From Hymenobacter swuensis DY53 (GTDB taxonomy: Bacteria; Bacteroidota; Bacteroidia; Cytophagales; Hymenobacteraceae): 64,000 nucleotides of DNA. The notes under the pieces were generated by a model. It saw only the letters and a program-made list of their open reading frames with translations. It searched no databases and was not told the DNA's origin. The translations under genes and the position numbers were made by a program. The DNA lies in the NCBI RefSeq assembly GCF_000576555.1, contig NZ_CP007145.1, positions 4,796,501 to 4,860,500 of the forward strand, given 5' to 3'. Below, in pieces: positions 1 through 64,000 of this stretch (its first letter is position 1; every line of letters begins with the position of its first letter).

Positions 1-180
1 ACCGTATTCGGTGGCGAAGCGGTGTACACGCTGATTCTGGGTGGCGTTTCCATGATTATTTCGGGCCTGCTAACGCTGCGCGTGCACGACGCCGACGATA
101 TCCGCCTGCCCGCCGACGCCACCATCCAGACCAGCTCATCCGGCTACGACACGACCGTGGAATCCGACCCGCGCGTGTAA
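1..180 (+). CDS. C-terminal end of a membrane transporter (probably MFS)
   Basis: Only the last 59 codons are inside the window; the frame is open from base 1 and ends at TAA 178-180. The visible part is one hydrophobic helix (YTLILGGVSMIISGLLTL) followed by a polar acidic tail, which is how many 12-helix major facilitator transporters end. The link to MFS is inferred from this ending alone; any polytopic membrane protein with a final helix and a soluble tail would look the same. It is followed at once by a strong bidirectional terminator, so it is the last gene of its transcript. Confidence 0.45.
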   Translation, partial: TVFGGEAVYTLILGGVSMIISGLLTLRVHDADDIRLPADATIQTSSSGYDTTVESDPRV

Positions 181-196
181 TTCCTCAACCAACTGA

Positions 197-250
197 CCTC
201 AACTAAAAATCCCCGCCGCACCTGAGTGCAGCGGGGCTTTTTAGTTGAGG
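197..250. terminator. Bidirectional intrinsic terminator
   Basis: A GC stem (211-221 with 226-236, one mismatch) is flanked by A-run and T-run arms that also pair (197-209 with 238-250). Both strands therefore show a hairpin followed by a U-run. It separates the + strand transporter from the converging - strand gene at 268. Confidence 0.9.
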
Positions 251-267
251 TGCGCGGTATCCGGGGC

Positions 268-675
268 CTAGCCGTGCTGCAGCCACTGCTGGGCCATTTG
301 CTCCTCTGTGAACACCCGCAGCTGGGTACTGTTGGTGGGGTCGTGGTCGTACTCGGCTAGGCGGGGGCGCAGGATATCGGCGTGGTAGGGGGTGGTGAGG
401 TAGGCCAGGCGGCGCGGGATGCCCGGCAAGGCCGTCTTCAGCTCAGCCCGAAACTCCTGCAGCAACCACTGCAGATCCGTGGGGTCGGCGAGGCCCCGAC
501 TGCGCAAATCAATCAGCCAGCGGCCGGCCTGCTCGCGCCTAGCCAGCGCCAGGCCGGTGCGGTAGCCTTCCCGGTGTTCGGCGGAGGTAGCCGGCCGCGT
601 CCAGCGCAGAAACACCACCGCTAAATCGGGGCGGTAGGAGAGGTGCAGATAGTTGGGGAGGGCGGAGTCGGGCAT
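268..675 (-). CDS. Small STAS/SpoIIAA-like protein of unknown function
   Basis: 135 residues if started at the ATG ending at 675. The frame stays open upstream to 789, but that part is arginine-rich non-coding-like sequence running into the divergent promoter region, so the internal ATG is preferred. The fold pattern is alternating strands and helices with LHLSY near the start, a core strand WLIDLRS and an end of the type VFTEEQMAQQWL. The same pattern occurs in the protein at 20517-20915 (LHLSY, LLLDLK, YFTSRRDATQWL), so the two look like paralogues. The STAS-like assignment is a judgement from the pattern; no catalytic motif is visible. It faces the transporter and shares its bidirectional terminator. 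Confidence 0.7.
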   Translation of the reverse strand: MPDSALPNYLHLSYRPDLAVVFLRWTRPATSAEHREGYRTGLALARREQAGRWLIDLRSRGLADPTDLQWLLQEFRAELKTALPGIPRRLAYLTTPYHADILRPRLAEYDHDPTNSTQLRVFTEEQMAQQWLQHG

Positions 676-924
676 ACGGTAGTCGGGCAAAGGTAAGGCG
701 ACTTTTCTCGCGGTCCGGCCGAAAGATGCCACCGCTACATGAATCTTCGGTGAACTACCGTGCCCCCGCACGGCCCGCCCCCACGACACCCGTTAACGGC
801 TGGTTTTCGGGCTTTCGGGGCCAAAACTGCCCGGTTGGTTGGAATCGGCGGGCCGCCCACCCGGCTATTTGCGCGGCGGCGCGTAACTTCCGCTTCCATT
901 CGTCTCACTCACCTCCTTTATTTG

Positions 925-3900
925 ATGACTCGTAATCACCTGTTGCTACTGGGCCTGGGCGCTTCGTTGGCCGTTCAGCCGGCCTTGGCGCAAAAGTCTA
1001 CCCCCAAACCTGCCACCGTTACCAAGGCCCCGGCCGCTACGGCCGGCGGCGCCCGCCTCGTGGAGAAAGTCACCCGTAAAGGCTCGGAGCTGGTGATTCC
1101 CTACGAAAAATACGTGCTGCCCAACGGCCTCACCGTCATCGTGGCCGAAGACCATTCCGACCCGCTGGTGCACGTCGATGTCACCTACCACGTGGGCTCG
1201 GCCCGGGAGCAGATCGGTAAGTCGGGCTTTGCTCACTTCTTTGAGCACATGATGTTCCAGGGCTCCGACCACGTCGCCGACGAGCAGCACTTCAAAACCG
1301 TTTCGGCATCCGGCGGTACGCTCAACGGCAGCACCAACCGCGACCGGACCAACTACTTCGAAACCGTTCCCAGCAACCAGCTCGAAACCGCGCTGTGGCT
1401 GGAGGCAGACCGCATGGGCTTCCTGCTGGATGCCGTGACCCAGCCCAAGTTCGAGAACCAGCGCAGCACCGTGAAAAACGAGCGGGGCCAGAACTACGAC
1501 AACCGCCCCTACGGCCTGGCTTCCGAGAACGTGAGCCGCACGCTTTACCCCTACGGCCACCCTTATAGCTGGCTCACCATCGGCTACCTCGAAGACCTGG
1601 ACCGTTCCGATGTGAACGACCTCAAGAACTTCTTCCTGCGCTGGTACGGCCCCAATAACGCCACCCTTACCGTGGGCGGCGACGTGAAGCCGGCCGACGT
1701 TGTGCGGCTGGCCGAGAAATACTTTGGCCCCATTGCCAAAGGCCAGCCCGTAGCGGCCCAAAAGCTGCCCGCTCCCAAGCTGACGGCTGACCGATACGTG
1801 AGCTACAAGGACAACGTGCGCTTCCCGATGCTGCAGATGGTGTTCCCGACGGTACCCAGCGGCCACCCCGACGAGTACGCGCTGGACGCGCTGGCCGAAA
1901 TTATCGGGCAGGGCAAAAACTCCCTGCTGTATAAGAACCTCACCAAAACCCAGCAGGCGGTACAGTCCCAGGCCTACAACAGCACTTCCGAGCTGGCCGG
2001 CGAGTTTACCGTTGTCACGCTGCCCTTCCCTGGCAAAGGCCTCGATTCCCTGGAAATTAAGGTGCGCAACACCTTCAAGGAGTTTGAGCGGACGGGTGCC
2101 ACCGCCGAGCAGGTAGCCCGCTTCAAGGCCAGCACCGAAGCCCAGATGATCAACGGCCTGGCCAGCGTGCAGGGCAAAGTAAGCCAGCTGGCCGCCAACC
2201 AGACCTACTTCGGCAACCCCAACCGCCTGCCCGGGGAGCTGAAGCAGCTACGCGCCGTGACGCCCGCCGAGGTGAACCGCGTGTACAACCAGTACATTAA
2301 GGGCAAGAACGCCGTGATTCTGAGCGTGGTGCCCAAAACCGGCAGCGTCGCCCCGGCCAAGGCCGACAACTACACCGCCAGCAAGGACGGCTACAAAGCC
2401 CCCGACTACGGCTACGATGGCCTGAAGTACGTGAAGGCCACCGATACCTTCGACCGGAGCAAGCAGCCCGGCGCGGGCGCCAACCCCGTGGTGCAGGTGC
2501 CGGCCGTGTGGCAGGCATCGTTCCCGAACGGCTTGCGCCTGATGGGTAGCCGCAACACCGAAATTCCGACCGTGACCATGCTGCTCACCATGCGTGGCGG
2601 CCACCGCCTGGAGCAGGCCACGCCCAACAAGGCCGGTATTGCCTCCCTTACGGCCAGCATGCTGAACGAGGGCACCCAGAAGTACACCGGTGAGCAGTTC
2701 AGCTCGGAACTGGATAAGCTGGGCAGCACCATCCGCATTTCGGCCGGCGACGACAATACCACCGTGTACGTGCAGAGCCTGACCAAGAACCTGCCCGCTA
2801 CCATGAAACTGCTGGAGGAGCGCCTGCTGCATCCGCGCTTCGATGAGGCCGATTTCGCCCGCCTCAAAAAGCAGGCTCTCGAAGGCATTGCCAACCAGAG
2901 CACTCAGCCGGTAGTCATTGCCGATAAGACGTTTGCCCGCCTCGTGTACGGGGCCGGCGACATCATGCAGACGCCCGGCAGCGGCACCGTGGCCACCGTC
3001 ACGGGCCTCACGCTCGACGACGTGAAGCAGTTTTACCAGCAGAACTACGCCCCTAACGTGAGCCACTTGGTGGCCGTGGGCGACGTGGATCAGACTGGCC
3101 TCACCAACCAGCTGGGCTTCCTCAAAGGCTGGGAGCAGAAGCGTATCAGCCTGCCGGCCGGTATGGCCACCACCCAGCCCGATAAAACGCGCATTTACTT
3201 CGTGAACAAGGAAGGCGCGGCGCAGTCGGAAATCCGGGTGGGCTACCTCACGCCCCTCACCTACGACGCTACCGGCGACTTTTACCGCGCCTACCTGAGC
3301 AACTACCTGCTGGGCGGCGCCTTCAACTCGCGCATCAACCTGAACCTGCGCGAGGACAAAGGCTACACCTACGGCGCCCGCTCGGGCTTCCAGGGCACCC
3401 GCTACGTGGGCCCCTACACCGCCCAGGCCGGCGTGCGCGCCGATGCCACCGCCGCCTCGGTGAAGGAGTTCATGAAGGAAATTCAGAACTACCGCAATGG
3501 CATCACCGACGAGGAGCTGCAGTTCCTGCAGGCCTCGGTGGGCCAGAGCGACGCGTTGCGCTACGAAACCGGCCAGCAGAAAGCTGCCTTCCTGAGCCGC
3601 CTGCTGGAGTATGACCTGCCCACCACATACGTGCAGCAGCAGAGCGACATACTGAAAGCCCTCAAGAAAGAGGACGTGCAGGGTATTGCCCAGAAATACC
3701 TGCCCGCCGACAACATGTACATCGTGGTAGTCGGCGACCGGGCCAAGTCGTTCCCCGGCCTCGCGGAGCTGGGCTACGAGGTAGTCGAGCTGGATGCCGA
3801 AGGTACCCGCGTAGCCACCGCCGCCCCGGCTGCGGCCCCGGCGTCGGTCCTCACGCCGGCCCCGGACGCGGAGAAGATGAAGGTGGTCACCAAGGACGCC

Positions 3901-3951
3901 AACGGGAAGAAGGAGAAGAAGAAGTCCAAGAAAGACAAGGACGCGAAATAA
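925..3951 (+). CDS. Tandem-domain M16 family zinc peptidase, exported
   Basis: 1008 residues. The ATG at 925 is chosen because it begins a good signal peptide (residues 1-23, ending ALAQ); the longer open frame upstream is not coding-like. Two M16 (pitrilysin/insulinase) units lie in tandem. The first has the inverted zinc motif HFFEH (H104, E107, H108) with a candidate third ligand E186 in the VKNERGQ segment. The second half lacks the zinc motif but keeps the NSRINLNLRE...GYTYGARS region typical of the inactive M16 half, as in other periplasmic M16B enzymes. The C-terminus is a lysine-rich tail (KKEKKKSKKDKDAK). It probably degrades peptides in the periplasm. It is a single gene ending in a strong terminator. 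Confidence 0.93.
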   Translation: MTRNHLLLLGLGASLAVQPALAQKSTPKPATVTKAPAATAGGARLVEKVTRKGSELVIPYEKYVLPNGLTVIVAEDHSDPLVHVDVTYHVGSAREQIGKSGFAHFFEHMMFQGSDHVADEQHFKTVSASGGTLNGSTNRDRTNYFETVPSNQLETALWLEADRMGFLLDAVTQPKFENQRSTVKNERGQNYDNRPYGLASENVSRTLYPYGHPYSWLTIGYLEDLDRSDVNDLKNFFLRWYGPNNATLTVGGDVKPADVVRLAEKYFGPIAKGQPVAAQKLPAPKLTADRYVSYKDNVRFPMLQMVFPTVPSGHPDEYALDALAEIIGQGKNSLLYKNLTKTQQAVQSQAYNSTSELAGEFTVVTLPFPGKGLDSLEIKVRNTFKEFERTGATAEQVARFKASTEAQMINGLASVQGKVSQLAANQTYFGNPNRLPGELKQLRAVTPAEVNRVYNQYIKGKNAVILSVVPKTGSVAPAKADNYTASKDGYKAPDYGYDGLKYVKATDTFDRSKQPGAGANPVVQVPAVWQASFPNGLRLMGSRNTEIPTVTMLLTMRGGHRLEQATPNKAGIASLTASMLNEGTQKYTGEQFSSELDKLGSTIRISAGDDNTTVYVQSLTKNLPATMKLLEERLLHPRFDEADFARLKKQALEGIANQSTQPVVIADKTFARLVYGAGDIMQTPGSGTVATVTGLTLDDVKQFYQQNYAPNVSHLVAVGDVDQTGLTNQLGFLKGWEQKRISLPAGMATTQPDKTRIYFVNKEGAAQSEIRVGYLTPLTYDATGDFYRAYLSNYLLGGAFNSRINLNLREDKGYTYGARSGFQGTRYVGPYTAQAGVRADATAASVKEFMKEIQNYRNGITDEELQFLQASVGQSDALRYETGQQKAAFLSRLLEYDLPTTYVQQQSDILKALKKEDVQGIAQKYLPADNMYIVVVGDRAKSFPGLAELGYEVVELDAEGTRVATAAPAAAPASVLTPAPDAEKMKVVTKDANGKKEKKKSKKDKDAK

Positions 3952-3978
3952 GCCCCTCCGGCTCACCAGTACCTGAAA

Positions 3979-4016
3979 CCGGCCCGGTCTGCGCAAGCAG
4001 GTCGGGCCGGTTTTTT
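3979..4016 (+). terminator. Intrinsic terminator after the M16 peptidase
   Basis: An 8-bp stem CCGGCCCG/CGGGCCGG (3979-3986 with 4003-4010) is followed by six T. Confidence 0.9.
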
Positions 4017-4126
4017 AGCGGCAGATGAATGGCGGCAGCAGTGCTCTGCCGACCACCTTCACCCTTGCGGGAACCACTTGCCCCACCGGAAATGTAGCCT
4101 ACGTGCAGCCGCCGGGCCGAAATCCG

Positions 4127-4134
4127 TATCTTTC
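4127..4134 (+). promoter_or_regulatory. Bacteroidota -7 promoter element for the DUF4175 gene
   Basis: TATCTTTC matches TAnnTTTG with one change. It lies only 3 bases before an ATG at 4137 and 27 bases before the ATG at 4161. Transcription should start just downstream of the box, which argues for the second ATG. Confidence 0.55.
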
Positions 4135-4160
4135 CCATGCCCGGATTAGGCGGCACCCTT

Positions 4161-7100
4161 ATGGTAGTGGAGAAAGACCCCGCAACAACCCGGGCGCTGG
4201 ACGACGTACTGGCCCGCCTGGATGCCTTTAAGCACAAATTTTACCTGAATCTGCTGGTGCGGGGGCTGCTGGTGGCCGGCGGCCTTGTGCTCAGCCTGTT
4301 CCTCGTGTTCAACCTGCTCGAGTACTTCCTGTACCTGCCCACCTGGGTGCGGGCCGGACTGCTGTTCGGGTTTGTGGGCGGGGTGGCCGTGGCCTTCTTC
4401 CGCTGGATCTGGCAGCCGCTGGCCGCCCTCACCCACCTGCGCCGCATGCTGAGCGACGAGCAGGCAGCCCGTAGGGTAGGAGAACTGTTCCCGGAGGTGC
4501 AGGACAAGCTATTGAACGCGCTGCAGCTGCGTGGCCAAGCTCAGGAAAATGCTTTGCTGGCCGCCAGCCTTGAACAGCGCGCCGGCCAGCTGCGGGGCGT
4601 GGAGTTTAGCCAGGGCATCAATATTCAGGCCCAGACCCGGCCGCTGTGGAAGTACGTGGCCGTGCCCGCCGTAGTGGTAATGGGGCTGCTGCTGGTGTAC
4701 CCGCGCCTGTTTGTGCAGGGCACCGGCCGCATTCTGAACTATAACCGCACGTACAGTCCGCCTGCGCCTTTCCGGTTCGTGGTGGAAAACAAACAGCTCA
4801 CGGCCTTCCAGGGCGAGGATTTCAGCCTGAATGTGGCCGTGGAAGGGGAGGCCCTGCCCAACGAAATCAGTATTGCGTTTGAGGGCCGGCAGCGCCGCCT
4901 CACCCGCACCACCGGCAACCTGTTCCGCTACGATTTCCGGCAGCTGCGCCGCGACGTGCAGTTCCAGCTCACGGCCGCCGGCTTTAGCTCCGAGGCCTAT
5001 AACCTGACGGTAAAAACCCGGCCCAACCTCCGCGACTTCGTGGTGCGGGCTACCTACCCGGCTTACCTGCGGCGGCCCGCCGAAACTTTGCGCAACGCCG
5101 GCAACCTCACCGTACCCGAGGGCACCGACCTGCGCTGGGATTTCAGCACCGAGGCCACCGATCAGCTCCGCCTGCAGTTCCGCAACCCTGACGAAACCCT
5201 CACCGCCACCTCCGACGACGGGCAGTTCCTCGTTAGCCGCCGGGCCCTGCGCAGCCAGACCTACGCGGTGCAGCTGCGCAACGCGGCCAGCCCCAACCGG
5301 GACCCCATCGAGTACCAGCTCACCGTAGTGCCCGACCAGGTGCCCGAGGTGACGCTGGAAACCTTCCAGGACACCACTGCCCGCCGCTTCCTGGCCCTGG
5401 GTGGCAACCTGCGCGACGACTACGGCTTCTCGCGGCTGCAGCTGCACTACCGGGTGCTGAGCAAGGGCCGGCCCAACGCCGCCTACCAGATGAAGGCTTT
5501 GCCCCTGGGCACCGGCCCCAGCCAGAGCTACGCCTACCAGTGGGATGCGCGCCCGCTCAACCTGAAGCCCGGCGACCGGCTGGAGTACTTCGTGCAGGCC
5601 TGGGACAACGACGGTGTGCACGGCCCCAAGGCCGCCCGCAGCCGCACCGCCGAGTTCCGCCTACCCGGCCGCGCCGAGCAGCGCCAGCAGCTGGCCTCCC
5701 AGAGCCAGGCCGTACAGAGCCAGCTCAGCCAGGCCGCTCAGCAGAGCAAGAAGATGGAGCGGGAACTTGCTAAGGCCGAGGACAAGCTGAAAGTGAAGCG
5801 CGACCTGAATTTCCAGGACCGCAAGCAGCTCAAGGACATGCTCGACCAGAAGCAGCAGATGGACCAGGCCATGGATGAGCTGAAACGGCAGTTTGAGCAG
5901 CTGCAGGAGCAGCAGAACGAGCTGAACCCGCAGAAAAACGAGGAGCTGGCCGAGAAAGCCAAGGAGCTGCAGAAGCTGATGGAAGACCTGCTCGACCCCG
6001 AAACCAAGAAGCTCTACGAGGAGCTGCGCAAGCTGCTGGAGCAGCAGCAGGACCAGAACCAGCCCGACATGCAAAAGCTCCTGCAGCAGCTCGAAAACAA
6101 GGAAAACACCCTACAGAAGGAGCTGGAGCGCGCCCTCGAAATGTTCAAGCAGTTGCAGTTTGAGCAGAAGCAGGACCAGGCCCTCGAAAAGCTCCAGCAG
6201 CTGGCCCAGGAGCAGCAGAAGCTGGCCGAGGAAACTCAGAAAAACGACAAGCAGAACCCCGATAACAAGCTCAGCAACGAACAACAAAAAGCAAACAACG
6301 AGCAACTAAAAAATAAGCAGGCCGAGCAGCAGCAGCAGTTCGACGAGGTGAAGCAGGACCTGCAGGACCTGAAGGAGCTGGACAAGCAACTCGATGGCCA
6401 GAATGGGGCCGACGAGATGAAGCAGGACCAGCAACAGGTGGACGAGCAACAGCAGCAAAGTCAGGAGCAGCTGGGCAAAAACCAGAACCAGAAAGCCAGC
6501 CAGAACCAAAAGCAGGCCGCCCAGAAAATGCAGCAGATGGCTCAGAAGATGCAGCAGCAGATGGACCAGGAAGAATCCGACGAGCAGCAGCAGAACATCG
6601 ACGACCTGCGCGACATCCTGGAAAACCTGCTCAAGCTCAGCTTCGACCAGGAAAACCTGATGAAGCAGTTCCGCCAGGTGGACCAGTCGGACCCGCGCTT
6701 CGTGCAGCTGGGCCAGACCCAGCGCAAGCTCAAGGACGACGCCCGCGTGGTGCAGGATTCGCTGTATGCCCTGGCCAAACGCGTGTTCCAGATCAAGAGC
6801 TTCGTGACCCGCGAGGTGGGCGAGATGAACGGCCGCATGGACGAGAGCCTCGACCAGATCCGGCAGCGCAACGTGGGCCGCGCCACCAGCTCCCAGCAAC
6901 TGGCCATGACCAGCATGAACAACCTGGCCCTGATGCTCAACGATGCCCTCCAGCAGATGCAGCAGCAGCAGCGCGAAAGTCAGAGCCAGCAGCAGATGCA
7001 GGGCGGCGGCAAGCCGGGCCGTAAGAAGAAAAAAGGCAGCAGCGCCGGCGAGGGCCAGATGGGCCGCATGCAGCAGCAGCTCAACCAGCAGATTCAACAG

Positions 7101-7586
7101 CTCCAGCAGAGCGGCAAAACCGGTCGTGCCCTCTCCGAGGAGTTGGCCAAGCTGGCCGGCCAGCAGCAGATGCTGCGCCAAGCCATGCAGGATCTGGAGC
7201 GCATGCAGCAGAAAGGCGGCGGTAAACCCGGTTCTAACAAAGATGGCCAGGGGCAAAACGGCGCCGGCGGCCTCGGCGACGTGAAAAAAATGATGGAACA
7301 AACCGAAACCGACCTCGTAAACAAGCGGCTGACGGAGCAAACCATTATGCGCCAGCGCCAAATCCTGACCCGTTTGCTGGAAGCCGAGAAATCGGCCCGG
7401 GAGCGGGACCAGGACGACAAGCGGGAAGCGCAGACGGCGCAGAACCGTCCGCCGGTATTTCCGCCGGCTTTTCAGCAGTACAAACGCCAGCAAAACCGCC
7501 AGACAGAGTTGCTGCGGACGGTACCGCCTACGCTCACCCCGTACTATCAGCGCGAGGTGAGTGAATATTTTCAAAAAATGAAATAG
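4161..7586 (+). CDS. DUF4175 family membrane protein with long Gln-rich coiled coil
   Basis: 1141 residues from ATG 4161; an ATG at 4137 would add 8 residues but lies on top of the likely transcription start. The N-terminus has two adjacent membrane helices (about residues 30-85) and a third near residue 180. A mostly beta region follows, then from about residue 500 to the end a very glutamine/lysine-rich coiled coil with many QQQ runs. This is the layout of the Bacteroidota DUF4175 family. Its biochemical role is not known to me; the anchored, rod-like build suggests a structural or scaffolding role at the envelope, which is inference. It lies 50 bases upstream of the RsbW-like ATPase gene and may share its transcript. 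Confidence 0.88.
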   Translation: MVVEKDPATTRALDDVLARLDAFKHKFYLNLLVRGLLVAGGLVLSLFLVFNLLEYFLYLPTWVRAGLLFGFVGGVAVAFFRWIWQPLAALTHLRRMLSDEQAARRVGELFPEVQDKLLNALQLRGQAQENALLAASLEQRAGQLRGVEFSQGINIQAQTRPLWKYVAVPAVVVMGLLLVYPRLFVQGTGRILNYNRTYSPPAPFRFVVENKQLTAFQGEDFSLNVAVEGEALPNEISIAFEGRQRRLTRTTGNLFRYDFRQLRRDVQFQLTAAGFSSEAYNLTVKTRPNLRDFVVRATYPAYLRRPAETLRNAGNLTVPEGTDLRWDFSTEATDQLRLQFRNPDETLTATSDDGQFLVSRRALRSQTYAVQLRNAASPNRDPIEYQLTVVPDQVPEVTLETFQDTTARRFLALGGNLRDDYGFSRLQLHYRVLSKGRPNAAYQMKALPLGTGPSQSYAYQWDARPLNLKPGDRLEYFVQAWDNDGVHGPKAARSRTAEFRLPGRAEQRQQLASQSQAVQSQLSQAAQQSKKMERELAKAEDKLKVKRDLNFQDRKQLKDMLDQKQQMDQAMDELKRQFEQLQEQQNELNPQKNEELAEKAKELQKLMEDLLDPETKKLYEELRKLLEQQQDQNQPDMQKLLQQLENKENTLQKELERALEMFKQLQFEQKQDQALEKLQQLAQEQQKLAEETQKNDKQNPDNKLSNEQQKANNEQLKNKQAEQQQQFDEVKQDLQDLKELDKQLDGQNGADEMKQDQQQVDEQQQQSQEQLGKNQNQKASQNQKQAAQKMQQMAQKMQQQMDQEESDEQQQNIDDLRDILENLLKLSFDQENLMKQFRQVDQSDPRFVQLGQTQRKLKDDARVVQDSLYALAKRVFQIKSFVTREVGEMNGRMDESLDQIRQRNVGRATSSQQLAMTSMNNLALMLNDALQQMQQQQRESQSQQQMQGGGKPGRKKKKGSSAGEGQMGRMQQQLNQQIQQLQQSGKTGRALSEELAKLAGQQQMLRQAMQDLERMQQKGGGKPGSNKDGQGQNGAGGLGDVKKMMEQTETDLVNKRLTEQTIMRQRQILTRLLEAEKSARERDQDDKREAQTAQNRPPVFPPAFQQYKRQQNRQTELLRTVPPTLTPYYQREVSEYFQKMK

Positions 7587-7637
7587 CGTTCTGCTAATTT
7601 TACCCTCTTACCCGCTGCCCCTCTCTTTTCCTCTTTT

Positions 7638-8099
7638 ATGAAGCAGGTCAAAATTCAGATTCCTTCCCTGGTTGAAAATATCCGCGTTGTAGAAAGCTTT
7701 ATCGACAACTCGAAGGATACGTTTCACATCGACGACGATATTTACGGCAACATTATGGTGGCCGTCACGGAAGCCGTAAACAACGCCATCCGCCACGGCA
7801 ATAAGTTCGATAAGGACAAGAACGTGTTCCTGTCCTTGTTTGTGGAGCCAGACCGGGTGAAGTTTGAGATTGAGGATGAAGGCACGGGTTTCGACTACAC
7901 CAATCTCTCGGACCCCACGGCCCCCGAAAACTTGGAGAACCCTGGTGGCCGCGGCATCTTCCTGATCCGCCACCTAGCCGATGAAGTGGAGTTCCAGAAG
8001 GATGGCCGCCATGTGCAGCTGACCTTCATGCTGCCCACGCCCGCCACGGAAGCTGAACAGACTTCGACTATCAACGGGGCCGAAACGACGGCTCACTAA
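7638..8099 (+). CDS. RsbW-like GHKL ATPase (anti-sigma/serine kinase type)
   Basis: 153 residues covering a single HATPase_c domain. The ATP-binding boxes are clear: N-box TEAVNNAIRHGN (44-55), G1 box DEGTGFD (80-86) and G2 box GGRGIFLI (103-110). Single-domain proteins of this kind bind sigma factors or anti-anti-sigma STAS proteins, or phosphorylate the latter. No partner sigma factor is adjacent, but two STAS-like proteins are encoded nearby (268-675 and 20517-20915), a possible but unproven link. The stop is 15 bases before the ybeY start, so the two genes are very likely cotranscribed. Confidence 0.9.
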   Translation: MKQVKIQIPSLVENIRVVESFIDNSKDTFHIDDDIYGNIMVAVTEAVNNAIRHGNKFDKDKNVFLSLFVEPDRVKFEIEDEGTGFDYTNLSDPTAPENLENPGGRGIFLIRHLADEVEFQKDGRHVQLTFMLPTPATEAEQTSTINGAETTAH

Positions 8100-8114
8100 A
8101 CATTTTCTGTTGCC

Positions 8115-8600
8115 ATGAGCGACCTGCCTACTGAGCACGATGAGTTAGAGGACGCAGATGATTTCGGCGGCGAAAGCCACGGCATCGAGTTCATGGTGGA
8201 GGATGTGGAATTTGAGCTGGCTGATGCCCAGGACCTAACGTCCTGGATTGAGCGCGTGGCTGAAGTACACGAGCACGAAATCGTGCAGCTCACCTATATC
8301 TTCTGCTCCGATGAGTACCTGCACAAGGTGAATGTGGAGTACCTTGACCATGACACCTACACCGACGTCATCACCTTCGACAACGCCGACGACGCCGACA
8401 TCATTGAGGGCGACATCTTTATTTCGGTGGATCGAGTACGTGAAAATGCCCTCACCCACGGCGTTACGTTCCGCGACGAGTTGCACCGCGTTATGATTCA
8501 CGGCGTACTGCATCTGCTCGGCTACGCCGATAAAGACCTGCTCAGCCAGACCGCCATGCGCAAAAAGGAAGACGACTGCCTGTTATTGCGCACATTTTAG
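8115..8600 (+). CDS. ybeY: Endoribonuclease YbeY, rRNA maturation factor
   Basis: 161 residues. YbeY is a zinc-dependent single-strand endoribonuclease for 16S rRNA 3-prime maturation and ribosome quality control. The metal motif is HGVLHLLGYAD (H129, H133, D139); the third ligand is Asp where Proteobacteria have His (GYDH), which I recall as normal for Bacteroidota YbeY. The first 26 residues are an acidic extension; the ATG at 8193 (giving MVEDVEFEL) would yield a family-typical start, so the true start is uncertain. It lies downstream of the RsbW-like gene and upstream of a terminator. Confidence 0.93.
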   Translation: MSDLPTEHDELEDADDFGGESHGIEFMVEDVEFELADAQDLTSWIERVAEVHEHEIVQLTYIFCSDEYLHKVNVEYLDHDTYTDVITFDNADDADIIEGDIFISVDRVRENALTHGVTFRDELHRVMIHGVLHLLGYADKDLLSQTAMRKKEDDCLLLRTF

Positions 8601-8621
8601 AGTGTGTTGCTTTACTAGATC

Positions 8622-8652
8622 AAAACGCCCGCCATCTGGTGGGCGTTTTTTG
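8622..8652 (+). terminator. Intrinsic terminator after ybeY
   Basis: The stem AAAACGCCCGCC/GGTGGGCGTTTT has a 4-base loop and is followed by T-rich sequence. Confidence 0.9.
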
Positions 8653-8670
8653 TTGACTGGTTGATGAATG

Positions 8671-8773
8671 AAAGAACGTCATGCAGAGCGGAGTATCCCT
8701 ACCTCTGGCTAATCATATAGCATTGCAACGAAGCGGTAGAGATGCTTCGGCTTCGCTCAGCATGACGTTCTTT
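8671..8773. repeat. REPIN-like palindromic repeat, copy A
   Basis: The outer arms AAAGAACGTCATGC (8671-8684) and GCATGACGTTCTTT (8760-8773) are a perfect 14-bp inverted repeat. The right arm, read on the - strand, contains the internal hairpin ATGCT-loop-AGCAT followed by CTC, the signature also seen in the copy at 23600. The left arm is degenerate. Confidence 0.75.
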
Positions 8774-8810
8774 TGTATTCTGCCTATCCCGAATGCTCTG
8801 ACTACTCTGT

Positions 8811-9539
8811 ATGTCCGCTACTCCGCATCCTATCCGCATTATTCCCGGTCCGGCGCTGGACTACTACCTTGGCCAGGGCTATTACCGCATGCACCAGGAC
8901 CTGTTTACCTGCCGGTTCTTACCCATCGAAAACCAGCTGTATACAGTGCATTGGTTGCGGCTGGAACTGGCCCGCGTGCACTACGGTCCCGAGCAACGCC
9001 GCCTGCTACGCCTAGCCGAGCGGTTTACGGTGGTACGGCGGCCGTTCCGGCTCACGGCCGAGTTGGAGGAACTTTACGCCGCCTACCGCCAGTCCATCAC
9101 CTTCGATGCGCCGCCCACGGTGGAGGCCTTTTTGCTGGCCGGCTCCACCCATAACGTGTTCAGCACCGAGGTGTTGGAAATCCGGGACGGGGTGCGGCTG
9201 GTGGCGGCCGGCATCTTTGATGTGGGAGCCCGCACGCTGGCCGGCATTATGAATTTCTACCACCCCGAGTACCGCAAATTCAGCCTCGGCAAGGTGCTGA
9301 TGCTGCTGAAACTGGAGCACGCCTGCGCTCTGGGACACTACTATTACTACCCCGGCTACGTAGTCCACAACTACCCCAAGTTCGACTACAAACTGTTCCC
9401 CTGCCCGGCCGCCACGGAGGTATTTGACTGCCTGACCGCACAGTGGCTGCCGTTTTCTTGGCCTGAAGTCAACCGCCAAGCCGCCGAGTTGCTGGCCGAC
9501 TGGAACGAGGACGACTTCGCGCCCGACGATGAAGCATAA
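8811..9539 (+). CDS. Ate/Bpt-like aminoacyl-tRNA--protein transferase domain protein
   Basis: 242 residues. The C-terminal half matches the pattern of the arginyl/leucyl-tRNA-protein transferase C-domain: a HPEYRKFSLGKVLMLLKLE-type segment followed by YYYPGYVVHNYPKFDYK. This corresponds to the SLG...GYY...CPKMNYK signature of Ate1/Bpt enzymes, which have a GNAT-like fold. Such enzymes attach an amino acid to the N-terminus of a protein and mark it for Clp proteolysis. The N-terminal part (GYYRMHQDLFTCRFLP) resembles a reduced form of the Ate N-domain, with only one clear Cys. The enzyme class is inferred from motifs; substrate and acceptor are unknown. Start at ATG 8811, just after a palindromic repeat. 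Confidence 0.7.
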   Translation: MSATPHPIRIIPGPALDYYLGQGYYRMHQDLFTCRFLPIENQLYTVHWLRLELARVHYGPEQRRLLRLAERFTVVRRPFRLTAELEELYAAYRQSITFDAPPTVEAFLLAGSTHNVFSTEVLEIRDGVRLVAAGIFDVGARTLAGIMNFYHPEYRKFSLGKVLMLLKLEHACALGHYYYYPGYVVHNYPKFDYKLFPCPAATEVFDCLTAQWLPFSWPEVNRQAAELLADWNEDDFAPDDEA

Positions 9540-9572
9540 GCCCCGGGCCGCGCAATAACGCGCCGTACTGCG

Positions 9573-9580
9573 TATCTTTG
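9573..9580 (+). promoter_or_regulatory. -7 promoter box upstream of mnmG
   Basis: TATCTTTG is a perfect TAnnTTTG box. Starting transcription here gives a leader of about 215 bases before mnmG, long for this group. Confidence 0.65.
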
Positions 9581-9613
9581 CGCACGTTTTGAGCGTGTTG
9601 CGTGGGGCGTTCG

Positions 9614-9672
9614 GCTACGGTTTTCCTGACAAAGCGCCTGCCACCTGCGGGCGTTTTCTGCTTAACCGTAGC
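9614..9672 (+). ncRNA. Possible structured leader or attenuator of mnmG
   Basis: GCTACGGTT (9614-9622) pairs with AACCGTAGC (9664-9672). Inside lies a second hairpin, AAAGCGCC (9631-9638) with GGCGTTTT (9650-9657), which ends in a T-run like an intrinsic terminator. The structure sits 35 bases after a strong -7 box and 130 bases before mnmG. It could be an attenuator or the end of a very short RNA. No known RNA family is recognised. Confidence 0.4.
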
Positions 9673-9801
9673 GCGAACTTTCCCCTTGGTGCAAGCTGTT
9701 TCCTGCAAACGGTCTGCGCAACGCAGCGTCGGTCAGCCGAATTGGTTGGCTACCAGCAACACGCCGCTCAAACTGCCCAGTTGGCTTAAATCTGCGAATT
9801 C

Positions 9802-11670
9802 ATGTTTCAGCAAGAAGAATACGATGTCATTGTAGTAGGAGCCGGGCATGCCGGCTGCGAGGCCGCCGCCGCGGCTGCCAACATGGGCTCCAAAGTCCTG
9901 CTGGTGACGATGAACATGAACACCATCGCGCAGATGTCGTGCAACCCGGCCATGGGCGGGGTGGCCAAGGGCCAGATTGTGCGCGAGGTGGACGCGCTGG
10001 GCGGCCAGTCGGGCCTCATCACCGACAAAACCATGATTCAGTTCCGGATGCTGAACCGCTCCAAAGGCCCCGCCATGTGGAGCCCCCGGGCGCAGAGTGA
10101 CCGGATGCGGTTTGCTGAGGAGTGGCGCATGACGCTGGAGCAAACCCCCAACGTGGATTTCTGGCAGGAAGCCGTCATGGGCCTCGTGGTGGAAGAGGGC
10201 GCGTGTGTGGGCGTGAAAACCCAGCTCGGCATCGAGTTCCGGGGCAAGTCGGTGGTACTCACCAACGGCACGTTCCTCAACGGCCTCATCCACATCGGGG
10301 AGAAGCAGTTTGGCGGTGGCCGGGCGGCCGAGAAAGGGAGTACCGGCATCACGGAGCAGCTGATTGAGCTGGGCTTTGAGGCCGGCCGCATGAAAACCGG
10401 CACCCCGCCCCGCGTGGACGGCCGCTCGCTCGACTACAGCAAAATGGAGGAGCAGGCCGGCGACGCCGAGCCCAGCAAATTCAGCTACCTCGACACGCCC
10501 GCCCTGCGCAACCAGCGCCCGTGCTACATCACCTACACCAACCCAGAGGTGCACGAAATCCTGAAGGAGGGCTTCGAGAAGTCGCCGATGTTCCAGGGCC
10601 GCATCAAGGGCCTGGGGCCGCGCTACTGCCCGTCGGTGGAGGACAAAATCAACCGCTTCGCCGACAAGGACCGCCACCAGATTTTTGTAGAACCGGAAGG
10701 TTGGTCCACGGTGGAAGTGTACGTGAACGGCTTTAGCTCTTCGTTGCCCGAGGACGTGCAGTACCGCGCCCTGCGCAAAATTGCCGGCTTCGAGAATGCC
10801 AAGATGTTCCGGCCCGGCTACGCCATTGAGTACGACTTCTTCCCGCCGACCCAGCTCCAGCTCACCCTGGAAACCAAGCTGATCCAGAACCTCTACTTCG
10901 CGGGCCAGATCAACGGCACCACGGGCTACGAGGAGGCCGCCTGCCAGGGCCTGATGGCCGGCATCAACGCCCACAACAAGGTGCACGGCAAAGCGCCCTT
11001 CGTGCTCAAGCGCAGCGAGGCCTACATTGGCGTGCTCATCGACGACCTTGTGAACAAGGGCACCGACGAGCCCTACCGCATGTTCACGAGCCGCGCCGAG
11101 CACCGCCTGCTGCTGCGCCAGGACAACGCCGACCTGCGCCTCACGCCCCTGGGCTACGAGCTGGGGCTGGCTTCGGAGGAGCGCATGCAGCTGGTGCGCG
11201 AAAAGGAGCAGCAGACCAAGGAAGTTGCCAAGCTGCTGAAGAACTTCGGCATCGAGGCTGCGGACATCAACCCCTGGCTCACGGAAATCGGGTCGGCCGT
11301 TATCAGCGAGAAAACCCGCGCCGTGAACCTACTGCGCCGTCCCGGCATCGACCTGCCGGCCCTAGCCCGTGTGCTGCCCGAACTCACCCTGGCCCTGGCC
11401 CCGTACCGCCCCGACGCGCTGGAGCAGGCCGAAATTCTGGTGAAGTACGAGGCTTACCTGGAGAAGGAGCACCAACAGGCCGCCCGCGTGCAGGAGCTGG
11501 AAAACTTCGTGATTCAGGGCCGCCTCGATTACACCGCCATGCCCGCCCTCTCGCACGAAGCCCGCGAGAAGCTGCTCAAGATTCAGCCCGAAACCCTGGG
11601 CCAGGCCAGCCGCATCAGCGGCGTGAGCCCCGCCGACGTGTCAGTGTTGATGGTGTATTTGGGGCGTTAA
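9802..11670 (+). CDS. mnmG: tRNA uridine-5-carboxymethylaminomethyl modification enzyme MnmG (GidA)
   Basis: 622 residues, the normal family length. With MnmE it builds the cmnm5U34 modification in tRNA anticodons, using FAD and methylene-tetrahydrofolate. Visible features are the FAD-binding GAGHAGCEA motif (G13-A21), the conserved C47 in the CNPAMGG segment, the second conserved cysteine in RYCPSVEDK, and the family C-terminus [12 protein letters not shown]. mnmG/gidA lies next to oriC in many bacteria; here the predicted origin is 3.2 kb downstream. MnmE is not in the window. It is followed by a perfect 45-bp palindrome and a terminator. Confidence 0.98.
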
Positions 11671-11694
11671 GAACGGCGTCATCCTGAGCAACCC

Positions 11695-11795
11695 GAACGT
11701 CATTCCGAGTGCAGCGAGGAATCTCGCGTGCTGATGTTGGGTTACCATTGCAACATCAGCACGCGAGATTCCTCGCTGCACTCGGAATGACGTTC
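11695..11795. repeat. REPIN-like palindromic repeat, copy B (perfect 45-bp arms)
   Basis: Arms 11695-11739 and 11751-11795 are exact inverted copies with an 11-base spacer. Each arm also folds on its own: ATTCC and GGAAT pair around an 11-base loop, then CTCGCGTGCTGA follows. Partial extra copies of the end (GACGTTCTT at 11804) lie just outside. Confidence 0.95.
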
Positions 11796-11822
11796 TTACT
11801 AATGACGTTCTTGTTATCAAAG

Positions 11823-11864
11823 CCGGCCGCCGTTTCTTTCCGAAACGGCGGCCGGTTTGGTTTT
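11823..11864 (+). terminator. Intrinsic terminator after mnmG
   Basis: A perfect 13-bp stem CCGGCCGCCGTTT/AAACGGCGGCCGG (11823-11835 with 11843-11855) is followed by TTTGGTTTTG. Confidence 0.85.
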
Positions 11865-11865
11865 G

Positions 11866-11873
11866 TACCTTCG
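11866..11873 (+). promoter_or_regulatory. -7 promoter box of the methyltransferase gene
   Basis: TACCTTCG is one base off TAnnTTTG. It lies directly behind the mnmG terminator and gives a leader of about 65 bases. That leader contains an AATCAGCGAAATCAACATAA-type repeat, also seen in part at 55973-56173. Confidence 0.5.
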
Positions 11874-11943
11874 CCTTGCGGCTGGCTTCTCTGCGCAGGC
11901 CGGTTGTCGCAATCAGCGAAATCAACATAATCAGCGAGCATCT

Positions 11944-12834
11944 GTGATTTACGAGCGTTTGGAGAAGTGCCCGGTTTGCGGCAAAACGGAGTTTCGCAAC
12001 AAGCTGGTGGTGGAGGATAAGTCAGTCAGCAAGGAGAGTTTCGCCATTCAGCAGTGCGAAGCGTGCACGTTCCGGTTCACCAACCCGCGGCCCGACGCCG
12101 CCCACATCGGCCGTTACTACGAGTCGGACGAGTACGTGTCGCACAACAGCGGGGCAGGAGGGGTCATCAACCAGGCTTACAAAGTGGCCCGCTACTTTAC
12201 CATGCGCCGCAAGGTGGCCCTGGTAAATCAGCGCGCCAGCAAGGGCCGTCTGCTCGACTACGGCTGCGGCACGGGCCATTTCCTGGCCGCCGCCAAGGCC
12301 GACGGCTGGCAGGTAGCCGGCTGGGAGCCCAACGCCCGCGCCCGGGAGGAAGCCACCGAGCGGGTGGGCCAGCCCATCGGCACCGAGAGCCTGGTGCAGT
12401 TTCAGCCCGCCAGCTTTGATGCTATTACGCTCTGGCACGTGCTGGAACACGTTCATAGCCTGAACGAAACCCTCGCGCAGCTCATCAGCTTGTTGAAGCC
12501 CGACGGTACACTCGTCATTGCCGTGCCCAACGTGGACAGCCTCGACGCCCAGCACTACCGCCAGGACTGGGCCGCCTACGACGTACCGCGCCACCTTTAT
12601 CATTTCAGCCCCAAAACCATGACCCACCTGCTCAAAAAGCACAAAATGCAGGTGGTGGAAGTGCTGCCCATGCCGCTGGATGCCTATTACGTGAGCATGC
12701 TCAGCGAAAAGCACCGCGCCGAGCGGGGCGGCGGGATGCTCACCGTGCTCAAAGCCGGCTACAAATCGAACCAGTACGCCGCCCAGCACGAAGGCCAGTA
12801 CAGCAGTCTGATTTACGTGGTGCGCAAACGCTAA
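11944..12834 (+). CDS. Class I SAM-dependent methyltransferase with N-terminal zinc-finger-like motif
   Basis: 296 residues from GTG 11944 (reads as VIYERLEKCPVCG). The open frame extends upstream to 11857, but that part covers the promoter and an intergenic repeat. The N-terminus has two CxxC pairs (CPVC and CEAC), probably a zinc knuckle. The SAM-binding motif LLDYGCGTGHFL and the motif DAITLWHVLEHV identify a Methyltransf_23-type domain. Proteins of this layout methylate small molecules or surface glycans; the substrate is not evident. It stands alone between two palindromic repeats. Confidence 0.88.
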   Translation: MIYERLEKCPVCGKTEFRNKLVVEDKSVSKESFAIQQCEACTFRFTNPRPDAAHIGRYYESDEYVSHNSGAGGVINQAYKVARYFTMRRKVALVNQRASKGRLLDYGCGTGHFLAAAKADGWQVAGWEPNARAREEATERVGQPIGTESLVQFQPASFDAITLWHVLEHVHSLNETLAQLISLLKPDGTLVIAVPNVDSLDAQHYRQDWAAYDVPRHLYHFSPKTMTHLLKKHKMQVVEVLPMPLDAYYVSMLSEKHRAERGGGMLTVLKAGYKSNQYAAQHEGQYSSLIYVVRKR

Positions 12835-12872
12835 ACGGTAGGGTAGGGGAGAGGCTATCCGGCTGACACAAA

Positions 12873-12952
12873 ACGTCTTGTTATTCCGAGCGGAGCGAGG
12901 AATCTGGGTTACGCCATTAGGCATCCGGGATTCCTCGCTTCGTTTGGCAGGT
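12873..12952. repeat. Degenerate REPIN-like palindrome, copy C
   Basis: The left arm has AACGTCTTGTTATTCCGAGC...GCGAGGAATC with the ATTCC/GGAAT internal hairpin and an 11-base loop. The right arm, on the - strand, repeats GAAGCGAGGAATC. The outer ends have decayed. Confidence 0.6.
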
Positions 12953-13003
12953 TAAGTAGCGGCCGGGCCTGACAGTTTTAGGCCGGAGCCGCGTTACAGC
13001 GTG

Positions 13004-13011
13004 TACCTTCG
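13004..13011 (+). promoter_or_regulatory. -7 promoter box of the Ig-like lipoprotein gene
   Basis: TACCTTCG, one base off TAnnTTTG, lies 65 bases before the chosen ATG. Confidence 0.45.
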
Positions 13012-13075
13012 AAGCTCGGAAACGCCGGCCCGGTCGTTGCCGAACCTCGTCACCCTTTCCAACCTGCTTCCCGCG

Positions 13076-14707
13076 ATGCTCCGACCTGCCTGCGCCCGCG
13101 CTTCCTTATTTTTAGTAGTAGCCGCAGCGGCGGGACTGAGCGGCTGCGCGGCCATCAGCTCGCCCGAGGGCGGCATTCGGGACACGATTCCGCCCAAGCT
13201 GGTGCGCACGGTACCGGCCAACGGCACCCGCAACTACCAGGGACAGTCGGTGCGGCTGGAATTCTCGGAGCAGGTGCAGCTGAAGGAGCTGGCCAAGAAC
13301 CTCATCGTAGCCCCGTTGCTTTCTGACGACAACCCTTATAAGGTGCGCGAAGACCGCACCTCCATCACCCTCACCTTCGACAAGGCGCTGGCCCCGAATA
13401 CCACCTATTCCTTTAACTTCGGCACCGCCATCAGCGACATTACGGAGAGCAATCCGGCTGCCAAGGCCGTGGTCAGCTTCAGCACTGGCCCCGAGCTGGA
13501 CTCGGCCTCGGTGCGGGGCACGGTGGTGGATGTGCTGAGCCAACAGCCGGTAGAAAATGTGGCCGTGGTGCTGTATCCTGAAGCCGACACGGCCAACGTA
13601 CGTCGGGGCCGCCCCACCTACCTGGCCCGCACCGACAAGGCTGGCCAGTTCGAGCTGAATTACCTGAAGGCCGGCCAGTACCAGGCGTACGCCTTGGCCG
13701 ATAAAAACCAGAACAACCGCTACGAAGAGCCCGAGCGCATCGGCTACCTGCCCGGCCTGCTCACCGTGGGCGGCCCCGCTTCCGACAGCCTGCGCTTCGT
13801 GCTCACCCGCCCCGACACGCGCCGCCCGCTGGTAACTACTCAGAAACCCGAGCCTACGAGCTACCGCGTGAGCTACACCGAAGGCATAGTGCAAACTACT
13901 CTGGCCCCGCTGGGCGCGGCAGCTACGCCTCTTCTGAACGAGGCCGTACAGCTGGCGGAGCGAGGCCGCACCGCCGTCCTCTACCGCATCCCTGAGCTGT
14001 CCGAAGGCCGCTACCTGCTCACGGCCACCGACAGTGCCGGCAACGTAGGGCGCGACACGATTAACGTGCGCTTCCAGGGGAACGCGCCGGCTAAGCGTGG
14101 GGCAGCTTATACAGTGGAAGGCAACCCGCGCGAGGTGTACCGCCAAGGCCAGGTGAAGTTCGTGTTCAACGAGCCGGTGCGCATAGCTCCTGACAGGCCC
14201 ATTGGTACACTGACGGAAGACTCCCTGAAGCGGCGGCCTTTGCGGCTGCCACAGGATGGCACCCTCAGCCTCGGCCGCACCGAGCTGGCCCTGAACCTGA
14301 ACACCAACGCCCGCAAAATCGTCACGTTTCAGCTCGACAGCACGGCCATCCGTAGTATTACGGGGCAGTCGTTGGGGCTGAAGCCGCTCCGGCTGCGCGT
14401 GGTGGAGCAAACCAGTACCGGCACGCTCAGCGGCCCCGTCCAGACCACCGCCAAGCGGTATTGGGTGCAGCTGCTGGAAGCCAACGGGCAGATCCAGACC
14501 ACCCTCGATTCGCCCAAAGGCACCTACCGTTTCGATAACCTGCAGCCTGGCACCTACCGCCTGCGCATACTCATCGACCAGAACGGGGACGGCCGCTGGC
14601 AGGGCGGTGACCCACAACTGCGCCAGCTGCCCGAGCCGGTAGTGCTATTTCCCAAAACCATTCAGGTGCGCTCCAACTTCGATAACGTGGAATCCTTAAG
14701 CTTCTAG
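13076..14707 (+). CDS. Ig-like domain lipoprotein (Bacteroidota SbsA-type Ig family)
   Basis: 543 residues from ATG 13076; the open frame upstream to 13001 overlaps the promoter. A lipoprotein signal ends in the lipobox LSGC (C24). Directly after it comes SPEGGIRDTIPPKLV and a Big_5/SbsA-type Ig-like domain, with NGTRNYQGQSVRLEFSE as its first strands. The rest is beta-rich with carboxypeptidase-regulatory-like segments (FELNYLKAGQYQAYALAD, YRFDNLQPGTYRLRIL). This layout is common in Bacteroidota outer-membrane lipoproteins with no assigned function; a cell-surface or periplasmic binding role is only inferred. It is the last gene before the origin region. Confidence 0.85.
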   Translation: MLRPACARASLFLVVAAAAGLSGCAAISSPEGGIRDTIPPKLVRTVPANGTRNYQGQSVRLEFSEQVQLKELAKNLIVAPLLSDDNPYKVREDRTSITLTFDKALAPNTTYSFNFGTAISDITESNPAAKAVVSFSTGPELDSASVRGTVVDVLSQQPVENVAVVLYPEADTANVRRGRPTYLARTDKAGQFELNYLKAGQYQAYALADKNQNNRYEEPERIGYLPGLLTVGGPASDSLRFVLTRPDTRRPLVTTQKPEPTSYRVSYTEGIVQTTLAPLGAAATPLLNEAVQLAERGRTAVLYRIPELSEGRYLLTATDSAGNVGRDTINVRFQGNAPAKRGAAYTVEGNPREVYRQGQVKFVFNEPVRIAPDRPIGTLTEDSLKRRPLRLPQDGTLSLGRTELALNLNTNARKIVTFQLDSTAIRSITGQSLGLKPLRLRVVEQTSTGTLSGPVQTTAKRYWVQLLEANGQIQTTLDSPKGTYRFDNLQPGTYRLRILIDQNGDGRWQGGDPQLRQLPEPVVLFPKTIQVRSNFDNVESLSF

Positions 14708-14730
14708 CATTTCGTTTTCCGCTTTTCCCG

Positions 14731-14763
14731 CCCGATTCCGCTCTGCCGGAATCGGGCTTTTTT
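14731..14763 (+). terminator. Intrinsic terminator bordering oriC
   Basis: A perfect 10-bp stem CCCGATTCCG/CGGAATCGGG is followed by CTTTTTT. It shields the origin region from transcription coming from the left. Confidence 0.92.
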
Positions 14764-14892
14764 GTAGTGGCCGGTGGCGCGGTTACCGGATGATTCGGGT
14801 AAGCTGCCGGTCCTGTGCGGCTCCTGGCCGGCAGTTCCGGCAGCCCCTCTTAAAAGTGCAAATAGCTACTCTATAGATTTGTCTTTCCAAAG

Positions 14893-15409
14893 ATATCCAC
14901 ACCCCAAAAGTGCGCCTATGATTCAGCAGGTCGGTTTCTAGTTTTCCCGAAACTACTATCCACATAAGTTATCCACCCTAATCGGCGTAAGCGGCGTAAC
15001 CTGTGGATAATAGTGGGGAAACCTGGGGATAACCCGTGGAGAACTTGCGGACAAGTTTTTTTGCATCTGAGCCGGCTAGCACACCCTCTTGGTCATGTAC
15101 AAAACCTGTGGATAGCCGTGGATAACTATCCCCCGAAAATCCCACAATCCACACACCTGTGTGGATGTGGATTGTGGATTTCTGGATAACTACTGTGGAT
15201 TGTGAAAAACCTATTTAAGTAACTGATAACATGTTATTTACTATCCACATACCCTGTTGATAGACGGTGTATAACTCTGCTTTTGTACACATGTTATCCC
15301 CGCCGTGGATAACCATTAATTCTTATCCACTTATGAACACCCCTAACGACAGAGATAAAAAGAGATTTTTAAATAAAAGATTTTTTAAAAGTTATTAACC
15401 TGTGGAAAA
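14893..15409. other. oriC: Predicted chromosomal replication origin oriC
   Basis: A gene-free stretch with at least twelve 9-mers within one base of the DnaA box TTATCCACA. + strand: 14893, 14956, 14969, 15241, 15323. - strand: 15002 (perfect), 15024, 15107, 15117, 15181, 15304, and 15401 (TTTTCCACA, a full TTWTNCACA match). An inverted pair CACAATCCACA (15143-15153) / TGTGGATTGTG (15166-15176) lies in the middle. The right edge is an AT-rich block (15351-15398) that could be the unwinding element. Extra boxes lie at 15697 (TTATCCACC), 16936 (perfect) and 16970. dnaA is not adjacent, as I recall for many Bacteroidota origins. mnmG, recF, dciA and a parS site in the window support the call. 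Confidence 0.88.
15351..15398. other. AT-rich block, candidate DNA unwinding element of oriC
   Basis: 48 bases that are almost all A/T (runs AGAGATAAAAAGAGATTTTT and GATTTTTTAAAAGTTATTAA). A DnaA box follows immediately at 15401 and others lie just to the left. This is the expected place and composition for strand opening. Confidence 0.7.
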
Positions 15410-15800
15410 GCCAGCCGGGTTTCCGGTCAGCCAGTTCAGGAAGAAAAGCCGGGTTTAGCCTGAGTAGGCTGTTAGGGCCAGCCGCAGGTTGTGCGGGAAG
15501 CACGGTTGACTAAACCAGCAGCTCCGGGAACAGCATCCGGCATCTAGCAGCTTCTGTCTGCGTACTCGGCAGCGAATGGGTTTTCCGCAGTTCTCATGTA
15601 GACAACCAGTGTGGGTAATCCGGTCCAACATGCTAGATGCGGCTGCCAGCGCCAATCGTGTTGATAAGATATTGGTTATCAACATATACAGGATATTTAT
15701 CCACCATGCAGCGGGTATTGAGTAAAGTGGAAGGCAGCCATAGGCTGGCAACCGGCGTATAGGGAGATGCGCCTGTTCTGCCCTTTCCGGTTTCCCACCT
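15410..15800. other. Gene-free right flank of oriC
   Basis: No convincing gene. It contains a GTTGATAA/TTATCAAC inverted repeat (15660-15667 with 15676-15683) and one more DnaA-like box, TTATCCACC at 15697-15705. A - strand open frame here has no family features. Confidence 0.55.
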
Positions 15801-16292
15801 ATGCCTTTCAATTATCAACAGGATTTCCACACCGTTAATTTCCGCCAGCACCCGGAACATTACCGCGTGGGCAAAGGCGAGCAGGGCGTGCTACTGGTGC
15901 AGCCTTATAAAGGCGAGATTCTGCCCCACTGGCGCTTCCGCACTCCTTCGGTGGCCCGGGAGTCTTCAGAGCAGATCTACGCGCTGTTTGAGGCCTACTT
16001 GAAGGCTAATGACTTTGTGGGCGCCGACATGGCCCGCAAGTTTCTGCAGATGGGCTTTACGCGGGCAAGGCGTTATGCCAACCACAGAGGTGGCAAGAAG
16101 TACGACGGCCCCGTACCCGATGACAAGAAAGGGCAGAGTGGCAGCCACGGTCGCGCCGAGTTGCCCCGCTCTCCCGAAGACCCGGAAAAGGCCGAAGCCG
16201 CCGCCATTTTTAAACGCAAGTGGGACGAGGCCAAGCAACACCCCGACTATCTCCGTCAGCGCGCCGAATTTGAAGCGCGCTACGGCAAATAA
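15801..16292 (+). CDS. DUF4385 family protein
   Basis: 163 residues, full length for the family. The conserved core is visible: FRQHPEHYRVGKGEQGVLLV, LPHWRFRTP, FVGADMARKFLQMGFTRARR and YANHRGGKKYDG. The function of DUF4385 is unknown to me; the many conserved basic and aromatic residues suggest nucleic-acid or nucleotide binding, which is speculation. The gene begins about 390 bases from the DnaA-box cluster. No clear -7 box is visible in front of it. Confidence 0.9.
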   Translation: MPFNYQQDFHTVNFRQHPEHYRVGKGEQGVLLVQPYKGEILPHWRFRTPSVARESSEQIYALFEAYLKANDFVGADMARKFLQMGFTRARRYANHRGGKKYDGPVPDDKKGQSGSHGRAELPRSPEDPEKAEAAAIFKRKWDEAKQHPDYLRQRAEFEARYGK

Positions 16293-16401
16293 GAGCTGAA
16301 ATGTAAAGCATAAGGTATGAATTGAGCTGTTTAAGGCGTTTTACTCTCGTCTTTACTGCATAGTTCAAACCTCATCTCTCATAACTCAGCTTCCGAAAAC
16401 C

Positions 16402-16409
16402 TACCTTTA
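16402..16409 (+). promoter_or_regulatory. -7 promoter box of the acidic protein gene
   Basis: TACCTTTA is one base off TAnnTTTG and lies 37 bases before the ATG. Confidence 0.45.
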
Positions 16410-16445
16410 CGCCTACTCAACTCCTACCTTTTTCCCGAACTGGCT

Positions 16446-16928
16446 ATGACGACTCCAGCCCAACCCTCCAGCACCGAAGAAAACGAAATCAGCCTCGGCA
16501 CCGGCATGGGCCCGCTCAAGTTTGGCGCTTCCATGGATGAGGTGCGCGCCCTGATGGGTGAGCCCGAAGAAATTGAAGAGTCGGAAGACGACGACGAGTT
16601 TGAGCACCAAGCTTGGAACTACCTCGAAGAAGGCTACTCCCTGTATTTTGACCGGGAAGACGACTACCGCCTGAGCTGCATCGAGACGGACCACCCCGGC
16701 ATGCGCCTCTACGGCGAGGCCATCCATGGCAAAAGCCCCGAGGAAATCCAGGAGCTCATGAAGCGCCACGGCCACGAACACAGCGAAATCGAGAAAATGG
16801 ACACCGGCGAGATGCGCATCTCCTACGAAAAGGAAATGATTGACCTCTATTTCGACGACGAGGAGCTGCAGTTTGTCAACTTCGGTGTGTTCATAAACGA
16901 CGACCTAGACGTGCAATGGCCTGCCTAG
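16446..16928 (+). CDS. Small acidic protein of unknown function
   Basis: 160 residues, strongly acidic (an EEIEESEDDDEFEHQ stretch near residue 40). The opening GTGMGPLKFGASMDEVRALMGEP is typical of cytoplasmic small domains that begin with a short LKFGMS-like strand and a helix, found in many uncharacterised and immunity-type proteins. There is no signal peptide or membrane segment, and I do not recognise a named family. DnaA boxes begin 8 bases after its stop (16936-16944 and 16970-16978), so its 3-prime end is embedded in the origin domain. Confidence 0.8.
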   Translation: MTTPAQPSSTEENEISLGTGMGPLKFGASMDEVRALMGEPEEIEESEDDDEFEHQAWNYLEEGYSLYFDREDDYRLSCIETDHPGMRLYGEAIHGKSPEEIQELMKRHGHEHSEIEKMDTGEMRISYEKEMIDLYFDDEELQFVNFGVFINDDLDVQWPA

Positions 16929-16935
16929 ATCTTAG

Positions 16936-16978
16936 TTATCCACAAATTAGCTTGTTTTTAGTGTTGATAAGTGGATAA
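16936..16978. promoter_or_regulatory. Outlying DnaA boxes
   Basis: TTATCCACA at 16936-16944 is a perfect DnaA box, and AGTGGATAA at 16970-16978 (- strand) is one base off. They lie 1.5 kb from the main cluster, separated from it by two genes. Confidence 0.7.
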
Positions 16979-17070
16979 GATGCTAAGTATCGGGAGTTTT
17001 CAACAGTTTTTCCCAACGCGGGAGGTTTTGCTAGTAGTACTAGCACGCTGCTGATAATCAGGTAAAAAAC

Positions 17071-17105
17071 AAAAAAGCCGCCCCGGTAACGGAGCGGCTT
17101 TTTTG
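17071..17105. terminator. Bidirectional intrinsic terminator
   Basis: The stem AAAAAAGCCGC/GCGGCTTTTTT has A- and T-runs on both sides. It ends both the + strand acidic protein gene and the - strand phosphate transporter gene. Confidence 0.9.
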
Positions 17106-17142
17106 TGTGATTTCAAGAGCAGGTTGCGCTGCCCTATGGTGC

Positions 17143-18549
17143 TTAGCTCGGAATGATGGCCCGGAATAGCAGGAACAATCCGCCGGCCAGCGTCATCGTC
17201 ACGGGTAGGGTGAGTACCCAGGCCAGGGCAATGTTGCGGATCATCTGGGGGTTCAGGTTCTTGATGCCGCGGTTGGCCACCATGCTGCCGGCAATGGCCG
17301 ACGACAGGACGTGGGTGGTAGAAACAGGCAGGCCGAACTGGGTGTTCACTCCAATCATGGCGGCGGCTACCAGTTCCGACGACGCACCCTGCGCGTACGT
17401 CAGGTGCTCCTTCCCGATTCGCTCCCCGATGGTTTTCACGATGCGCTTCCAGCCCACCATCGTACCAATACCCAAGGACAGGGCCACCATGAAGGAAACC
17501 TCCCAGGGCGCGTAGTCCGTGAAAGTGCGCATCTGCTTGATGCTGTCCTCGAAGGTGGTGCGGTCGGCGGTGCTCAGGGGCACTTTGTCGCTGGAGGTAA
17601 GTTTCTTGGCGCGGTTGTTCAGCAACAGAATGGCCTTGCGGATTTCGAAGCGGGCCGTTTCGGGCAGTTGCTTCACGTCGGTTTTACCGGCGAAAATCTG
17701 GTCCAGTGTGCTTGTCTGGGTCCGGATGTCGGCCAGCAGCTTGCTGTCGGCTTCGCTCAGGCCGTTCACGTTCACCTTGTTCATCACCATTTCCACGTTG
17801 GTCAGCGACGCGCGCATATCCAGCGGGTTCAGCTTGGAGTTCAGGGCAAAGTGAATGGGCACGATGCCGATGAGAATCAGCATGATCAGGCCCACGCCCT
17901 TCTGGCCGTCGTTGGAGCCGTGGAAGAAGCTCACCAGCGTGCAGGTGGCAATCAGAATCAGACGAATCCAGAGGGGTGGCGGCTTGCGCTTGTGGGGCTC
18001 TTTAAAGATGGACTTGTTGGCCACAAACCGCTTCAACAGAAACATCATGATGATGGTCAGCGAGAAGCCGAAGATGGGGCTGATCAGCAGAGAAGCCATG
18101 GTTTCGCCGGCTTTGCCCCAGTTCACGGCTGCTCCGTTCGACTCGGGCAGCAGGGAGTAGGCAATGCCCACGCCTAAGATGGACCCAATGAGGGCGTGCG
18201 ACGACGACGAGGGCAGGCCGTAATACCAGGTGCCTACGTTCCAGATGATGGCCGCAATGATAAGCGCGCCCACCATAGCAATGCCGTGGTACACGTTCTG
18301 ATCTACGAGGCTTTCCACCGGCAGCAGGTACACGATGCCCATGGCCACCGCAATACCGCCCGTAAGCACCCCGATGAAGTTCCAGAAGCCCGACCACACC
18401 ACGGCCACCCAGGGCCGCAGCGTGTTGGTGTAAATCACCGTAGCCACCGCGTTGGCCGTATCGTGGAAGCCGTTTACAAATTCAAACGCGCAGGCTGCTA
18501 CCAGACAGGCAATCAGCAGCAGCAGCACATGAGGCTCTAAGCCAAACAT
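17143..18549 (-). CDS. pit: PiT family inorganic phosphate transporter
   Basis: 468 residues, multi-spanning. Both PiT family repeats are visible: GFHDTANAVATVIYTNTL near the N-terminus (GANDVANA-type motif) and GVNTQFGLPVSTTHVLSSAIAGSM near the C-terminus. GSNDGQKGVG marks the inner loop region. Between the halves is a soluble insert of roughly 100 residues (about 240-340) with charged helices, as in other Bacteroidota PiT proteins. PiT proteins couple phosphate (or metal-phosphate) uptake to protons or sodium. The gene has its own well-formed promoter and shares a terminator with the gene at 16446. Confidence 0.96.
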   Translation of the reverse strand: MFGLEPHVLLLLIACLVAACAFEFVNGFHDTANAVATVIYTNTLRPWVAVVWSGFWNFIGVLTGGIAVAMGIVYLLPVESLVDQNVYHGIAMVGALIIAAIIWNVGTWYYGLPSSSSHALIGSILGVGIAYSLLPESNGAAVNWGKAGETMASLLISPIFGFSLTIIMMFLLKRFVANKSIFKEPHKRKPPPLWIRLILIATCTLVSFFHGSNDGQKGVGLIMLILIGIVPIHFALNSKLNPLDMRASLTNVEMVMNKVNVNGLSEADSKLLADIRTQTSTLDQIFAGKTDVKQLPETARFEIRKAILLLNNRAKKLTSSDKVPLSTADRTTFEDSIKQMRTFTDYAPWEVSFMVALSLGIGTMVGWKRIVKTIGERIGKEHLTYAQGASSELVAAAMIGVNTQFGLPVSTTHVLSSAIAGSMVANRGIKNLNPQMIRNIALAWVLTLPVTMTLAGGLFLLFRAIIPS

Positions 18550-18585
18550 AAAGGGGGGATTGGTGAAGATTCAGTTTTCGGCAAC

Positions 18586-18615
18586 CAAAGGTACTGCCGC
18601 CCTAAGGGGGCGCAA
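18586..18615 (-). promoter_or_regulatory. -33/-7 promoter of the phosphate transporter gene
   Basis: On the - strand: TTG (18613-18615), a 19-base spacer, then TACCTTTG (18586-18593). This is the textbook Bacteroidota primary sigma spacing. The -7 box lies about 36 bases before the start codon. Confidence 0.8.
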
Positions 18616-18784
18616 GATTATGAAATTGTTACCGCACTGCCCCGATGGCCGGCCGGTTGAGCCGCTAAACGCAGGCGGCCAGCATTGGTTGAGGTGGGCC
18701 GGGGTAGGCAAGATAAAATCCTGACAGGCAGTCTGTCCGGGCTATTTCTGCGGCCCTGGCTAGGCTACTAGCGTGGGCTTTAGC

Positions 18785-18792
18785 TACTTTTG
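18785..18792 (+). promoter_or_regulatory. -7 promoter box of glyQS
   Basis: TACTTTTG is a full TAnnTTTG match. It gives a leader of about 120 bases that contains the inverted repeat at 18802-18909. Confidence 0.6.
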
Positions 18793-18801
18793 CCCAGATT
18801 C

Positions 18802-18909
18802 AGAAGTGAGAATCGAGAAGTAAGAGGTGAGAAAGGAAACGGCACCTGAGGCCGAAGTACCCACAAACCGGTTCAACTCTCAGTTCTCACTTCTCGCCTC
18901 TCACTTCTC
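18802..18909. repeat. Imperfect inverted repeat in the glyQS leader
   Basis: The left arm (18802-18833, AGAAGTGAGAATCGAGAAG-type) pairs imperfectly with the right arm (18876-18909, CTCACTTCTCGCCTCTCACTTCTC-type). The spacer contains CTGAGGCCGAAGT, which recurs at about 27356 in front of lspA together with a similar CTCACTTCTC run. This looks like a dispersed intergenic element. Confidence 0.65.
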
Positions 18910-18917
18910 TATACAGT

Positions 18918-20435
18918 ATGAGCAACGAGCAGAAACCCGCCGCCACAGCCGAAAACACCCTGGCTGATATCGTGTCGCACGCCAAGGAATACGGCTTCGT
19001 ATTCCCTTCCTCGGAAATCTACGACGGTCTGGCCGCCGTGTACGACTACGGCCCCAACGGCGTGGAGCTCAAGAACAACCTCAAGCAGCTCTGGTGGAAG
19101 GCCATGACCCAGCTCAACCAGAACGTGGTAGGCATTGATGCGGCCATCTTCATGCACCCGCTTACCTGGAAAGCCTCCGGCCACGTCGATGGCTTTTCGG
19201 ACCCGATGATTGACAACCTCGACAGCAAGAAGCGCTACCGCGCCGACGTGCTGCTGGAAGACAAAGCCGCCGAATACGAAAAGAACGGCGAGCTGGCCCG
19301 TGCCGAAACCCTGCTGGCCGAAATGGGCCGCCTGCTCACGGCCGAGGACCTGGCCGGGGTGAAGCAGCTCATCATCGATGAGAAAATCATCTGCCCGGTT
19401 TCCAAAACTGGCAACTGGACCGATGTGCGCCAGTTCAACCTGATGTTCTCGACCCAGATCGGGGCCGTGGCTGAGGGCTCGAACCAGATTTACCTGCGCC
19501 CCGAAACGGCTCAGGGCATCTTCGTGAACTTCCTGAACGTGCAGAAGTCGGCGCGCCAGAAGGTGCCGTTTGGTATTGCCCAGATCGGGAAGGCCTTCCG
19601 CAACGAGATTGTGGCCCGGCAGTTCATCTTCCGCATGCGGGAGTTCGAGCAGATGGAAATGCAGTTCTTCGTGCGCCCTGGCACCGAGGGCGAGTGGTAC
19701 GACAAGTGGAAGGCTACCCGTCGCCGTTGGCACGAGGTAATGGGCCTGCCCGCCGAAAAGCTCCGCTTCCACGACCACGAAAAGCTGGCCCACTACGCCA
19801 AGGCGGCCGTGGATATCGAGTATGAATTCCCCTTCGGCTTCAAGGAAATCGAGGGCATCCACTCCCGCTCCGACTTCGACCTGACCCAGCACCAGACGCT
19901 GAGCCGCAAGAAGCAGAACTACTTCGACAACGACATCAACCCCGAAACCGGCAAGCCCTACGGTAACTACGTGCCCTACGTGGTAGAAACCTCGGTAGGC
20001 GCCGACCGCCTGTTCCTGGCCACGCTCTGCCAGGCGTTTCAGGAGGAAACCATTACGGAAGGCGAAGGCGAGGAGCAGAAAACCAAAACCCGCAAGCTGC
20101 TGCGCCTTCACCCGGCCGTGGCCCCGGTGAAGGCTGCCATCTTCCCGCTGGTAAAAAAGGACGGTCTGCCCGAGAAGGCCAACGAAATCTACAACCAGCT
20201 GCACTTTGATTTCCGGGTGGTGGTAGAGGAGAAAGACAGCATCGGCACACGCTACACTCGCCAGGACCTCATCGGTACGCCCTTCTGCATTGCCGTTGAC
20301 CACCAGACGCTGGAGGATAACACCGTGACCGTGCGCCACCGCGACTCCCGCGAGCAGACCCGCATGGCTATTTCGGAACTGCGTAGCTACATTGGGGAAG
20401 CCGTGAGCCTCTCTCGTATTTTCGAGCAGTTGTAG
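18918..20435 (+). CDS. glyQS: Glycine--tRNA ligase, homodimeric type
   Basis: 505 residues. It is a class II aminoacyl-tRNA synthetase of the alpha2 type (eukaryotic/archaeal-like), charging tRNA-Gly. Visible features are the family start SHAKEYGFVFPSSEIYDGLA, the motif-2 region FRNEIVARQFIFRMREFEQMEMQFF with its invariant Arg, the flipping-region ETAQGIF, the motif-3 side VVETSVGADRLFLA, and a C-terminal anticodon-binding domain with VEEKDSIGTRYTRQD. Start at ATG 18918, right after an intergenic inverted repeat. It is monocistronic, ending in a strong terminator shared with the convergent gene. Confidence 0.97.
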   Translation: MSNEQKPAATAENTLADIVSHAKEYGFVFPSSEIYDGLAAVYDYGPNGVELKNNLKQLWWKAMTQLNQNVVGIDAAIFMHPLTWKASGHVDGFSDPMIDNLDSKKRYRADVLLEDKAAEYEKNGELARAETLLAEMGRLLTAEDLAGVKQLIIDEKIICPVSKTGNWTDVRQFNLMFSTQIGAVAEGSNQIYLRPETAQGIFVNFLNVQKSARQKVPFGIAQIGKAFRNEIVARQFIFRMREFEQMEMQFFVRPGTEGEWYDKWKATRRRWHEVMGLPAEKLRFHDHEKLAHYAKAAVDIEYEFPFGFKEIEGIHSRSDFDLTQHQTLSRKKQNYFDNDINPETGKPYGNYVPYVVETSVGADRLFLATLCQAFQEETITEGEGEEQKTKTRKLLRLHPAVAPVKAAIFPLVKKDGLPEKANEIYNQLHFDFRVVVEEKDSIGTRYTRQDLIGTPFCIAVDHQTLEDNTVTVRHRDSREQTRMAISELRSYIGEAVSLSRIFEQL

Positions 20436-20455
20436 GGGTGAGTACCTATAAAAAC

Positions 20456-20491
20456 CAGAAAGGCCGCCGGAGCAATCCGGCGGCCTTTCTG
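20456..20491. terminator. Bidirectional intrinsic terminator after glyQS
   Basis: A perfect 16-bp stem CAGAAAGGCCGCCGGA/TCCGGCGGCCTTTCTG with a GCAA tetraloop lies between two convergent genes. Confidence 0.9.
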
Positions 20492-20516
20492 CGTATAAGG
20501 GTGGTGTGTGACAAGG

Positions 20517-20915
20517 CTAGTTCTCGCTCAGCCACTGGGTAGCGTCGCGGCGGGAGGTGAAGTAGTTGAACTCCACGCGGGCCGGGGGCCGGGTGGTGGA
20601 GGCAATGGAGTTGCCCACCTGGTACTGGTATTGGCCTTCAGATACCACGGCCGCAATGAACAGCGGCCGGTGGGCCTGCTCAGCCAGCATATCGGCGAGG
20701 GGGCCGAGTAGCTCGTCGGCTTCGTCGGTGGGTGGGGCGTTGCGTTTGAGGTCCAGCAGGAGCTTGCCCACGTTCTGGGCCAGCATTTCCTCCAGGGCAC
20801 GCTGATACGCCTGACCAAACGACACCGACAAGCGGGTGGCATTGTAGCTCAAGTGTAAAGTCTCAGAAACCGGATTGTAGGTCAAAGACGCATCCGGGGA
20901 ATTGTACAAAGTCAT
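20517..20915 (-). CDS. Small STAS/SpoIIAA-like protein, paralogue of the protein at 268-675
   Basis: 132 residues with no signal peptide or membrane helix. It has LHLSY, a strand LLLDLKRN, an acidic helix, and a C-terminal FTSRRDATQWLSEN. The order and spacing match the protein at 268-675 (LHLSY, LIDLRS, FTEEQMAQQWLQHG). The STAS-like call is from the pattern only; the serine used for phosphorylation in true SpoIIAA proteins cannot be identified. Its start faces an unusually AT-rich 230-base intergenic region that it shares with the RND gene. Confidence 0.72.
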   Translation of the reverse strand: MTLYNSPDASLTYNPVSETLHLSYNATRLSVSFGQAYQRALEEMLAQNVGKLLLDLKRNAPPTDEADELLGPLADMLAEQAHRPLFIAAVVSEGQYQYQVGNSIASTTRPPARVEFNYFTSRRDATQWLSEN

Positions 20916-21126
20916 GACAAAGGGAAAATAACAAGCAATGCGCAGAATAATGCTATTATTTAATATCGCAACGCATTGAAGGTGGTATACTTACGATATA
21001 TAAGTCATAAAATGTTCCCTATATTCTGAATAAAAATTGGATTTTCCAACTAGCGGTGCTGGGCAAACTGCTCTTGGCAGGCGGGGTTACTGGCTGAGGC
21101 TCACCGCATAGCTGACCGGGGTTGCG
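20916..21126. promoter_or_regulatory. AT-rich divergent promoter region
   Basis: About 100 bases (20925-21045) are much richer in A/T than the surroundings (for example AATAATGCTATTATTTAATA). It separates the - strand STAS-like gene from the + strand RND gene. No clear inverted operator is visible. Confidence 0.4.
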
Positions 21127-21134
21127 TACCTTTG
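21127..21134 (+). promoter_or_regulatory. -7 promoter box of the RND transporter gene
   Basis: TACCTTTG is a perfect TAnnTTTG box, 18 bases before ATG 21152. It fixes the start codon choice. Confidence 0.75.
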
Positions 21135-21151
21135 CTGCATTTTACCGGCCT

Positions 21152-23590
21152 ATGTGGAGAAACCTCGCCTTGTTCGTCATCAAAAACCGTCGCCTGCTGG
21201 TTGGGCTGCTGGCCCTCATCACCGTATTCATGGGCTGGCAGGCCCGGAAGATTGAGATGACTTACGACTTTGCCCAAGTGGTGAGCCCCACCGACCCGGA
21301 CATGGTGTATTTCCAGCAGTTCAAGCGCACCTTCGGGGAGGACGGTAACGTGCTGGTGCTGGGTATGCAGGATAGCTCGGTGTACCGGCTGGGCAACTTT
21401 AATGAGTTGCGCACCCTCACCGACACGCTTAGCCGGGTAGAAGGGGTAAACGGGATTCTGGGCGTGACGCGGCTACCAAGGTTGGTGAAGGACACGGCTA
21501 CCCAGACCTTCCGGGCCGAGCCGATTTTTCGCAATTTCCCCCGCACGCAGCCCGAGTTGGATTCGCTGATGCGGGTGGTGAATGCCCAGGAATTCTACAA
21601 AGGCCAATTGATTTCGCCTACCACCGGGGCCACGCTGCTGGCCCTGACGATGGACCCCAAGTACCTGAATTCCAGTCGACGCGAGGCCGTGATGCAGGAA
21701 ATTTTGGGCCACGCCGAGCGGTTTCAGCAGAAAACGGGCATCAAGATGCACTACGCCGGCCTGCCCTACGTGCGGGCCACGATGACCACCAAGGTGGCGT
21801 CGGAAATGAAGCTGTTCGTGGCCCTCACTATTGTGATGATGGCCGTCACACTACTCATGTTCTTCCGGACGTGGTCGGCAGTGGTATTTCCGTTGCTGAT
21901 TGTGCTGATTGTGGTTACCTGGTGCATCGGCTCAATGGTGCTGATGGGCTACAAGATCAACCTGCTCACGGGGCTGATTCCGAGTATCATCATCGTCATT
22001 GGCATTCCCAACTGTACCTACCTGCTCAGCCGCTACCATTACGACTACCGCAAATCGGGAAATCAGGTGCTGGCTATGGCCCGAGTGGTGCGTAAAATCG
22101 GACTGGTCACGCTTATGAACAACACCACCACGGCCATCGGATTCGTGGTGTTCTGCTTCACCAACATTGCCATCCTCTATCAGTTCGGACTGGTAGCCAC
22201 GGTCAATATTTTCGTAGCCTTTGCGGTATCGTTTATTCTGATGCCGATTGTGTTCACCATTCTGCCGCCGCCCACACCCAAGCAGCTGGAGCACCTGGAG
22301 GCCAAGCCGCTGATGAAGCTGCTGGAATTCTTCGATTACTTGGTATTAGAGCGCCGCCGGACGGTGTACCTGGCGGCCCTGGCTTTTATGGTACTGGCCT
22401 CGTTTGGGGTGGCGAAGGTGAAATCGGTATCCTACATGGTGGATGATTTGCCCAAAGACTCGTCGGTAAATTCCGATCTGAAGTTTTTCGAGCAGCATTT
22501 CAACGGTGTGATGCCCCTGGAAATGGTGGTAGATACGGGCCGGCCCAAGGGAATTCTTAAGTTGAAAAATCTGGAGCGTATTGACCGGCTGGAGAAGTTT
22601 CTGCGCACGCAGCCGGTTCTGACCACCCCGGTCAGCATCGTGACGTTCCTGAAGGCCGCCACGCAGTCGTTCTACAACGGTGACCCTGCGTACTACCGCC
22701 TGCCCGACAACGACGAGAAGAATTTTGTGCTGAGCTATCTGGCTCGCTCCCAATCGGTAGAAGGTGGAGAAGGTCAGCTAACCAACAAGCTGCTGCGCTC
22801 CTTTACCGATAGCACCGGCCAGCGGGCCCGTATTTCGCTGAAAATTGCCGACATCGGCTCCCACAACCTCGACACGCTCATCAACAACCGTATCAAACCC
22901 GAAATCGACAAGATTTTCAAGGAAACGGGTATGAGTGTAAAGTTGACGGGCACAACCATCATCTTTACCAAAGGCAACGAATACCTGATTGGTACGCTCA
23001 AGGAAAGCCTACTGATTGCCTTTGCGCTGGTAGGGCTGGTGGTGCTGATTCTGTTTCGCAGCATTCGGGCGGTGTTCTTTACACTGCTGCCCAACTTTTT
23101 CACGCTGCTGCTTACGGGCGGCATTATGGGCTACTTCGGCATCCCGCTCAAGCCCAGCACGGCCCTGATTTTTAGTATTGCGCTGGGCATTGATGGCGAC
23201 AACTCCATCCATCTGCTGGCCAAGTTCCGGCAGGAAATGGCCGTGAACGGGCGCCGCGTGAAGGCCGCCATCAGCACCACCCTGAGCGAGGCGGGTACCA
23301 GCATGATTTACACCAGCATCGTGCTGTTTCTGGGCTTCTCGGTGTTTGCCTTCTCAGAGTTTGGCGGCACGAAGGCCCTGGGCCTGCTGATGTCGGCCAG
23401 CCTGCTCATCACCAACTTCTCCAACCTGATTCTGCTGCCCTGCCTGCTGGTCACCTTCGAGCACGGCGTGGATGAAGAAACCATCGACCAGTCGGGTATC
23501 AAGCACTACGACGACAACTACCACGAGGAAGACGACGACCTGGAGCTCAACCTGAGCCGCATGCAGGTGCAGCCGAAACTGAACGGTTAG
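21152..23590 (+). CDS. RND/MMPL family exporter
   Basis: 812 residues from ATG 21152; the open frame reaches 21122, but the promoter box lies in between. Two halves each have one N-terminal helix, a periplasmic domain of about 200 residues and a bundle of five helices, giving 12 membrane segments. The first half has GLIPSIIIVIGIPNCTYLLSRYHYDYRK and the second SIALGIDGDNSIHLLAKFRQEM, the two GxxxD/N-type core helices of MMPL/HAE3 (hopanoid exporter) proteins. It probably moves lipids or other hydrophobic compounds across the inner membrane. There is no adjacent membrane-fusion protein or outer-membrane channel. The tail is acidic (HEEDDDLELN). Confidence 0.92.
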   Translation: MWRNLALFVIKNRRLLVGLLALITVFMGWQARKIEMTYDFAQVVSPTDPDMVYFQQFKRTFGEDGNVLVLGMQDSSVYRLGNFNELRTLTDTLSRVEGVNGILGVTRLPRLVKDTATQTFRAEPIFRNFPRTQPELDSLMRVVNAQEFYKGQLISPTTGATLLALTMDPKYLNSSRREAVMQEILGHAERFQQKTGIKMHYAGLPYVRATMTTKVASEMKLFVALTIVMMAVTLLMFFRTWSAVVFPLLIVLIVVTWCIGSMVLMGYKINLLTGLIPSIIIVIGIPNCTYLLSRYHYDYRKSGNQVLAMARVVRKIGLVTLMNNTTTAIGFVVFCFTNIAILYQFGLVATVNIFVAFAVSFILMPIVFTILPPPTPKQLEHLEAKPLMKLLEFFDYLVLERRRTVYLAALAFMVLASFGVAKVKSVSYMVDDLPKDSSVNSDLKFFEQHFNGVMPLEMVVDTGRPKGILKLKNLERIDRLEKFLRTQPVLTTPVSIVTFLKAATQSFYNGDPAYYRLPDNDEKNFVLSYLARSQSVEGGEGQLTNKLLRSFTDSTGQRARISLKIADIGSHNLDTLINNRIKPEIDKIFKETGMSVKLTGTTIIFTKGNEYLIGTLKESLLIAFALVGLVVLILFRSIRAVFFTLLPNFFTLLLTGGIMGYFGIPLKPSTALIFSIALGIDGDNSIHLLAKFRQEMAVNGRRVKAAISTTLSEAGTSMIYTSIVLFLGFSVFAFSEFGGTKALGLLMSASLLITNFSNLILLPCLLVTFEHGVDEETIDQSGIKHYDDNYHEEDDDLELNLSRMQVQPKLNG

Positions 23591-23599
23591 TATGAACCA

Positions 23600-23696
23600 A
23601 CGTCATGCTGAGCTTGCCGAAGCATCTCGCGTGCTGACACAGGATTACCAACTTAACATCAGCACGCGAGATGCTTCGGCAAGCTCAGCATGACGT
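23600..23696. repeat. REPIN-like palindromic repeat, copy D (perfect 38-bp arms)
   Basis: Arms 23600-23637 and 23659-23696 are exact inverted copies with a 21-base spacer. Each arm contains an internal hairpin ATGCT/AGCAT with an 11-base loop, then CTCGCGTGCTGA. Compared with copy B, the internal stem carries two compensatory base-pair changes. Confidence 0.95.
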
Positions 23697-23724
23697 GCTG
23701 ATAGTTACTACTACAAGCAAAGAA

Positions 23725-26700
23725 ATGAACTACCCCGAATTCAAGCAGCCGCTCAACTACGGCCAGGTCGGCACCGATATCCTGGCGTGGTGGAAGCAGA
23801 ACGGCATCTTTGAGAAAAGCGTGAGCACCCGCGAAGGGCAGCCCACGTTCGTGTTTTACGAGGGCCCGCCTTCGGCCAACGGCGCCCCCGGCATCCACCA
23901 CGTGATGGCCCGGACGGTGAAGGACATCTTCTGCCGCTACCAGACGCTGCTGGGCAAGCAGGTGCACCGCAAAGGCGGCTGGGACACCCATGGCCTGCCT
24001 ATCGAGCTGCAGGTGGAAAAGGAGCTGGGTATCACCAAGGAAGATATCGGCAAGAAAATCAGCATCGAGGACTACAACCAGCGCTGCCGGGAGACTGTCA
24101 TGCGCTTCAAGGCCCAGTGGGACGACCTCACCGAGAAAATGGGCTACTGGGTGGACCTCGACGACCCCTATATCACCTTCGAGCCCGAGTACATCGAGAG
24201 CTGCTGGGCGCTGCTCAAGAAGCTCTACGACAAGGGCCTGCTCTACAAAGGCTACACCATCCAGCCCTACTCCCCGGCCGCCGGCACCGGCCTGTCGTCG
24301 CACGAGCTCAACCAGCCCGGCACCTACCGCGACGTGAAGGACACGACGGTGGTGGCCCAGTTCAAGGTGAAGCGCGACGAGAAGTCGGAGCCGTTGTTTG
24401 GCAACGTGCAGCTCGATGAAGTGCCGTTGGCTGCCCTCTACGGCGACAATGCCTCGGAGCCGGACGTGTACATCTTGGCCTGGACGACTACGCCCTGGAC
24501 CCTGCCCGCCAACACCGGGCTGGCTGTGGGCAAGAACATCCCGTACGTGCTGGTGAGCACCTTCAACCCCTACACCTACGCGCCCATCCGGGTGGTGCTG
24601 GCGGAGGCGCTGGTGGGCAAATACTTCTCGGAGAAGGGCAAAGAAGCTTCGTTTGAGGACTTCAAGCCCGGTGACAAAGTGCTGCCCTGGCGCATCGAAA
24701 ACACCTTCAAAGGCGCCGACCTCGTGGGCATCAACTACGAGCGGCTGTTCGGCCAGAACAAAGGCTATCCGGCGTTTGAGGGCGAGGAAAACGCCTTCCG
24801 CGTCATCAACGGCGACTTCGTAACCACCGAGGATGGTACCGGCATCGTGCACATCTCGCCCACGTTTGGTGCCGATGACTTCCGGGCTGCCCAACTGGCC
24901 GGCGTGCCCGCCCTGCTGGTAGCCGACGACGAAGGCAAGCTCGGCCCCATCGTGGACCGCACGGGCCGCTACGTGGCCCAGATGGGCGAATTCGGCGGCC
25001 GTTGGGTGAAAAACTACGACGGCCACGATGAGTCGGACGCCGACTATAAGACTCTTGACGAAAGCATTGCCATCCGCATGAAAGGCGACGGCACGGCCTT
25101 CAAAGTGGAGAAGTACGAGCACACCTACCCGCACTGCTGGCGCACCGACAAGCCCGTGCTCTATTACCCGCTCGACTCCTGGTTTATCAAAACCACGGCG
25201 GTGAAAGACCGGCTCATCGAGCTCAACAAAACCATCAACTGGCAGCCCGCCAGCACCGGCACCGGCCGCTTCGGCAACTGGCTGGAAAACCTGGTGGACT
25301 GGAACCTGAGCCGCTCGCGCTACTGGGGCACGCCCCTGCCCATCTGGCGCACCCAGGACGGCTCGGAGGAAATCTGCATCGGCTCAATCGAGCAGCTGAA
25401 CGCCGAAATCGAGAAGGCCGTCGCCGCCGAAGTCATGACCCACAACCCCTACCAGCTGGTGGACGGCAACTGGGTGATGGCCAACGGCTCGACGGACCAA
25501 ACCGCCAAAATCGACCTGCACCGGCCCTACGTGGACGACATCTTCCTGGTGTCGCCCTCGGGCCAGCCCATGTACCGCGAAACCGACCTCATCGACGTGT
25601 GGTTCGACAGCGGTGCCATGCCCTACGCCCAGTGGCACTATCCGATTGAAAACGAAGGGCAGTTCCAGAAGAACTTCCCCGCCGATTTCATTGCCGAAGG
25701 CGTGGACCAGACCCGCGGCTGGTTCTTCACCCTGCACGCGCTGGCCGTGATGCTGGAAGACTCGGTGGCCTACAAAAACGTGATGGCCAACGGCTTGGTA
25801 TTGGACAAGAACGGTAACAAGATGAGCAAGCGCCTCGGCAACGCCGTGGACCCGTTTGCCACCATCCAGCAGTTCGGCCCCGACGCCACGCGCTGGTACA
25901 TGATTGCCAACGCCCAGCCCTGGGACAACCTCAAGTTCGACGTGGCCGGTATCACGGAGGTGCAGCGCCGCTTCTTTGGCACGCTCTTCAACACCTACTC
26001 GTTCTACGCCCTCTACGCCAACCTCGACGGCTTCCAGGCCCGGGAGTTTGACCGCACGCCGCACGCCGAGCTAAGCGAGCTGGACCGCTGGATTCTGAGC
26101 AAGCTCCAGTCGCTGATTCTGGAAGTGCGCGGCCACTACGATAGCTACGACCCCACGAAGGCCGCCCGCGCCATCCAGGATTTCGTGACCGACCAGCTCT
26201 CCAACTGGCACGTGCGCCTCTCGCGCCGCCGCTTCTGGAAGGGCGAGCTGACCGCCGACAAGCGCGCCGCCTACGAAACCCTGCAGGAATGCCTGGTGGT
26301 AGTGTCGCAGCTCATGGCCCCGATTGCGCCCTTCTTCGCCGAGTGGCTCTACCAAAACATGACCAACGGCATGCGCGCCGAAGCCATCGAGCGCAACACC
26401 CCGCTGGCCGCCGAATCGGTGCACCTGACTTTGCTGGTGGAGGCCGACGAAGCCCGCATCGACAAGGCGCTGGAGGAGCGGATGGAGCTGGCTCAGCGCA
26501 TTTCTTCGCTCACGCACTCGCTCCGCAAGAAGTCGGTGCTGAAGGTGCGGCAGCCGCTGCAGCGCATCCTGGTGCCGGTATTCAACGATTCCACCCGCGC
26601 CCAGGTGGCCTTGGTGGAAGATCTGATCTGCGCCGAGGTGAACGTGAAGCACGTAGAGTTCCTCGATGATGCCAGCGGCGTGCTGGTGAAGTCGGTGAAG

Positions 26701-27213
26701 CCCAACTTCAAGCGCCTAGGCCAGCAGTACGGCGCCAAGCTGAAAGCCGTGGGTGCCCGCATCCAGCAGATGAGCGCCGAGGAAATCAGCACCCTCGAAA
26801 AAACCGGTCAGCTGGCCGTGGAAATCGACGGCGAAGCCTACACCCTGGCCCCCGATGACGTGGAAATCCGCACCCAAGACCTGCCCGGCTGGCTGGTGGC
26901 CACCGATGGCCCCCTCACCGTGGCCCTTGACGTGACCCTGACCGACGAGTTGCGCCAGGAAGGCGTGGCCCGCGAGCTGGTGAACCGCCTCCAGAACCTG
27001 CGCAAAGACAGCGGCCTGGAAGTGCAGGACAAAATCCGGGTGACGCTGCAGCAGCAGCCCGAGCTGGAAGCCGCCGTGCAGTCGTTCGGCGGTTACATCC
27101 GTGAGGAAGTGCAGGCCCTGAGCCTGGATTTCGCCCCGGAAATCAGCGGCGGCGCGGTGCTGGAATTCGATGAGTTTTCCGTGCCGGTGCTGCTGAACGT
27201 AGCAACTGCCTAA
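23725..27213 (+). CDS. ileS: Isoleucine--tRNA ligase
   Basis: 1162 residues from ATG 23725; the open frame upstream runs into the palindromic repeat. It is a class I synthetase charging tRNA-Ile. The HIGH signature has the form PGIHH (residues 55-59), and KMSKR lies near residue 700. An editing (CP1) domain lies between them, with GWDTHGLPIE before it and WTTTPWTLPANTGLAV inside. The long C-terminal part (KSVLKVRQPLQRIL onward) is that of the longer type-2 IleRS rather than the short zinc-finger type. Type-2 enzymes are often insensitive to mupirocin; that is family knowledge, not shown here. Confidence 0.97.
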   Translation: MNYPEFKQPLNYGQVGTDILAWWKQNGIFEKSVSTREGQPTFVFYEGPPSANGAPGIHHVMARTVKDIFCRYQTLLGKQVHRKGGWDTHGLPIELQVEKELGITKEDIGKKISIEDYNQRCRETVMRFKAQWDDLTEKMGYWVDLDDPYITFEPEYIESCWALLKKLYDKGLLYKGYTIQPYSPAAGTGLSSHELNQPGTYRDVKDTTVVAQFKVKRDEKSEPLFGNVQLDEVPLAALYGDNASEPDVYILAWTTTPWTLPANTGLAVGKNIPYVLVSTFNPYTYAPIRVVLAEALVGKYFSEKGKEASFEDFKPGDKVLPWRIENTFKGADLVGINYERLFGQNKGYPAFEGEENAFRVINGDFVTTEDGTGIVHISPTFGADDFRAAQLAGVPALLVADDEGKLGPIVDRTGRYVAQMGEFGGRWVKNYDGHDESDADYKTLDESIAIRMKGDGTAFKVEKYEHTYPHCWRTDKPVLYYPLDSWFIKTTAVKDRLIELNKTINWQPASTGTGRFGNWLENLVDWNLSRSRYWGTPLPIWRTQDGSEEICIGSIEQLNAEIEKAVAAEVMTHNPYQLVDGNWVMANGSTDQTAKIDLHRPYVDDIFLVSPSGQPMYRETDLIDVWFDSGAMPYAQWHYPIENEGQFQKNFPADFIAEGVDQTRGWFFTLHALAVMLEDSVAYKNVMANGLVLDKNGNKMSKRLGNAVDPFATIQQFGPDATRWYMIANAQPWDNLKFDVAGITEVQRRFFGTLFNTYSFYALYANLDGFQAREFDRTPHAELSELDRWILSKLQSLILEVRGHYDSYDPTKAARAIQDFVTDQLSNWHVRLSRRRFWKGELTADKRAAYETLQECLVVVSQLMAPIAPFFAEWLYQNMTNGMRAEAIERNTPLAAESVHLTLLVEADEARIDKALEERMELAQRISSLTHSLRKKSVLKVRQPLQRILVPVFNDSTRAQVALVEDLICAEVNVKHVEFLDDASGVLVKSVKPNFKRLGQQYGAKLKAVGARIQQMSAEEISTLEKTGQLAVEIDGEAYTLAPDDVEIRTQDLPGWLVATDGPLTVALDVTLTDELRQEGVARELVNRLQNLRKDSGLEVQDKIRVTLQQQPELEAAVQSFGGYIREEVQALSLDFAPEISGGAVLEFDEFSVPVLLNVATA

Positions 27214-27222
27214 GCCTCAGGA

Positions 27223-27253
27223 GCCAACCGCCGCCTTAAAAACGGCGGTTGGC
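27223..27253. terminator. Hairpin after ileS (possible weak terminator)
   Basis: GCCAACCGCCG (27223-27233) pairs perfectly with CGGCGGTTGGC (27243-27253). No T-run follows, so termination is uncertain. Confidence 0.4.
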
Positions 27254-27339
27254 ACATCGGCGCACAAAGAACAGAGCCGGCCCTCAAATCCGGCTCAAAA
27301 CGGCATAAATCGCCAACCGAAACATATACCAACGGCGCA

Positions 27340-27476
27340 ACAGTTCGGCTCTCGCCTCTGAGGCCGAAGTCCAAAAATCTTCGTCACTTTGTGCTACGAG
27401 AGGGGAGAGGTTGCCAGCCTGACAATGTGTCGGGATGGAGTCTCACTTCTCACTTCTAACCTCTCACCTCTATAGA
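27340..27476. repeat. Intergenic repeat related to the glyQS leader element
   Basis: It contains CTGAGGCCGAAGT and CTCACTTCTCACTTCTAACCTCTCACCTCT, both closely matching parts of 18802-18909. It ends one base before the lspA start codon. Confidence 0.5.
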
Positions 27477-28133
27477 ATGAAGTACTGGAAATACTACCTA
27501 GTGGCCCTGTTGGTCATCGTCATTGATCAACTCTCGAAGTGGGCTGTGCACCGCTACATGCCCCTCGGCATGCCCGGTGAAATTCCGCTGCTTGGCGACT
27601 GGTTTAAGCTGCACTACACGCTCAACCCGGGTATGGCTTTCGGGGTAGAATTGCCGCCACCCTACGGTAAAATCCTGCTCACCAGCTTCCGGCTGGTGGC
27701 CGTGACGGGCATTGCATACTACATCTACAAATTGTGGAAACAGCGTGCCCCGCAGGGCTTTATTGTGTGTGTAGCCATGATTCTGGGCGGGGCGCTGGGT
27801 AACGTTATCGACTCGATTTTCTATGGTATTCTCTACAACAATGCGCCGTATGGTTCGCCTACACCCTGGTTTCATGGGCAAGTGATTGATATGCTGTACG
27901 TGGATATCTATGAGGGTTTCTTGCCATCTTCGTGGCCTTTAATGGGAGGCTCGCACGTATCACTATGGCCCATCTTCAACATTGCCGATTCGGCTATTTT
28001 TGTCGGAGTAGCCCTGATTCTATTGTTCCAGAGCCGCTTTTTTGCCCACCACGAAGCCGCGCACCCCCTGGCCGCCGATGATGCCCAAGCCGCCCAGACC
28101 CGCCGCGACGCTGAAGCCTCGGAAGTAGCGTAG
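27477..28133 (+). CDS. lspA: Lipoprotein signal peptidase II
   Basis: 218 residues from ATG 27477 (MKYWKYYLVALLVIVIDQLSKW); the open frame upstream is intergenic repeat. It is an inner-membrane aspartic peptidase that removes signal peptides from lipid-modified prolipoproteins. Four membrane helices are visible. The catalytic pair is D112 in GGALGNVIDS and D171 in FNIADSAIFVG. It carries a longer periplasmic loop between them and an Ala/His-rich cytoplasmic tail, as is common in Bacteroidota. Several predicted lipoproteins in the window (13076, 37507, 50668, 62945) would be its substrates. A strong terminator follows. Confidence 0.96.
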   Translation: MKYWKYYLVALLVIVIDQLSKWAVHRYMPLGMPGEIPLLGDWFKLHYTLNPGMAFGVELPPPYGKILLTSFRLVAVTGIAYYIYKLWKQRAPQGFIVCVAMILGGALGNVIDSIFYGILYNNAPYGSPTPWFHGQVIDMLYVDIYEGFLPSSWPLMGGSHVSLWPIFNIADSAIFVGVALILLFQSRFFAHHEAAHPLAADDAQAAQTRRDAEASEVA

Positions 28134-28152
28134 AATAAACTCACTAAGAGCC

Positions 28153-28190
28153 AAAAGGCCCGCTGGAACTGTTCCAGCGGGCCTTTTTTT
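28153..28190 (+). terminator. Intrinsic terminator after lspA
   Basis: A long stem AAAAGGCCCGCTGGAA/TTCCAGCGGGCCTTTT with a 3-base loop, extended T-run after it. It can also serve the convergent aldo/keto reductase gene. Confidence 0.9.
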
Positions 28191-28231
28191 GGTTTTTAGA
28201 ACTTCATGCTGAGCAGCTTCTGCCTTAAATC

Positions 28232-29218
28232 CTACCAGCTATAGTGCACCAGCGGCTTGATGCGCTGCTCGTATACCGTTTTCACGGCCTGCATCTGTTC
28301 CGGTGTGAGGGCCGGCAACTCGGCGGCTTGCAGGTTCGATTGCAACTGATCGGGCCGGGATGCGCCGGGGATTACGCAGCTTACTTCATCGAACATCAGC
28401 ACCCAGCGCAGGGCCAGCGGGGCCAGGCTGGGCTGGTCGGCGAATATCTTTTTCAGCTCCTCTACGGCTGCCAGGCCTGTTTCATAGTCCACGCCCGAGA
28501 AAGTTTCGCCCTTGTCGAAGGCGGCCCCGTCGCGGTTGAACTGGCGGTGGTCATCGGGGGAGAAGGTGGTGTGGGGCGAGAATTTGCCGGTGAGCAGGCC
28601 GCTGGCCAGCGGTACGCGCACAATCAGACCCACGTCGTGGCGCTTTGCCTCCTGAAACAGCAGTTCGGCCGGCCGCTGCCGGAACATGTTGAAAATGAGT
28701 TGGATGGTCGTAACGTTGGGGAAGGTCAGGGCCTTGAGGCCTTCCTCCACCTTCTCCACGCTCACGCCCAGGTGCCGGATTTTGCCTTCTTCCTGCAGCC
28801 GGTCGAATAGCTCGAAGATTTCGGGCCGGTAGAACACCTCCGTGGGCGGGCAGTGCAGCTGAATCAGGTCCAGCGTATCCAACTGCATGTTGCGCAGGCT
28901 GTTTTCCACGAACCGGCGCAAAGCAGCGGGCTGATAAGCCTCGTTGGTGTGGGGCTGGAGCTGGCGGCCGCACTTGGTGGCAACGTACACCCGCTCAGAG
29001 CGGCTGCGCACGAGTCGACCTACCGCCTTTTCACTTTCGCCGTCGCCGTACACGTCGGCCGTGTCAATGAAGTTGATGCCCGAATCGACGGCGCTGTTGA
29101 GGATGGCGTCGGCGGTGTCGTGGCTGAACGGGTCGCCCCATTTGCCGCCTACCTGCCAGGTGCCGAGGCTGATTTCTGAAACGTTGAAGCCGGTTTTACC
29201 GAGTTTGCGGTACTGCAT
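28232..29218 (-). CDS. Aldo/keto reductase
   Basis: 328 residues from the ATG ending at 29218 (MQYRKLGKTGFNVSEISLGTW); the longer open frame to 29281 overlaps the divergent promoter region. It is a TIM-barrel NADPH-dependent oxidoreductase. The catalytic tetrad is visible: D and Y in FIDTADVYGDGESE, K in YVATKCG and H in LIQLHCPP. The coenzyme-binding C-terminal segment is CVIPGASRPDQLQSN. The substrate is not predictable; close relatives reduce small sugar or aldehyde compounds. It is divergent from the ABC ATPase gene. Confidence 0.94.
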   Translation of the reverse strand: MQYRKLGKTGFNVSEISLGTWQVGGKWGDPFSHDTADAILNSAVDSGINFIDTADVYGDGESEKAVGRLVRSRSERVYVATKCGRQLQPHTNEAYQPAALRRFVENSLRNMQLDTLDLIQLHCPPTEVFYRPEIFELFDRLQEEGKIRHLGVSVEKVEEGLKALTFPNVTTIQLIFNMFRQRPAELLFQEAKRHDVGLIVRVPLASGLLTGKFSPHTTFSPDDHRQFNRDGAAFDKGETFSGVDYETGLAAVEELKKIFADQPSLAPLALRWVLMFDEVSCVIPGASRPDQLQSNLQAAELPALTPEQMQAVKTVYEQRIKPLVHYSW

Positions 29219-29335
29219 GTGGTTAGGAAATAGATGTACGATGGTTTTTCGGAGCCTACGGAATAATAATTCGTAACCCAAACGAACAACCGGTGCTTAC
29301 GCGAAACGTCCCGGGCAAGCTACCGCGCATCGGCC

Positions 29336-29343
29336 TATCTTTA
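29336..29343 (+). promoter_or_regulatory. -7 promoter box of the ABC ATPase gene
   Basis: TATCTTTA, one base off TAnnTTTG, lies 27 bases before GTG 29371. It argues against the far upstream start at 29293. Confidence 0.5.
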
Positions 29344-29370
29344 CTTTTTTCCGTCTCGTTTTTCGTTGCC

Positions 29371-31419
29371 GTGTCCCAGCCCATCCTCTCCGTTCGCAAC
29401 CTCACCATCGATTTTCACTCGCACCGGGGCAACACGCGGGCCGTGCAGGATATTTCCTTTGAGCTGCGCCGGGGCGAAACGCTGGCCATCGTGGGCGAAT
29501 CGGGCTCGGGCAAGTCGGTTACCTCACTGGCCCTGATGGGGCTGATTCCGCTGCCGCCCGGCCAGATTGTGAGTGGAGAAGCGCGCTTTTACAGCGACGC
29601 ATTGGGGGAGGTGGATCTGCTGCAGCTTTCCGACAAGCAGTTGCAGAAAGTGCGTGGCAACGACATCGGAATGATTTTTCAGGAGCCGATGACCTCGCTG
29701 AACCCGGTGTACACCTGCGGGAGCCAGGTGGTGGAAGCTCTGCGGCTGCACACCAGTCTCTCGGAAAAAGAAGCTGCCGCTCGCACCGTGGAGCTATTCA
29801 CGATGGCCCAACTGCCGCGCCCCGAGAAAATATTCACGAGCTACCCGCACGAAATCAGCGGCGGCCAGAAGCAGCGCGTGATGATTGCCATGGCTATGGC
29901 CTGCAACCCCGCCCTGCTCATCGCCGACGAACCCACCACCGCCCTCGACGTGACGGTACAGGCCCGCATGCTGCGCCTGATCGACGACCTGCGCCGTCAG
30001 CACAACACCGCCGTCATCTTCATCACCCACGATTTGGGCGTGGTAGCCGAAATAGCTGACCGGATTCTGGTGATGTATAGGGGCCGGGTAGTGGAGCAGG
30101 GCGCGGTGCTCGATATTTTCACCAATCCGCAGCATCCGTACACGAAAGGCCTGCTGGCTTGCCGGCCAAAACTTTCCGTCGGCCGAAAAAAACTTCCCGT
30201 AGTGGCCGATTTCATGCGTGAAACGGCCGATGGTGGCTTTGTCAGCACCGAAACTGAATTTGTTCAAGTGGCTGATGGTCTTGTACCTGGATCTGTGCAA
30301 GCTGCCTCTCAAAGCGACAGTGAAACTACCAAAACGTTTCCCGTGGAACATTCTGTTTCACGCTTTGGTGAGCCGCTTTTCGGTGTAGAATCGGCTCCGG
30401 GCGCGGAATCAGGGCAGCCGCTGCTGTTTGACGCGGCCACGCCGGAACGCCTGGGGGCAAACTCTGAGCTCGTCGGCGCGGCAACAACGGGTACGGAAGC
30501 CACCCCAGAGTATTCCGTAGCCCTGGGTTTCAACCCTGAAACCTCCGCGTCAGCTACACCAGCAACGAACCACGAACAACAGTTCACGAGCAACGAGCCC
30601 ATTCTGCGCGTGGAGAACCTGAACGTGCACTTTCCGATCCGGAAGGGCTTCTTCAACCGCACCAAAGAATTTGTGCGGGCCGTGGATGGGGTAAGCTTCG
30701 ATATTTACCCCGGCGAGACGGTAGGGCTGGTGGGGGAGTCGGGCTGCGGCAAAACGACCCTGGGCCGGGCGCTGCTGCGGCTGGTGGAGCCCACGTCGGG
30801 CAGCATCCTGTTCGACGGTGTGAATCTGGCCGCGTTGCCTGCCGAGGCACTGCGACGGAAGCGGCGGGAGTTTCAAATGGTGTTCCAGGATCCGTACGCT
30901 GCCCTCAACCCGATGATGACCGTAGGCGAGGCCATTCTGGAACCCATGCGCGTGCACGGTGTGGGCGGCAGCCGGCAGGAGCAAAAGGCCCGGGTGCTGG
31001 AACTGCTGCGCACGGTGGGCCTCAAGGACGAGCACTTCCAGCGCTACCCCCACGAGTTCAGCGGCGGTCAGCGCCAGCGCATCTGCATTGCCCGCGCCCT
31101 AGCGCTGCAGCCCAAGTGCATCATCTGCGACGAATCCGTATCGGCCCTCGACGTATCGGTGCAGGCGCAGGTGCTCAACCTGCTCAACGACCTCAAGCGC
31201 GAGTTCGGCATCACCTACCTCTTCATCACCCACGACCTGTCGGTGGCCCGCTTCATGAGCGACCGGCTGCTGGTGATGCGCCAGGGTCGGATCGTGGAAA
31301 GCGGCCTCGCCGCCGACCTCTACGCCAACCCCCAGCACGAGTACACGAAGCAGCTGCTGGCCGCCATTCCTAAAGACACTCCCGCCGACATTCGCGCCGC
31401 CGTGGCCAGCCGGGCGTAA
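29371..31419 (+). CDS. Fused two-domain oligopeptide ABC transporter ATPase (DppD-DppF type)
   Basis: 682 residues from GTG 29371. Two complete nucleotide-binding domains are fused. First: Walker A GESGSGKS, signature ISGGQKQRV, Walker [14 protein letters not shown]-loop FITHDLG. Second: Walker A GESGCGKT, signature FSGGQRQRI, Walker [13 protein letters not shown] (Ser where most have Pro), H-loop FITHDLS. Both have the C-terminal oligopeptide-family tails ([25 protein letters not shown]). The domains are joined by an unusually long linker of about 135 residues, rich in Ser, Thr, Glu and Ala. It should drive peptide or nickel import with permeases encoded elsewhere, since none is adjacent. 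Confidence 0.95.
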
Positions 31420-31452
31420 GTTCGTCTTTGACTTATTATAAACTGCGACGGT

Positions 31453-32196
31453 ATGCGCATCATCTATCCTTCTCTGCCCTACGAAGTCCGCGTTGTGGAT
31501 CCTATGTGGGAAGACGAATACCGATGGGCGCGGGCGCACGGTTGGGCTGTGGCCCTGTATGACAGCGAAACGCAACGCTTGGGGCCTGATAGTTCAACTC
31601 CGGCTCTTTACCGGGGCTGGATGCTTTCCGAGGGGGAATATCACAGCCTGGAGCGCCGTACGCCCTTGCTGGTTTCCGTAGCCAGTTATTTGTCTTCGCA
31701 CCTGGCTACGGGGTGGTACGAGGCTGTTCAGAACCTCACATTTTCCAGTTGGTTCCTGAAGGCAAACCAACCGCCCGACTTTTCAGCTGGGCAGCGTTAC
31801 TTCGTGAAAGGTCTGGTGAAGTCGTTTGGCGAAGATTCCGTGGTGGCTTCGGTAGCACAATGGCAACAGCTTTATCGGCGGCATGAACTATTGCCGGAAG
31901 AGTTGCTGTTCGTTCGGCAGCATGCAGCATTGTTGCCCGACTCTGAGCGACGCTTCTTTGTAGTAGCTGGCGAGGCCTATGGTGCTAATGGCACTATGTT
32001 GCCCCCATCCTTGCAGCCTGCAGTAGAGGCCTTACAGCCACGTCTGTTTTATAGTTTGGATGTAGTACTCACCCAAGCTGGCACTCCGGTGATAGTGGAA
32101 GTAGGGGACGGGCAGGTATCTGATCTGAAGGAATGGATGCTGCCCGATTTTGGCTCTACCGTACTGCGTGCCCTGGCCCGCGTAACCCAACCGTAA
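31453..32196 (+). CDS. R2K-clade ATP-grasp domain protein (DUF4343-like)
   Basis: 247 residues. It resembles the R2K ATP-grasp families: RYFVKGLVKSFGEDSVV supplies the nucleotide-binding lysine region, RRFFVVAGEAYG and the late acidic strand PVIVEVGDGQVSDLKEW would bind metal-ATP. R2K proteins are thought to form amide or ester bonds, often in peptide-tag, tailoring or phage-conflict settings; the actual substrate is unknown. The gene lies 33 bases after the ABC ATPase and could be cotranscribed with it. Its codon use is slightly less GC-biased than that of its neighbours. Confidence 0.72.
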   Translation: MRIIYPSLPYEVRVVDPMWEDEYRWARAHGWAVALYDSETQRLGPDSSTPALYRGWMLSEGEYHSLERRTPLLVSVASYLSSHLATGWYEAVQNLTFSSWFLKANQPPDFSAGQRYFVKGLVKSFGEDSVVASVAQWQQLYRRHELLPEELLFVRQHAALLPDSERRFFVVAGEAYGANGTMLPPSLQPAVEALQPRLFYSLDVVLTQAGTPVIVEVGDGQVSDLKEWMLPDFGSTVLRALARVTQP

Positions 32197-32368
32197 TCCG
32201 CTATTTTCAGTCGGCTATAGTTATTGCTCGCTATATTTCGTATCATCTCTCCAAAGCCCGTAGAACGGCTGCTATTTACCATTTCGGAAGCCGGGCACAA
32301 TCCTCTGCTTCCTTCTACCAACCACTGCCGCCTGCGAAAACGACAACTTCTGGCGGCTCCTTTTCTAC

Positions 32369-34912
32369 ATGAAAGAAAAAGACGAACCCGCCGCCCCCCG
32401 CGCCTCCCGCGCGAAGGCAGCCCGTGGCGATAAAGCCACTACAACTACCACCGAAATCAGCCAGGACCTGGTGTTTCGCATCTTCCGCGACAACCCCGGC
32501 AAGGTGCTGGCCTACCGCCAACTTTCCCGCCGCCTGGGCGTGACCACCAAAGAGCAGCGCGACGAGATTTTCGCGCACCTCAAAAACCTTAAGAAAAGCG
32601 GCCTGCTCACGCTCGTGCAGAACGACGAGTACCGCCTCACCGACGACGAAGCCGTGCTGGCCGCCGCGCCTGCGCCGACGCCCAAGGGCCGTAAGCGTCC
32701 GGCTGCTGCTGCCGAGGCTACCGTTGCTCAACCGGCTGCCCAGCCCGCCGACGTGGAGTTTGGCCAAGACCCGCTGGTGCACCGCCGCCGTGAGGCCGGC
32801 TTCGACTTCCCCGGCGACAACCGCCGCTCGGGCCGCCGCAGCGGCAAGCCCGACTTTACCGACACCGTAGTGGGCACCGTGGACCTGGCCTCGCAGAAGT
32901 TTGCCTTCGTGGTGAGCGAGGACAGCGAGCAGGACATCCGGGTGTTCACTGACCGCCTCATGTTTGCCATGGAAGGCGACACGGTGCGGGTGCGGCTGCG
33001 CGGCTCCCGCGACGGCAAGCCTGTGGGCGACGTAGTGGAAGTCATTAAGCGGGAGCGGGCCGAACTGGTGGGCCGCCTGCAGATGCAGGGCTCCATCGGC
33101 TTCGTGAAGCCCGATAACCGCAAGCTTTACTTCGATGCGCTGGTGACGCCCGAGCACTTGGGCGGGGCCCGTCACGGCGACAAGGTACTGGTGCGCATCA
33201 CGGAGTTTCCGGAGAGTGACTCGGGTAGCCTGCCCTCGGGTGAGGTGATTCGCAACTTCGGGCCGGCTGGTCAGAACGAGGCGGAGATTAACGCCATCAT
33301 GGCCGAGTTCGGGCTGCCGTTTGAATTCCCGGCCGAGGTAGAGGAGGAGTCGGAAGCCATTCCGTTGGAAATCCCGCAGGCCGAGATTGCGCGCCGCCGC
33401 GACTTCCGCCACATCACCACCTTCACCATCGACCCCGCCGACGCCAAGGACTTCGACGATGCCCTCAGCATCCAGCAGCTCGAAAACGGGCACTGGGAAA
33501 TTGGGGTTCACATTGCCGACGTGACGCATTACGTGCGGCCCGATATGGCCCTGGAAAAGGAAGCCCGGCACCGCGCTACCTCCGTGTACCTCGTGGACCG
33601 CGTGATTCCCATGCTGCCCGAGCGCCTCAGCAACGGCCTCTGTTCCCTGCGTCCCAACGAGGACAAGCTTACCTTCTCGGCCGTGTTTGAGCTGGATGAG
33701 AACGGCAAGCTCTATAGCTCCTGGTTCGGCAAAACCGTCATTCACTCCGACCGTCGCTTCGCCTACGAAGATGCTCAGGAGCGCATCGAAGGTCTGGACT
33801 CCGACTACACGGCGGAGGTGCAGCTGATGAACAGCATTGCCAAGAAGCTGTGCGCCGCCCGCTTCCGGCAGGGGGCCATCAGCTTCGAAACCCAGGAGGT
33901 GAAGTTCCGGCTGGATGAAAACGGCAAGCCGCTGGGCGTGTTCGTGAAGGAGCGCAAGGATGCTCACAAGATGATTGAGGAGTTCATGCTACTGGCCAAC
34001 CGCAAGGTGGCCGAGTTCGTGTTCAAGCTCCGCAACCGCAAGCCCCGCTTCACGATGGTGTACCGCGTGCACGATGCGCCCGACCCCGAGCGGCTGCAGA
34101 CCTTCGCGCTGTTCGCCAAGAAATTCGGCCACCAGCTCGACCTCACCAACCCGCGCACCATCAGCACCGAGCTCAACGATTTGAGCACCGACGTGGTGGG
34201 CCGGCCCGAGCAGAACGTGATTCAGGGACTAGCCATCCGCACGATGGCGAAGGCCACCTACACCACCGACCCCCGCGGCCACTTCGGCCTAGCCTTCGAG
34301 CACTACTCGCACTTCACCTCACCCATCCGTCGCTACCCCGATATGATGGCGCACCGCCTGCTGGAGCACTACCTGGAAGGCGGCGGCAACGTGGACGTGG
34401 AGCCTATCGAGGAAGAGTGTAAGCACTCCTCAACGCGGGAGAAACTGGCTGCCAGCGCCGAACGGGCCAGCATCAAGTTCAAGCAGGTGGAGTTCCTGCA
34501 GGACCATATCGGCTCGGAGTTTACAGGCGTCATCTCGGGCCTGACCGAGTGGGGCGTGTATGTGGAGATTCCGGAAAACAAGTGCGAAGGCATGGTGCGC
34601 GTGAGCGACATCCCGGGCGACTTCTACGAGCTGGACAAGGACAACTACCGCCTCGTGGGTCAGCGCACCAAGCGCATCATCCAGTTCGGTGACGAGATGC
34701 AGATTGTCGTGAAAGCGGCCAATCTACTCGACCGGACCATCGACTTCGAGCTGGTGGATAACCGCCCCGACTCGGTGAAAAGCCAGGACCGCGACGACCG
34801 GAGCGGCCGCCGGGGCTACCGCCCCGAGCGGAGCAGCAAAGGCGGCCGCCCCGATGGTGGCGGCAAGTCCGGCAGTGGCAAGTCGGCCAGTGGCAGTAAG
34901 CGCCGCCGCTAA
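32369..34912 (+). CDS. rnr: Ribonuclease R
   Basis: 847 residues. It is a processive 3-prime to 5-prime exoribonuclease that degrades structured RNA. Domain order: basic N-terminal tail, winged helix (about residues 30-85, RIFRDNPGKVLAYRQLSRRLG), cold-shock OB folds, the RNB catalytic domain starting with TIDPADAKDFDDALSI (about residues 352-367, magnesium-binding Asp cluster), an S1 domain (FTGVISGLTEWGVYVEIPENKCEGMV), and a basic Ser/Gly/Arg tail typical of RNase R. It is monocistronic, followed by a terminator. A TATATTTC box at 32232 may be its promoter. Confidence 0.97.
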   Translation: MKEKDEPAAPRASRAKAARGDKATTTTTEISQDLVFRIFRDNPGKVLAYRQLSRRLGVTTKEQRDEIFAHLKNLKKSGLLTLVQNDEYRLTDDEAVLAAAPAPTPKGRKRPAAAAEATVAQPAAQPADVEFGQDPLVHRRREAGFDFPGDNRRSGRRSGKPDFTDTVVGTVDLASQKFAFVVSEDSEQDIRVFTDRLMFAMEGDTVRVRLRGSRDGKPVGDVVEVIKRERAELVGRLQMQGSIGFVKPDNRKLYFDALVTPEHLGGARHGDKVLVRITEFPESDSGSLPSGEVIRNFGPAGQNEAEINAIMAEFGLPFEFPAEVEEESEAIPLEIPQAEIARRRDFRHITTFTIDPADAKDFDDALSIQQLENGHWEIGVHIADVTHYVRPDMALEKEARHRATSVYLVDRVIPMLPERLSNGLCSLRPNEDKLTFSAVFELDENGKLYSSWFGKTVIHSDRRFAYEDAQERIEGLDSDYTAEVQLMNSIAKKLCAARFRQGAISFETQEVKFRLDENGKPLGVFVKERKDAHKMIEEFMLLANRKVAEFVFKLRNRKPRFTMVYRVHDAPDPERLQTFALFAKKFGHQLDLTNPRTISTELNDLSTDVVGRPEQNVIQGLAIRTMAKATYTTDPRGHFGLAFEHYSHFTSPIRRYPDMMAHRLLEHYLEGGGNVDVEPIEEECKHSSTREKLAASAERASIKFKQVEFLQDHIGSEFTGVISGLTEWGVYVEIPENKCEGMVRVSDIPGDFYELDKDNYRLVGQRTKRIIQFGDEMQIVVKAANLLDRTIDFELVDNRPDSVKSQDRDDRSGRRGYRPERSSKGGRPDGGGKSGSGKSASGSKRRR

Positions 34913-35000
34913 GCTGCCGTCATTGTGAGGGCCAAGGACACTGCGCGCAGCAAGCGGCATCAATCCGGCCTTCATCAGAACGACAAATGGTAACCTATTC

Positions 35001-35037
35001 AAAAGCTCCTGGCATCTGTTGATGTCAGGGGCTTTTT
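35001..35037. terminator. Bidirectional intrinsic terminator after rnr
   Basis: The stem AAAAGCTCCTGGCATC/GATGTCAGGGGCTTTT has one mismatch and A/T runs on both sides, between convergent genes. Confidence 0.85.
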
Positions 35038-35054
35038 GCTGGGGTGGTGTTACT

Positions 35055-35558
35055 TCAGAAAATTACCGGAAGGGTAAGGGCCGTGGCTACCGGCTTGCCC
35101 TCACGGTGGCCTGGTTTGAACCGGGGCAGCCGGCGCACGCACTCCACGGCCGCCGCATCGTAGGCCGGGGAGAGACCATGCACCGGTGCTACCTGCACCT
35201 CAGTAACCTCACCCGTAGTGGACACTATCAGGTTCACTAGTATCCGCCCGTGCTGCCGCGGCCCGCGGGGGCGCTGCAGGTTTTTGCGGAGAAAGTTCAG
35301 CATGCTCTCCGTCCCACCTGGGAAGGCTGGCATCACCTCCACGTACGTGTACTTGCCTGTGGTAAGCGGTAGCGAGTCGATGACTACTACAATAGCGGAG
35401 GAAGGAGCAACGGGAGCCGGCTTGCGGGCCGGCCGGGGCGGGGACGTTACCGGCGCGGGTGGGCGGGCATCCCACCAGTTGTAGGAGTTCTGGGCGCAAG
35501 CCGTGGCAGCTGCCAGCAGCAGTAATCCGAGGGCCAAGAGGCGGGAGGCAGTAACCAT
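35055..35558 (-). CDS. Exported TonB C-terminal domain protein
   Basis: 167 residues from the ATG ending at 35558 (MVTASRLLALGLLLL); the open frame upstream is intergenic. The signal sequence ends in AAATACAQ, which could be read as a lipoprotein site (TAC) or as an ordinary cleavage after AQ. A proline-rich linker follows. The C-terminal 90 residues have the TonB_C pattern (GRILVNLIVSTTGEVTEVQV, AAAVECVRRLPRFKPG). It lacks the N-terminal helix anchor and the ExbB/ExbD partners of a real TonB, so it is more likely one of the many Bacteroidota periplasmic TonB-fold proteins of unknown role. Confidence 0.82.
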   Translation of the reverse strand: MVTASRLLALGLLLLAAATACAQNSYNWWDARPPAPVTSPPRPARKPAPVAPSSAIVVVIDSLPLTTGKYTYVEVMPAFPGGTESMLNFLRKNLQRPRGPRQHGRILVNLIVSTTGEVTEVQVAPVHGLSPAYDAAAVECVRRLPRFKPGHREGKPVATALTLPVIF

Positions 35559-35696
35559 AGCGGGGCGACAATTGTCTGGTTGCTGAACGCGGGAAGCGGG
35601 CCCAAAAGTACGCTGCCCGGCGGTGGTCCGTTGTTGATTCCGCACCTTCTCCCAACCCGCCGTACCTTGCCAACCTCAACCTTGACCCCGCCCTTC

Positions 35697-36668
35697 GTGG
35701 ACCTTTCCTTCTTTAGCCAGTACCTTGCTACCGGCCTCGCCGGCATTTCCTACGGCGAGCAGCCTGCCAACCTGTATGAACCCATCCGCTACATTATGGG
35801 GCTGGGCGGCAAGCGCATCCGACCCCTTCTTACTCTGCTCGGTGCCCACCTGTTCACCGACGACCTCGCGCCCGTAGTGAAGCCCGCGCTGGCCACTGAG
35901 GTCTTCCACAACTTCACCCTGCTTCACGATGACCTGATGGACCAAGCTCCTTTGCGCCGGGGCCAAGCCACCGTGCATGAGAAGTGGAACCCCAACGTGG
36001 CCATCCTGAGCGGCGACGTGATGCTGGTGCGGGCCTACGAGCTGTTCCTGGACGTGCCCCCGCACCTGCTGGCCCATGTGCTGCGCCGCTTCTCGCAGAC
36101 CGCCGCCGAGGTGTGCGAAGGCCAGCAGTGGGACATGGATTTTGAAACCGAAACCGAGGTCAGCATTGCGCAGTACCTGGATATGATCCGGCTGAAGACG
36201 GCCGTGCTGCTGGGCTTTGCGCTGGAGTTGGGCGCCCTGCTGGGCGGTGCTTCCCTAGCCGATGCCGACCACCTGCGCCAGTTCGGGGTGGGCATCGGGC
36301 TGGCCTTCCAGCTGCGCGACGACCTGCTGGACGTGTATGGCGACGCGGCCACCTTTGGCAAGCGGGTAGGGGGCGACATCGTGAGCGACAAGAAAACCTA
36401 CCTGCTGCTCACCGCTCAGGCCCAGGCTGGCGCTGCCCAGCGCGCTACGCTTGCCCGCCACATCGGCCAGCCCGTGCTGGATGCCGAAGCCAAGGTGCAG
36501 GCAGTGCGCGCCATCTACGACGAGCTCGAAATTCGCCCCCAGACGGAAGCTCTCATCAACGACTACTTCTTGGATGCCTTGCAGCACTTAGAGCGCGTGA
36601 CGGCCCCCGAAATGCGCAAGCAGCCCCTGCACCAACTGGCCCTGCAGCTGCTGGAACGCGAACAGTAG
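35697..36668 (+). CDS. Polyprenyl diphosphate synthase (isoprenyl transferase, trans type)
   Basis: 323 residues from GTG 35697 (reads VDLSFFSQYLATGL); the open frame upstream to 35580 is not family-like, and a TACCTTGC promoter-like box lies at 35663. It extends allylic diphosphates with isopentenyl diphosphate. Visible features are GGKRIRPLL, the first Asp-rich motif LLHDDLMDQAPLRRG and the second LRDDLLDVYGD. Small or medium residues in front of the first motif suggest a medium-to-long product, for quinone or carotenoid synthesis. The product length cannot be read safely. Confidence 0.93.
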   Translation: MDLSFFSQYLATGLAGISYGEQPANLYEPIRYIMGLGGKRIRPLLTLLGAHLFTDDLAPVVKPALATEVFHNFTLLHDDLMDQAPLRRGQATVHEKWNPNVAILSGDVMLVRAYELFLDVPPHLLAHVLRRFSQTAAEVCEGQQWDMDFETETEVSIAQYLDMIRLKTAVLLGFALELGALLGGASLADADHLRQFGVGIGLAFQLRDDLLDVYGDAATFGKRVGGDIVSDKKTYLLLTAQAQAGAAQRATLARHIGQPVLDAEAKVQAVRAIYDELEIRPQTEALINDYFLDALQHLERVTAPEMRKQPLHQLALQLLEREQ

Positions 36669-36709
36669 CGCGCGTGTCATTCCGACGCAGGAAGAATGAC
36701 ACGCGCGCT
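36667..36709. repeat. Perfect 16-bp hairpin after the polyprenyl synthase gene
   Basis: AGCGCGCGTGTCATTC (36667-36682) pairs exactly with 36694-36709 around an 11-base loop. It contains GTCATTC and GAATGAC, like the ends of the REPIN-like repeats, and overlaps the stop codon. It may be a miniature member of that family or a terminator stem without a T-run. Confidence 0.7.
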
Positions 36710-36765
36710 GTCCTGAATGATTATCGGACGGCTATTTTTCTCTCTCCTCTACATCTTCTTTTCTC

Positions 36766-37404
36766 ATGGAATTAACTCCCACGCTGGTGCTGACGGTACT
36801 TACCGCCGGCATCTCCCTATACGCTTGGTCGAAACCCGAGCTGCTGGATAGCTGGATTCTGGACCCCTACCGCGTGAAGCGCAGCAACGACTGGTACCGC
36901 TTCATCACCTCGGGCTTTTTGCACGCCGATTTCGGGCACCTGCTGTTCAATATGATTGCCTTCTTCTCCTTTGGGCAGACGGTGGAGTATATCTTTCTGC
37001 AGCTGTTCGGGCCCACCAACGGGGTGTTGTTTTTCCTGTTGCTGTATCTGGGTGGCATTGTGGTGTCGGACATTCCCACCTACCTGCGCCACCGCGACGA
37101 CCCCAACTACCGCAGCCTCGGGGCTTCGGGTGGAGTGGCCTCAGTTATCTTTTCAGCCATCCTGTTTAACCCCATGGGTGGCATCCGCATCTTCCCCATT
37201 CCGGTTGACATTCCCAGCTTCATCTTCGGCTTCCTGTACCTGGCTTACTCCTACTACATGGGCCGCCGTCGGGGCGACAACATCAACCACGATGCGCACT
37301 TCTACGGAGCGCTGTATGGTATCATCCTGACATTCATTCTGTTACCGAGAGTTGGTGGCTTCTTCTGGGACCAAATCCGCAATTCTGGAATGTTAAATAT
37401 TTGA
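36766..37404 (+). CDS. Rhomboid family intramembrane serine protease
   Basis: 212 residues with six predicted membrane helices. The catalytic serine is S121 in LGASGG, and the catalytic histidine is probably H178 in NHDAHFYGALYG. The conserved HxxxHxxxN-type segment of helix 2 is FLHADFGHLLFN (H53, H58, N62). It cleaves membrane-anchored proteins within the bilayer; the substrate is unknown. The stop is followed by AT-rich intergenic sequence. Confidence 0.93.
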   Translation: MELTPTLVLTVLTAGISLYAWSKPELLDSWILDPYRVKRSNDWYRFITSGFLHADFGHLLFNMIAFFSFGQTVEYIFLQLFGPTNGVLFFLLLYLGGIVVSDIPTYLRHRDDPNYRSLGASGGVASVIFSAILFNPMGGIRIFPIPVDIPSFIFGFLYLAYSYYMGRRRGDNINHDAHFYGALYGIILTFILLPRVGGFFWDQIRNSGMLNI

Positions 37405-37506
37405 TTTTCAATGCATTGTGATTTAGATAGGTTGAGCCATATATCTATTTCGTAGCGGGAGCGTAAACGCAGGCAGAATACTCTCCAACCAATCACCTCC
37501 CTGCAC

Positions 37507-37785
37507 ATGAATAAGCTCATCTTCCTCACCAACCGCATTCCGGCTTTTGCGCTGTTGCTCTCAGTTCTTACGCTGCCTTTGCTGACGGCCTGCGGCAGTG
37601 GCCGCCGCTCGGATGGTTCTCTTACCATTGCCGGTGTTTTCTACCTCATTCTCGCTGTTGCTGCCTTCCTGAGTCTGATCAAGCAGGATTGGTCTATTGG
37701 CAAGAAAATCGTCTGGGGTCTGATCATTTGGTTCTTCCCCTTCGGTGGTTCTATTATTTACTTCCTGTTTTCCGGACGTAAGTAA
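37507..37785 (+). CDS. Small membrane protein with PLDc_N domain
   Basis: 92 residues. An N-terminal signal-like helix ends in a lipobox-like LLTAC (C29). Two further hydrophobic segments follow; the last reads WGLIIWFFPFGGSIIYFLF, the signature of the phospholipase-D N-terminal (PLDc_N) transmembrane domain found alone in many small proteins. The function is unknown. Terminator directly after. Confidence 0.8.
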   Translation: MNKLIFLTNRIPAFALLLSVLTLPLLTACGSGRRSDGSLTIAGVFYLILAVAAFLSLIKQDWSIGKKIVWGLIIWFFPFGGSIIYFLFSGRK

Positions 37786-37803
37786 CCAATCCGATCCAAG
37801 TGC

Positions 37804-37841
37804 AAAAAAGCCCCGGTACCAATATGGTGCCGGGGCTTTTT
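37804..37841. terminator. Bidirectional intrinsic terminator
   Basis: The stem AAAAAGCCCCGGTACC/GGTGCCGGGGCTTTTT has one mismatch and lies between convergent genes. Confidence 0.9.
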
Positions 37842-37861
37842 CGTAGATAGTAGAGAAGTCC

Positions 37862-38479
37862 CTACTTACCGATGAGTCGTTGTTTTTCCCAGCGGGCAAT
37901 CTGCCGGATGATTTCCCCGCTGTTGCTGATGGCCGTGGCCTGCCAGTAGTCGCCCTGGTTGCGCATGCTCACTTCCAGCACCAGCGTCGTATCGTAGCGG
38001 GGCTGCGTGAGTTCTAGGCCTACGAAAGCCTGCTCGCCCTCCTTGCGGGTGTACTTAATGCCCTTGAACCGGCTGCCTTCGCCCACTACTTTCCCGGCCA
38101 GACCCAGCACCGAAACGTTCAACGGTCCAGCCGAACCAGCCTCAGCAGCTGCCTGCGCCGAGCCGGTTTCCACGTAGCGTTTCACCTGAGCCCGCGCCGT
38201 GCGGGCCAGCTGTGGCTTGAACAGCTGTAGGGCTCCCGTCATGGCCAGTCCGCCCGGGTTCAGGCCACCCAGGGCCGCGCCCTGCTCCGCCACCTGATCC
38301 ACCAGGTTGCCGGTGACGCTACCAATATCCACGTACCGCTCGAAGGTGTCCACGTCGTGGTCGGTCATGGCTTTGTAGGCCTGCATCAGGGAATACTCGG
38401 GGCCAGTCCGGAGCTGCCGATAGTAGAGGTAGCCGCCTGCGGCCAGGGCCAGCAGCACTAGCAGAATCGTCTTTTTCAT
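37862..38479 (-). CDS. DUF2939-like membrane-anchored protein
   Basis: 205 residues from the ATG ending at 38479 (MKKTILLVLLALAAGGYLYY). One N-terminal membrane anchor is followed by PEYSLMQAYKAMTDHDVDTFERYVDIGSVTGNL, which matches the DUF2939 pattern (a helix of the type YxLxQAxxAxxxxDxxxxxxYVD). The rest is a small alpha/beta soluble domain, probably periplasmic. The function is unknown. It is divergent from the GDPD gene. Confidence 0.75.
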   Translation of the reverse strand: MKKTILLVLLALAAGGYLYYRQLRTGPEYSLMQAYKAMTDHDVDTFERYVDIGSVTGNLVDQVAEQGAALGGLNPGGLAMTGALQLFKPQLARTARAQVKRYVETGSAQAAAEAGSAGPLNVSVLGLAGKVVGEGSRFKGIKYTRKEGEQAFVGLELTQPRYDTTLVLEVSMRNQGDYWQATAISNSGEIIRQIARWEKQRLIGK

Positions 38480-38610
38480 GGGGGGAGAGTTGGGAAATGA
38501 AAGGGGAATTAGGAGGTTGTTGCCAAGCCTGAATGCGTGGTTCCGCTGCATTCCGGCCCTCGGTTTCTGGTATGGGTATCTGTACGAAGCCAACGGCCGT
38601 AGGGCTTAGC

Positions 38611-39453
38611 ATGCATACAATACTTCCCTATCCGCAAATACACGGGCACCGCGGCTGCCGCGGACTGCTCCCCGAAAATACCTTGCCGGCTTTCCGCCGG
38701 GCCGTTGAAATAGGGGTGGAAGTGATAGAACTGGACGTGGTCATTTCCGCCGATGAGCAGGTGGTCGTATCTCATGAGCCGTGGATGTCGGCCACTATCT
38801 GCCGCCAGCCCGATGGTCGTCCTATCCTGCCCGCTGAGCAGACCCGGCACAACCTCTACAGCCTGTCGTACGCTGATATCCGCGCGTATGATTGCGGCCT
38901 TACCCAACACCCCGGTTTCCCCTCGCAGCAGCCGCAACCCGCGGCCAAACCACTACTGCGGGAGGTAGTGTCGGAGCTGGATAAACTGGCTTGGACACTA
39001 GGCCGTCCGGCGGTGCGCTACAGTGTGGAAATCAAAAGCAGCCCTGCCTATGAGCCCGGCTTCCAACCGCCGCCGGCCCGGTTCCTGGAGCTCGTGTTAG
39101 CCGAACTTCAGACCACTGGAATTTTGGGCCGAACCACGCTGCTCTGCTTTGATACCCGGGTCCTCCGGCTGGCCTATGAGCAGCTGCCAGAGATGCCCCT
39201 GTGTTTGCTTGTAGAGGATACCCGCCCTCTGCATATGCACCTCGCTGAGCTAGGGTTTCAGCCCCACATCTACGGCCCGGATTTTCGTCTGTTGACTCCA
39301 GAACTGGCGGCCTCACTACGTACCCTGGGCATTGGCCTCGTGCCCTGGACCGTGAACGAGCCGGCTGATCTACGGCGCATGTTGCAGCTGCATCCTACCG
39401 GCATCACCACCGACTATCCGGACCGTTTGATGGCCCTTCGGTCAGCGGTATAA
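38611..39453 (+). CDS. Glycerophosphodiester phosphodiesterase
   Basis: 280 residues from ATG 38611; the longer frame from 38533 has no family resemblance before this point. It is a TIM-barrel enzyme hydrolysing glycerophosphodiesters to glycerol-3-phosphate and an alcohol. Visible motifs: HGHRGCRGLLPENT (catalytic H13-R14; E22-N23), ELDV (E40, D42), SHEP (H55) and VEIKS. No signal peptide is visible, so it is probably cytoplasmic. It borders the AT-rich island. Confidence 0.93.
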   Translation: MHTILPYPQIHGHRGCRGLLPENTLPAFRRAVEIGVEVIELDVVISADEQVVVSHEPWMSATICRQPDGRPILPAEQTRHNLYSLSYADIRAYDCGLTQHPGFPSQQPQPAAKPLLREVVSELDKLAWTLGRPAVRYSVEIKSSPAYEPGFQPPPARFLELVLAELQTTGILGRTTLLCFDTRVLRLAYEQLPEMPLCLLVEDTRPLHMHLAELGFQPHIYGPDFRLLTPELAASLRTLGIGLVPWTVNEPADLRRMLQLHPTGITTDYPDRLMALRSAV

Positions 39454-39742
39454 TAATGGCATAGTCGGATTGCAGATAGCACAAAACGTGTCTCGCAGGA
39501 GCTCTATCACTTCAGGAACTGACACAAACAATACAGGTGTAATATTAAATCTGTAACAGATTGGTGTATTACATCGAACAAATGAATGAGCGTTACAGGA
39601 TGGCAGTGTAATGAATTGTATAACGTTACAGAGATACATTTATTAACAGTGTATCAGTGTTGTCTTTGTATCATCTGTTCTTGGTTACATGAAACAGATT
39701 GTACATATTTACATAAGTTCAGATTATTACACGTTTCCCCCT
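39454..39742. promoter_or_regulatory. AT-rich region with GTTACA/TGTAAC motif cluster
   Basis: It is much poorer in G+C than the rest of the window. GTTACA/TGTAAC cores lie at 39552, 39592, 39625 and 39684, with variants GTGTAATA (39537) and GTGTATTACA (39564). They precede the HTH gene and continue inside it. Likely operator or iteron-like sites for a DNA-binding protein. Confidence 0.55.
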
Positions 39743-40141
39743 ATGTCACATCAAGGTGAAATACTGCAGGAAGTCATCAAAAACAGCGGAATTTCCATTA
39801 CGCGTATCGTGGACGAATTGGGTATTACACGTCCCACCATATACCGTAAGTTCAAGGATGAAACACTTGATTACAACTTCGTAAAGCGTATTGGGGAAAT
39901 AATCGGACACGACTTTTCGCAGGATTTTACATCATTGCATCAGGTGGTGTTGCCGTTTTCTGTTACACCAGTGTCACATGGTGTATCTGTAATGTCTGAC
40001 AAAGGTGTAACACATAAATCAACTGTTACACCGATGATTGAGTCGGATAGTCTAAAACAGCTAATGCAGCTTCAGCAGAAGTATATTGCCTTGCTAGAAG
40101 CCTATAATGAACTGTTGCTAAAAGTGTACGGACCTAAGTAA
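39743..40141 (+). CDS. Small helix-turn-helix DNA-binding protein in an AT-rich island
   Basis: 132 residues from ATG 39743 (MSHQGEILQEVIKNSG); an in-frame ATG at 39689 would add 18 residues. A helix-turn-helix lies at about residues 17-38 (SITRIVDELGITRPTIYRKF), followed by a helix and by YNFVKRIGEIIGHDF, as in XRE/Cro-type regulators. A flexible middle part (residues 70-97) repeats VTP/VTH. The C-terminus is a short coiled coil (SLKQLMQLQQKYIALLEAYNELL), probably for dimerisation. Codon use is strikingly AT-rich for this genome. Three exact copies of TGTTACACC lie inside the gene. It suggests a regulator of foreign origin or one under special DNA-level constraint. Confidence 0.85.
   Translation: MSHQGEILQEVIKNSGISITRIVDELGITRPTIYRKFKDETLDYNFVKRIGEIIGHDFSQDFTSLHQVVLPFSVTPVSHGVSVMSDKGVTHKSTVTPMIESDSLKQLMQLQQKYIALLEAYNELLLKVYGPK
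39961..40032. repeat. Three TGTTACACC 9-mers inside the HTH gene
   Basis: TGTTACACC occurs at 39961-39969 and 40024-40032, and inverted (GGTGTAACA) at 40004-40012. The codons used (GTT/GTA ACA) are rare choices here for Val-Thr, so the DNA motif itself may be selected. One more core lies downstream at 40242. Confidence 0.7.
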
Positions 40142-40147
40142 TAAATT

Positions 40148-40163
40148 TGTTCCACGTGAAACA
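40148..40163. promoter_or_regulatory. parS: parS-like centromere site (ParB binding)
   Basis: TGTTCCACGTGAAACA is a full match to the bacterial parS consensus TGTTnCACGTGAAACA. It lies 6 bases after the HTH gene stop codon and about 25 kb from the predicted oriC. parS sites usually cluster near the origin, so the location fits. parA and parB are not in the window. Confidence 0.88.
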
Positions 40164-40477
40164 TATCTGTCGCATACAAGTAGGTTGGCTTTGATACACC
40201 TGCTCATTGCCTGACGGATACCTAGTTCTCATCAGGCCACATGTTACAGGCGGACAAGTGCAGGGATAAGGTGGATTGACGGAATGAAGCAGGTGGCCAG
40301 TGTAAAGAGCGACAGTGGAAATCGTACGGGTTTCAAAAGCAGTGAAAGTGAGTAGTAGGTAGGTCTGTCAACAATGGTCTAGCTGGGTTGTGCTAGTAAT
40401 GCTGGTAGCGCTGGCAGTGGAGAACGGAGCCTTGTATAGGTGCCGGAGGTAGGTGGTTAGATGCGGGTAGCGGGCCG
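40164..40477. other. Intergenic stretch after parS
   Basis: No gene is supported. One more TGTTACA core lies at 40242-40248. Base composition returns gradually to that of the genome. No second parS is seen. Confidence 0.5.
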
Positions 40478-40485
40478 TATCTTTC
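40478..40485 (+). promoter_or_regulatory. -7 promoter box of the thioesterase gene
   Basis: TATCTTTC, one base off TAnnTTTG, lies 35 bases before the ATG. Confidence 0.5.
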
Positions 40486-40519
40486 GGCAGTCGTTTTACC
40501 TTCTTCGTTTCAGTCTTGC

Positions 40520-41083
40520 ATGTCTGCTGACCACCTGCCTGCTTACCGCCCGGTGTCTCATTCCCGGGTTACGCTTACCGAGTTGATGATTCCTTCCTAC
40601 GCCAACTTTGGGGGTAAGATCCACGGAGGAATTCTTCTCTCTCTCATGGACAAGGTAGCCTACGCGGCGGCCTCCAAACATGCCGGAACCTACTGCGTCA
40701 CGGTGAGTGTGGATGGGGTGAATTTCTTGCAGCCGGTAGAGGTAGGGGAGTTGGTTTCGTTACTGGCTTCGGTGAACTATGTGGGCCGAACGTCCCTCCT
40801 TGTCGGCATCAAGGTAATTGCCGAAGACGTGCGTAGCGGGTCGGTCAAACATACTAACACCTGCTACTTCACGATGGTCGCTAAGGATGATGAAGGCCGG
40901 CCCAGCCAGGTGCCCGGCTTGCTCCTGGAAACCCCTGATGATACCCGCCGCTTTCTGGAAGCCATCAAGCGCCGTGAGTTCAAGGAGCAGTACCGCCAGG
41001 AGTTTGATAATGCCCGCTCCATCCTGGCCCTGGAGGAGCAGCAGCACTTATTGGAAAAGGAGCGGTGCCAGTTGGGCTACTAG
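40520..41083 (+). CDS. Acyl-CoA thioesterase, hotdog fold (YciA/BACH type)
   Basis: 187 residues. One hotdog domain is visible: the catalytic-helix region NFGGKIHGGILLSLMDKVAYAAASKHAG, then CVTVSVDGVNFLQPVEVGELV and the strand HTNTCYFTMVAKDD. These are the typical features of acyl-CoA hydrolases that release CoA from medium- or long-chain acyl-CoA. A C-terminal helical extension (about residues 145-187) is charged. It is a single gene with its own promoter. Confidence 0.93.
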   Translation: MSADHLPAYRPVSHSRVTLTELMIPSYANFGGKIHGGILLSLMDKVAYAAASKHAGTYCVTVSVDGVNFLQPVEVGELVSLLASVNYVGRTSLLVGIKVIAEDVRSGSVKHTNTCYFTMVAKDDEGRPSQVPGLLLETPDDTRRFLEAIKRREFKEQYRQEFDNARSILALEEQQHLLEKERCQLGY

Positions 41084-41395
41084 TGTGGTGTTGGAGTCGC
41101 GGAGCCTCAATACAGACTTTTTAGTGAGAGTCCCTGTATATCGGGGAGTAAGCCAGACCCAGAGCTACAACCCGTTGTTCCTGCTGGCAGATTAGCCGGG
41201 TAGGGGGAGGGCATTTGACCCAGTCGCTACTGCGGCACCATCCGGTCGGGTTCCAATCCTTTCTCTTTAGCTACTCATAAGGACATCTCCCAGCGTAGCA
41301 GCGCAAGCTTGGGTAGTGGCATACCTGCCATAAAGAACCGGCCCCAGCTTTTGAGCCAGGGCCGGTAGTGCTTTCTAATAAGACGCGCTTTTCAC
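41084..41395. other. Intergenic region with a hairpin
   Basis: No gene is supported. ACCGGCCC (41337-41344) pairs with GGGCCGGT (41359-41366). On the - strand it is followed by TTCTTTA and may be a weak terminator for the recF-dciA unit. Confidence 0.5.
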
Positions 41396-41719
41396 CTATA
41401 GGAATACGACTTCCTTTATGATGTCCTCGCCGACTTCGGCGTTGAGGTTTTCCAGTACCCGAGTCTTGGCCATGAACAGTTCGTGCTTGAGCGGAGCGGA
41501 TGAAAGCCGTACAAACAGCTTGTTGTTGCTCACGTATACCTGCTGGGTTTTCATGGCCACGGCCTTACCCATTACCTTCTCCCAACTAGCCACTACTGTT
41601 ACCTCGTTGAGTTTGCCCTGGAGCCGATAAACGCGCAATAGTGCCTTAATACCATCCCTTAGTGGAACAATATCGGACTGGCGTGAATTTTCGGAGGAAT
41701 GTGGTTTTTTAAGCGCCAT
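41396..41719 (-). CDS. dciA: DciA/DUF721 family replicative helicase loader-like protein
   Basis: 107 residues from the ATG ending at 41719 (MALKKPHSSENSRQS); an in-frame start at 41755 would add 12 residues. The DUF721 core is visible: ALLRVYRLQGKLNEVTVVASWEKVMGKAVA, then a strand-rich half ending LFVRLSSAPLKHELFMAKTRVL. DciA is the ancestral loader or operator of the DnaB helicase in bacteria without DnaC/DnaI. It lies 64 bases downstream of recF on the same strand, a pairing also seen in other phyla (recF-DUF721-gyrB). It is probably cotranscribed with recF. Confidence 0.85.
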   Translation of the reverse strand: MALKKPHSSENSRQSDIVPLRDGIKALLRVYRLQGKLNEVTVVASWEKVMGKAVAMKTQQVYVSNNKLFVRLSSAPLKHELFMAKTRVLENLNAEVGEDIIKEVVFL

Positions 41720-41783
41720 TACAGTTATTAACGCGCGAGAAAACTCTTCTCGCACCGGGCTTCAAAGATACCACCCACCTTAC

Positions 41784-42896
41784 CTAAAGCGGCTGCACAC
41801 TTCCCAACTCTACCCGGAACCGGCGGATATCTTCGGAGAGGTCGGCCAGTACCCGGTCGGTGCGCTCCAGGTGAGTATCGGTCAGGAAAATCTGGCCGAA
41901 GGTATGATTGGCTACCAGCTGCATAAGGCGGGTGATGCGCTTCTCATCTAGTCGGTCGAAGATGTCATCGAGGAGCAGCAGCGGCTTTTGCTGCTTGTGC
42001 GCGGCCAGGATTTCAAACTGCGCCAGCTTGAGGGCAATGGCAAACGACTTCTGCTGCCCCTGCGAGCCATACCCTTTTACCGGTAGCTCATCCATAAGAA
42101 ACGTGAAGTCATCACGGTGGGGGCCGGTGGTAGTGCGTTGCAGCGTGAGGTCCTTGCGCTCATTCAGACGAAGCAGTTTCAGGAAGTCGGCTCCCGGCAG
42201 CTCACTCTTATAGGTAAGAGTCACGACCTCGCGGGCATCGGCTAGCTGCTCATAGTGACGCTGGAAGATGGGCTCGAATTCCGTGAGAAATTCTTGCCGC
42301 CGCTGCACTAGCTGCTCGCCCACGGGGGCCAGCTGCTCATCCAGCACTAATAGGTAGTCCCGGTCGTAACCGGCTTGGCGGTCAGCGGCCAGCTTGAGCA
42401 GGGAATTGCGCTGCTTCAGCAGGTGCGTGTACCGGATTAGCTGCTCCAGATACGTGTGGTCGAGTTGGGAGAGGAGGCTGTCGAAATACTTGCGCCGTTC
42501 CTCGCTGCCCTGCCGGATCAGGTCAGTATCGTAGGGCGAGATAAGCACCACCGGGTACCGCCCAATATGGTCCGATACCCGCTCGTAAGCCTGCTTGTCG
42601 TGGGTTACGGTTTTCTTCTGGCCCTGACGTAGACTGCACTGAATGGTTTCAGGCTTTTCGTCGGGTGCGGGACGGAAGCGCCCCCGCACCACAAACAGCT
42701 CTTCGCCCTGCTTAATACTCTGGGCGTCGGAAACCGTAAAGGCACTCTTAGTGAGGGAGAGGTAGTGGATTGCGTCGAGCAGATTCGTCTTGCCGCTGCC
42801 GTTGTCACCCACAAAGCAGTTGATGTGGGCGGAGAAGCTCAGATTGGCTTCTTCGTAGTTTTTGAAGAACAGCAGATGGAGGCTTTCGAGGTTCAT
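41784..42896 (-). CDS. recF: DNA replication and repair protein RecF
   Basis: 370 residues from the ATG ending at 42896 (MNLESLHLLFFKNYEEANL); the longer frame to 42953 overlaps the pdhA promoter. It is an SMC-like ATPase that helps load RecA at gapped DNA with RecO and RecR. Walker A is GDNGSGKTN (30-38), the signature motif is YGSQGQQKSFAIALKLAQ, and Walker B is LLLLDDIFDRLD. It stands with dciA in a likely two-gene operon. In many bacteria recF lies next to dnaA-dnaN at the origin; here it is 26 kb from oriC. Confidence 0.96.
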   Translation of the reverse strand: MNLESLHLLFFKNYEEANLSFSAHINCFVGDNGSGKTNLLDAIHYLSLTKSAFTVSDAQSIKQGEELFVVRGRFRPAPDEKPETIQCSLRQGQKKTVTHDKQAYERVSDHIGRYPVVLISPYDTDLIRQGSEERRKYFDSLLSQLDHTYLEQLIRYTHLLKQRNSLLKLAADRQAGYDRDYLLVLDEQLAPVGEQLVQRRQEFLTEFEPIFQRHYEQLADAREVVTLTYKSELPGADFLKLLRLNERKDLTLQRTTTGPHRDDFTFLMDELPVKGYGSQGQQKSFAIALKLAQFEILAAHKQQKPLLLLDDIFDRLDEKRITRLMQLVANHTFGQIFLTDTHLERTDRVLADLSEDIRRFRVELGSVQPL

Positions 42897-42927
42897 GCTT
42901 AAGGTTCGGAATTGCAATCCTTTTACG

Positions 42928-42935
42928 TACTTTCG
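42928..42935 (+). promoter_or_regulatory. -7 promoter box of pdhA
   Basis: TACTTTCG, one base off TAnnTTTG, lies 30 bases before the pdhA ATG, in the short region divergent from recF. Confidence 0.55.
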
Positions 42936-42964
42936 CATCCCAAACGCGAACAACCGAAAGCAAG

Positions 42965-44143
42965 ATGGCGGAGACGAAAGTAAAGGCTGCCCCCAAGGCT
43001 TCCAATTCGACGAAGAAATCGTCGGCCCCGAAAGCGGCCCCCAAGGGGAAAGCTGCGGCTACTAAAACAGCCAAGCAGCCCGATCCGGTATTGCCTCCTT
43101 CCACTGAGGAAGGCAAGGCAGCTACGGGAACTCCTAAAGCAACGAGCCCGGCCCAGCCGGAGTTTTCGAAGGAAACCTACCTCACTTGGTATGAGCAGAT
43201 GCAGCTCATGCGCAAGTTTGAGGAGAAGGCTGGTCAGCTGTACGGTCAACAGAAGATTAAAGGTTTCTGCCACCTCTACATAGGCCAGGAGGCCTGCGTA
43301 GCTGGTGCCGTGTCGGCCCTCACCAAGGACGACAAGTGGATTACTGCTTACCGTGACCATGCCCACCCGCTGGCCCTCGGTACTTCGCCCAACGCCATCA
43401 TGGCCGAGCTCTATGCCAAAGCTACCGGTTGCTCTAAGGGCAAAGGCGGCTCCATGCACATGTTCGATAAGGAAGTAAACTTCATCGGTGGCCACGGCAT
43501 CGTGGGGGCGCAGGTACCTATGGGTGCCGGCATCGGTTTCGCCGAGAAGTATAATAAGACGGGCAACCTGTGCATCTGCTATATGGGCGACGGTGCCGTT
43601 CGGCAGGGTGCCTTGCACGAAGCCTTCAACATGGCCATGCTGTGGAAGCTGCCGGTCATCTTCGTGGTGGAAAACAACGGCTACGCTATGGGTACCTCGG
43701 TACAGCGCACGTCCAACGTGACGGAACTGCACCACATTGGCCGTGGCTACGACATGCCCTCTGAGCCGGTGAATGCCATGAACGTAGAGGACGTGCATAA
43801 TGCCGTGGCACGCGCCGCCGAGCGGGCCCGGGCCGGTGAAGGCCCTACCTTCCTCGAGTTTAAAACTTACCGCTACAAAGGTCATTCCATGAGCGACCCG
43901 GCCAAGTACCGCACCAAAGAGGAGCTGGAAGACTACCGCTCCCGCGACGCCATCGAAGCCGTACGCCACACCATCCTGACGCACAACATGGCTACCGAAG
44001 AGGACCTGGCGGCCATTGATGAGAAGATCAAAGGACAGGTGGCCGAGTCGGTGGAGTTTGCCGAGAACTCGCCCTTCCCTACAGCCGACGAGCTGTACAA
44101 GGACGTGTACGTACAACAGGACTACCCCTACATCCGCGACTAG
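42965..44143 (+). CDS. pdhA: Pyruvate dehydrogenase E1 component, alpha subunit
   Basis: 392 residues. With the beta subunit it decarboxylates pyruvate using thiamine diphosphate. The TPP motif runs from GDGAVRQGALHEAFN to VVENNGYAMG (about residues 208-240), and the phospho-loop-like region reads YRYKGHSMSDPAKYRTKEE. The N-terminus has an extra 60-65 residues rich in Ala, Lys and Pro (KAAPKASNSTKKSSAPKAAPK) before the family start KETYLTWYEQMQLMRKFEEK. That extension is not part of the enzyme fold. The beta subunit and E2 are not adjacent. The TPR gene follows 54 bases later and may be cotranscribed. Confidence 0.96.
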   Translation: MAETKVKAAPKASNSTKKSSAPKAAPKGKAAATKTAKQPDPVLPPSTEEGKAATGTPKATSPAQPEFSKETYLTWYEQMQLMRKFEEKAGQLYGQQKIKGFCHLYIGQEACVAGAVSALTKDDKWITAYRDHAHPLALGTSPNAIMAELYAKATGCSKGKGGSMHMFDKEVNFIGGHGIVGAQVPMGAGIGFAEKYNKTGNLCICYMGDGAVRQGALHEAFNMAMLWKLPVIFVVENNGYAMGTSVQRTSNVTELHHIGRGYDMPSEPVNAMNVEDVHNAVARAAERARAGEGPTFLEFKTYRYKGHSMSDPAKYRTKEELEDYRSRDAIEAVRHTILTHNMATEEDLAAIDEKIKGQVAESVEFAENSPFPTADELYKDVYVQQDYPYIRD

Positions 44144-44197
44144 CTCGCCGGAAGGTTATCGGGCCGCTGTCGGCGGCCGCCTTTTTGAGTAATACCC

Positions 44198-44974
44198 ATG
44201 TCGAAGATTCCGTTCACAGGCAAAAGCCAGCAAGCGCGTCAGCAGCAACAGCGCGTTGTCTCTCCTGACCCCACGCAGCCGCTGGAGGCGTACAACCCCG
44301 AGCATCCGCTGCTGGAAGACCCCGATGCCTTGGCTATTCGCCTGGTGGAATCGGAAGACTTCGTGCGGCGCAACAAGAACGTGCTGCTGGGTTTGCTGGC
44401 CGTGGTAGTACTGGCCGTGGCTGGTGGCTTCGGCTACTACCTGTGGCGAGGCTCCCAGGATACCAAAGGGCAAGCAGCCCTGTTCCAGGCGGTAAGCTAT
44501 TGGGAAGCCGACTCTTTGCAGAAAGCCATGAAAGGCGACGGCCGCAACCTGGGGTTGGAGCGCGTGGCATCAGAGTACAGTGGCACCGACGCTGGTAACC
44601 TAGCCAACTTCTACGCCGGTGTGGCTGCTTTGAAAGAAGGCAAAAATAAAGAGGCCATCGACTACCTTGAAGACTTCAGTTCCGATGACTACTTGGTGCA
44701 GGCTCGAGCGTATTCCCTACTAGGTGATGCGCACCTGGAAATGAACCAGGCCAAAGAAGCCGCTGACTTCTATAACAAAGCCGCTAATTATAATGCTAAC
44801 GAGTTCTTCTCGCCCGGCTACCTGCTGAAGGAAGCTACGGCCCGCGAAGCCGCTAAGGATTATGAAGGTGCCATTACGGCGTACAACAAAATCCTGACCG
44901 ACTACGCTTCGGCGGCGGAGGCTACGGAAGCCAAGGAATACAAGGCCCGCGCCGAAGCCCTGGCTGGTAAATAA
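44198..44974 (+). CDS. Membrane-anchored tetratricopeptide repeat protein
   Basis: 258 residues. The N-terminus is polar and cytoplasmic, then a single membrane helix (about 62-83, VLLGLLAVVVLAVAGGFGYYLW), then a periplasmic helical part with TPR-like units (NFYAGVAALKEGKNKEAIDYLEDF, SLLGDAHLEMNQAKEAADFYNKAANY, LKEATAREAAKDYEGAITAYNKIL). The layout is like YfgM-type ancillary proteins that associate with the Sec translocon and foldases. It lies between pdhA and ribH and ends in a strong terminator. Function is inferred from architecture only. Confidence 0.88.
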   Translation: MSKIPFTGKSQQARQQQQRVVSPDPTQPLEAYNPEHPLLEDPDALAIRLVESEDFVRRNKNVLLGLLAVVVLAVAGGFGYYLWRGSQDTKGQAALFQAVSYWEADSLQKAMKGDGRNLGLERVASEYSGTDAGNLANFYAGVAALKEGKNKEAIDYLEDFSSDDYLVQARAYSLLGDAHLEMNQAKEAADFYNKAANYNANEFFSPGYLLKEATAREAAKDYEGAITAYNKILTDYASAAEATEAKEYKARAEALAGK

Positions 44975-45000
44975 ACATAGCTCAGCATTTCTGTATTCTG

Positions 45001-45036
45001 CACAAGAGGCGGCCCCCGGGTCGCCTCTTGTGTTTT
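45001..45036 (+). terminator. Intrinsic terminator after the TPR gene
   Basis: A perfect 11-bp stem CACAAGAGGCG/CGCCTCTTGTG is followed by TTTT. Confidence 0.88.
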
Positions 45037-45069
45037 CAGGACCAGCCGGCCGGAGTAGAAACCGTCCCC

Positions 45070-45077
45070 TATCTTTG
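45070..45077 (+). promoter_or_regulatory. -7 promoter box of ribH
   Basis: TATCTTTG is a perfect TAnnTTTG box, 49 bases before the ATG. The leader is too short for an FMN riboswitch and none is seen. Confidence 0.7.
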
Positions 45078-45126
45078 ACCGCACGGAGCTACTAGCTTCT
45101 CTTACCTGTTTAAACCTCCCCGCCGC

Positions 45127-45603
45127 ATGGCTACCTCTCTCAAAAATCTGAGCGACTATACTTCCGACCACTTCGTTGACATCAGCGAGAAACGCTTTGG
45201 GCTGGTGGTGGCCGAGTGGAACCGCGAAATCACCGACACCCTGGCCCAGGGCGCGTTCGACACGCTCCTCAAACACGGAGCCAAACCCGAGAACATCTTC
45301 CGCAACACGGTGCCCGGCAGCTTCGAACTGACGCTGGGGGCCCAGCTACTGGCCCAGCATGAGGAAATTGACGCGGTTATCTGCCTGGGTGTCGTTATCC
45401 AAGGCGAAACCAAGCATGATGACTATATCTGCCACGCGGTGGCCAGCGGCATCACCAACGTGAGCCTGAAGTTCAACAAGCCGGTCATCTTCGGGCTGGT
45501 GACCACCAACACACTGGAGCAGGCCTGGGACCGGGCCGGTGGCAAGCACGGTAACAAAGGTGTGGAAGGGGCAGTGGCTGCCATCCATATGCTGGGTTTC
45601 TAG
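45127..45603 (+). CDS. ribH: 6,7-dimethyl-8-ribityllumazine synthase
   Basis: 158 residues, the normal length. It condenses ribityl-aminouracil with dihydroxybutanone phosphate in the penultimate step of riboflavin synthesis. Visible features are the substrate-binding W31-N32, PGSFELTLGA (64-72), GVVIQGETKHDDYI with catalytic H97, and GLVTTNTLEQAWDRAGG. The enzyme usually assembles into pentamers or icosahedral shells. No other rib genes are adjacent. Confidence 0.97.
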   Translation: MATSLKNLSDYTSDHFVDISEKRFGLVVAEWNREITDTLAQGAFDTLLKHGAKPENIFRNTVPGSFELTLGAQLLAQHEEIDAVICLGVVIQGETKHDDYICHAVASGITNVSLKFNKPVIFGLVTTNTLEQAWDRAGGKHGNKGVEGAVAAIHMLGF

Positions 45604-45675
45604 ACGAGCCTTACCTGACTCGTCGGCAAAAACCGGGGCCGGAGGGGGTATCGTGCAGATTAGCAGACAAAGCCG

Positions 45676-45683
45676 TAGCTTTG
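45676..45683 (+). promoter_or_regulatory. -7 promoter box upstream of the DksA-like gene
   Basis: TAGCTTTG is a perfect TAnnTTTG box. It lies 193 bases before the ATG, so the gene would have a long leader; no further structure is recognised in it. Confidence 0.5.
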
Positions 45684-45875
45684 CGGCCGGAAATAGTCTG
45701 GCTATCGGGACCACCGGAGCTAGTAGGAGCAGTCCGGCTGCTGAAGGCTATGCGCAAAAAGGACAAACTTATTCGCGCAGGCTGCTGTTGGGCGTAACTA
45801 CTGGCTGTTCAGTGGCTGCCGAAACTGGCATCCTAGCAAATAACATAGTTTCATATAACCTCTTCCTGCAACGAC

Positions 45876-46259
45876 ATGAGTGAAGCACCCCTACGCTATT
45901 CCAGGGAAGAACTGGCTGAGTTTGAGCAAATCATTCAGGACAAGGTCACGGCCGCCCGCAAGGAAGTAGCGTTTATCAAAGAAACCCTGAGCCGCAAAAA
46001 CGATACCGGCACCGACAACACAGCTTCTTCTTCGAAGGTGCTGGAAGACGGAGCCGATACGGCCGAAAAGGAAAGCCTGAACCAGTTGGCCTCACGCCAG
46101 ATGAAGTTCATCCAGCAGCTCGAAAACGCCCTGATCCGTATCAAGAATGGCACCTACGGTGTCTGCATTGGTACCGGCAAGCTGATTCCGAAGGAACGCC
46201 TGCGTGCCGTACCGCACACGCAGCATTCCATTGAAGCCAAGATGGCCCGCCGCGACTAA
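45876..46259 (+). CDS. DksA/TraR-like protein with degenerate zinc finger
   Basis: 127 residues. An N-terminal helical coiled-coil hairpin (about residues 10-95) contains KVLEDGADTAEKESLNQLASRQMKFIQQLENALIRI, and the domain ends in the family phrase NGTYGVCIGTGKLIPKERLRAVPHTQHSIEAK. In classical DksA/TraR proteins this region holds a four-cysteine zinc finger (CxxC...CxxC); here only one Cys is left and the second pair has become PHTQ. It therefore probably folds without zinc. DksA-like proteins bind the RNA polymerase secondary channel and modulate stringent-type control. Confidence 0.88.
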   Translation: MSEAPLRYSREELAEFEQIIQDKVTAARKEVAFIKETLSRKNDTGTDNTASSSKVLEDGADTAEKESLNQLASRQMKFIQQLENALIRIKNGTYGVCIGTGKLIPKERLRAVPHTQHSIEAKMARRD

Positions 46260-46281
46260 CCTCGCTTTTGGCTCTTATTAC

Positions 46282-46345
46282 TGCCCGGACTTGTGGCCGG
46301 CCTGTACTTTTTGGTACAGCCGGTTGCTGGTCCGGGCACTGTTTT
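46282..46345 (+). terminator. Compound hairpin after the DksA-like gene
   Basis: The outer stem TGCCCGGAC/GTCCGGGCA (46282-46290 with 46330-46338) encloses an inner hairpin CTGTAC/GTACAG with a TTTTTG loop. GTTTTC follows at 46341. It probably terminates transcription, or is a structured leader of the next gene. Confidence 0.55.
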
Positions 46346-46429
46346 CGGCGGCTTGTCGTTAGGCAAGCTTCCGCCTGTATCTGATTATTAACCTGTACCG
46401 TAGCGATACGGCACGCACGCTTCTTCCAC

Positions 46430-48382
46430 ATGGGCAAGAAACACTTCTCCGGCGATGCGCCCGGCCGCCGTGGCCGTACCACCGGCTCCGGCCGTCCTGC
46501 TGACAGCCGTAACAATGACAGCCGTAACAATGACAGCCGCGGCAACGACAACCGTTCTTCGGATAACCGAGGCAACGAGGGATTCCGCAAGTTTATACAG
46601 CCCGGTCAGGAGCGCACGGAGCGCACGGGCGGCAACCCGCGCTTCGGCCAGAATGGGGGCGGCTCAGATGAGCGTCGGGGCAACTCCGACCGCTCTTCGT
46701 TCGGGCGTTCCAGCGGCGGCAGCTTCAGTGGGCCGCGCAAGTTCGGCAACTCGCCGGGCGGTAGCTTTGGCGGTCCGAAGAAATTCGGGACTTCCTCGGG
46801 TAGCGGCTCTTTCAACCGGGGCGGCCGGGACTTCCGGGGCGGTGACGATACGCGCCGTAGCAGCGGCTTTGGCGACAACCGCGAGGAGCGCCCGGTGCGG
46901 GAATTTGAGCCCAAGAAAACATGGCAGGGCCAACCATACCGCAGCCAGGAAGGACAGTCGGCAGTGCCGCGTGGCTTGCCGGGTGAGCGGAACCGTAAGT
47001 TCATCAAGCAGAACCCCAACCCTCAGGACGAACCCCAGGAATTCCGTCCCCGGCAGGAAGAAGCACGCCCGATGCGCGAAGCTGCTCCCGGCGAGCGGGA
47101 AATCCGGGCGGCGCGTCCGTTCGATTTCCGTGGCCGGCCTTCGGACCTCGACAACGAGCAGTCGGAACAGGCGGCGCGGCCAGAGCGCATCGAGCGTCCT
47201 TCCCGGTCGGAGTGGTCAGAACGTACGGAGCGGCCGGCCCGCTTTGAGGCTGATGACCGCCGGGAACGGCCGGTTCGCCGGGCCGATGACAGCGGCGAGC
47301 GGCGCGACTTTGGTAGCCGGAAGCCCCAGGGCTTTGGAGCCGGAGCTGCCGGGGAAAAACGCACAAGCCGCCCCGGCGCTTTCGGCGACAAGCGGGAGGG
47401 TCGTGCTTTTGATCAGGACCGCCGCGGGGCCTTTGGCGAGAAGCGTAGCTTCGGTAGCGACAGGCGCGAAGGTCGTTCCTCAGAGGAGCGCCCAAAGCGG
47501 GCCCATGATGAGTACGCGGGCCGGGGTGCCCAGACGCCCACCAGCAACCAGGCCGGCAAGCGCAAGTATGGCGAGGTAGCAGGGCAGGCTCCTGACTACA
47601 AAAACCTGAAACACTACGAGGACGATAAAACCCGGGGCAATAAACGTCGGCGTGAGGAAGATGACACGACGGGCGAGGAAGTTCGCCTGAACCGCTACAT
47701 CGCCAACGCCGGTATCTGCTCCCGCCGTGATGCCGACGCCCTGATTGCCGCCGGCGAAATCAAAGTAAACGGGGAAGTAGTAACGGAAATGGGCTACAAA
47801 GTGCAGCCCTCCGACACGGTGCAGTACGGCAAGACAAACCTCAACCGCGAGAAGCAGGTGTACGTGCTGCTCAACAAGCCCAAGGACTTCCTCACGACGA
47901 CTGAGGACCCCGAGGGCCGCCGGACGGTGATGGAACTGGTAAAAGGGGCATCAAAGGAGCGTCTGTTCCCGGTGGGCCGCCTCGACCGGAATACCACGGG
48001 CCTGCTGCTGTTCACCAACGACGGGGAAGTGGCGCAGAAACTCTCGCACCCCTCGCACCGCAACAAGAAAATCTACCAGGTGGAGCTGGATAAGCCGCTA
48101 ACGGAGGAACACCTGAAGCAGATTGCGGACGGGGTGATGCTGGAAGACGGCAAAGCCGACGTGGACGATGTAGCGGTGGTAGCGGGTAACCCGCACTTTG
48201 TAGGTGTGGAAATCCACATTGGCCGTAACCGCATCGTGCGCCGCATTTTCGAGCACTTGGGCTATGATGTAATTACCCTGGACAGGGTGCAGTACGCCGG
48301 TCTGACTAAGAAGGACCTGCCGCGCGGCAAATGGCGCTTCCTTTCGGAGAAAGAAGTTATCCGCCTGAAGTATTTCATGTAA
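46430..48382 (+). CDS. RluB/RsuA-family rRNA pseudouridine synthase with very long disordered N-terminus
   Basis: 650 residues, more than twice the usual 240-290. The catalytic part is at the C-terminus: an S4 RNA-binding domain (VRLNRYIANAGICSRRDADALIAAGEIKVNG, from about residue 420) and the synthase domain with GRLDRNTTGLLLFTNDGE (catalytic Asp) and GRNRIVRRIFEHLGYDV. The first 410 residues are low-complexity Arg/Gly/Asp/Ser/Phe (RGG-like), with short repeats and a 15-bp tandem DNA repeat. Such extensions are known from Bacteroidota RluB-like enzymes and may bind RNA or drive condensation, which is inference. The exact uridine target is not readable. Confidence 0.9.
   Translation: MGKKHFSGDAPGRRGRTTGSGRPADSRNNDSRNNDSRGNDNRSSDNRGNEGFRKFIQPGQERTERTGGNPRFGQNGGGSDERRGNSDRSSFGRSSGGSFSGPRKFGNSPGGSFGGPKKFGTSSGSGSFNRGGRDFRGGDDTRRSSGFGDNREERPVREFEPKKTWQGQPYRSQEGQSAVPRGLPGERNRKFIKQNPNPQDEPQEFRPRQEEARPMREAAPGEREIRAARPFDFRGRPSDLDNEQSEQAARPERIERPSRSEWSERTERPARFEADDRRERPVRRADDSGERRDFGSRKPQGFGAGAAGEKRTSRPGAFGDKREGRAFDQDRRGAFGEKRSFGSDRREGRSSEERPKRAHDEYAGRGAQTPTSNQAGKRKYGEVAGQAPDYKNLKHYEDDKTRGNKRRREEDDTTGEEVRLNRYIANAGICSRRDADALIAAGEIKVNGEVVTEMGYKVQPSDTVQYGKTNLNREKQVYVLLNKPKDFLTTTEDPEGRRTVMELVKGASKERLFPVGRLDRNTTGLLLFTNDGEVAQKLSHPSHRNKKIYQVELDKPLTEEHLKQIADGVMLEDGKADVDDVAVVAGNPHFVGVEIHIGRNRIVRRIFEHLGYDVITLDRVQYAGLTKKDLPRGKWRFLSEKEVIRLKYFM
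46502..46546 (+). repeat. 15-bp tandem repeat in the pseudouridine synthase gene
   Basis: GACAGCCGTAACAAT occurs at 46502-46516 and 46517-46531, followed by a diverged third unit. The repeat is in frame (encodes DSRNN-type units), so copy changes would alter length without breaking the frame. Confidence 0.8.
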
Positions 48383-48574
48383 GCACGCAACCGCCTGCCC
48401 GGCGGATGGCTCCTGATGGTGAAGTTGTGAAATAGGGAAGTGGTGAGTGGATGGGTTATTCTGACCTGCCACGCCCAGCCTCTCCTATTCCACGGCTTCA
48501 CCATTTTTGCGCTGTTGAATGCCGAAAACCCGCGCGTTCCGGCTGCACTACTTCACCATTTACCACTTCACCAC

Positions 48575-49318
48575 TTGCGTACTCTGGCCCTCGATATTGG
48601 TAACACAGCCGTGAAGTACGGCTGCTTCGAAGCCGATGCGCTGTTGGAATCGGCTACGGGGCAGACGCCGGCGCAAGTACGGGCGGCCGTGCAGCGGCTG
48701 CGGCCGGAGCACGTAATCCTGGCTTCGGTGGCCGAGGCTACGGCCGCCTGGGCAGAAGAACTACGCCAACTGGTGCCGGGACATATCCTGGAGTTTGCGC
48801 CGGCCACCACGCCATTGCCCATCGGCAATGCGTACGCCACACCGCACACGCTGGGCGCCGACCGGTTGGCGGCCGCCGTTGGAGCCGCCTGGCTGCTTCC
48901 TGCTCGTCCGGTGGTGATTATAGATGCCGGTACGGCCATCAAGTGCGACCTGGTCACGGCCGATGGCGTCTTTCGGGGCGGCAGTATTTCGCCGGGGTTG
49001 GCTATGCGTTTTCAGGCTCTGCATACGTTTACCGGACGGCTGCCGCTCATTACCAAACCCGAAAATCCAGTTGCTACTGTGCCGCTTACCGGAGCCGATA
49101 CCCAGGCCGCCATTCGGAGTGGCGTGCTGAATGGGGCAGCAGCAGAAGTGCGTGGAATGCTGGCTGAATATGAGGCGCAGTTTCCGGGCTTAGCGGTGCT
49201 GGTAGCCGGTGGTGATGCCGGGTTTTTCCGCACCCGGCTGAAACGGCCTATCTTTGTTGTTCCGGAGCTCGTGTTAATGGGGCTTCACCGAATCTTAGTA
49301 CACCATGTCTCAACCTAA
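48575..49318 (+). CDS. coaX: Type III pantothenate kinase
   Basis: 247 residues if started at TTG 48575 (reads LRTLALDIGNTAVKYG); the open frame reaches 48440, but that part encodes no family sequence and overlaps an intergenic inverted-repeat-like stretch. There is no ATG at the family start, so TTG is proposed. It phosphorylates pantothenate, the first step of coenzyme A synthesis. Motifs: phosphate loop DIGNT (7-11), GADRLAA (about 93-99) and IDAGTAIKCD (about 115-124). Its last 14 bases overlap the next gene, which suggests translational coupling. Confidence 0.9.
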   Translation: MRTLALDIGNTAVKYGCFEADALLESATGQTPAQVRAAVQRLRPEHVILASVAEATAAWAEELRQLVPGHILEFAPATTPLPIGNAYATPHTLGADRLAAAVGAAWLLPARPVVIIDAGTAIKCDLVTADGVFRGGSISPGLAMRFQALHTFTGRLPLITKPENPVATVPLTGADTQAAIRSGVLNGAAAEVRGMLAEYEAQFPGLAVLVAGGDAGFFRTRLKRPIFVVPELVLMGLHRILVHHVST

Positions 49319-50657
49319 CTACGCCGGCCTAGCCGGTGGTCTTTCGCTGCTGGGGCTGCTGGCAGCCTCGTCGGCCGCACTGGGGCAGGGCCTCGGCAAC
49401 TCGCCTTACTCGCGCCTGGGCCTAGGCGACGCCAGTATGAACTCGGGCGGCGTCCGGCAAATGGGTATGGGAGGCATCGGCGTAGCCGCGCCCAACAGCG
49501 TGAACGTGAACGAGCTGAACCCGGCCCTGGTGTACTATACCAGCCGTACCACGTTTGAGGCCGGATTTACGGGACAGTTCAAAACCCTGAAGAACACGGT
49601 AAGTAGTCAGCGGACTGGCTCGGGCACGCTGGGCTATTTGGCATTGGCGGTGCCCATCAACCGCCGCTGGGCGGGGCTTATTGGTCTGAAACCCTACAGC
49701 ACGGTTGATTACGAATCGAAAACGCTGGACAATACGGTAGTTGGCGACCCTACCTCGCAGGTGGAAAAGCGCTATGCCGGTTCTGGTGGGTTGGCTGAAG
49801 CCTATATGAGCCACGCCGTGCGGGTTGCCAAAGGGCTGACGCTGGGGGCATCGGCAGGCTACGTGTTCGGCAGCATCGACCAGGAAGCCAGTACCCGCAT
49901 TGGTAGCAGCACCCTGGCCTTGGATTTATCTAACCGAGACATTTACCAGCAGCAAGTTCATTATTCCGACTTCGCCTTCCGGACGGGCCTGCACTACCGG
50001 GGGCAGATCAAGGACAAACTGAACTACAACGTAGGCGGAACCTATAGCTTCCGATCCAACCTGAACGGGGAGCGAAGCACAAGTCTGTTGCGTGAAGACT
50101 ACAATGGCGTCCAGATTGGATCAACGGCCTTGGAAGTTGAAGCGGCTGGCAAGGCCCGGGTGCCCGCGCTTACCCAGTTGGGTATCAGCCTGGATAACAA
50201 CCGTAGTTGGAGCCTGAGCGCCGAAGGTAGCCGCCAGGAATGGTCGCAGTTCCGGGCATTTGGGGAACAGGGCGGCTCCTCCGGGATTCTGCTTTCCGAT
50301 ACCTACCGCTTCGGTGTGGGCGGTGAGCTGACGCCGGACGCCACTTCAGTAGACAATTACTTTAAACGCGTAACCTACCGGGCTGGCCTGAACGTCACCC
50401 AACTGCCTTACCGCCCCGGTGGTCAGACGCTCTACGACCGGTCTGTCAGCTGGGGCTTTGCCCTGCCGCTACCCACCGCTACGCCGCTCGATGCCACGAC
50501 CATCAGCCTGGGTTTCACCTACGGCCAGCGGGGTAACACCGATGTGCGTAGCCTGTCGGATGGTTCTACGGAGCGTAATGTGAAGGAAGACTACGTGCGT
50601 ATGCAATTGGGCGTGACGCTCAACAACCGGTGGTTTATCAAGCGCCGCATTGAATAA
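49305..50657 (+). CDS. Outer-membrane beta-barrel protein, FadL/OMPP1-like
   Basis: 450 residues. A signal peptide ends near ALGQG (residue 28). The mature start NSPYSRLGLGD...NSGGVRQMGMGGIGVAAPNSVNVNELNPA resembles the plug region of FadL-type channels in Bacteroidota. The rest is a regular alternation of amphipathic strands, ending in RMQLGVTLNNRWFIKRRIE. It probably transports hydrophobic compounds or helps envelope assembly. It overlaps coaX by 14 bases and lies 10 bases before lptC, in a gene order (coaX, barrel, lptC, membrane protein, PPIase) that I recall as common in the phylum. Confidence 0.85.
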   Translation: MSQPNYAGLAGGLSLLGLLAASSAALGQGLGNSPYSRLGLGDASMNSGGVRQMGMGGIGVAAPNSVNVNELNPALVYYTSRTTFEAGFTGQFKTLKNTVSSQRTGSGTLGYLALAVPINRRWAGLIGLKPYSTVDYESKTLDNTVVGDPTSQVEKRYAGSGGLAEAYMSHAVRVAKGLTLGASAGYVFGSIDQEASTRIGSSTLALDLSNRDIYQQQVHYSDFAFRTGLHYRGQIKDKLNYNVGGTYSFRSNLNGERSTSLLREDYNGVQIGSTALEVEAAGKARVPALTQLGISLDNNRSWSLSAEGSRQEWSQFRAFGEQGGSSGILLSDTYRFGVGGELTPDATSVDNYFKRVTYRAGLNVTQLPYRPGGQTLYDRSVSWGFALPLPTATPLDATTISLGFTYGQRGNTDVRSLSDGSTERNVKEDYVRMQLGVTLNNRWFIKRRIE

Positions 50658-50667
50658 CTCCGTTCCT

Positions 50668-51255
50668 ATGTTTCCGGTTTCTACCCGTCTGGTTTCGGTA
50701 TTGGTGGGAATAACCCTGCTCACGGCGGGCTGTCGTAAGAGCAGCGACGAGGTAGCAGCCAAGCCGATAGAATACAAGGGCCCTACCGTAGAAACGGAGA
50801 ATGTGCTCATGCTGGTCAGCGACTCGGCTAAGCTGCGTATTCGCCTCACGGCCCCGCTGGAGCAACAGTTTGAGTCGGGCGACATGCTGTACCCCAAAGG
50901 CGTGAAGCTCACGTTTCTGGGAGCTGATGGTCAGGAAGTGGTCAACACCATCACGGGCAAGTATGGCAAGTTTGAAAAGGCCAAGAACCTCTATACCATG
51001 CGCGGCGACGTGCGGGTGGTAAACGTGCCCAAGCAGCAGCGCATGAATACGGAGGAGGCCTTCTACGACAAGCTCAAGGCTAGTATCTATACCCAGGAGC
51101 AAACCGAAGTTAAGGTAACCACGCCCACGGAGGTTCTTACAGGCCGAGGGCTGATGGCCAACCAGGATTTCTCTTGGTATCGGATTTTAAACCCCACCGG
51201 CGTATTCACGCTGCAAAACGCCCCTACGGCCGGCCCGGCCGCGCCGCCTCGCTAA
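50668..51255 (+). CDS. lptC: LPS export ABC transporter periplasmic protein LptC
   Basis: 195 residues from ATG 50668; an alternative TTG at 50650 overlaps the barrel gene. A lipoprotein signal ends in LTAGC (C22). The LptC jelly-roll strand pattern follows: TENVLMLVSDSAKLRIRLTAPLEQQFESGD...MLYPKGVKLTFLG, then GKYGKFEKAKNLYTMRGDVRVVN and FYDKLKASIYTQEQTEVKVTTPTEVLTGRGL. It relays lipopolysaccharide from the inner-membrane LptB2FG to the LptA bridge. As a lipoprotein it follows the Bacteroidota version. LptB is encoded 9 kb downstream. Confidence 0.88.
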   Translation: MFPVSTRLVSVLVGITLLTAGCRKSSDEVAAKPIEYKGPTVETENVLMLVSDSAKLRIRLTAPLEQQFESGDMLYPKGVKLTFLGADGQEVVNTITGKYGKFEKAKNLYTMRGDVRVVNVPKQQRMNTEEAFYDKLKASIYTQEQTEVKVTTPTEVLTGRGLMANQDFSWYRILNPTGVFTLQNAPTAGPAAPPR

Positions 51256-51264
51256 CCTCTTCGC

Positions 51265-51528
51265 ATGAAACGTTTCTGGGAGCCCGGCATCAGCCGGACC
51301 ATCTTGTTTGCTCTGTCTATCGTCACGTTCGTCATTGCGTGCTATCAAACGCTGGTAACGGGCAAGATGGAGGGCTTATACCAGAACTACTGGCTGTTCA
51401 TGCTCTCCTTCGGGCTGGTGATTGGGTTGCGCTACCTCCGCCAGCGCGATAAAATAGCGGCGGCCGAGGCAGAAGCAGCCCGCAAAGCGGCTACGCCGCC
51501 CACCAAAAAACCGAAGAAGAAAAAGTAA
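51265..51528 (+). CDS. Small membrane protein of the lptC-ppiD cluster
   Basis: 87 residues with two hydrophobic helices (TILFALSIVTFVIACYQTL and YWLFMLSFGLVIGLRYL) and a very basic C-terminal tail (KKPKKKK). It starts 10 bases after the lptC stop, so it is surely cotranscribed. I recognise no family. It occupies the position where other Bacteroidota often have a similar short protein between LptC and a hemolysin/PPIase gene; a link to envelope assembly is only inferred. Confidence 0.82.
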   Translation: MKRFWEPGISRTILFALSIVTFVIACYQTLVTGKMEGLYQNYWLFMLSFGLVIGLRYLRQRDKIAAAEAEAARKAATPPTKKPKKKK

Positions 51529-51562
51529 TCTTCTTGGTACTAGTGGCGGGGCAACCTCGGCC

Positions 51563-51610
51563 AAGCCCAAGTCCCTGATATCCGTGCGGATGCCAGGGAC
51601 TTGGGCTTTG
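51563..51610 (+). terminator. Intrinsic terminator after the coaX-lptC run
   Basis: A perfect 15-bp stem AAGCCCAAGTCCCTG/CAGGGACTTGGGCTT (51563-51577 with 51594-51608). The T-run is short. Confidence 0.7.
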
Positions 51611-51804
51611 TACAGCTTTGCCGTTTTTGAAATAGCAAAGAGGAGAGCCGCTATTTCAGCGGTTCAGCGCTGGGAAAAGGACCGTATGCTTTGCGTCGCC
51701 GCCGCAAGCAGACAACTGCCGCGCCATTTCATTACCTAATGACCATCTTTTTTGGTTATTTTGCACCTCTTTCACCTTTTCTTACTGCGCTTTTTTTCAA
51801 GTAA

Positions 51805-53937
51805 ATGGCATTAATCAACACGATTCGAGAAAAATCGGGCTGGGCGGTCGGGGCCATCATCATCGGCCTGCTGCTCTTTATGCTCGGCGGTGACTTCCTG
51901 TATGGTCGGAGCAGCATCTTCGGCAAAAACGATACGTCGGTAGGCGAAGTGGCCGGTGAAAAGGTGGAGTACGATGACTTCAACAACACGCTGGAGCAGG
52001 CCAAGCAGCAGTTCATTCAGCAGCAGCAGCGCCAGCCCGATGACCAGGCTATGGGCTACCTGCGCGACCAGGCATGGAACCAGACCCTCTACCGCATTGC
52101 CTTCCAGAAGGAATTCGACAAGCTGGGGCTGAAAGTATCCGACGAGGAACTGACCGATATGGTACAGGGTACCAACGTGCACCCCAGTATCCGTCAGGCC
52201 TTCACCGACCCGAAAACGGGCCAGTTCGACGTGCTAAAAGTGAAGGAGTACCTGCGCAACCTCGATAAGATGGATCCGCAGGCCCAGGCCGCGTTTGCCA
52301 ACTTCGAAGCGAACCTGCGTCCCGAACGGCTGGGCACCAAGTACAACAACCTGCTCAAAATGAGCACCTACGTCACCTCGGCCGAAGCCAAGCGCTACAA
52401 CGAGGGCCAGGCGGCCCAGGCCAGCCTGCGCTACCTATTTGTACCGTACTTCTCCCTCTCCGATTCAAGCGTGAAAGTGAGCAACGAGCAGCTGCAGGCC
52501 TACATCGACAAAAACAAAGGGCGCTACAAAGTAGAGGATGGCCGCAGCATTGAGTACGTGACCATCCCGGTAACGGCTTCGGTAGAAGACAGCACCACCG
52601 TGCGTAAAACCGTAGATGAGCTGGCGGCCCGGTTTGCCACTGCTCCGGTAGACTCGGCTTTCGTGAAGCTGAACTCCGACAATCCCACCCGCCCCGCTTT
52701 CCTTTCGCCGGCCGATATGCCCGAGAAGCTGCGCGCTCAGCTGCCCCTGCAGCTGGGAAAAGTATATGGCCCTTACGCTGAAAACGGCACGTACTCGCTG
52801 TATAAAGTGTCGAGCCAGAAAGCCGGTGCCCAAGCCGCGGCCCGCGCCAGCCACATCCTCATCAAGCCCGAAGGTACCACGCCCGAGGCCGATGCGGCTG
52901 CTAAAGCCAAGGCCACGGAAGTGCTAAACAAAATCAAAGGTGGCGCCGATTTTGCCGCCATGGCCCGTCAGTACGGTACGGATGGCACCACTGCTACCGG
53001 CGGCGACCTGGGCTGGTTCCAGCAGGGCCGTATGGTACCCGAGTTTGAGAAGGCCGTATTTGCCGCCGCTTCGCCTGGCCTGCTGCCCGCTCCGGTGAAA
53101 ACGTCGTTCGGCTACCACATCATCAAAATTACGGCTCCCAAAACCACGCAGACCTACGAAGTAGCCACGGTACAGAAAGGCATTCAGCCCACCGATGCTA
53201 CCCGTGACGCCGCGTACCAGAAAGCGCAGGAGCTGAAAGGTGCCGCTACCGATCTGGCTTCCTTCCGCGCCGCTGTGGCGAAGGATAAGAGCCTGCAGAA
53301 AATGGAAGCCAAAGGCCTCGGCCGCGGCGACCAAGCTGTGAACAACATCCAGAACGCCCGCTCCATTGTGCGCTGGGCCTACGGCGTAAACCCCGAAGGC
53401 TCGCCTACCGAGGTAGGCGACGTATCCCGGGTATTTGATGACGTGGGCGACCAGTATGTAATTGCGGTATTGACCGGTGAGCGGACCAAAGGCACCGCCG
53501 ACGTGGCTAGCGTGAAGCCGGAAGTAACGGCCCTCGTGCGCAATGAGTTGAAAGCTGAGCAGATCATCAGCAAGCTGAACGCCGCCAAAGGCAGCTCGCT
53601 GGAGCAGATTGCTCAGGCGTACGGCAACGGCGCCCAGGTGAAAACCGCCGACAACGTGGTTCTGGGTCAGGGCATGATTCCCGGCCTCGGCTCGGAGCCG
53701 GTAGCCGTGGGCAAAGCCTTCGGGCTGAAAGCCGGCCAGAAGTCGAAAGCCTTTGCTGGCGAGCAGGGTGTGTTAATCGTGGAAGCGGTAAGCACTACGC
53801 CCGCGCCGGCCACGGCTGACGTGAAAGCAGCCAAGCAGCAGCTCACCGCCCAGCGCGTAGCCCGCGCCGATGGTCTTATCTATGAGGCTATTAAGCAACA
53901 CGCCAACGTGAAGGACAACCGCACCAAGTTCTTCTAA
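51805..53937 (+). CDS. ppiD: Periplasmic folding chaperone PpiD (SurA-like peptidyl-prolyl isomerase)
   Basis: 710 residues. One N-terminal membrane anchor (about residues 13-29) is followed by an N-terminal SurA/PpiD chaperone domain and a parvulin (rotamase) domain from about residue 346 (ASHILIKPEGTTPEADA ... GGDLGWFQQGRMVPEFEKAVF ... FGYHIIKI). A long helical C-terminal domain follows. It assists outer-membrane and periplasmic protein folding at the Sec translocon exit. A TTATTTTG box near 51756-51763 may be the promoter. It is separated from the small membrane protein gene by a terminator, so it is probably its own unit. Confidence 0.93.
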   Translation: MALINTIREKSGWAVGAIIIGLLLFMLGGDFLYGRSSIFGKNDTSVGEVAGEKVEYDDFNNTLEQAKQQFIQQQQRQPDDQAMGYLRDQAWNQTLYRIAFQKEFDKLGLKVSDEELTDMVQGTNVHPSIRQAFTDPKTGQFDVLKVKEYLRNLDKMDPQAQAAFANFEANLRPERLGTKYNNLLKMSTYVTSAEAKRYNEGQAAQASLRYLFVPYFSLSDSSVKVSNEQLQAYIDKNKGRYKVEDGRSIEYVTIPVTASVEDSTTVRKTVDELAARFATAPVDSAFVKLNSDNPTRPAFLSPADMPEKLRAQLPLQLGKVYGPYAENGTYSLYKVSSQKAGAQAAARASHILIKPEGTTPEADAAAKAKATEVLNKIKGGADFAAMARQYGTDGTTATGGDLGWFQQGRMVPEFEKAVFAAASPGLLPAPVKTSFGYHIIKITAPKTTQTYEVATVQKGIQPTDATRDAAYQKAQELKGAATDLASFRAAVAKDKSLQKMEAKGLGRGDQAVNNIQNARSIVRWAYGVNPEGSPTEVGDVSRVFDDVGDQYVIAVLTGERTKGTADVASVKPEVTALVRNELKAEQIISKLNAAKGSSLEQIAQAYGNGAQVKTADNVVLGQGMIPGLGSEPVAVGKAFGLKAGQKSKAFAGEQGVLIVEAVSTTPAPATADVKAAKQQLTAQRVARADGLIYEAIKQHANVKDNRTKFF

Positions 53938-53959
53938 ACCAGGCTGAGTAAGAAACAGC

Positions 53960-53995
53960 AAAAGGGCCGTACCTTAGAGGTGCGGCCCTTTTTTG
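53960..53995 (+). terminator. Intrinsic terminator after ppiD
   Basis: The stem AAAAGGGCCGTACCT/GAGGTGCGGCCCTTTT has one mismatch and a T-run. Confidence 0.88.
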
Positions 53996-53999
53996 ATTT

Positions 54000-54116
54000 A
54001 GCGAATCGGTGACTTGGCGATTTAGTGAATTGAATGAGCCTGAGATGCAGGCTGCGCAAGTGTTACAGGCTCAACGGTCAGCTCACTAAATCACTAGGTC
54101 ACTGAATCACCGTCAG
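54000..54116. repeat. Imperfect intergenic inverted repeat before the TPR gene
   Basis: GATTTAGTGA on the left and TCACTAAATC on the right are exact inverted copies. They are embedded in longer, looser arms containing GGTGACTTGG and CTAGGTCAC. Confidence 0.6.
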
Positions 54117-54136
54117 GGTCTTTTCGTTATGCGCTT

Positions 54137-55969
54137 ATGAAAAAGTCGTTGCGTTTGGGAGTAGGGAAGGCAGGGCTGACCGTGTTGCTATTGGCAGCCG
54201 GGCCGGTGGTAGCCCAGGTTCAGGAAGACAGCCAGGTGCAGCTAGCTCGTGAGTATGAGCGCAAGGGCGAGCATGAGAAGGCCGCCTTTCTGTTCGGCCG
54301 ACTGCGCAACGATGAGCAGACGGCCCCCAACATCCTGCCCGATTACCTGGCTGCCCTGCAAGGACTCAAGCGCCCCAAAGATGCCGAGAAGCTGGTGAAG
54401 CGTGCCCAAAAGCAACGGCCCCAGGAAGCCAAGCTGGGCGTCACGCTGGGCCAGGTGTACGCCCAGGCTCCCGATGAGCTAGCCGCCCAAAAGCAGTGGG
54501 AGCGGGTGCTGGCCCAGCTGCCCCCGGAACAGGTAGTAGCCGTAGCCACCGAGTTTCAGAAGCTGGCGTTACCTGACTGGGCTATCCGTACCTATCTGCG
54601 CGGCCGGGAGCTGGCCCGTTCCGAAACCGAGTTCGGCCCCCAGCTCATCCAGCTCTACACCCAGCAGGGCCAGACGGATAAGCTGATGGCCGAAACTCTG
54701 CGTCTGGTGCAGGACGATGAGCGGCAACTGCCCTTCGTGCGCAACATGCTTCAAAACAGCCTCCAGGAAGATAAGGACTTTGCCACGCTGGAAAAAGAGC
54801 TGCTGAGTCTGGTGCAGAAAAACCCCGAGCTGCCTGTGTACAGTGAGTTGCTGCTGTGGCTGCAGGTGCAGCGCCGCGACTTTACCGGCGCGCTGGTGCA
54901 GGCCAAAGCCCTCGACCGGCGCGGCCGTACCGAAGGCCAGCGCGTACTGGAAGTAGCCGAAATTGCCCGCCGCAACAAAGACTACGAAAGCGCAATCCAA
55001 GGCTACGATTACGTGGTGCGCGAGTACCGCAACCAACCGTACTACGCCCTGGCCCGCCAGCGCCTCGTGCAGACCCGCGAGGACCAGGTACGCAACACGT
55101 ACCCCGTCAGCCCCGCCCAGCTGCGGAGCCTGCTGCAGGAGTATGAGCAGGTGCTTACTGACCTGGGCCGCACGCCCGATACGGCCCCGGTGCTGCGTAG
55201 CATGGCGGCCTTGCGCGCCTTCCAGCTCGATGAGAAGGAACCCGCCATGAAGCTGCTCAACGAGGTAATCACCATGCCCCGCGCCAGCCTCGATGTGGTG
55301 GATCAGGCAAAGATTGATCTGGCCGATATCTACCTGCTGCGCGCCGAGCCTTGGGAAGCTACCCTGTTGTACTCGCAGGTAGAGAAGTCGCACAAGGATA
55401 CGCCGCTGGGTTATGATGCCAAGCTGCGCAACGCCCGCCTCAGCTACTTTGCCGGCGACTTCAAGCTGGCCCAGTCGCATCTGGATATTCTCAAGCAGGC
55501 CACCAGCCGAGAAATTGCCAACGATGCCATGCAGCTCAGCCTGCTCATCACCGACAACACGGCCATGGACACGGCCGGCGTGGCCCTGCGCGACTACGCC
55601 GTGGTGGAGCAGCAGGTATTCCAGAACAAGTTGCCGGAAGCCCTGCGCGGCCTCGATGCTCTGCTGGCCAAGTATCCCGGCCACGCGCTGCAGGACGACG
55701 CTTGGTACCTGAAGGCCCAGCTTCAGCGCCGCACCGGTGACTATCCCGGTGCCTTAGCCACCCTGGAGCGCATTACGGCTAACCCCAAATATGATGTGCT
55801 CAGCGACGACGCACTGTTCTTGGCCGCTCTCATTCAGGAGGAAAACGTGCAGGACCGCGAGAAAGCCCAGCAGCTCTACAACCAGGTTATCACCAAGTAC
55901 CCCGGCAGCATCTACGTGGCCGAAGCCCGCAAACGGTTCCGCAAAATGCGCGGCGATGCGGTCAACTAG
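54137..55969 (+). CDS. Exported tetratricopeptide repeat protein
   Basis: 610 residues. The signal peptide ends at VVAQ (about residue 27). The entire mature part is helical with TPR-like units (LAREYERKGEHEKAAFLFGRL, KNKDYESAIQGYDYVVREYRNQPYYALARQ, QRRTGDYPGALATLERI, EKAQQLYNQVITKYPGSIYVAEARKRFRKMRGD). The last units match the YfiO/BamD-type outer-membrane TPR proteins. It probably serves as a periplasmic scaffold for envelope assembly or secretion. It is flanked by intergenic repeats and is monocistronic. Confidence 0.9.
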   Translation: MKKSLRLGVGKAGLTVLLLAAGPVVAQVQEDSQVQLAREYERKGEHEKAAFLFGRLRNDEQTAPNILPDYLAALQGLKRPKDAEKLVKRAQKQRPQEAKLGVTLGQVYAQAPDELAAQKQWERVLAQLPPEQVVAVATEFQKLALPDWAIRTYLRGRELARSETEFGPQLIQLYTQQGQTDKLMAETLRLVQDDERQLPFVRNMLQNSLQEDKDFATLEKELLSLVQKNPELPVYSELLLWLQVQRRDFTGALVQAKALDRRGRTEGQRVLEVAEIARRNKDYESAIQGYDYVVREYRNQPYYALARQRLVQTREDQVRNTYPVSPAQLRSLLQEYEQVLTDLGRTPDTAPVLRSMAALRAFQLDEKEPAMKLLNEVITMPRASLDVVDQAKIDLADIYLLRAEPWEATLLYSQVEKSHKDTPLGYDAKLRNARLSYFAGDFKLAQSHLDILKQATSREIANDAMQLSLLITDNTAMDTAGVALRDYAVVEQQVFQNKLPEALRGLDALLAKYPGHALQDDAWYLKAQLQRRTGDYPGALATLERITANPKYDVLSDDALFLAALIQEENVQDREKAQQLYNQVITKYPGSIYVAEARKRFRKMRGDAVN

Positions 55970-55972
55970 AAT

Positions 55973-56173
55973 CACAGATTTTCGCTGATTAACTGTGGTT
56001 TCGCTGATTCAGGCCGGCAAAACGTGTACCCCGGAGCTGGGCTCTGGCTTGCGCTTAGGAGTAAGACCCTTCTGACGCGGGCCGGAGCCCAGCTCCGGGG
56101 TACACGTTTTGCCGGCCTCGAACACTACCCCCTCAATCTGCGGCATCTGCACCCGAATCTGCGAAAATCTGTG
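55973..56173. repeat. Composite 201-bp palindromic element before recJ
   Basis: The outer 13-bp inverted repeat is CACAGATTTTCGC (55973-55985) with GCGAAAATCTGTG (56161-56173). An inner perfect 34-bp inverted repeat lies at 56011-56044 and 56085-56118 with a 40-base spacer. TGATT/AATC units between them recall the leader of the gene at 11944. It is probably a non-autonomous mobile or regulatory element. Confidence 0.9.
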
Positions 56174-56185
56174 CTTCTGTTTTTG

Positions 56186-56193
56186 TACTTTTG
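56186..56193 (+). promoter_or_regulatory. -7 promoter box of recJ
   Basis: TACTTTTG is a perfect TAnnTTTG box, 34 bases before ATG 56227. It overlaps the in-frame upstream ATG at 56191 and so rules that start out. Confidence 0.65.
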
Positions 56194-56226
56194 GAGATAC
56201 TGCCGCTGTTAGGCTCCTCTGTACTC

Positions 56227-57948
56227 ATGGAAAAACGATGGATTCGCAAGCCCGCGCCTGACGTTGAAACAGTCCGGCATCTGGCTGATGCGCTGCGCGT
56301 AAACGAGGCCATCGTCAGCCTGCTGTGCCAGCGCAATGTGGGCACGTTTGAGGAAGCGCGTTCCTATTTCCGTCCCGACCTCAGCCAGCTACCCGACCCG
56401 CTGCTCATGCGCGACATGGACCGCGCCGTGGACCGCCTGCTCCAAGCCCTGCACCTGGGCGAGCGGGTGCTGGTATTTGGCGACTATGACGTGGACGGGA
56501 CTACCTCCGTGGCACTGGTGTACAGCTATTTGTGCCGATTTTTCGGGCCGGAGCGCATTGATTACTACATTCCGGACCGCTACAAAGAGGGCTATGGCAT
56601 TTCCGACGCCGGCATCGACCATGCCCACGACTTCGGCTACCAGCTCATTATTGCCCTCGACTGCGGTGTGAAGTCGGTGGATAAGATTGCCTATGCCAAC
56701 CAGCGCGGCGTCGATTTTATCATCTGTGACCACCACTTACCCGGTCCCGAGCTGCCAGCGGCCGTGGCCGTACTCGACCCCAAGCGCCAGGATTGCCCGT
56801 ATCCGTTCAAGGAACTGTCGGGCTGCGGCGTGGGCTTCAAACTGATGCAGGCCTTCACCCAGCACCAAGGCCTGCCCGAAGACGAACTCTATGAGTTGTT
56901 GGACTTAGTGGCCGTGAGCATTGCCGCCGACATCGTGCCCATCTACGGCGAAAACCGCACCCTGGCCTACCACGGCCTGCGCCTCATTAACGACCGGACC
57001 CGGCCTCAGCGCCCCGGCCTGGATGCGCTGCGCGAACTGGCCGGCCTGCAAACCGCCGAGCTAAACATTAGCAGTCTGGTGTTCGGGTTTGCGCCCCGCA
57101 TCAACGCGGCCGGCCGCATGGGTGACGCCAAACGCTCGGTGGCCATGCTGCTGGCCGGCAGCACCGCAGAAGCCGTAGCCACTGCCGGCGTAGTCGACAA
57201 AACCAACCAGGAACGCCGGGGTTTCGACACTAGCATAACGAAGGAAGCGCTGGAAATGATTGAGCAGAGCGACCTGCTGCGCACCGCCCGCACCACCGTG
57301 CTATTCAAGCAGGATTGGCATAAAGGCGTGGTGGGCATTGTGGCCTCGCGCTGTCTCGATAAGTACTACCGGCCCACCATTATCCTCACCGAAAGCAACG
57401 GCAAAGCCACCGGCTCAGCTCGTTCGGTGGTAGGGTTCGATGTGCACCAAGCCATTGAGGACTGCGCCGAGCTGCTCGACCAGTACGGCGGCCACATGTA
57501 CGCCGCCGGCCTCACGCTGCCGGTAGAGAACGTGCCCGCTTTCCAGGAGAAATTCGAGCGGATTGTAGCCGGTCGTATCCTGCCGGAGCAGCTGATTCCG
57601 CCCGTGGAAATTGACTGGACCATTCGACTAAGCGACATTACGCCGTCGTTTTACCGGCTGCTGAGCCAGATGGAGCCGTTCGGTCCTGGCAACCCCAACC
57701 CGGTGTTTGCCTCCGAGCAGGTGTACGCCACCCCCGATTCGGCGCGCATTGTAGGCAACTCCCACCTCAAGCTTACCCTCACTCAGGACGGCCACCACAC
57801 CGTGGATGCCATTGGCTTCGGGCTGGGCGAATACCACGAGCAAATTCGTCAGGGCCAGCCGTTCAGCGTTTGTTACACCATCGAAATCAACGAGTACCGG
57901 GGCGTGAAGAACCTGCAGCTGCGGGTGAAGGACATCCGGTGGGAGTAG
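56227..57948 (+). CDS. recJ: Single-stranded-DNA-specific exonuclease RecJ
   Basis: 573 residues from ATG 56227. It is a 5-prime to 3-prime ssDNA exonuclease in recombination and mismatch repair. DHH-family motifs are complete: motif I VFGDYDVDGTTS (D86, D88, D90), ALDCG, motif III ICDHHLPG (D168-H170), the later motif DIVPIYGENR, and the DHHA1 region FAPRINAAGRMGDA. The C-terminal OB domain is present (GVKNLQLRVKDIRWE). It works in the same RecFOR pathway as the recF gene at 41.8 kb. Confidence 0.97.
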   Translation: MEKRWIRKPAPDVETVRHLADALRVNEAIVSLLCQRNVGTFEEARSYFRPDLSQLPDPLLMRDMDRAVDRLLQALHLGERVLVFGDYDVDGTTSVALVYSYLCRFFGPERIDYYIPDRYKEGYGISDAGIDHAHDFGYQLIIALDCGVKSVDKIAYANQRGVDFIICDHHLPGPELPAAVAVLDPKRQDCPYPFKELSGCGVGFKLMQAFTQHQGLPEDELYELLDLVAVSIAADIVPIYGENRTLAYHGLRLINDRTRPQRPGLDALRELAGLQTAELNISSLVFGFAPRINAAGRMGDAKRSVAMLLAGSTAEAVATAGVVDKTNQERRGFDTSITKEALEMIEQSDLLRTARTTVLFKQDWHKGVVGIVASRCLDKYYRPTIILTESNGKATGSARSVVGFDVHQAIEDCAELLDQYGGHMYAAGLTLPVENVPAFQEKFERIVAGRILPEQLIPPVEIDWTIRLSDITPSFYRLLSQMEPFGPGNPNPVFASEQVYATPDSARIVGNSHLKLTLTQDGHHTVDAIGFGLGEYHEQIRQGQPFSVCYTIEINEYRGVKNLQLRVKDIRWE

Positions 57949-57967
57949 CGGTGAGTGAGTGAAGCAG

Positions 57968-58327
57968 TTACTTACGCACTTTCCACACCCAGCCAATAAG
58001 CACCAGTTGGAGCGGCAGGCGCGCCCATAGCGCCCATAACGGCACTGGCAGGCCTGCGCCGCGGGTTTGCAGCATGTATACGTTGGCTGGAAACACGGCT
58101 ACCAGTAGCGCCATCAGGCCCCAAGCGGCCCAGCAGCGGGTAGCGGGAATAAGCAGCCCGAGGCTACCGGCCAGTTCAGCCGCGCCGCTCAGGTATACCA
58201 GTAGGAGGGGAGCCGGCAGGTAGGGCGGTACGATGCGCAGAAACCCCGCTGGGTTAGTAAAATGCGTAATGCCGGCCCCGATAAAAAACGTAGCCAGCAT
58301 AATGCGGCTGATGGTTTTGATGCGCAT
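57968..58327 (-). CDS. DoxX family membrane protein
   Basis: 119 residues from the ATG ending at 58327 (MRIKTISRIMLATFFIGAG); the longer frame to 58417 is not conserved-looking. It has four predicted membrane helices, with the family phrase GITHFTNPAGFLRIVPPYLPAP in the first loop and SGAAELAGSLGLLIP in the next helix. DoxX-type proteins are small inner-membrane quinone or redox-associated subunits of poorly known function. A TACCTTGT box on the - strand just before the ATG may be the promoter. It converges with recJ. Confidence 0.87.
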   Translation of the reverse strand: MRIKTISRIMLATFFIGAGITHFTNPAGFLRIVPPYLPAPLLLVYLSGAAELAGSLGLLIPATRCWAAWGLMALLVAVFPANVYMLQTRGAGLPVPLWALWARLPLQLVLIGWVWKVRK

Positions 58328-58431
58328 GCCGACAAGGTACAGGGGAATCGGCGTGTCGTTCGTGCCAGAAAGCTGTCCTTCGGGTACTTCGCCTGTAATG
58401 ACAATCCACCCGTTCACCCATTCATACTACC

Positions 58432-58439
58432 TATCTTCG
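58432..58439 (+). promoter_or_regulatory. -7 promoter box of the M61 peptidase gene
   Basis: TATCTTCG, one base off TAnnTTTG, lies 43 bases before the ATG. Confidence 0.45.
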
Positions 58440-58481
58440 CCGGGGCGTTAGTGCCGTATCCCATCTATCCTTGTTCGTTTT

Positions 58482-60317
58482 ATGAAAGCTACTTTGCTGG
58501 CCCTCGGGCTGAGCCTCGCCACCGCTTCGGCCGCTTTGGCCCAACAGCCCGCTGGCTACCAGATTCGCCTCGATTTGCAGCAGGTGACCAACGACCGGGT
58601 GAAGGTCGTTATTAATACCCCCGCTATCCGTGAGGCGCAGGCTACGTACGTTATGCCCTCGGTGGTGCCCGGCTCGTACTCCAAGAAGGATTACGGCCGC
58701 TTCGTGACCAGCTTCAAGGCGTTTGATAAGAATGGCAAGAGCCTGAAGGTGAAGAACAACGGCCCCAACCTGTTTGTCATCGACAACGCAACCAAGCTGG
58801 CCCGCCTCGAATACCTGGTGGACGATACCTGGGACGTGAAGCAGGACGACCAGTTCATCTTCCAGCCCGGCGGCACCAACATTGATGCCGGCCGCAACTT
58901 CACTATTAACCATTACGGCTTCTACGGCTACTTCGAGGGCTACAAGATGCTGCCCTACGAGGTGCAGGTGCAGAAACCCGCCGACCTCTACGGTGCCACC
59001 GCCTTGGATGTGCGCCGCGCTTCAACTACGCAGGACGTATTCACGGCCTCCAACTACGTGACGCTGGCCGACGGCCCCATCCTCTACGCCCGCCCCGATA
59101 CGGCCAGCTTCAGCACCGGCGGGGCCCGCATTTCGGTGGCCGTGCTGTCGGAGAGTGGCGCGGTGAAGGCTGCGGACGTAAGCCAGATGCTGCGGCCTAT
59201 GTCGGAGGCCTTGACGAAGTACTTTGGTAAGATGCCAGTGCCGCGCTACCAGTTTCTGTTCTACTTCCCCAGCCTCACCTCGGCGCTTAATAGCGAAAAA
59301 GGCGGTTACGGGGCCATGGAGCACAGCTACTCTTCTCTCTACTTCCTGCCCGAGCTGCCCGACGCCGACCGCCTGCGCAGTATGGTGCTGGAAGTGGCCT
59401 CGCACGAGTTTCTGCACATGCTGGCCCCGCTCAACATCCATTCCCGCGAAATCGGGGAGTTCGACTTCCGCAACCCCCAGATGTCGCAGCACTTGTGGCT
59501 GTACGAGGGCGTGACGGAGTACGTGTCGCAGCTGGTGCAGGTGCAGGGCGGGCTTATCACGCCGGAGGAGTTTCAGAAGCGCGTGAAGGAGAAAATCGAC
59601 AAGTCGGATAAGTACGCCACCGTGTCGTTTACGGAGATGAGCCGCCGCATTTTGGAAGACCCGTACAAAGACATGTATGAGAACGTATACAACAAGGGCG
59701 CGCTCATCGGGCTGCTGCTGGACATTCGCATCCGGGAGCTGAGCCAGGGCCGCCAGACGCTGCGCGACGTGCTGCTGGCCCTGCGCGAGAAGTACGGCCC
59801 CACCCGCTCCTTCGAGGACAAAGACCTGATTCCTGAAATCGTGGCCCTTACCAACCCCGAAATCGGGACGTTCTTCCGCCGCTACGTGGAGGGCGCCGAG
59901 CCGCTGCCGCTGGCCGAGGACCTGGCCAAAATCGGGTGGACGTACGCGCCCACCGGCCAGGCCCGCGTGAAGGCGTTCGGTAACCTGGGCTTCGCCTATG
60001 ACCAGAGCAAGGACCAGTTCCGGGTAGCCAAAACCAAGCCTGAGGACAACGCCTTCGGTCTGGACGAGGGCGACGTGGTGGTGGCTATCAACGGGCAGTC
60101 GGTAACGATGCAGACCGCCGAGAAGCTGCTGCGCCCGTTGGTAGAGCCCCAGACGGCCGACGCCGTACGGGTGAAGTTCCGCCACGGCAACGGTGCCGAG
60201 CAGGAACGCCAGGCCACCCCGCGCGAGTTTGAAGTAGAAGTCAAGAACCTCGTCGAAACGCAGTCTGCTGCCACTCCCGCCCAGCAAACGCTGCGTAGCA
60301 GGTTGTTAAAAGGGTAG
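58482..60317 (+). CDS. M61 family metallopeptidase with PDZ domain (glycyl aminopeptidase type)
   Basis: 611 residues. The signal peptide ends at ALAQ (about residue 21). An N-terminal beta domain contains YVMPSVVPGSYSKKDYGRF, typical of M61. The zinc motif is HEFLH (H308, E309, H312) in VASHEFLHMLAPLN, with the downstream LYEGVTEYVSQ supplying the third ligand region. A PDZ domain follows near the C-terminus (DNAFGLDEGDVVVAINGQSV). It should act in the periplasm on peptides or proteins with small N-terminal residues. It is monocistronic and followed by lptB with its own promoter. Confidence 0.95.
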   Translation: MKATLLALGLSLATASAALAQQPAGYQIRLDLQQVTNDRVKVVINTPAIREAQATYVMPSVVPGSYSKKDYGRFVTSFKAFDKNGKSLKVKNNGPNLFVIDNATKLARLEYLVDDTWDVKQDDQFIFQPGGTNIDAGRNFTINHYGFYGYFEGYKMLPYEVQVQKPADLYGATALDVRRASTTQDVFTASNYVTLADGPILYARPDTASFSTGGARISVAVLSESGAVKAADVSQMLRPMSEALTKYFGKMPVPRYQFLFYFPSLTSALNSEKGGYGAMEHSYSSLYFLPELPDADRLRSMVLEVASHEFLHMLAPLNIHSREIGEFDFRNPQMSQHLWLYEGVTEYVSQLVQVQGGLITPEEFQKRVKEKIDKSDKYATVSFTEMSRRILEDPYKDMYENVYNKGALIGLLLDIRIRELSQGRQTLRDVLLALREKYGPTRSFEDKDLIPEIVALTNPEIGTFFRRYVEGAEPLPLAEDLAKIGWTYAPTGQARVKAFGNLGFAYDQSKDQFRVAKTKPEDNAFGLDEGDVVVAINGQSVTMQTAEKLLRPLVEPQTADAVRVKFRHGNGAEQERQATPREFEVEVKNLVETQSAATPAQQTLRSRLLKG

Positions 60318-60385
60318 AGACGCGTCAGTACAAGCGGCGCTTTGAGGTGTCGTTGTGCCGCCTCGAAATGACACACCTGTTGACC
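60318..60385. repeat. Degenerate palindromic repeat fragment
   Basis: AGGTGTCGTT and AATGACACACCT form a loose inverted repeat. On the - strand it reads GTCATTTCGAGGCGGCACAACGACACC, similar to the CGTCATTCCGAG ends of the REPIN-like elements. Confidence 0.4.
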
Positions 60386-60399
60386 TTCCTGCTTCCCCT

Positions 60400-60407
60400 T
60401 ACCTTTG
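60400..60407 (+). promoter_or_regulatory. -7 promoter box of lptB
   Basis: TACCTTTG is a perfect TAnnTTTG box and a TTG lies 17 bases upstream (60380-60382). The box is only 8 bases before the ATG, so the mRNA is nearly leaderless. Confidence 0.75.
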
Positions 60408-60414
60408 CCCCACG

Positions 60415-61188
60415 ATGATTCTACGAGCCGAGCACCTGGTTAAGAAATACAAGTCGCGCACGGTAGTGAACGACATGTCGCTGCAAGTGGAGCAGGGCGA
60501 GATTGTGGGGCTGCTGGGGCCGAACGGAGCCGGCAAAACCACCTCGTTCTACATGACGGTGGGCATGGTGAAGCCCGACTCCGGCCGCGTATTTCTCGAT
60601 GACAAGGAAATCACCAAGCTGCCCATTTACCAGCGGGCCCGGCTGGGCGTGGGCTATCTGGCCCAGGAGGCCAGCGTATTTCGCGACCTGACCGTGGAGG
60701 AAAACATTCTGGCTGTGCTGGAAATGACGGATATGCCCAAGCAGGCTCAGCGCGACAAGGTAGAAGAGCTCATTAGTGAATTCAGCCTCGGCCATGTGCG
60801 CAAAAATCTGGGCCGGGTGCTGAGCGGCGGTGAGCGGCGGCGCACCGAAATTGCCCGGGCCTTGGCCGTCGACCCCAAGTTTGTGCTGCTCGATGAGCCG
60901 TTTGCCGGCGTCGACCCCATTGCTACCGAGGAAATCCAGAGCATCGTGGCCCGCCTCAAACACAAAAACATTGGCATCCTCATCACCGACCACGATGTGA
61001 ACTCCACCCTGGCCATTGTGGACCGGGCGTACCTACTCTTCGAGGGTAAGCTGCTGAAAGCCGGTACCGCCGAGGAACTGGCTGAAGATGAGATGGTACG
61101 CCGCGTGTACCTGGGCAAGAATTTCGAGCTGAAACGCAAGGACTACACCACGGCTCCCGGTCAGGATATGACTGCGGAAAGTGCCTGA
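60415..61188 (+). CDS. lptB: LPS export ABC transporter ATP-binding protein LptB
   Basis: 257 residues from ATG 60415 ([18 protein letters not shown]). Walker A is GPNGAGKTT (35-43), the signature is LSGGERRR (about 136-143, the GGERRR form typical of LptB), Walker B is [13 protein letters not shown], and the H-loop is ITDHDVN. It powers extraction of lipopolysaccharide from the inner membrane by LptB2FG. lptF and lptG are not in the window; lptC is 9 kb upstream. Nearly leaderless by its promoter position. A C-terminal tail (about residues 243-257) is polar. Confidence 0.96.
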
Positions 61189-61379
61189 GGTGAGCTCAGC
61201 AAGCTTGCTGTACTGCTGCCTCACCTGATAGGCAGGGCCAGTGCCGTAAACGCAGCCGCGAAAAGGCCGTTGGGGTCCCGTCAGAATCACCCAAAGCATT
61301 TCGGTAACTTTCCCGGGCGGTCAGCGGTACAGCGTATCCGGTGGCCGCCCGGCCGCTTTTTCCTTCTCATCTCTCCTCC

Positions 61380-62906
61380 GTGATTAGTACCGTTCTGACC
61401 TGGGCCGTGCAGCGCCGGTTGGCCAGCATCAGCCATTTTAGGGATAACCCGCACGAGGTGCAGCAGGCGGTACTGCACAGCCTGTTGCACACGGCCCGCG
61501 CTACGGCCTGGGGCCGCCGCTACGGCTACTCCGATGCGCCTTCGGCCCGGGAGTTTGCCCAACGGGTACCCATCAGCAGCTACGAGGAGTTGTACCCGGA
61601 AATTGAGCGGGTCCTGCGTGGCGAGTCCGATGTGTTGTGGCCCGGCCGCGTGGAGTGGTTTGCCAAAAGCAGCGGCACCACCAACGCCCGCAGCAAGTAC
61701 ATTCCCGTTACGCGCGCCTCTCTGCACGAGGGCCACTACCGCGCCGGCCGCGACATGACAGCCCTGGCCACCCGGTGCTATCCTGAAACGGATGTGCTGG
61801 CTGGCAAAACCCTGTCGCTGGGTGGTACCCACAGTGCCAATCCGTTCCGCCCTGAAGATGCCGCTTCCCGCGTCGGCGACGTGTCGGCGGTAATCATGCA
61901 GAACCTGCCGGCCTGGGCCGAGTTTATCCGTACCCCGCCGCTGGAACTGGCATTGCTGGACGAGTGGGAGGAAAAGATTGAGCGCATTGCCCGCCACGTT
62001 CTCACGGCCGATGTGCGCGTGCTGGCCGGCGTGCCCACTTGGATGATTGTGCTGCTGCGGCGGGTAACGGAGCTGGCCGGAGCCGAATCCATCGTGGACG
62101 TGTGGCCGCGCCTGGGGCTGTTTCTGCACGGGGCGGTGGCGTTTGGGCCGTACCGAGAGCTATTCCGTCAGCTGATTCCCAGCTCCCGGATGCACTACCT
62201 GGAAATATACAACGCCTCCGAAGGCTACCTAGCCCTCCAGGACGAGCCCGATTCGGAGGACCTGCTGCTGTTACTCAACCACGGCATCTACTACGAATTC
62301 CTGCCTGCCGACCAGTGGGACGTACCCCAGCCCCAGGCCATCGGGCTGGAAGAAGTGGAGCTGGGCCGCATTTACGCCCTCATCATCAGTACCAACGCCG
62401 GCCTGTGGCGGTACAAAATCGGGGATACGGTGCGGTTTACCTCTCTGGCTCCGTACCGCATCCGCATTGCTGGCCGGACCAAGCATTTTCTTAATGCCTT
62501 TGGGGAAGAAGTGGTGGTGGAAAATGCCGATGCGGCGGTAGCCGCCGCCTGCCAGGCCACCGGCACCACCGTGCGCGACTATACTGCGGCCCCCGTTTAT
62601 TTCACTGCGCACGATGGCGCCTCGCGCGGCGGCCACCAGTGGCTGATTGAATTTACCCAGCCGCCCACCGATGCGGCCCGCTTCACCAGCGTGCTTGATT
62701 CCACGCTCCGCCAGCTCAACTCCGACTATGACGCCAAACGGCACCGTGACATTGCCCTGCTGCCGCCCCAGGTAACCGCAGTACCCACCGGCACCTTTGT
62801 AGCGTGGCTGGCCCGCCGGGGCAAGCTGGGCGGCCAGCACAAGGTGCCCCGGCTCAGTAACTCACGGGAATTTCTGGAGGAAATACTTTTACAACTAAAA
62901 AATTAG
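61380..62906 (+). CDS. GH3-family acyl-adenylate-forming enzyme
   Basis: 508 residues from GTG 61380 (reads VISTVLTWAVQRRLASISHF); the open frame upstream to 61341 is not family-like. Strong resemblance to the GH3 auxin-responsive promoter family, which in plants conjugates amino acids to acyl hormones through an adenylate. Visible ATP-binding motifs: FAKSSGTTNARSKYIPVT, LEIYNASEGYLALQD, LWRYKIGDTVRFTSL and RTKHFLNAFGEEVVVE. Bacterial members are widespread in Bacteroidota; their substrate is unknown. Its stop codon lies in the right arm of a perfect AT-rich palindrome. Confidence 0.93.
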   Translation: MISTVLTWAVQRRLASISHFRDNPHEVQQAVLHSLLHTARATAWGRRYGYSDAPSAREFAQRVPISSYEELYPEIERVLRGESDVLWPGRVEWFAKSSGTTNARSKYIPVTRASLHEGHYRAGRDMTALATRCYPETDVLAGKTLSLGGTHSANPFRPEDAASRVGDVSAVIMQNLPAWAEFIRTPPLELALLDEWEEKIERIARHVLTADVRVLAGVPTWMIVLLRRVTELAGAESIVDVWPRLGLFLHGAVAFGPYRELFRQLIPSSRMHYLEIYNASEGYLALQDEPDSEDLLLLLNHGIYYEFLPADQWDVPQPQAIGLEEVELGRIYALIISTNAGLWRYKIGDTVRFTSLAPYRIRIAGRTKHFLNAFGEEVVVENADAAVAAACQATGTTVRDYTAAPVYFTAHDGASRGGHQWLIEFTQPPTDAARFTSVLDSTLRQLNSDYDAKRHRDIALLPPQVTAVPTGTFVAWLARRGKLGGQHKVPRLSNSREFLEEILLQLKN

Positions 62907-62914
62907 TTGTAAAA
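62887..62914. repeat. Perfect AT-rich 12-bp inverted repeat at the GH3 stop codon
   Basis: TTTTACAACTAA (62887-62898) and TTAGTTGTAAAA (62903-62914) are separated by AAAA. The TAG stop lies in the right arm. It could be a terminator that works on both strands or an operator for the next gene at 62945. Confidence 0.7.
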
Positions 62915-62944
62915 TAGGGCAGGTTCTTATTTTATGCTCTTGCC

Positions 62945-63451
62945 ATGCTCCGTATCCGCTTTCAGCTAGTAGTTCCGGCTTTATCAATTCTTGTGGCGGG
63001 TTGCACTACCATGGCGCAGCACGGTCCCATCGGCTTCTGGTCGCGCAACCGATTTGGCGCCGACGGGCAGCGTCAGGGTCCCTGGCGTGAGTACTTCGAC
63101 GCAGCCGAACAGCAGCCAGCTAATAAGGGGCGCTACCAGCATGGGCGGCCTGTGGGAACTTGGCAGTACTATAACGCCACCCGTCAGCGGGAACGTACTG
63201 AGCGGTTTCACCGCCAACCATACGGCCTGGTCACACTCACCTACTACCATCCGGGTGGGCAAGTGGCCAAACAGGGACAGGCCCGCTACCGTGCCGATGC
63301 TAATGTGGCCCGGTTCTACTGGTTTGGGGAGTGGAAATGTTATTCCGTTACCGGCCAGCCGCTCCGCCCCGAGTTTTATCGAAACGGTCACCGCACCGCC
63401 ACCCTGCTCACTACGCCTGCCGGCGACACGTTGTTCGGAGTAGAGCGGTAG
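62945..63451 (+). CDS. YwqK/MORN-like lipoprotein
   Basis: 168 residues. A lipoprotein signal ends in LVAGC (C20). The rest has YwqK/MORN-like strand repeats of the type G-x-W-x-Y-Y (QGPWREYFDAAEQQPANKGRYQHGRPVGTWQYYN, VTLTYYHPGGQVAKQGQARY). In databases such proteins are often called YwqK-family antitoxins, but there is no toxin gene next to it. More likely a membrane-attached beta-repeat lipoprotein of unknown role. Confidence 0.83.
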   Translation: MLRIRFQLVVPALSILVAGCTTMAQHGPIGFWSRNRFGADGQRQGPWREYFDAAEQQPANKGRYQHGRPVGTWQYYNATRQRERTERFHRQPYGLVTLTYYHPGGQVAKQGQARYRADANVARFYWFGEWKCYSVTGQPLRPEFYRNGHRTATLLTTPAGDTLFGVER

Positions 63452-63680
63452 GCCTTGCCGGCGGTAGAAGTGGATGGCGCAAATTGTACCGTGCCCGGCA
63501 AGGTGGCAGGGATAGTGCTGGCTCATTTAGAAACCAACAAATGCCATAGTAGCTTGTCAAGGCGAAAGTTAAATTAGTCGGCTAGAATGCTGTGTTTGTC
63601 GATGCGCAAGACGTCTGAAATGGATTTTGTTGAGAAACCATCCTATATTCCCGCTCTGGTTTCCCACCAATCACCCACCT
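63452..63680. other. Intergenic region
   Basis: No gene or clear regulatory motif is supported. It leads into the small broken ORF at 63681. Confidence 0.4.
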
Positions 63681-63851
63681 ATGGCAACGTCTAGCTCTTC
63701 GTAGTCTTCCGGCAGTCGTCGGCGACGGTATCGTCTGAAATCCGAAGTATCAACGGATACCAAATCCCGCAAGCTGACCCTTGCCTTTCTGGGGCTGATG
63801 CTATTCGCCTTACTGGCGAGTATCGGGGTAATTGCCGCTACTGCCGTTTAA
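63681..63851 (+). pseudogene. Small single-helix membrane protein interrupted by an in-frame TAG
   Basis: ATG 63681 starts MATSSSS, then TAG at 63702-63704. The same frame continues without another stop to TAA 63849-63851: a Ser/Arg-rich segment (SSGSRRRRYRLKSEVSTDTKSRK) and one membrane helix (LTLAFLGLMLFALLASIGVIAATAV). The coding-like structure on both sides suggests a 56-codon gene, counting the TAG, with one nonsense change (for example TCG to TAG) or a sequencing error. A start after the stop would have to use a non-ATG codon. No family is recognised. Confidence 0.6.
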
Positions 63852-63864
63852 GAAATCTGGTAGC

Positions 63865-63914
63865 ATACTAAGGCCCGGCCGTTGGTAGCAGTACCAGCAG
63901 CCGGGCCTTAGTAT
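63865..63914. terminator. Hairpin between the small ORF and the last gene
   Basis: ATACTAAGGCCCGGC (63865-63879) pairs exactly with GCCGGGCCTTAGTAT (63900-63914), and an inner GGTA/TACC stem stabilises it. There is no long T-run, but it sits between converging genes. Confidence 0.65.
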
Positions 63915-63931
63915 ATGCAGGAGCAGGCTGC

Positions 63932-64000
63932 TTACTCGTCCAGAATGCCGCCTACCATTCTGCCCAGAATCCCACCGCTTTCCTTCTGAGCGTTGCCGCC
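63932..64000 (-). CDS. C-terminal end of a DUF937/YidB-like protein
   Basis: Only the last 22 codons are in the window; the - strand frame ends at TAA (63932-63934). The visible end is Gly-rich (GGILGRMVGGILDE), like the C-termini of DUF937-type proteins that consist of Gly/Leu-rich helices. The identification rests on this tail only. Confidence 0.5.
   Translation of the reverse strand, partial: GGNAQKESGGILGRMVGGILDE

Follow-up and report, generated by a model that had tools for sequence, protein, structure and literature searches.

A probable chromosomal origin of replication near mnmG and far from dnaA in Hymenobacter, with a conserved three-box DnaA module beside it

The window analysed here is a 64-kb stretch (C3:4,796,501-4,860,500) of the genome of Hymenobacter swuensis DY53, which totals 5.25 Mb in four contigs; taxonomy look-up places the genus in the Cytophagales, Bacteroidota. 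Contig C3 comprises 4,904,241 bases (4.90 of the 5.25 Mb) and carries dnaA and all three 16S matches. It is therefore the main chromosome, and the possibility that it is a plasmid, raised in the original prediction of a chromosomal origin at this locus, was discarded together with that of a second chromosome. From left to right, the window encodes MnmG (GidA; 9802-11670, + strand), a SAM methyltransferase-family protein (11857-12834, +) and a Big_5 Ig-like-domain protein (13001-14707, +), the immediate left neighbour of the presumed oriC. Behind the Big_5 gene, a terminator-like hairpin (14730-14757, +) forms the left boundary of the oriC region, as had been predicted; the 2.6 kb scanned contains 8 terminator-like hairpins, compared with 3.7 in shuffles. 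To the right lie genes for a DUF4385 protein (15801-16292, +; PF14328, E 5e-70), a small acidic protein that matched no Pfam family (16446-16928, +) and, convergent with the latter, a PHO4-family phosphate transporter (17143-18549, -). Farther along are TGTTCCACGTGAAACA (40148-40163), the sole site in the genome within one mismatch of the parS consensus, and genes for the helicase operator DciA (41396-41755, -; PF05258) and a RecF/SMC_N-family protein, probably recF (41784-42953, -). The minus-strand dciA and RecF-like genes adjoin, with the parS-like site about 1.2 kb away. The neighbours named in the original prediction were all recovered, namely DUF4385 and the small acidic protein close by and mnmG, recF, dciA and parS in the wider vicinity.

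The main DnaA-box cluster occupies 14893-15409 and comprises twelve sites within one mismatch of TTATCCACA, exactly the number first claimed, of which one (at 15002) is an exact copy. The window as a whole holds 26 such sites, compared with a mean of 6.7 and a maximum of 13 in 100 dinucleotide shuffles of it. Because the 5.25-Mb genome holds 734 (540 for the reversed pattern), about 0.07 boxes are expected per 517 bases, and the Poisson probability of at least 12 is 4e-23. Near the right end of the cluster, a tandem pair of boxes spaced by 8 bp (TTATCCACTTATGAACA; 15323-15339, +) borders an AT-rich block at 15351-15398; within one mismatch, the TTATCCACTTATGAACA composite is found at only two places genome-wide, 15323-15339 being one of them. 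With 42 of 48 positions A or T, the block exceeds every other 48-mer of the window in AT content, in agreement with the earlier reading. It contains two 15-nt direct repeats (15357-15386), is closed on its right by the box TTTTCCACA (15401-15409, -) and is probably the DNA unwinding element (DUE). A search of the array sequence by eye against the consensus of DnaA-trios, part of the basal unwinding system, found no clear multi-trio run.

Additional boxes had been reported at 15697, 16936 and 16970, and all three are present, with further ones at 15610, 15659, 15676, 15812 and 16962. Those starting at 15610, 15659, 15676, 15697 and 15812 are scattered over 15610-15820; the first four are poorly conserved, and the box at 15812 falls within the DUF4385 gene. 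The region had also been described as gene-free. This holds for the array, which is non-coding; the gap between the Big_5 and DUF4385 genes (14708-15800) is overlapped by a single 118-aa open reading frame (15455-15811) in a stretch that is not conserved.

Stretches of C3 amounting to about 1.2 of its 4.90 Mb were scanned at one mismatch and contain no cluster richer in boxes; away from the array the maximum was 3 boxes per 600 bp. Within one contiguous stretch of 444 kb, only the oriC locus exceeds 3 boxes per 500 bp. Exact boxes form close pairs at three more places in the genome (C3 59.8 kb, 68.2 kb and 447 kb), which were discarded as richer clusters, having at most 3 boxes each. A richer cluster elsewhere, which the original prediction named as counter-evidence, is thus absent from the sequence covered. 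The only dnaA in the genome is at C3:3.62 Mb, 1.19 Mb from the origin locus and so far from it, as had been proposed. It has no box cluster of its own in the stretch examined, and was rejected as the origin with four single, unclustered boxes in 20 kb. The DnaA protein carries GGRDHSTV, a motif linked to DnaA box recognition. The distance from dnaA to the DUF4385/origin locus was 0.97-2.12 Mb in all 11 genomes measured (our own plus all seven one-contig and all three two-contig genomes among 101 of the genus, ten of them with rounded sizes). Expressed as a fraction of a half-chromosome, this distance is 0.39-0.56 in 10 of the 11 and 0.97 in the other.

GC skew was sampled in 43 stretches of 15-20 kb along C3, two of which overlap. 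It was positive in 19/22 stretches at 0-2.45 Mb and in 2/20 at 2.45-4.81 Mb, and again in the remaining stretch, at 4.86 Mb. The best two-breakpoint fit places the origin at 4.80-4.85 Mb and the terminus, roughly half a chromosome away, at 2.4-2.5 Mb; with the origin set to the contig end (0 Mb), the fit is somewhat poorer (residual 0.0341 versus 0.0303). Because genes carry skew in this genome, the analysis was repeated with gene strand included, using 59 stretches in which genes were called by codon position and from which the window and one overlapping stretch were excluded. In this sample, genes are C-rich at third positions on the coding strand, and raw GC skew tracks gene orientation (correlation -0.63), so correction is needed before an origin can be placed. 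Skew was positive in 26/31 stretches of one replichore compared with 5/28 of the other, and the replichore effect persisted after gene-strand correction (t 7.7). On both gene strands, the difference in third-position skew between replichores had the same sign, and the skew of sequence outside called genes was +0.056 versus -0.054. A cruder gene caller applied to the first sample gave little replichore difference in third-position skew; both callers were home-made.

The skew signal is weak. Over the contiguous 444 kb, the raw cumulative minimum falls 50 kb to the right of the boxes, at 4,861,526, and inside the window raw cumulative skew is lowest near 40 kb, which would suit a reading of the cluster as a DnaA titration or regulatory site with the true origin elsewhere within about 60 kb, for example at window 40-43 kb, where parS and recF-dciA lie. 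We consider this very improbable: the gene-strand-corrected minimum falls at C3:4,813,002 (window 16,502), 1.1 kb right of the array and between it and the second box module at 16936-16978; no other place in the 444 kb rises above 3 boxes per 500 bp; and the most AT-rich 48-mer is set between conserved boxes in a cluster that is itself conserved as non-coding DNA. When only sequence outside called genes is counted, the cumulative curve has a flat valley with its minimum 40 kb to the left, at 4,771,705. The skew minimum anticipated at about 15 kb was thus borne out in sampled form, by the fit, the corrected replichore effect and the corrected minimum at 16.5 kb. The 16S genes are oriented + at 0.50 Mb, - at 3.43 Mb and + at 4.90 Mb, so that 3/3 are co-directional with forks leaving 4.81 Mb, and the genome's one parS-like site is 25 kb right of the origin locus.

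Conservation was assessed in two sets, the best 80 of 260 relatives of the DUF4385 protein (hereafter named loci; by title 77 Hymenobacter, two Pontibacter and one Solirubrum) and 101 Hymenobacter genomes drawn evenly from a larger group; counts from the two are not independent because the sets probably share species. At least four boxes occur within 1.2 kb upstream of DUF4385 in 76/80 named loci. Among the exceptions, extra DNA parts the cluster from DUF4385 in L079, where the cluster still stands behind the Big_5 gene; L131 is on a contig that starts 4.3 kb upstream; and L136 and L139, both from Pontibacter, have few standard boxes upstream of DUF4385. L136 has a 688-aa reading frame before DUF4385 and, read by eye, an AT-rich stretch with degenerate boxes behind its Big_5 gene. 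DUF4385 and the small acidic protein are adjacent near the origin even in the Pontibacter loci. The gene order is the same throughout, with mnmG in 74/80 loci, the methyltransferase in 77/80, Big_5 in 77/80 and the acidic protein in 79/80, some of the loci ending early at contig ends. The origin is tied to mnmG, the methyltransferase and Big_5, not to dnaA. When the window is aligned with 75 loci (L079, L131, L136, L137 and L139 left out), a non-coding core at about 14956-15408, which takes in the AT-rich block, is conserved, and conservation declines to either side. Each half of the 15323-15339 tandem pair is within two mismatches of a box in 74/75 rows, as is the closing box at 15401 (74/75), and the main-array box most often exact is so in 43/75. 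Positions 15610-15705 show no conservation in this alignment; for the box at 15697, 30 of the 75 rows are ungapped, and 13 of these are within one mismatch.

Outside the genus, we examined 23 of 40 genomes from other families of the order and, from 119 class genomes, 16 outside the order; dnaA was absent from all 39 stretches searched. Clusters of 5-22 boxes per 600 bp lie 3' of mnmG in 13/23 same-order loci and exceed all 40 shuffled copies of each locus. Eleven of these are 1.0-5.0 kb beyond the mnmG match, one is at 8.0 kb and one at 13.2 kb. Two further loci show a weak grouping (3 boxes, at about 2.4 kb), and 8/23 have no box cluster near mnmG, in a sample where clusters on the 5' side would be missed because 20/23 stretches reach mostly 3' of the gene. 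Outside the order, linkage between mnmG and a cluster was not clear by this method in 15/16 loci, and the exception has only 4 boxes. In twelve of the 16, the density near mnmG does not exceed 3 boxes per 600 bp. The other four have 4-6: two of these groups are situated upstream, more than 10 kb from the mnmG end, another is no better than its shuffles and the last is 2.7 kb 3' of mnmG.

The box cluster beyond chance, the AT-rich element that adjoins it by sequence, the sampled GC-skew switch, the 16S orientation, the single parS-like site, synteny and conservation support the original oriC interpretation, and 14893-15409 is very probably the origin of the H. swuensis chromosome. From the layout, DnaA is predicted to bind at this position, which would then melt and fire. 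DnaA, encoded 1.19 Mb away, would bind the box array; the tandem pair at 15323-15339 would steer a DnaA filament into the AT-rich block at 15351-15398; and the block would melt and take the helicase, probably delivered with DciA, which PMC5109545 describes as a helicase operator.

A second module, TTATCCACA-N17-TGTKGATAAGTKGATAA, occupies 16936-16978 and consists of an exact TTATCCACA (16936, +), a 17-bp spacer and two reverse boxes in an 8-bp tandem (16962, - and 16970, -). It is placed between the acidic-protein gene and the convergent phosphate-transporter gene, about 1.5 kb from the AT-rich block, and because it sits between two 3' ends it is not the promoter of either neighbour. The boxes at 16936 and 16970 in the original prediction are thus real, and the fixed layout of the module across the genus is an additional finding. 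Allowing up to two mismatches, TTATCCACA-N17-TGTKGATAAGTKGATAA occurs at one place per genome in 101/101 Hymenobacter genomes (in G056 also on the opposite strand, at an overlapping position), and the reversed-pattern control had no match in the same genomes. The module is within 1.5 kb of DUF4385, start to start, in 98/101 genomes and at 3.0 kb in one; in the other two it is on a contig other than that of DUF4385, and in one of these, G035, DUF4385 is split and its second piece is on the contig of the module. The tandem TTATCCACTTATCAACA is found within one mismatch only twice in the H. swuensis genome, in the module and beside the AT-rich block.

An opposed box pair with a start offset of exactly 26 is present in 77/79 testable named loci (L126 is too short, and for four of the 77 another pair ranks first) and is missing only in the two Pontibacter loci. 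Module box 1 is exact in 75/78 aligned rows, although conservation of boxes 1 and 2 is partly by construction because rows were chosen for having those boxes within one mismatch. Box 3 was not a criterion for rows, and is within two mismatches of a box in 77/78. The module as such was not found in the 39 stretches of other families; in two of them, L202 and L208, dense clusters include a pair of opposed boxes offset by 26.

We infer that the module is a DnaA assembly site linked to the origin, which either forms half of a bipartite structure or acts as a DARS/datA-like control site. Its location between convergent 3' ends, the inverted repeat made by its opposed boxes and single-strand folding slightly better than that of shuffles (z -1.55, 15/200 as good) would also fit a bidirectional terminator or another kind of hairpin. 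We regard this as distinctly improbable and rejected it as the function of the module, given that a separate, strong GC-rich terminator hairpin is present at 17069-17106, that the third box is kept without having been selected for and lies outside the 16936/16962 inverted repeat, and that the folding excess is weak.

The main rival to a looping role is that 16936-16978 is a DARS- or datA-like site that resets the nucleotide state of DnaA or titrates DnaA, and not a structural half of the origin; this is possible but rather unlikely in our estimate. As in the cores of E. coli DARS1 and DARS2, the module has three intergenic boxes with an opposed pair, and its order (+ - -, boxes I and II opposed) is also that of three good DARS2 boxes hand-picked among several sites. 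It persists where extra DNA separates it from the main array (L079) and where it is parted from DUF4385 (G050), which favours the DARS-like role. E. coli DARS sites are distant from oriC, whereas the module is next to it, only about 1.5 kb from the AT-rich block; its box offsets are 26/8, compared with 14/12 for the picked boxes in our DARS2 scan; and a match in orientation alone is weak. According to PMC8682772, opposition of boxes I and II is a feature of the DARS core.

Most likely, the module would assist or regulate the same origin by holding a small complex of DnaA in contact with the main array, with the DUF4385 and acidic-protein genes looped out in between. Our tentative proposal, which we hold to be plausible at somewhat less than even chances, is a two-part origin not built around dnaA, in which the main array with its DUE is joined by a single-copy three-box platform of fixed geometry about 1.5 kb to its right. 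This platform, built with the tandem pair also present at the DUE border, would act by looping or DnaA reset and be needed for normal initiation genus-wide. Bipartite origins, as portrayed in PMC5043019, have box modules that flank dnaA and interact by DnaA looping (Bacillus subtilis and Helicobacter pylori). As in these, two box modules about a gene's length apart are found in Hymenobacter; unlike them, the Hymenobacter modules enclose DUF4385 and the acidic-protein gene with no dnaA between, and the second module has only three boxes.

The E. coli oriC is not beside dnaA, and its DUE sequence and box pattern are unlike those of Hymenobacter. It is near mnmG/gidA, as in Hymenobacter, where the right-hand neighbours differ from the gidA-oriC-mioC layout outlined in PMC10225481. 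Nor is separation of oriC from dnaA special to Hymenobacter; PMC4755523 calls it common in Bacteroidetes. Chromosome I of Prevotella intermedia (PMC4755523) and DoriC/Ori-Finder predictions likewise have a box cluster at a skew switch and a distant dnaA; compared with those Bacteroidota origins, the Hymenobacter neighbourhood, core sequence and second module have been traced across a genus. Ori-Finder origins at mnmG are given for two Flavobacteriaceae, Mariniflexile (PMC11278836, where the main text has oriC at mnmG and a figure legend marks mnmG as ter) and Algorimicrobium (PMC12843772). These are beside mnmG and fit the GC skew, as in Hymenobacter, and in Mariniflexile the dnaA position is reported not to fit the skew. 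The Hymenobacter origin differs in being about 3.2 kb from mnmG, with the methyltransferase and Big_5 genes between, and in its conservation at the level of single boxes. No paper on Hymenobacter origins was found in the open literature searched, nor any description of the second module, for which one search alone named Hymenobacter; as far as the literature was searched, the constant three-box module is new.

In Hymenobacter genome records rotated to dnaA, position 1 is about 1 Mb or more from the origin, and rotation of this kind therefore distorts skew plots and replication-rate estimates. For locating the origin in Hymenobacter and in part of its order, the mnmG-(methyltransferase)-Big_5 block is the better landmark, and the 43-bp module offers a defined target for studying initiation control where dnaA is far away. 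One record, G072, begins at dnaA (C1:484), about 1.4 Mb from its DUF4385/origin locus.

Some boxes elsewhere on C3 were also observed. A single TTTTCCACA box is about 96 bp upstream of the listed dnaA start (C3:3622890-3622898), where it may serve autoregulation. Two other close pairs of exact boxes, C3:59791-59820 (in a stretch that ends at 60000) and C3:447077-447097, are outside the listed reading frames of at least 90 aa. At C3:68250-68289, three DnaA boxes, two of them exact, lie about 160-200 bp upstream of a gene for a protein that, by eye, we take to resemble ribosomal protein L21 and that is followed by an L27-like one; these boxes possibly place a ribosomal operon under DnaA control.
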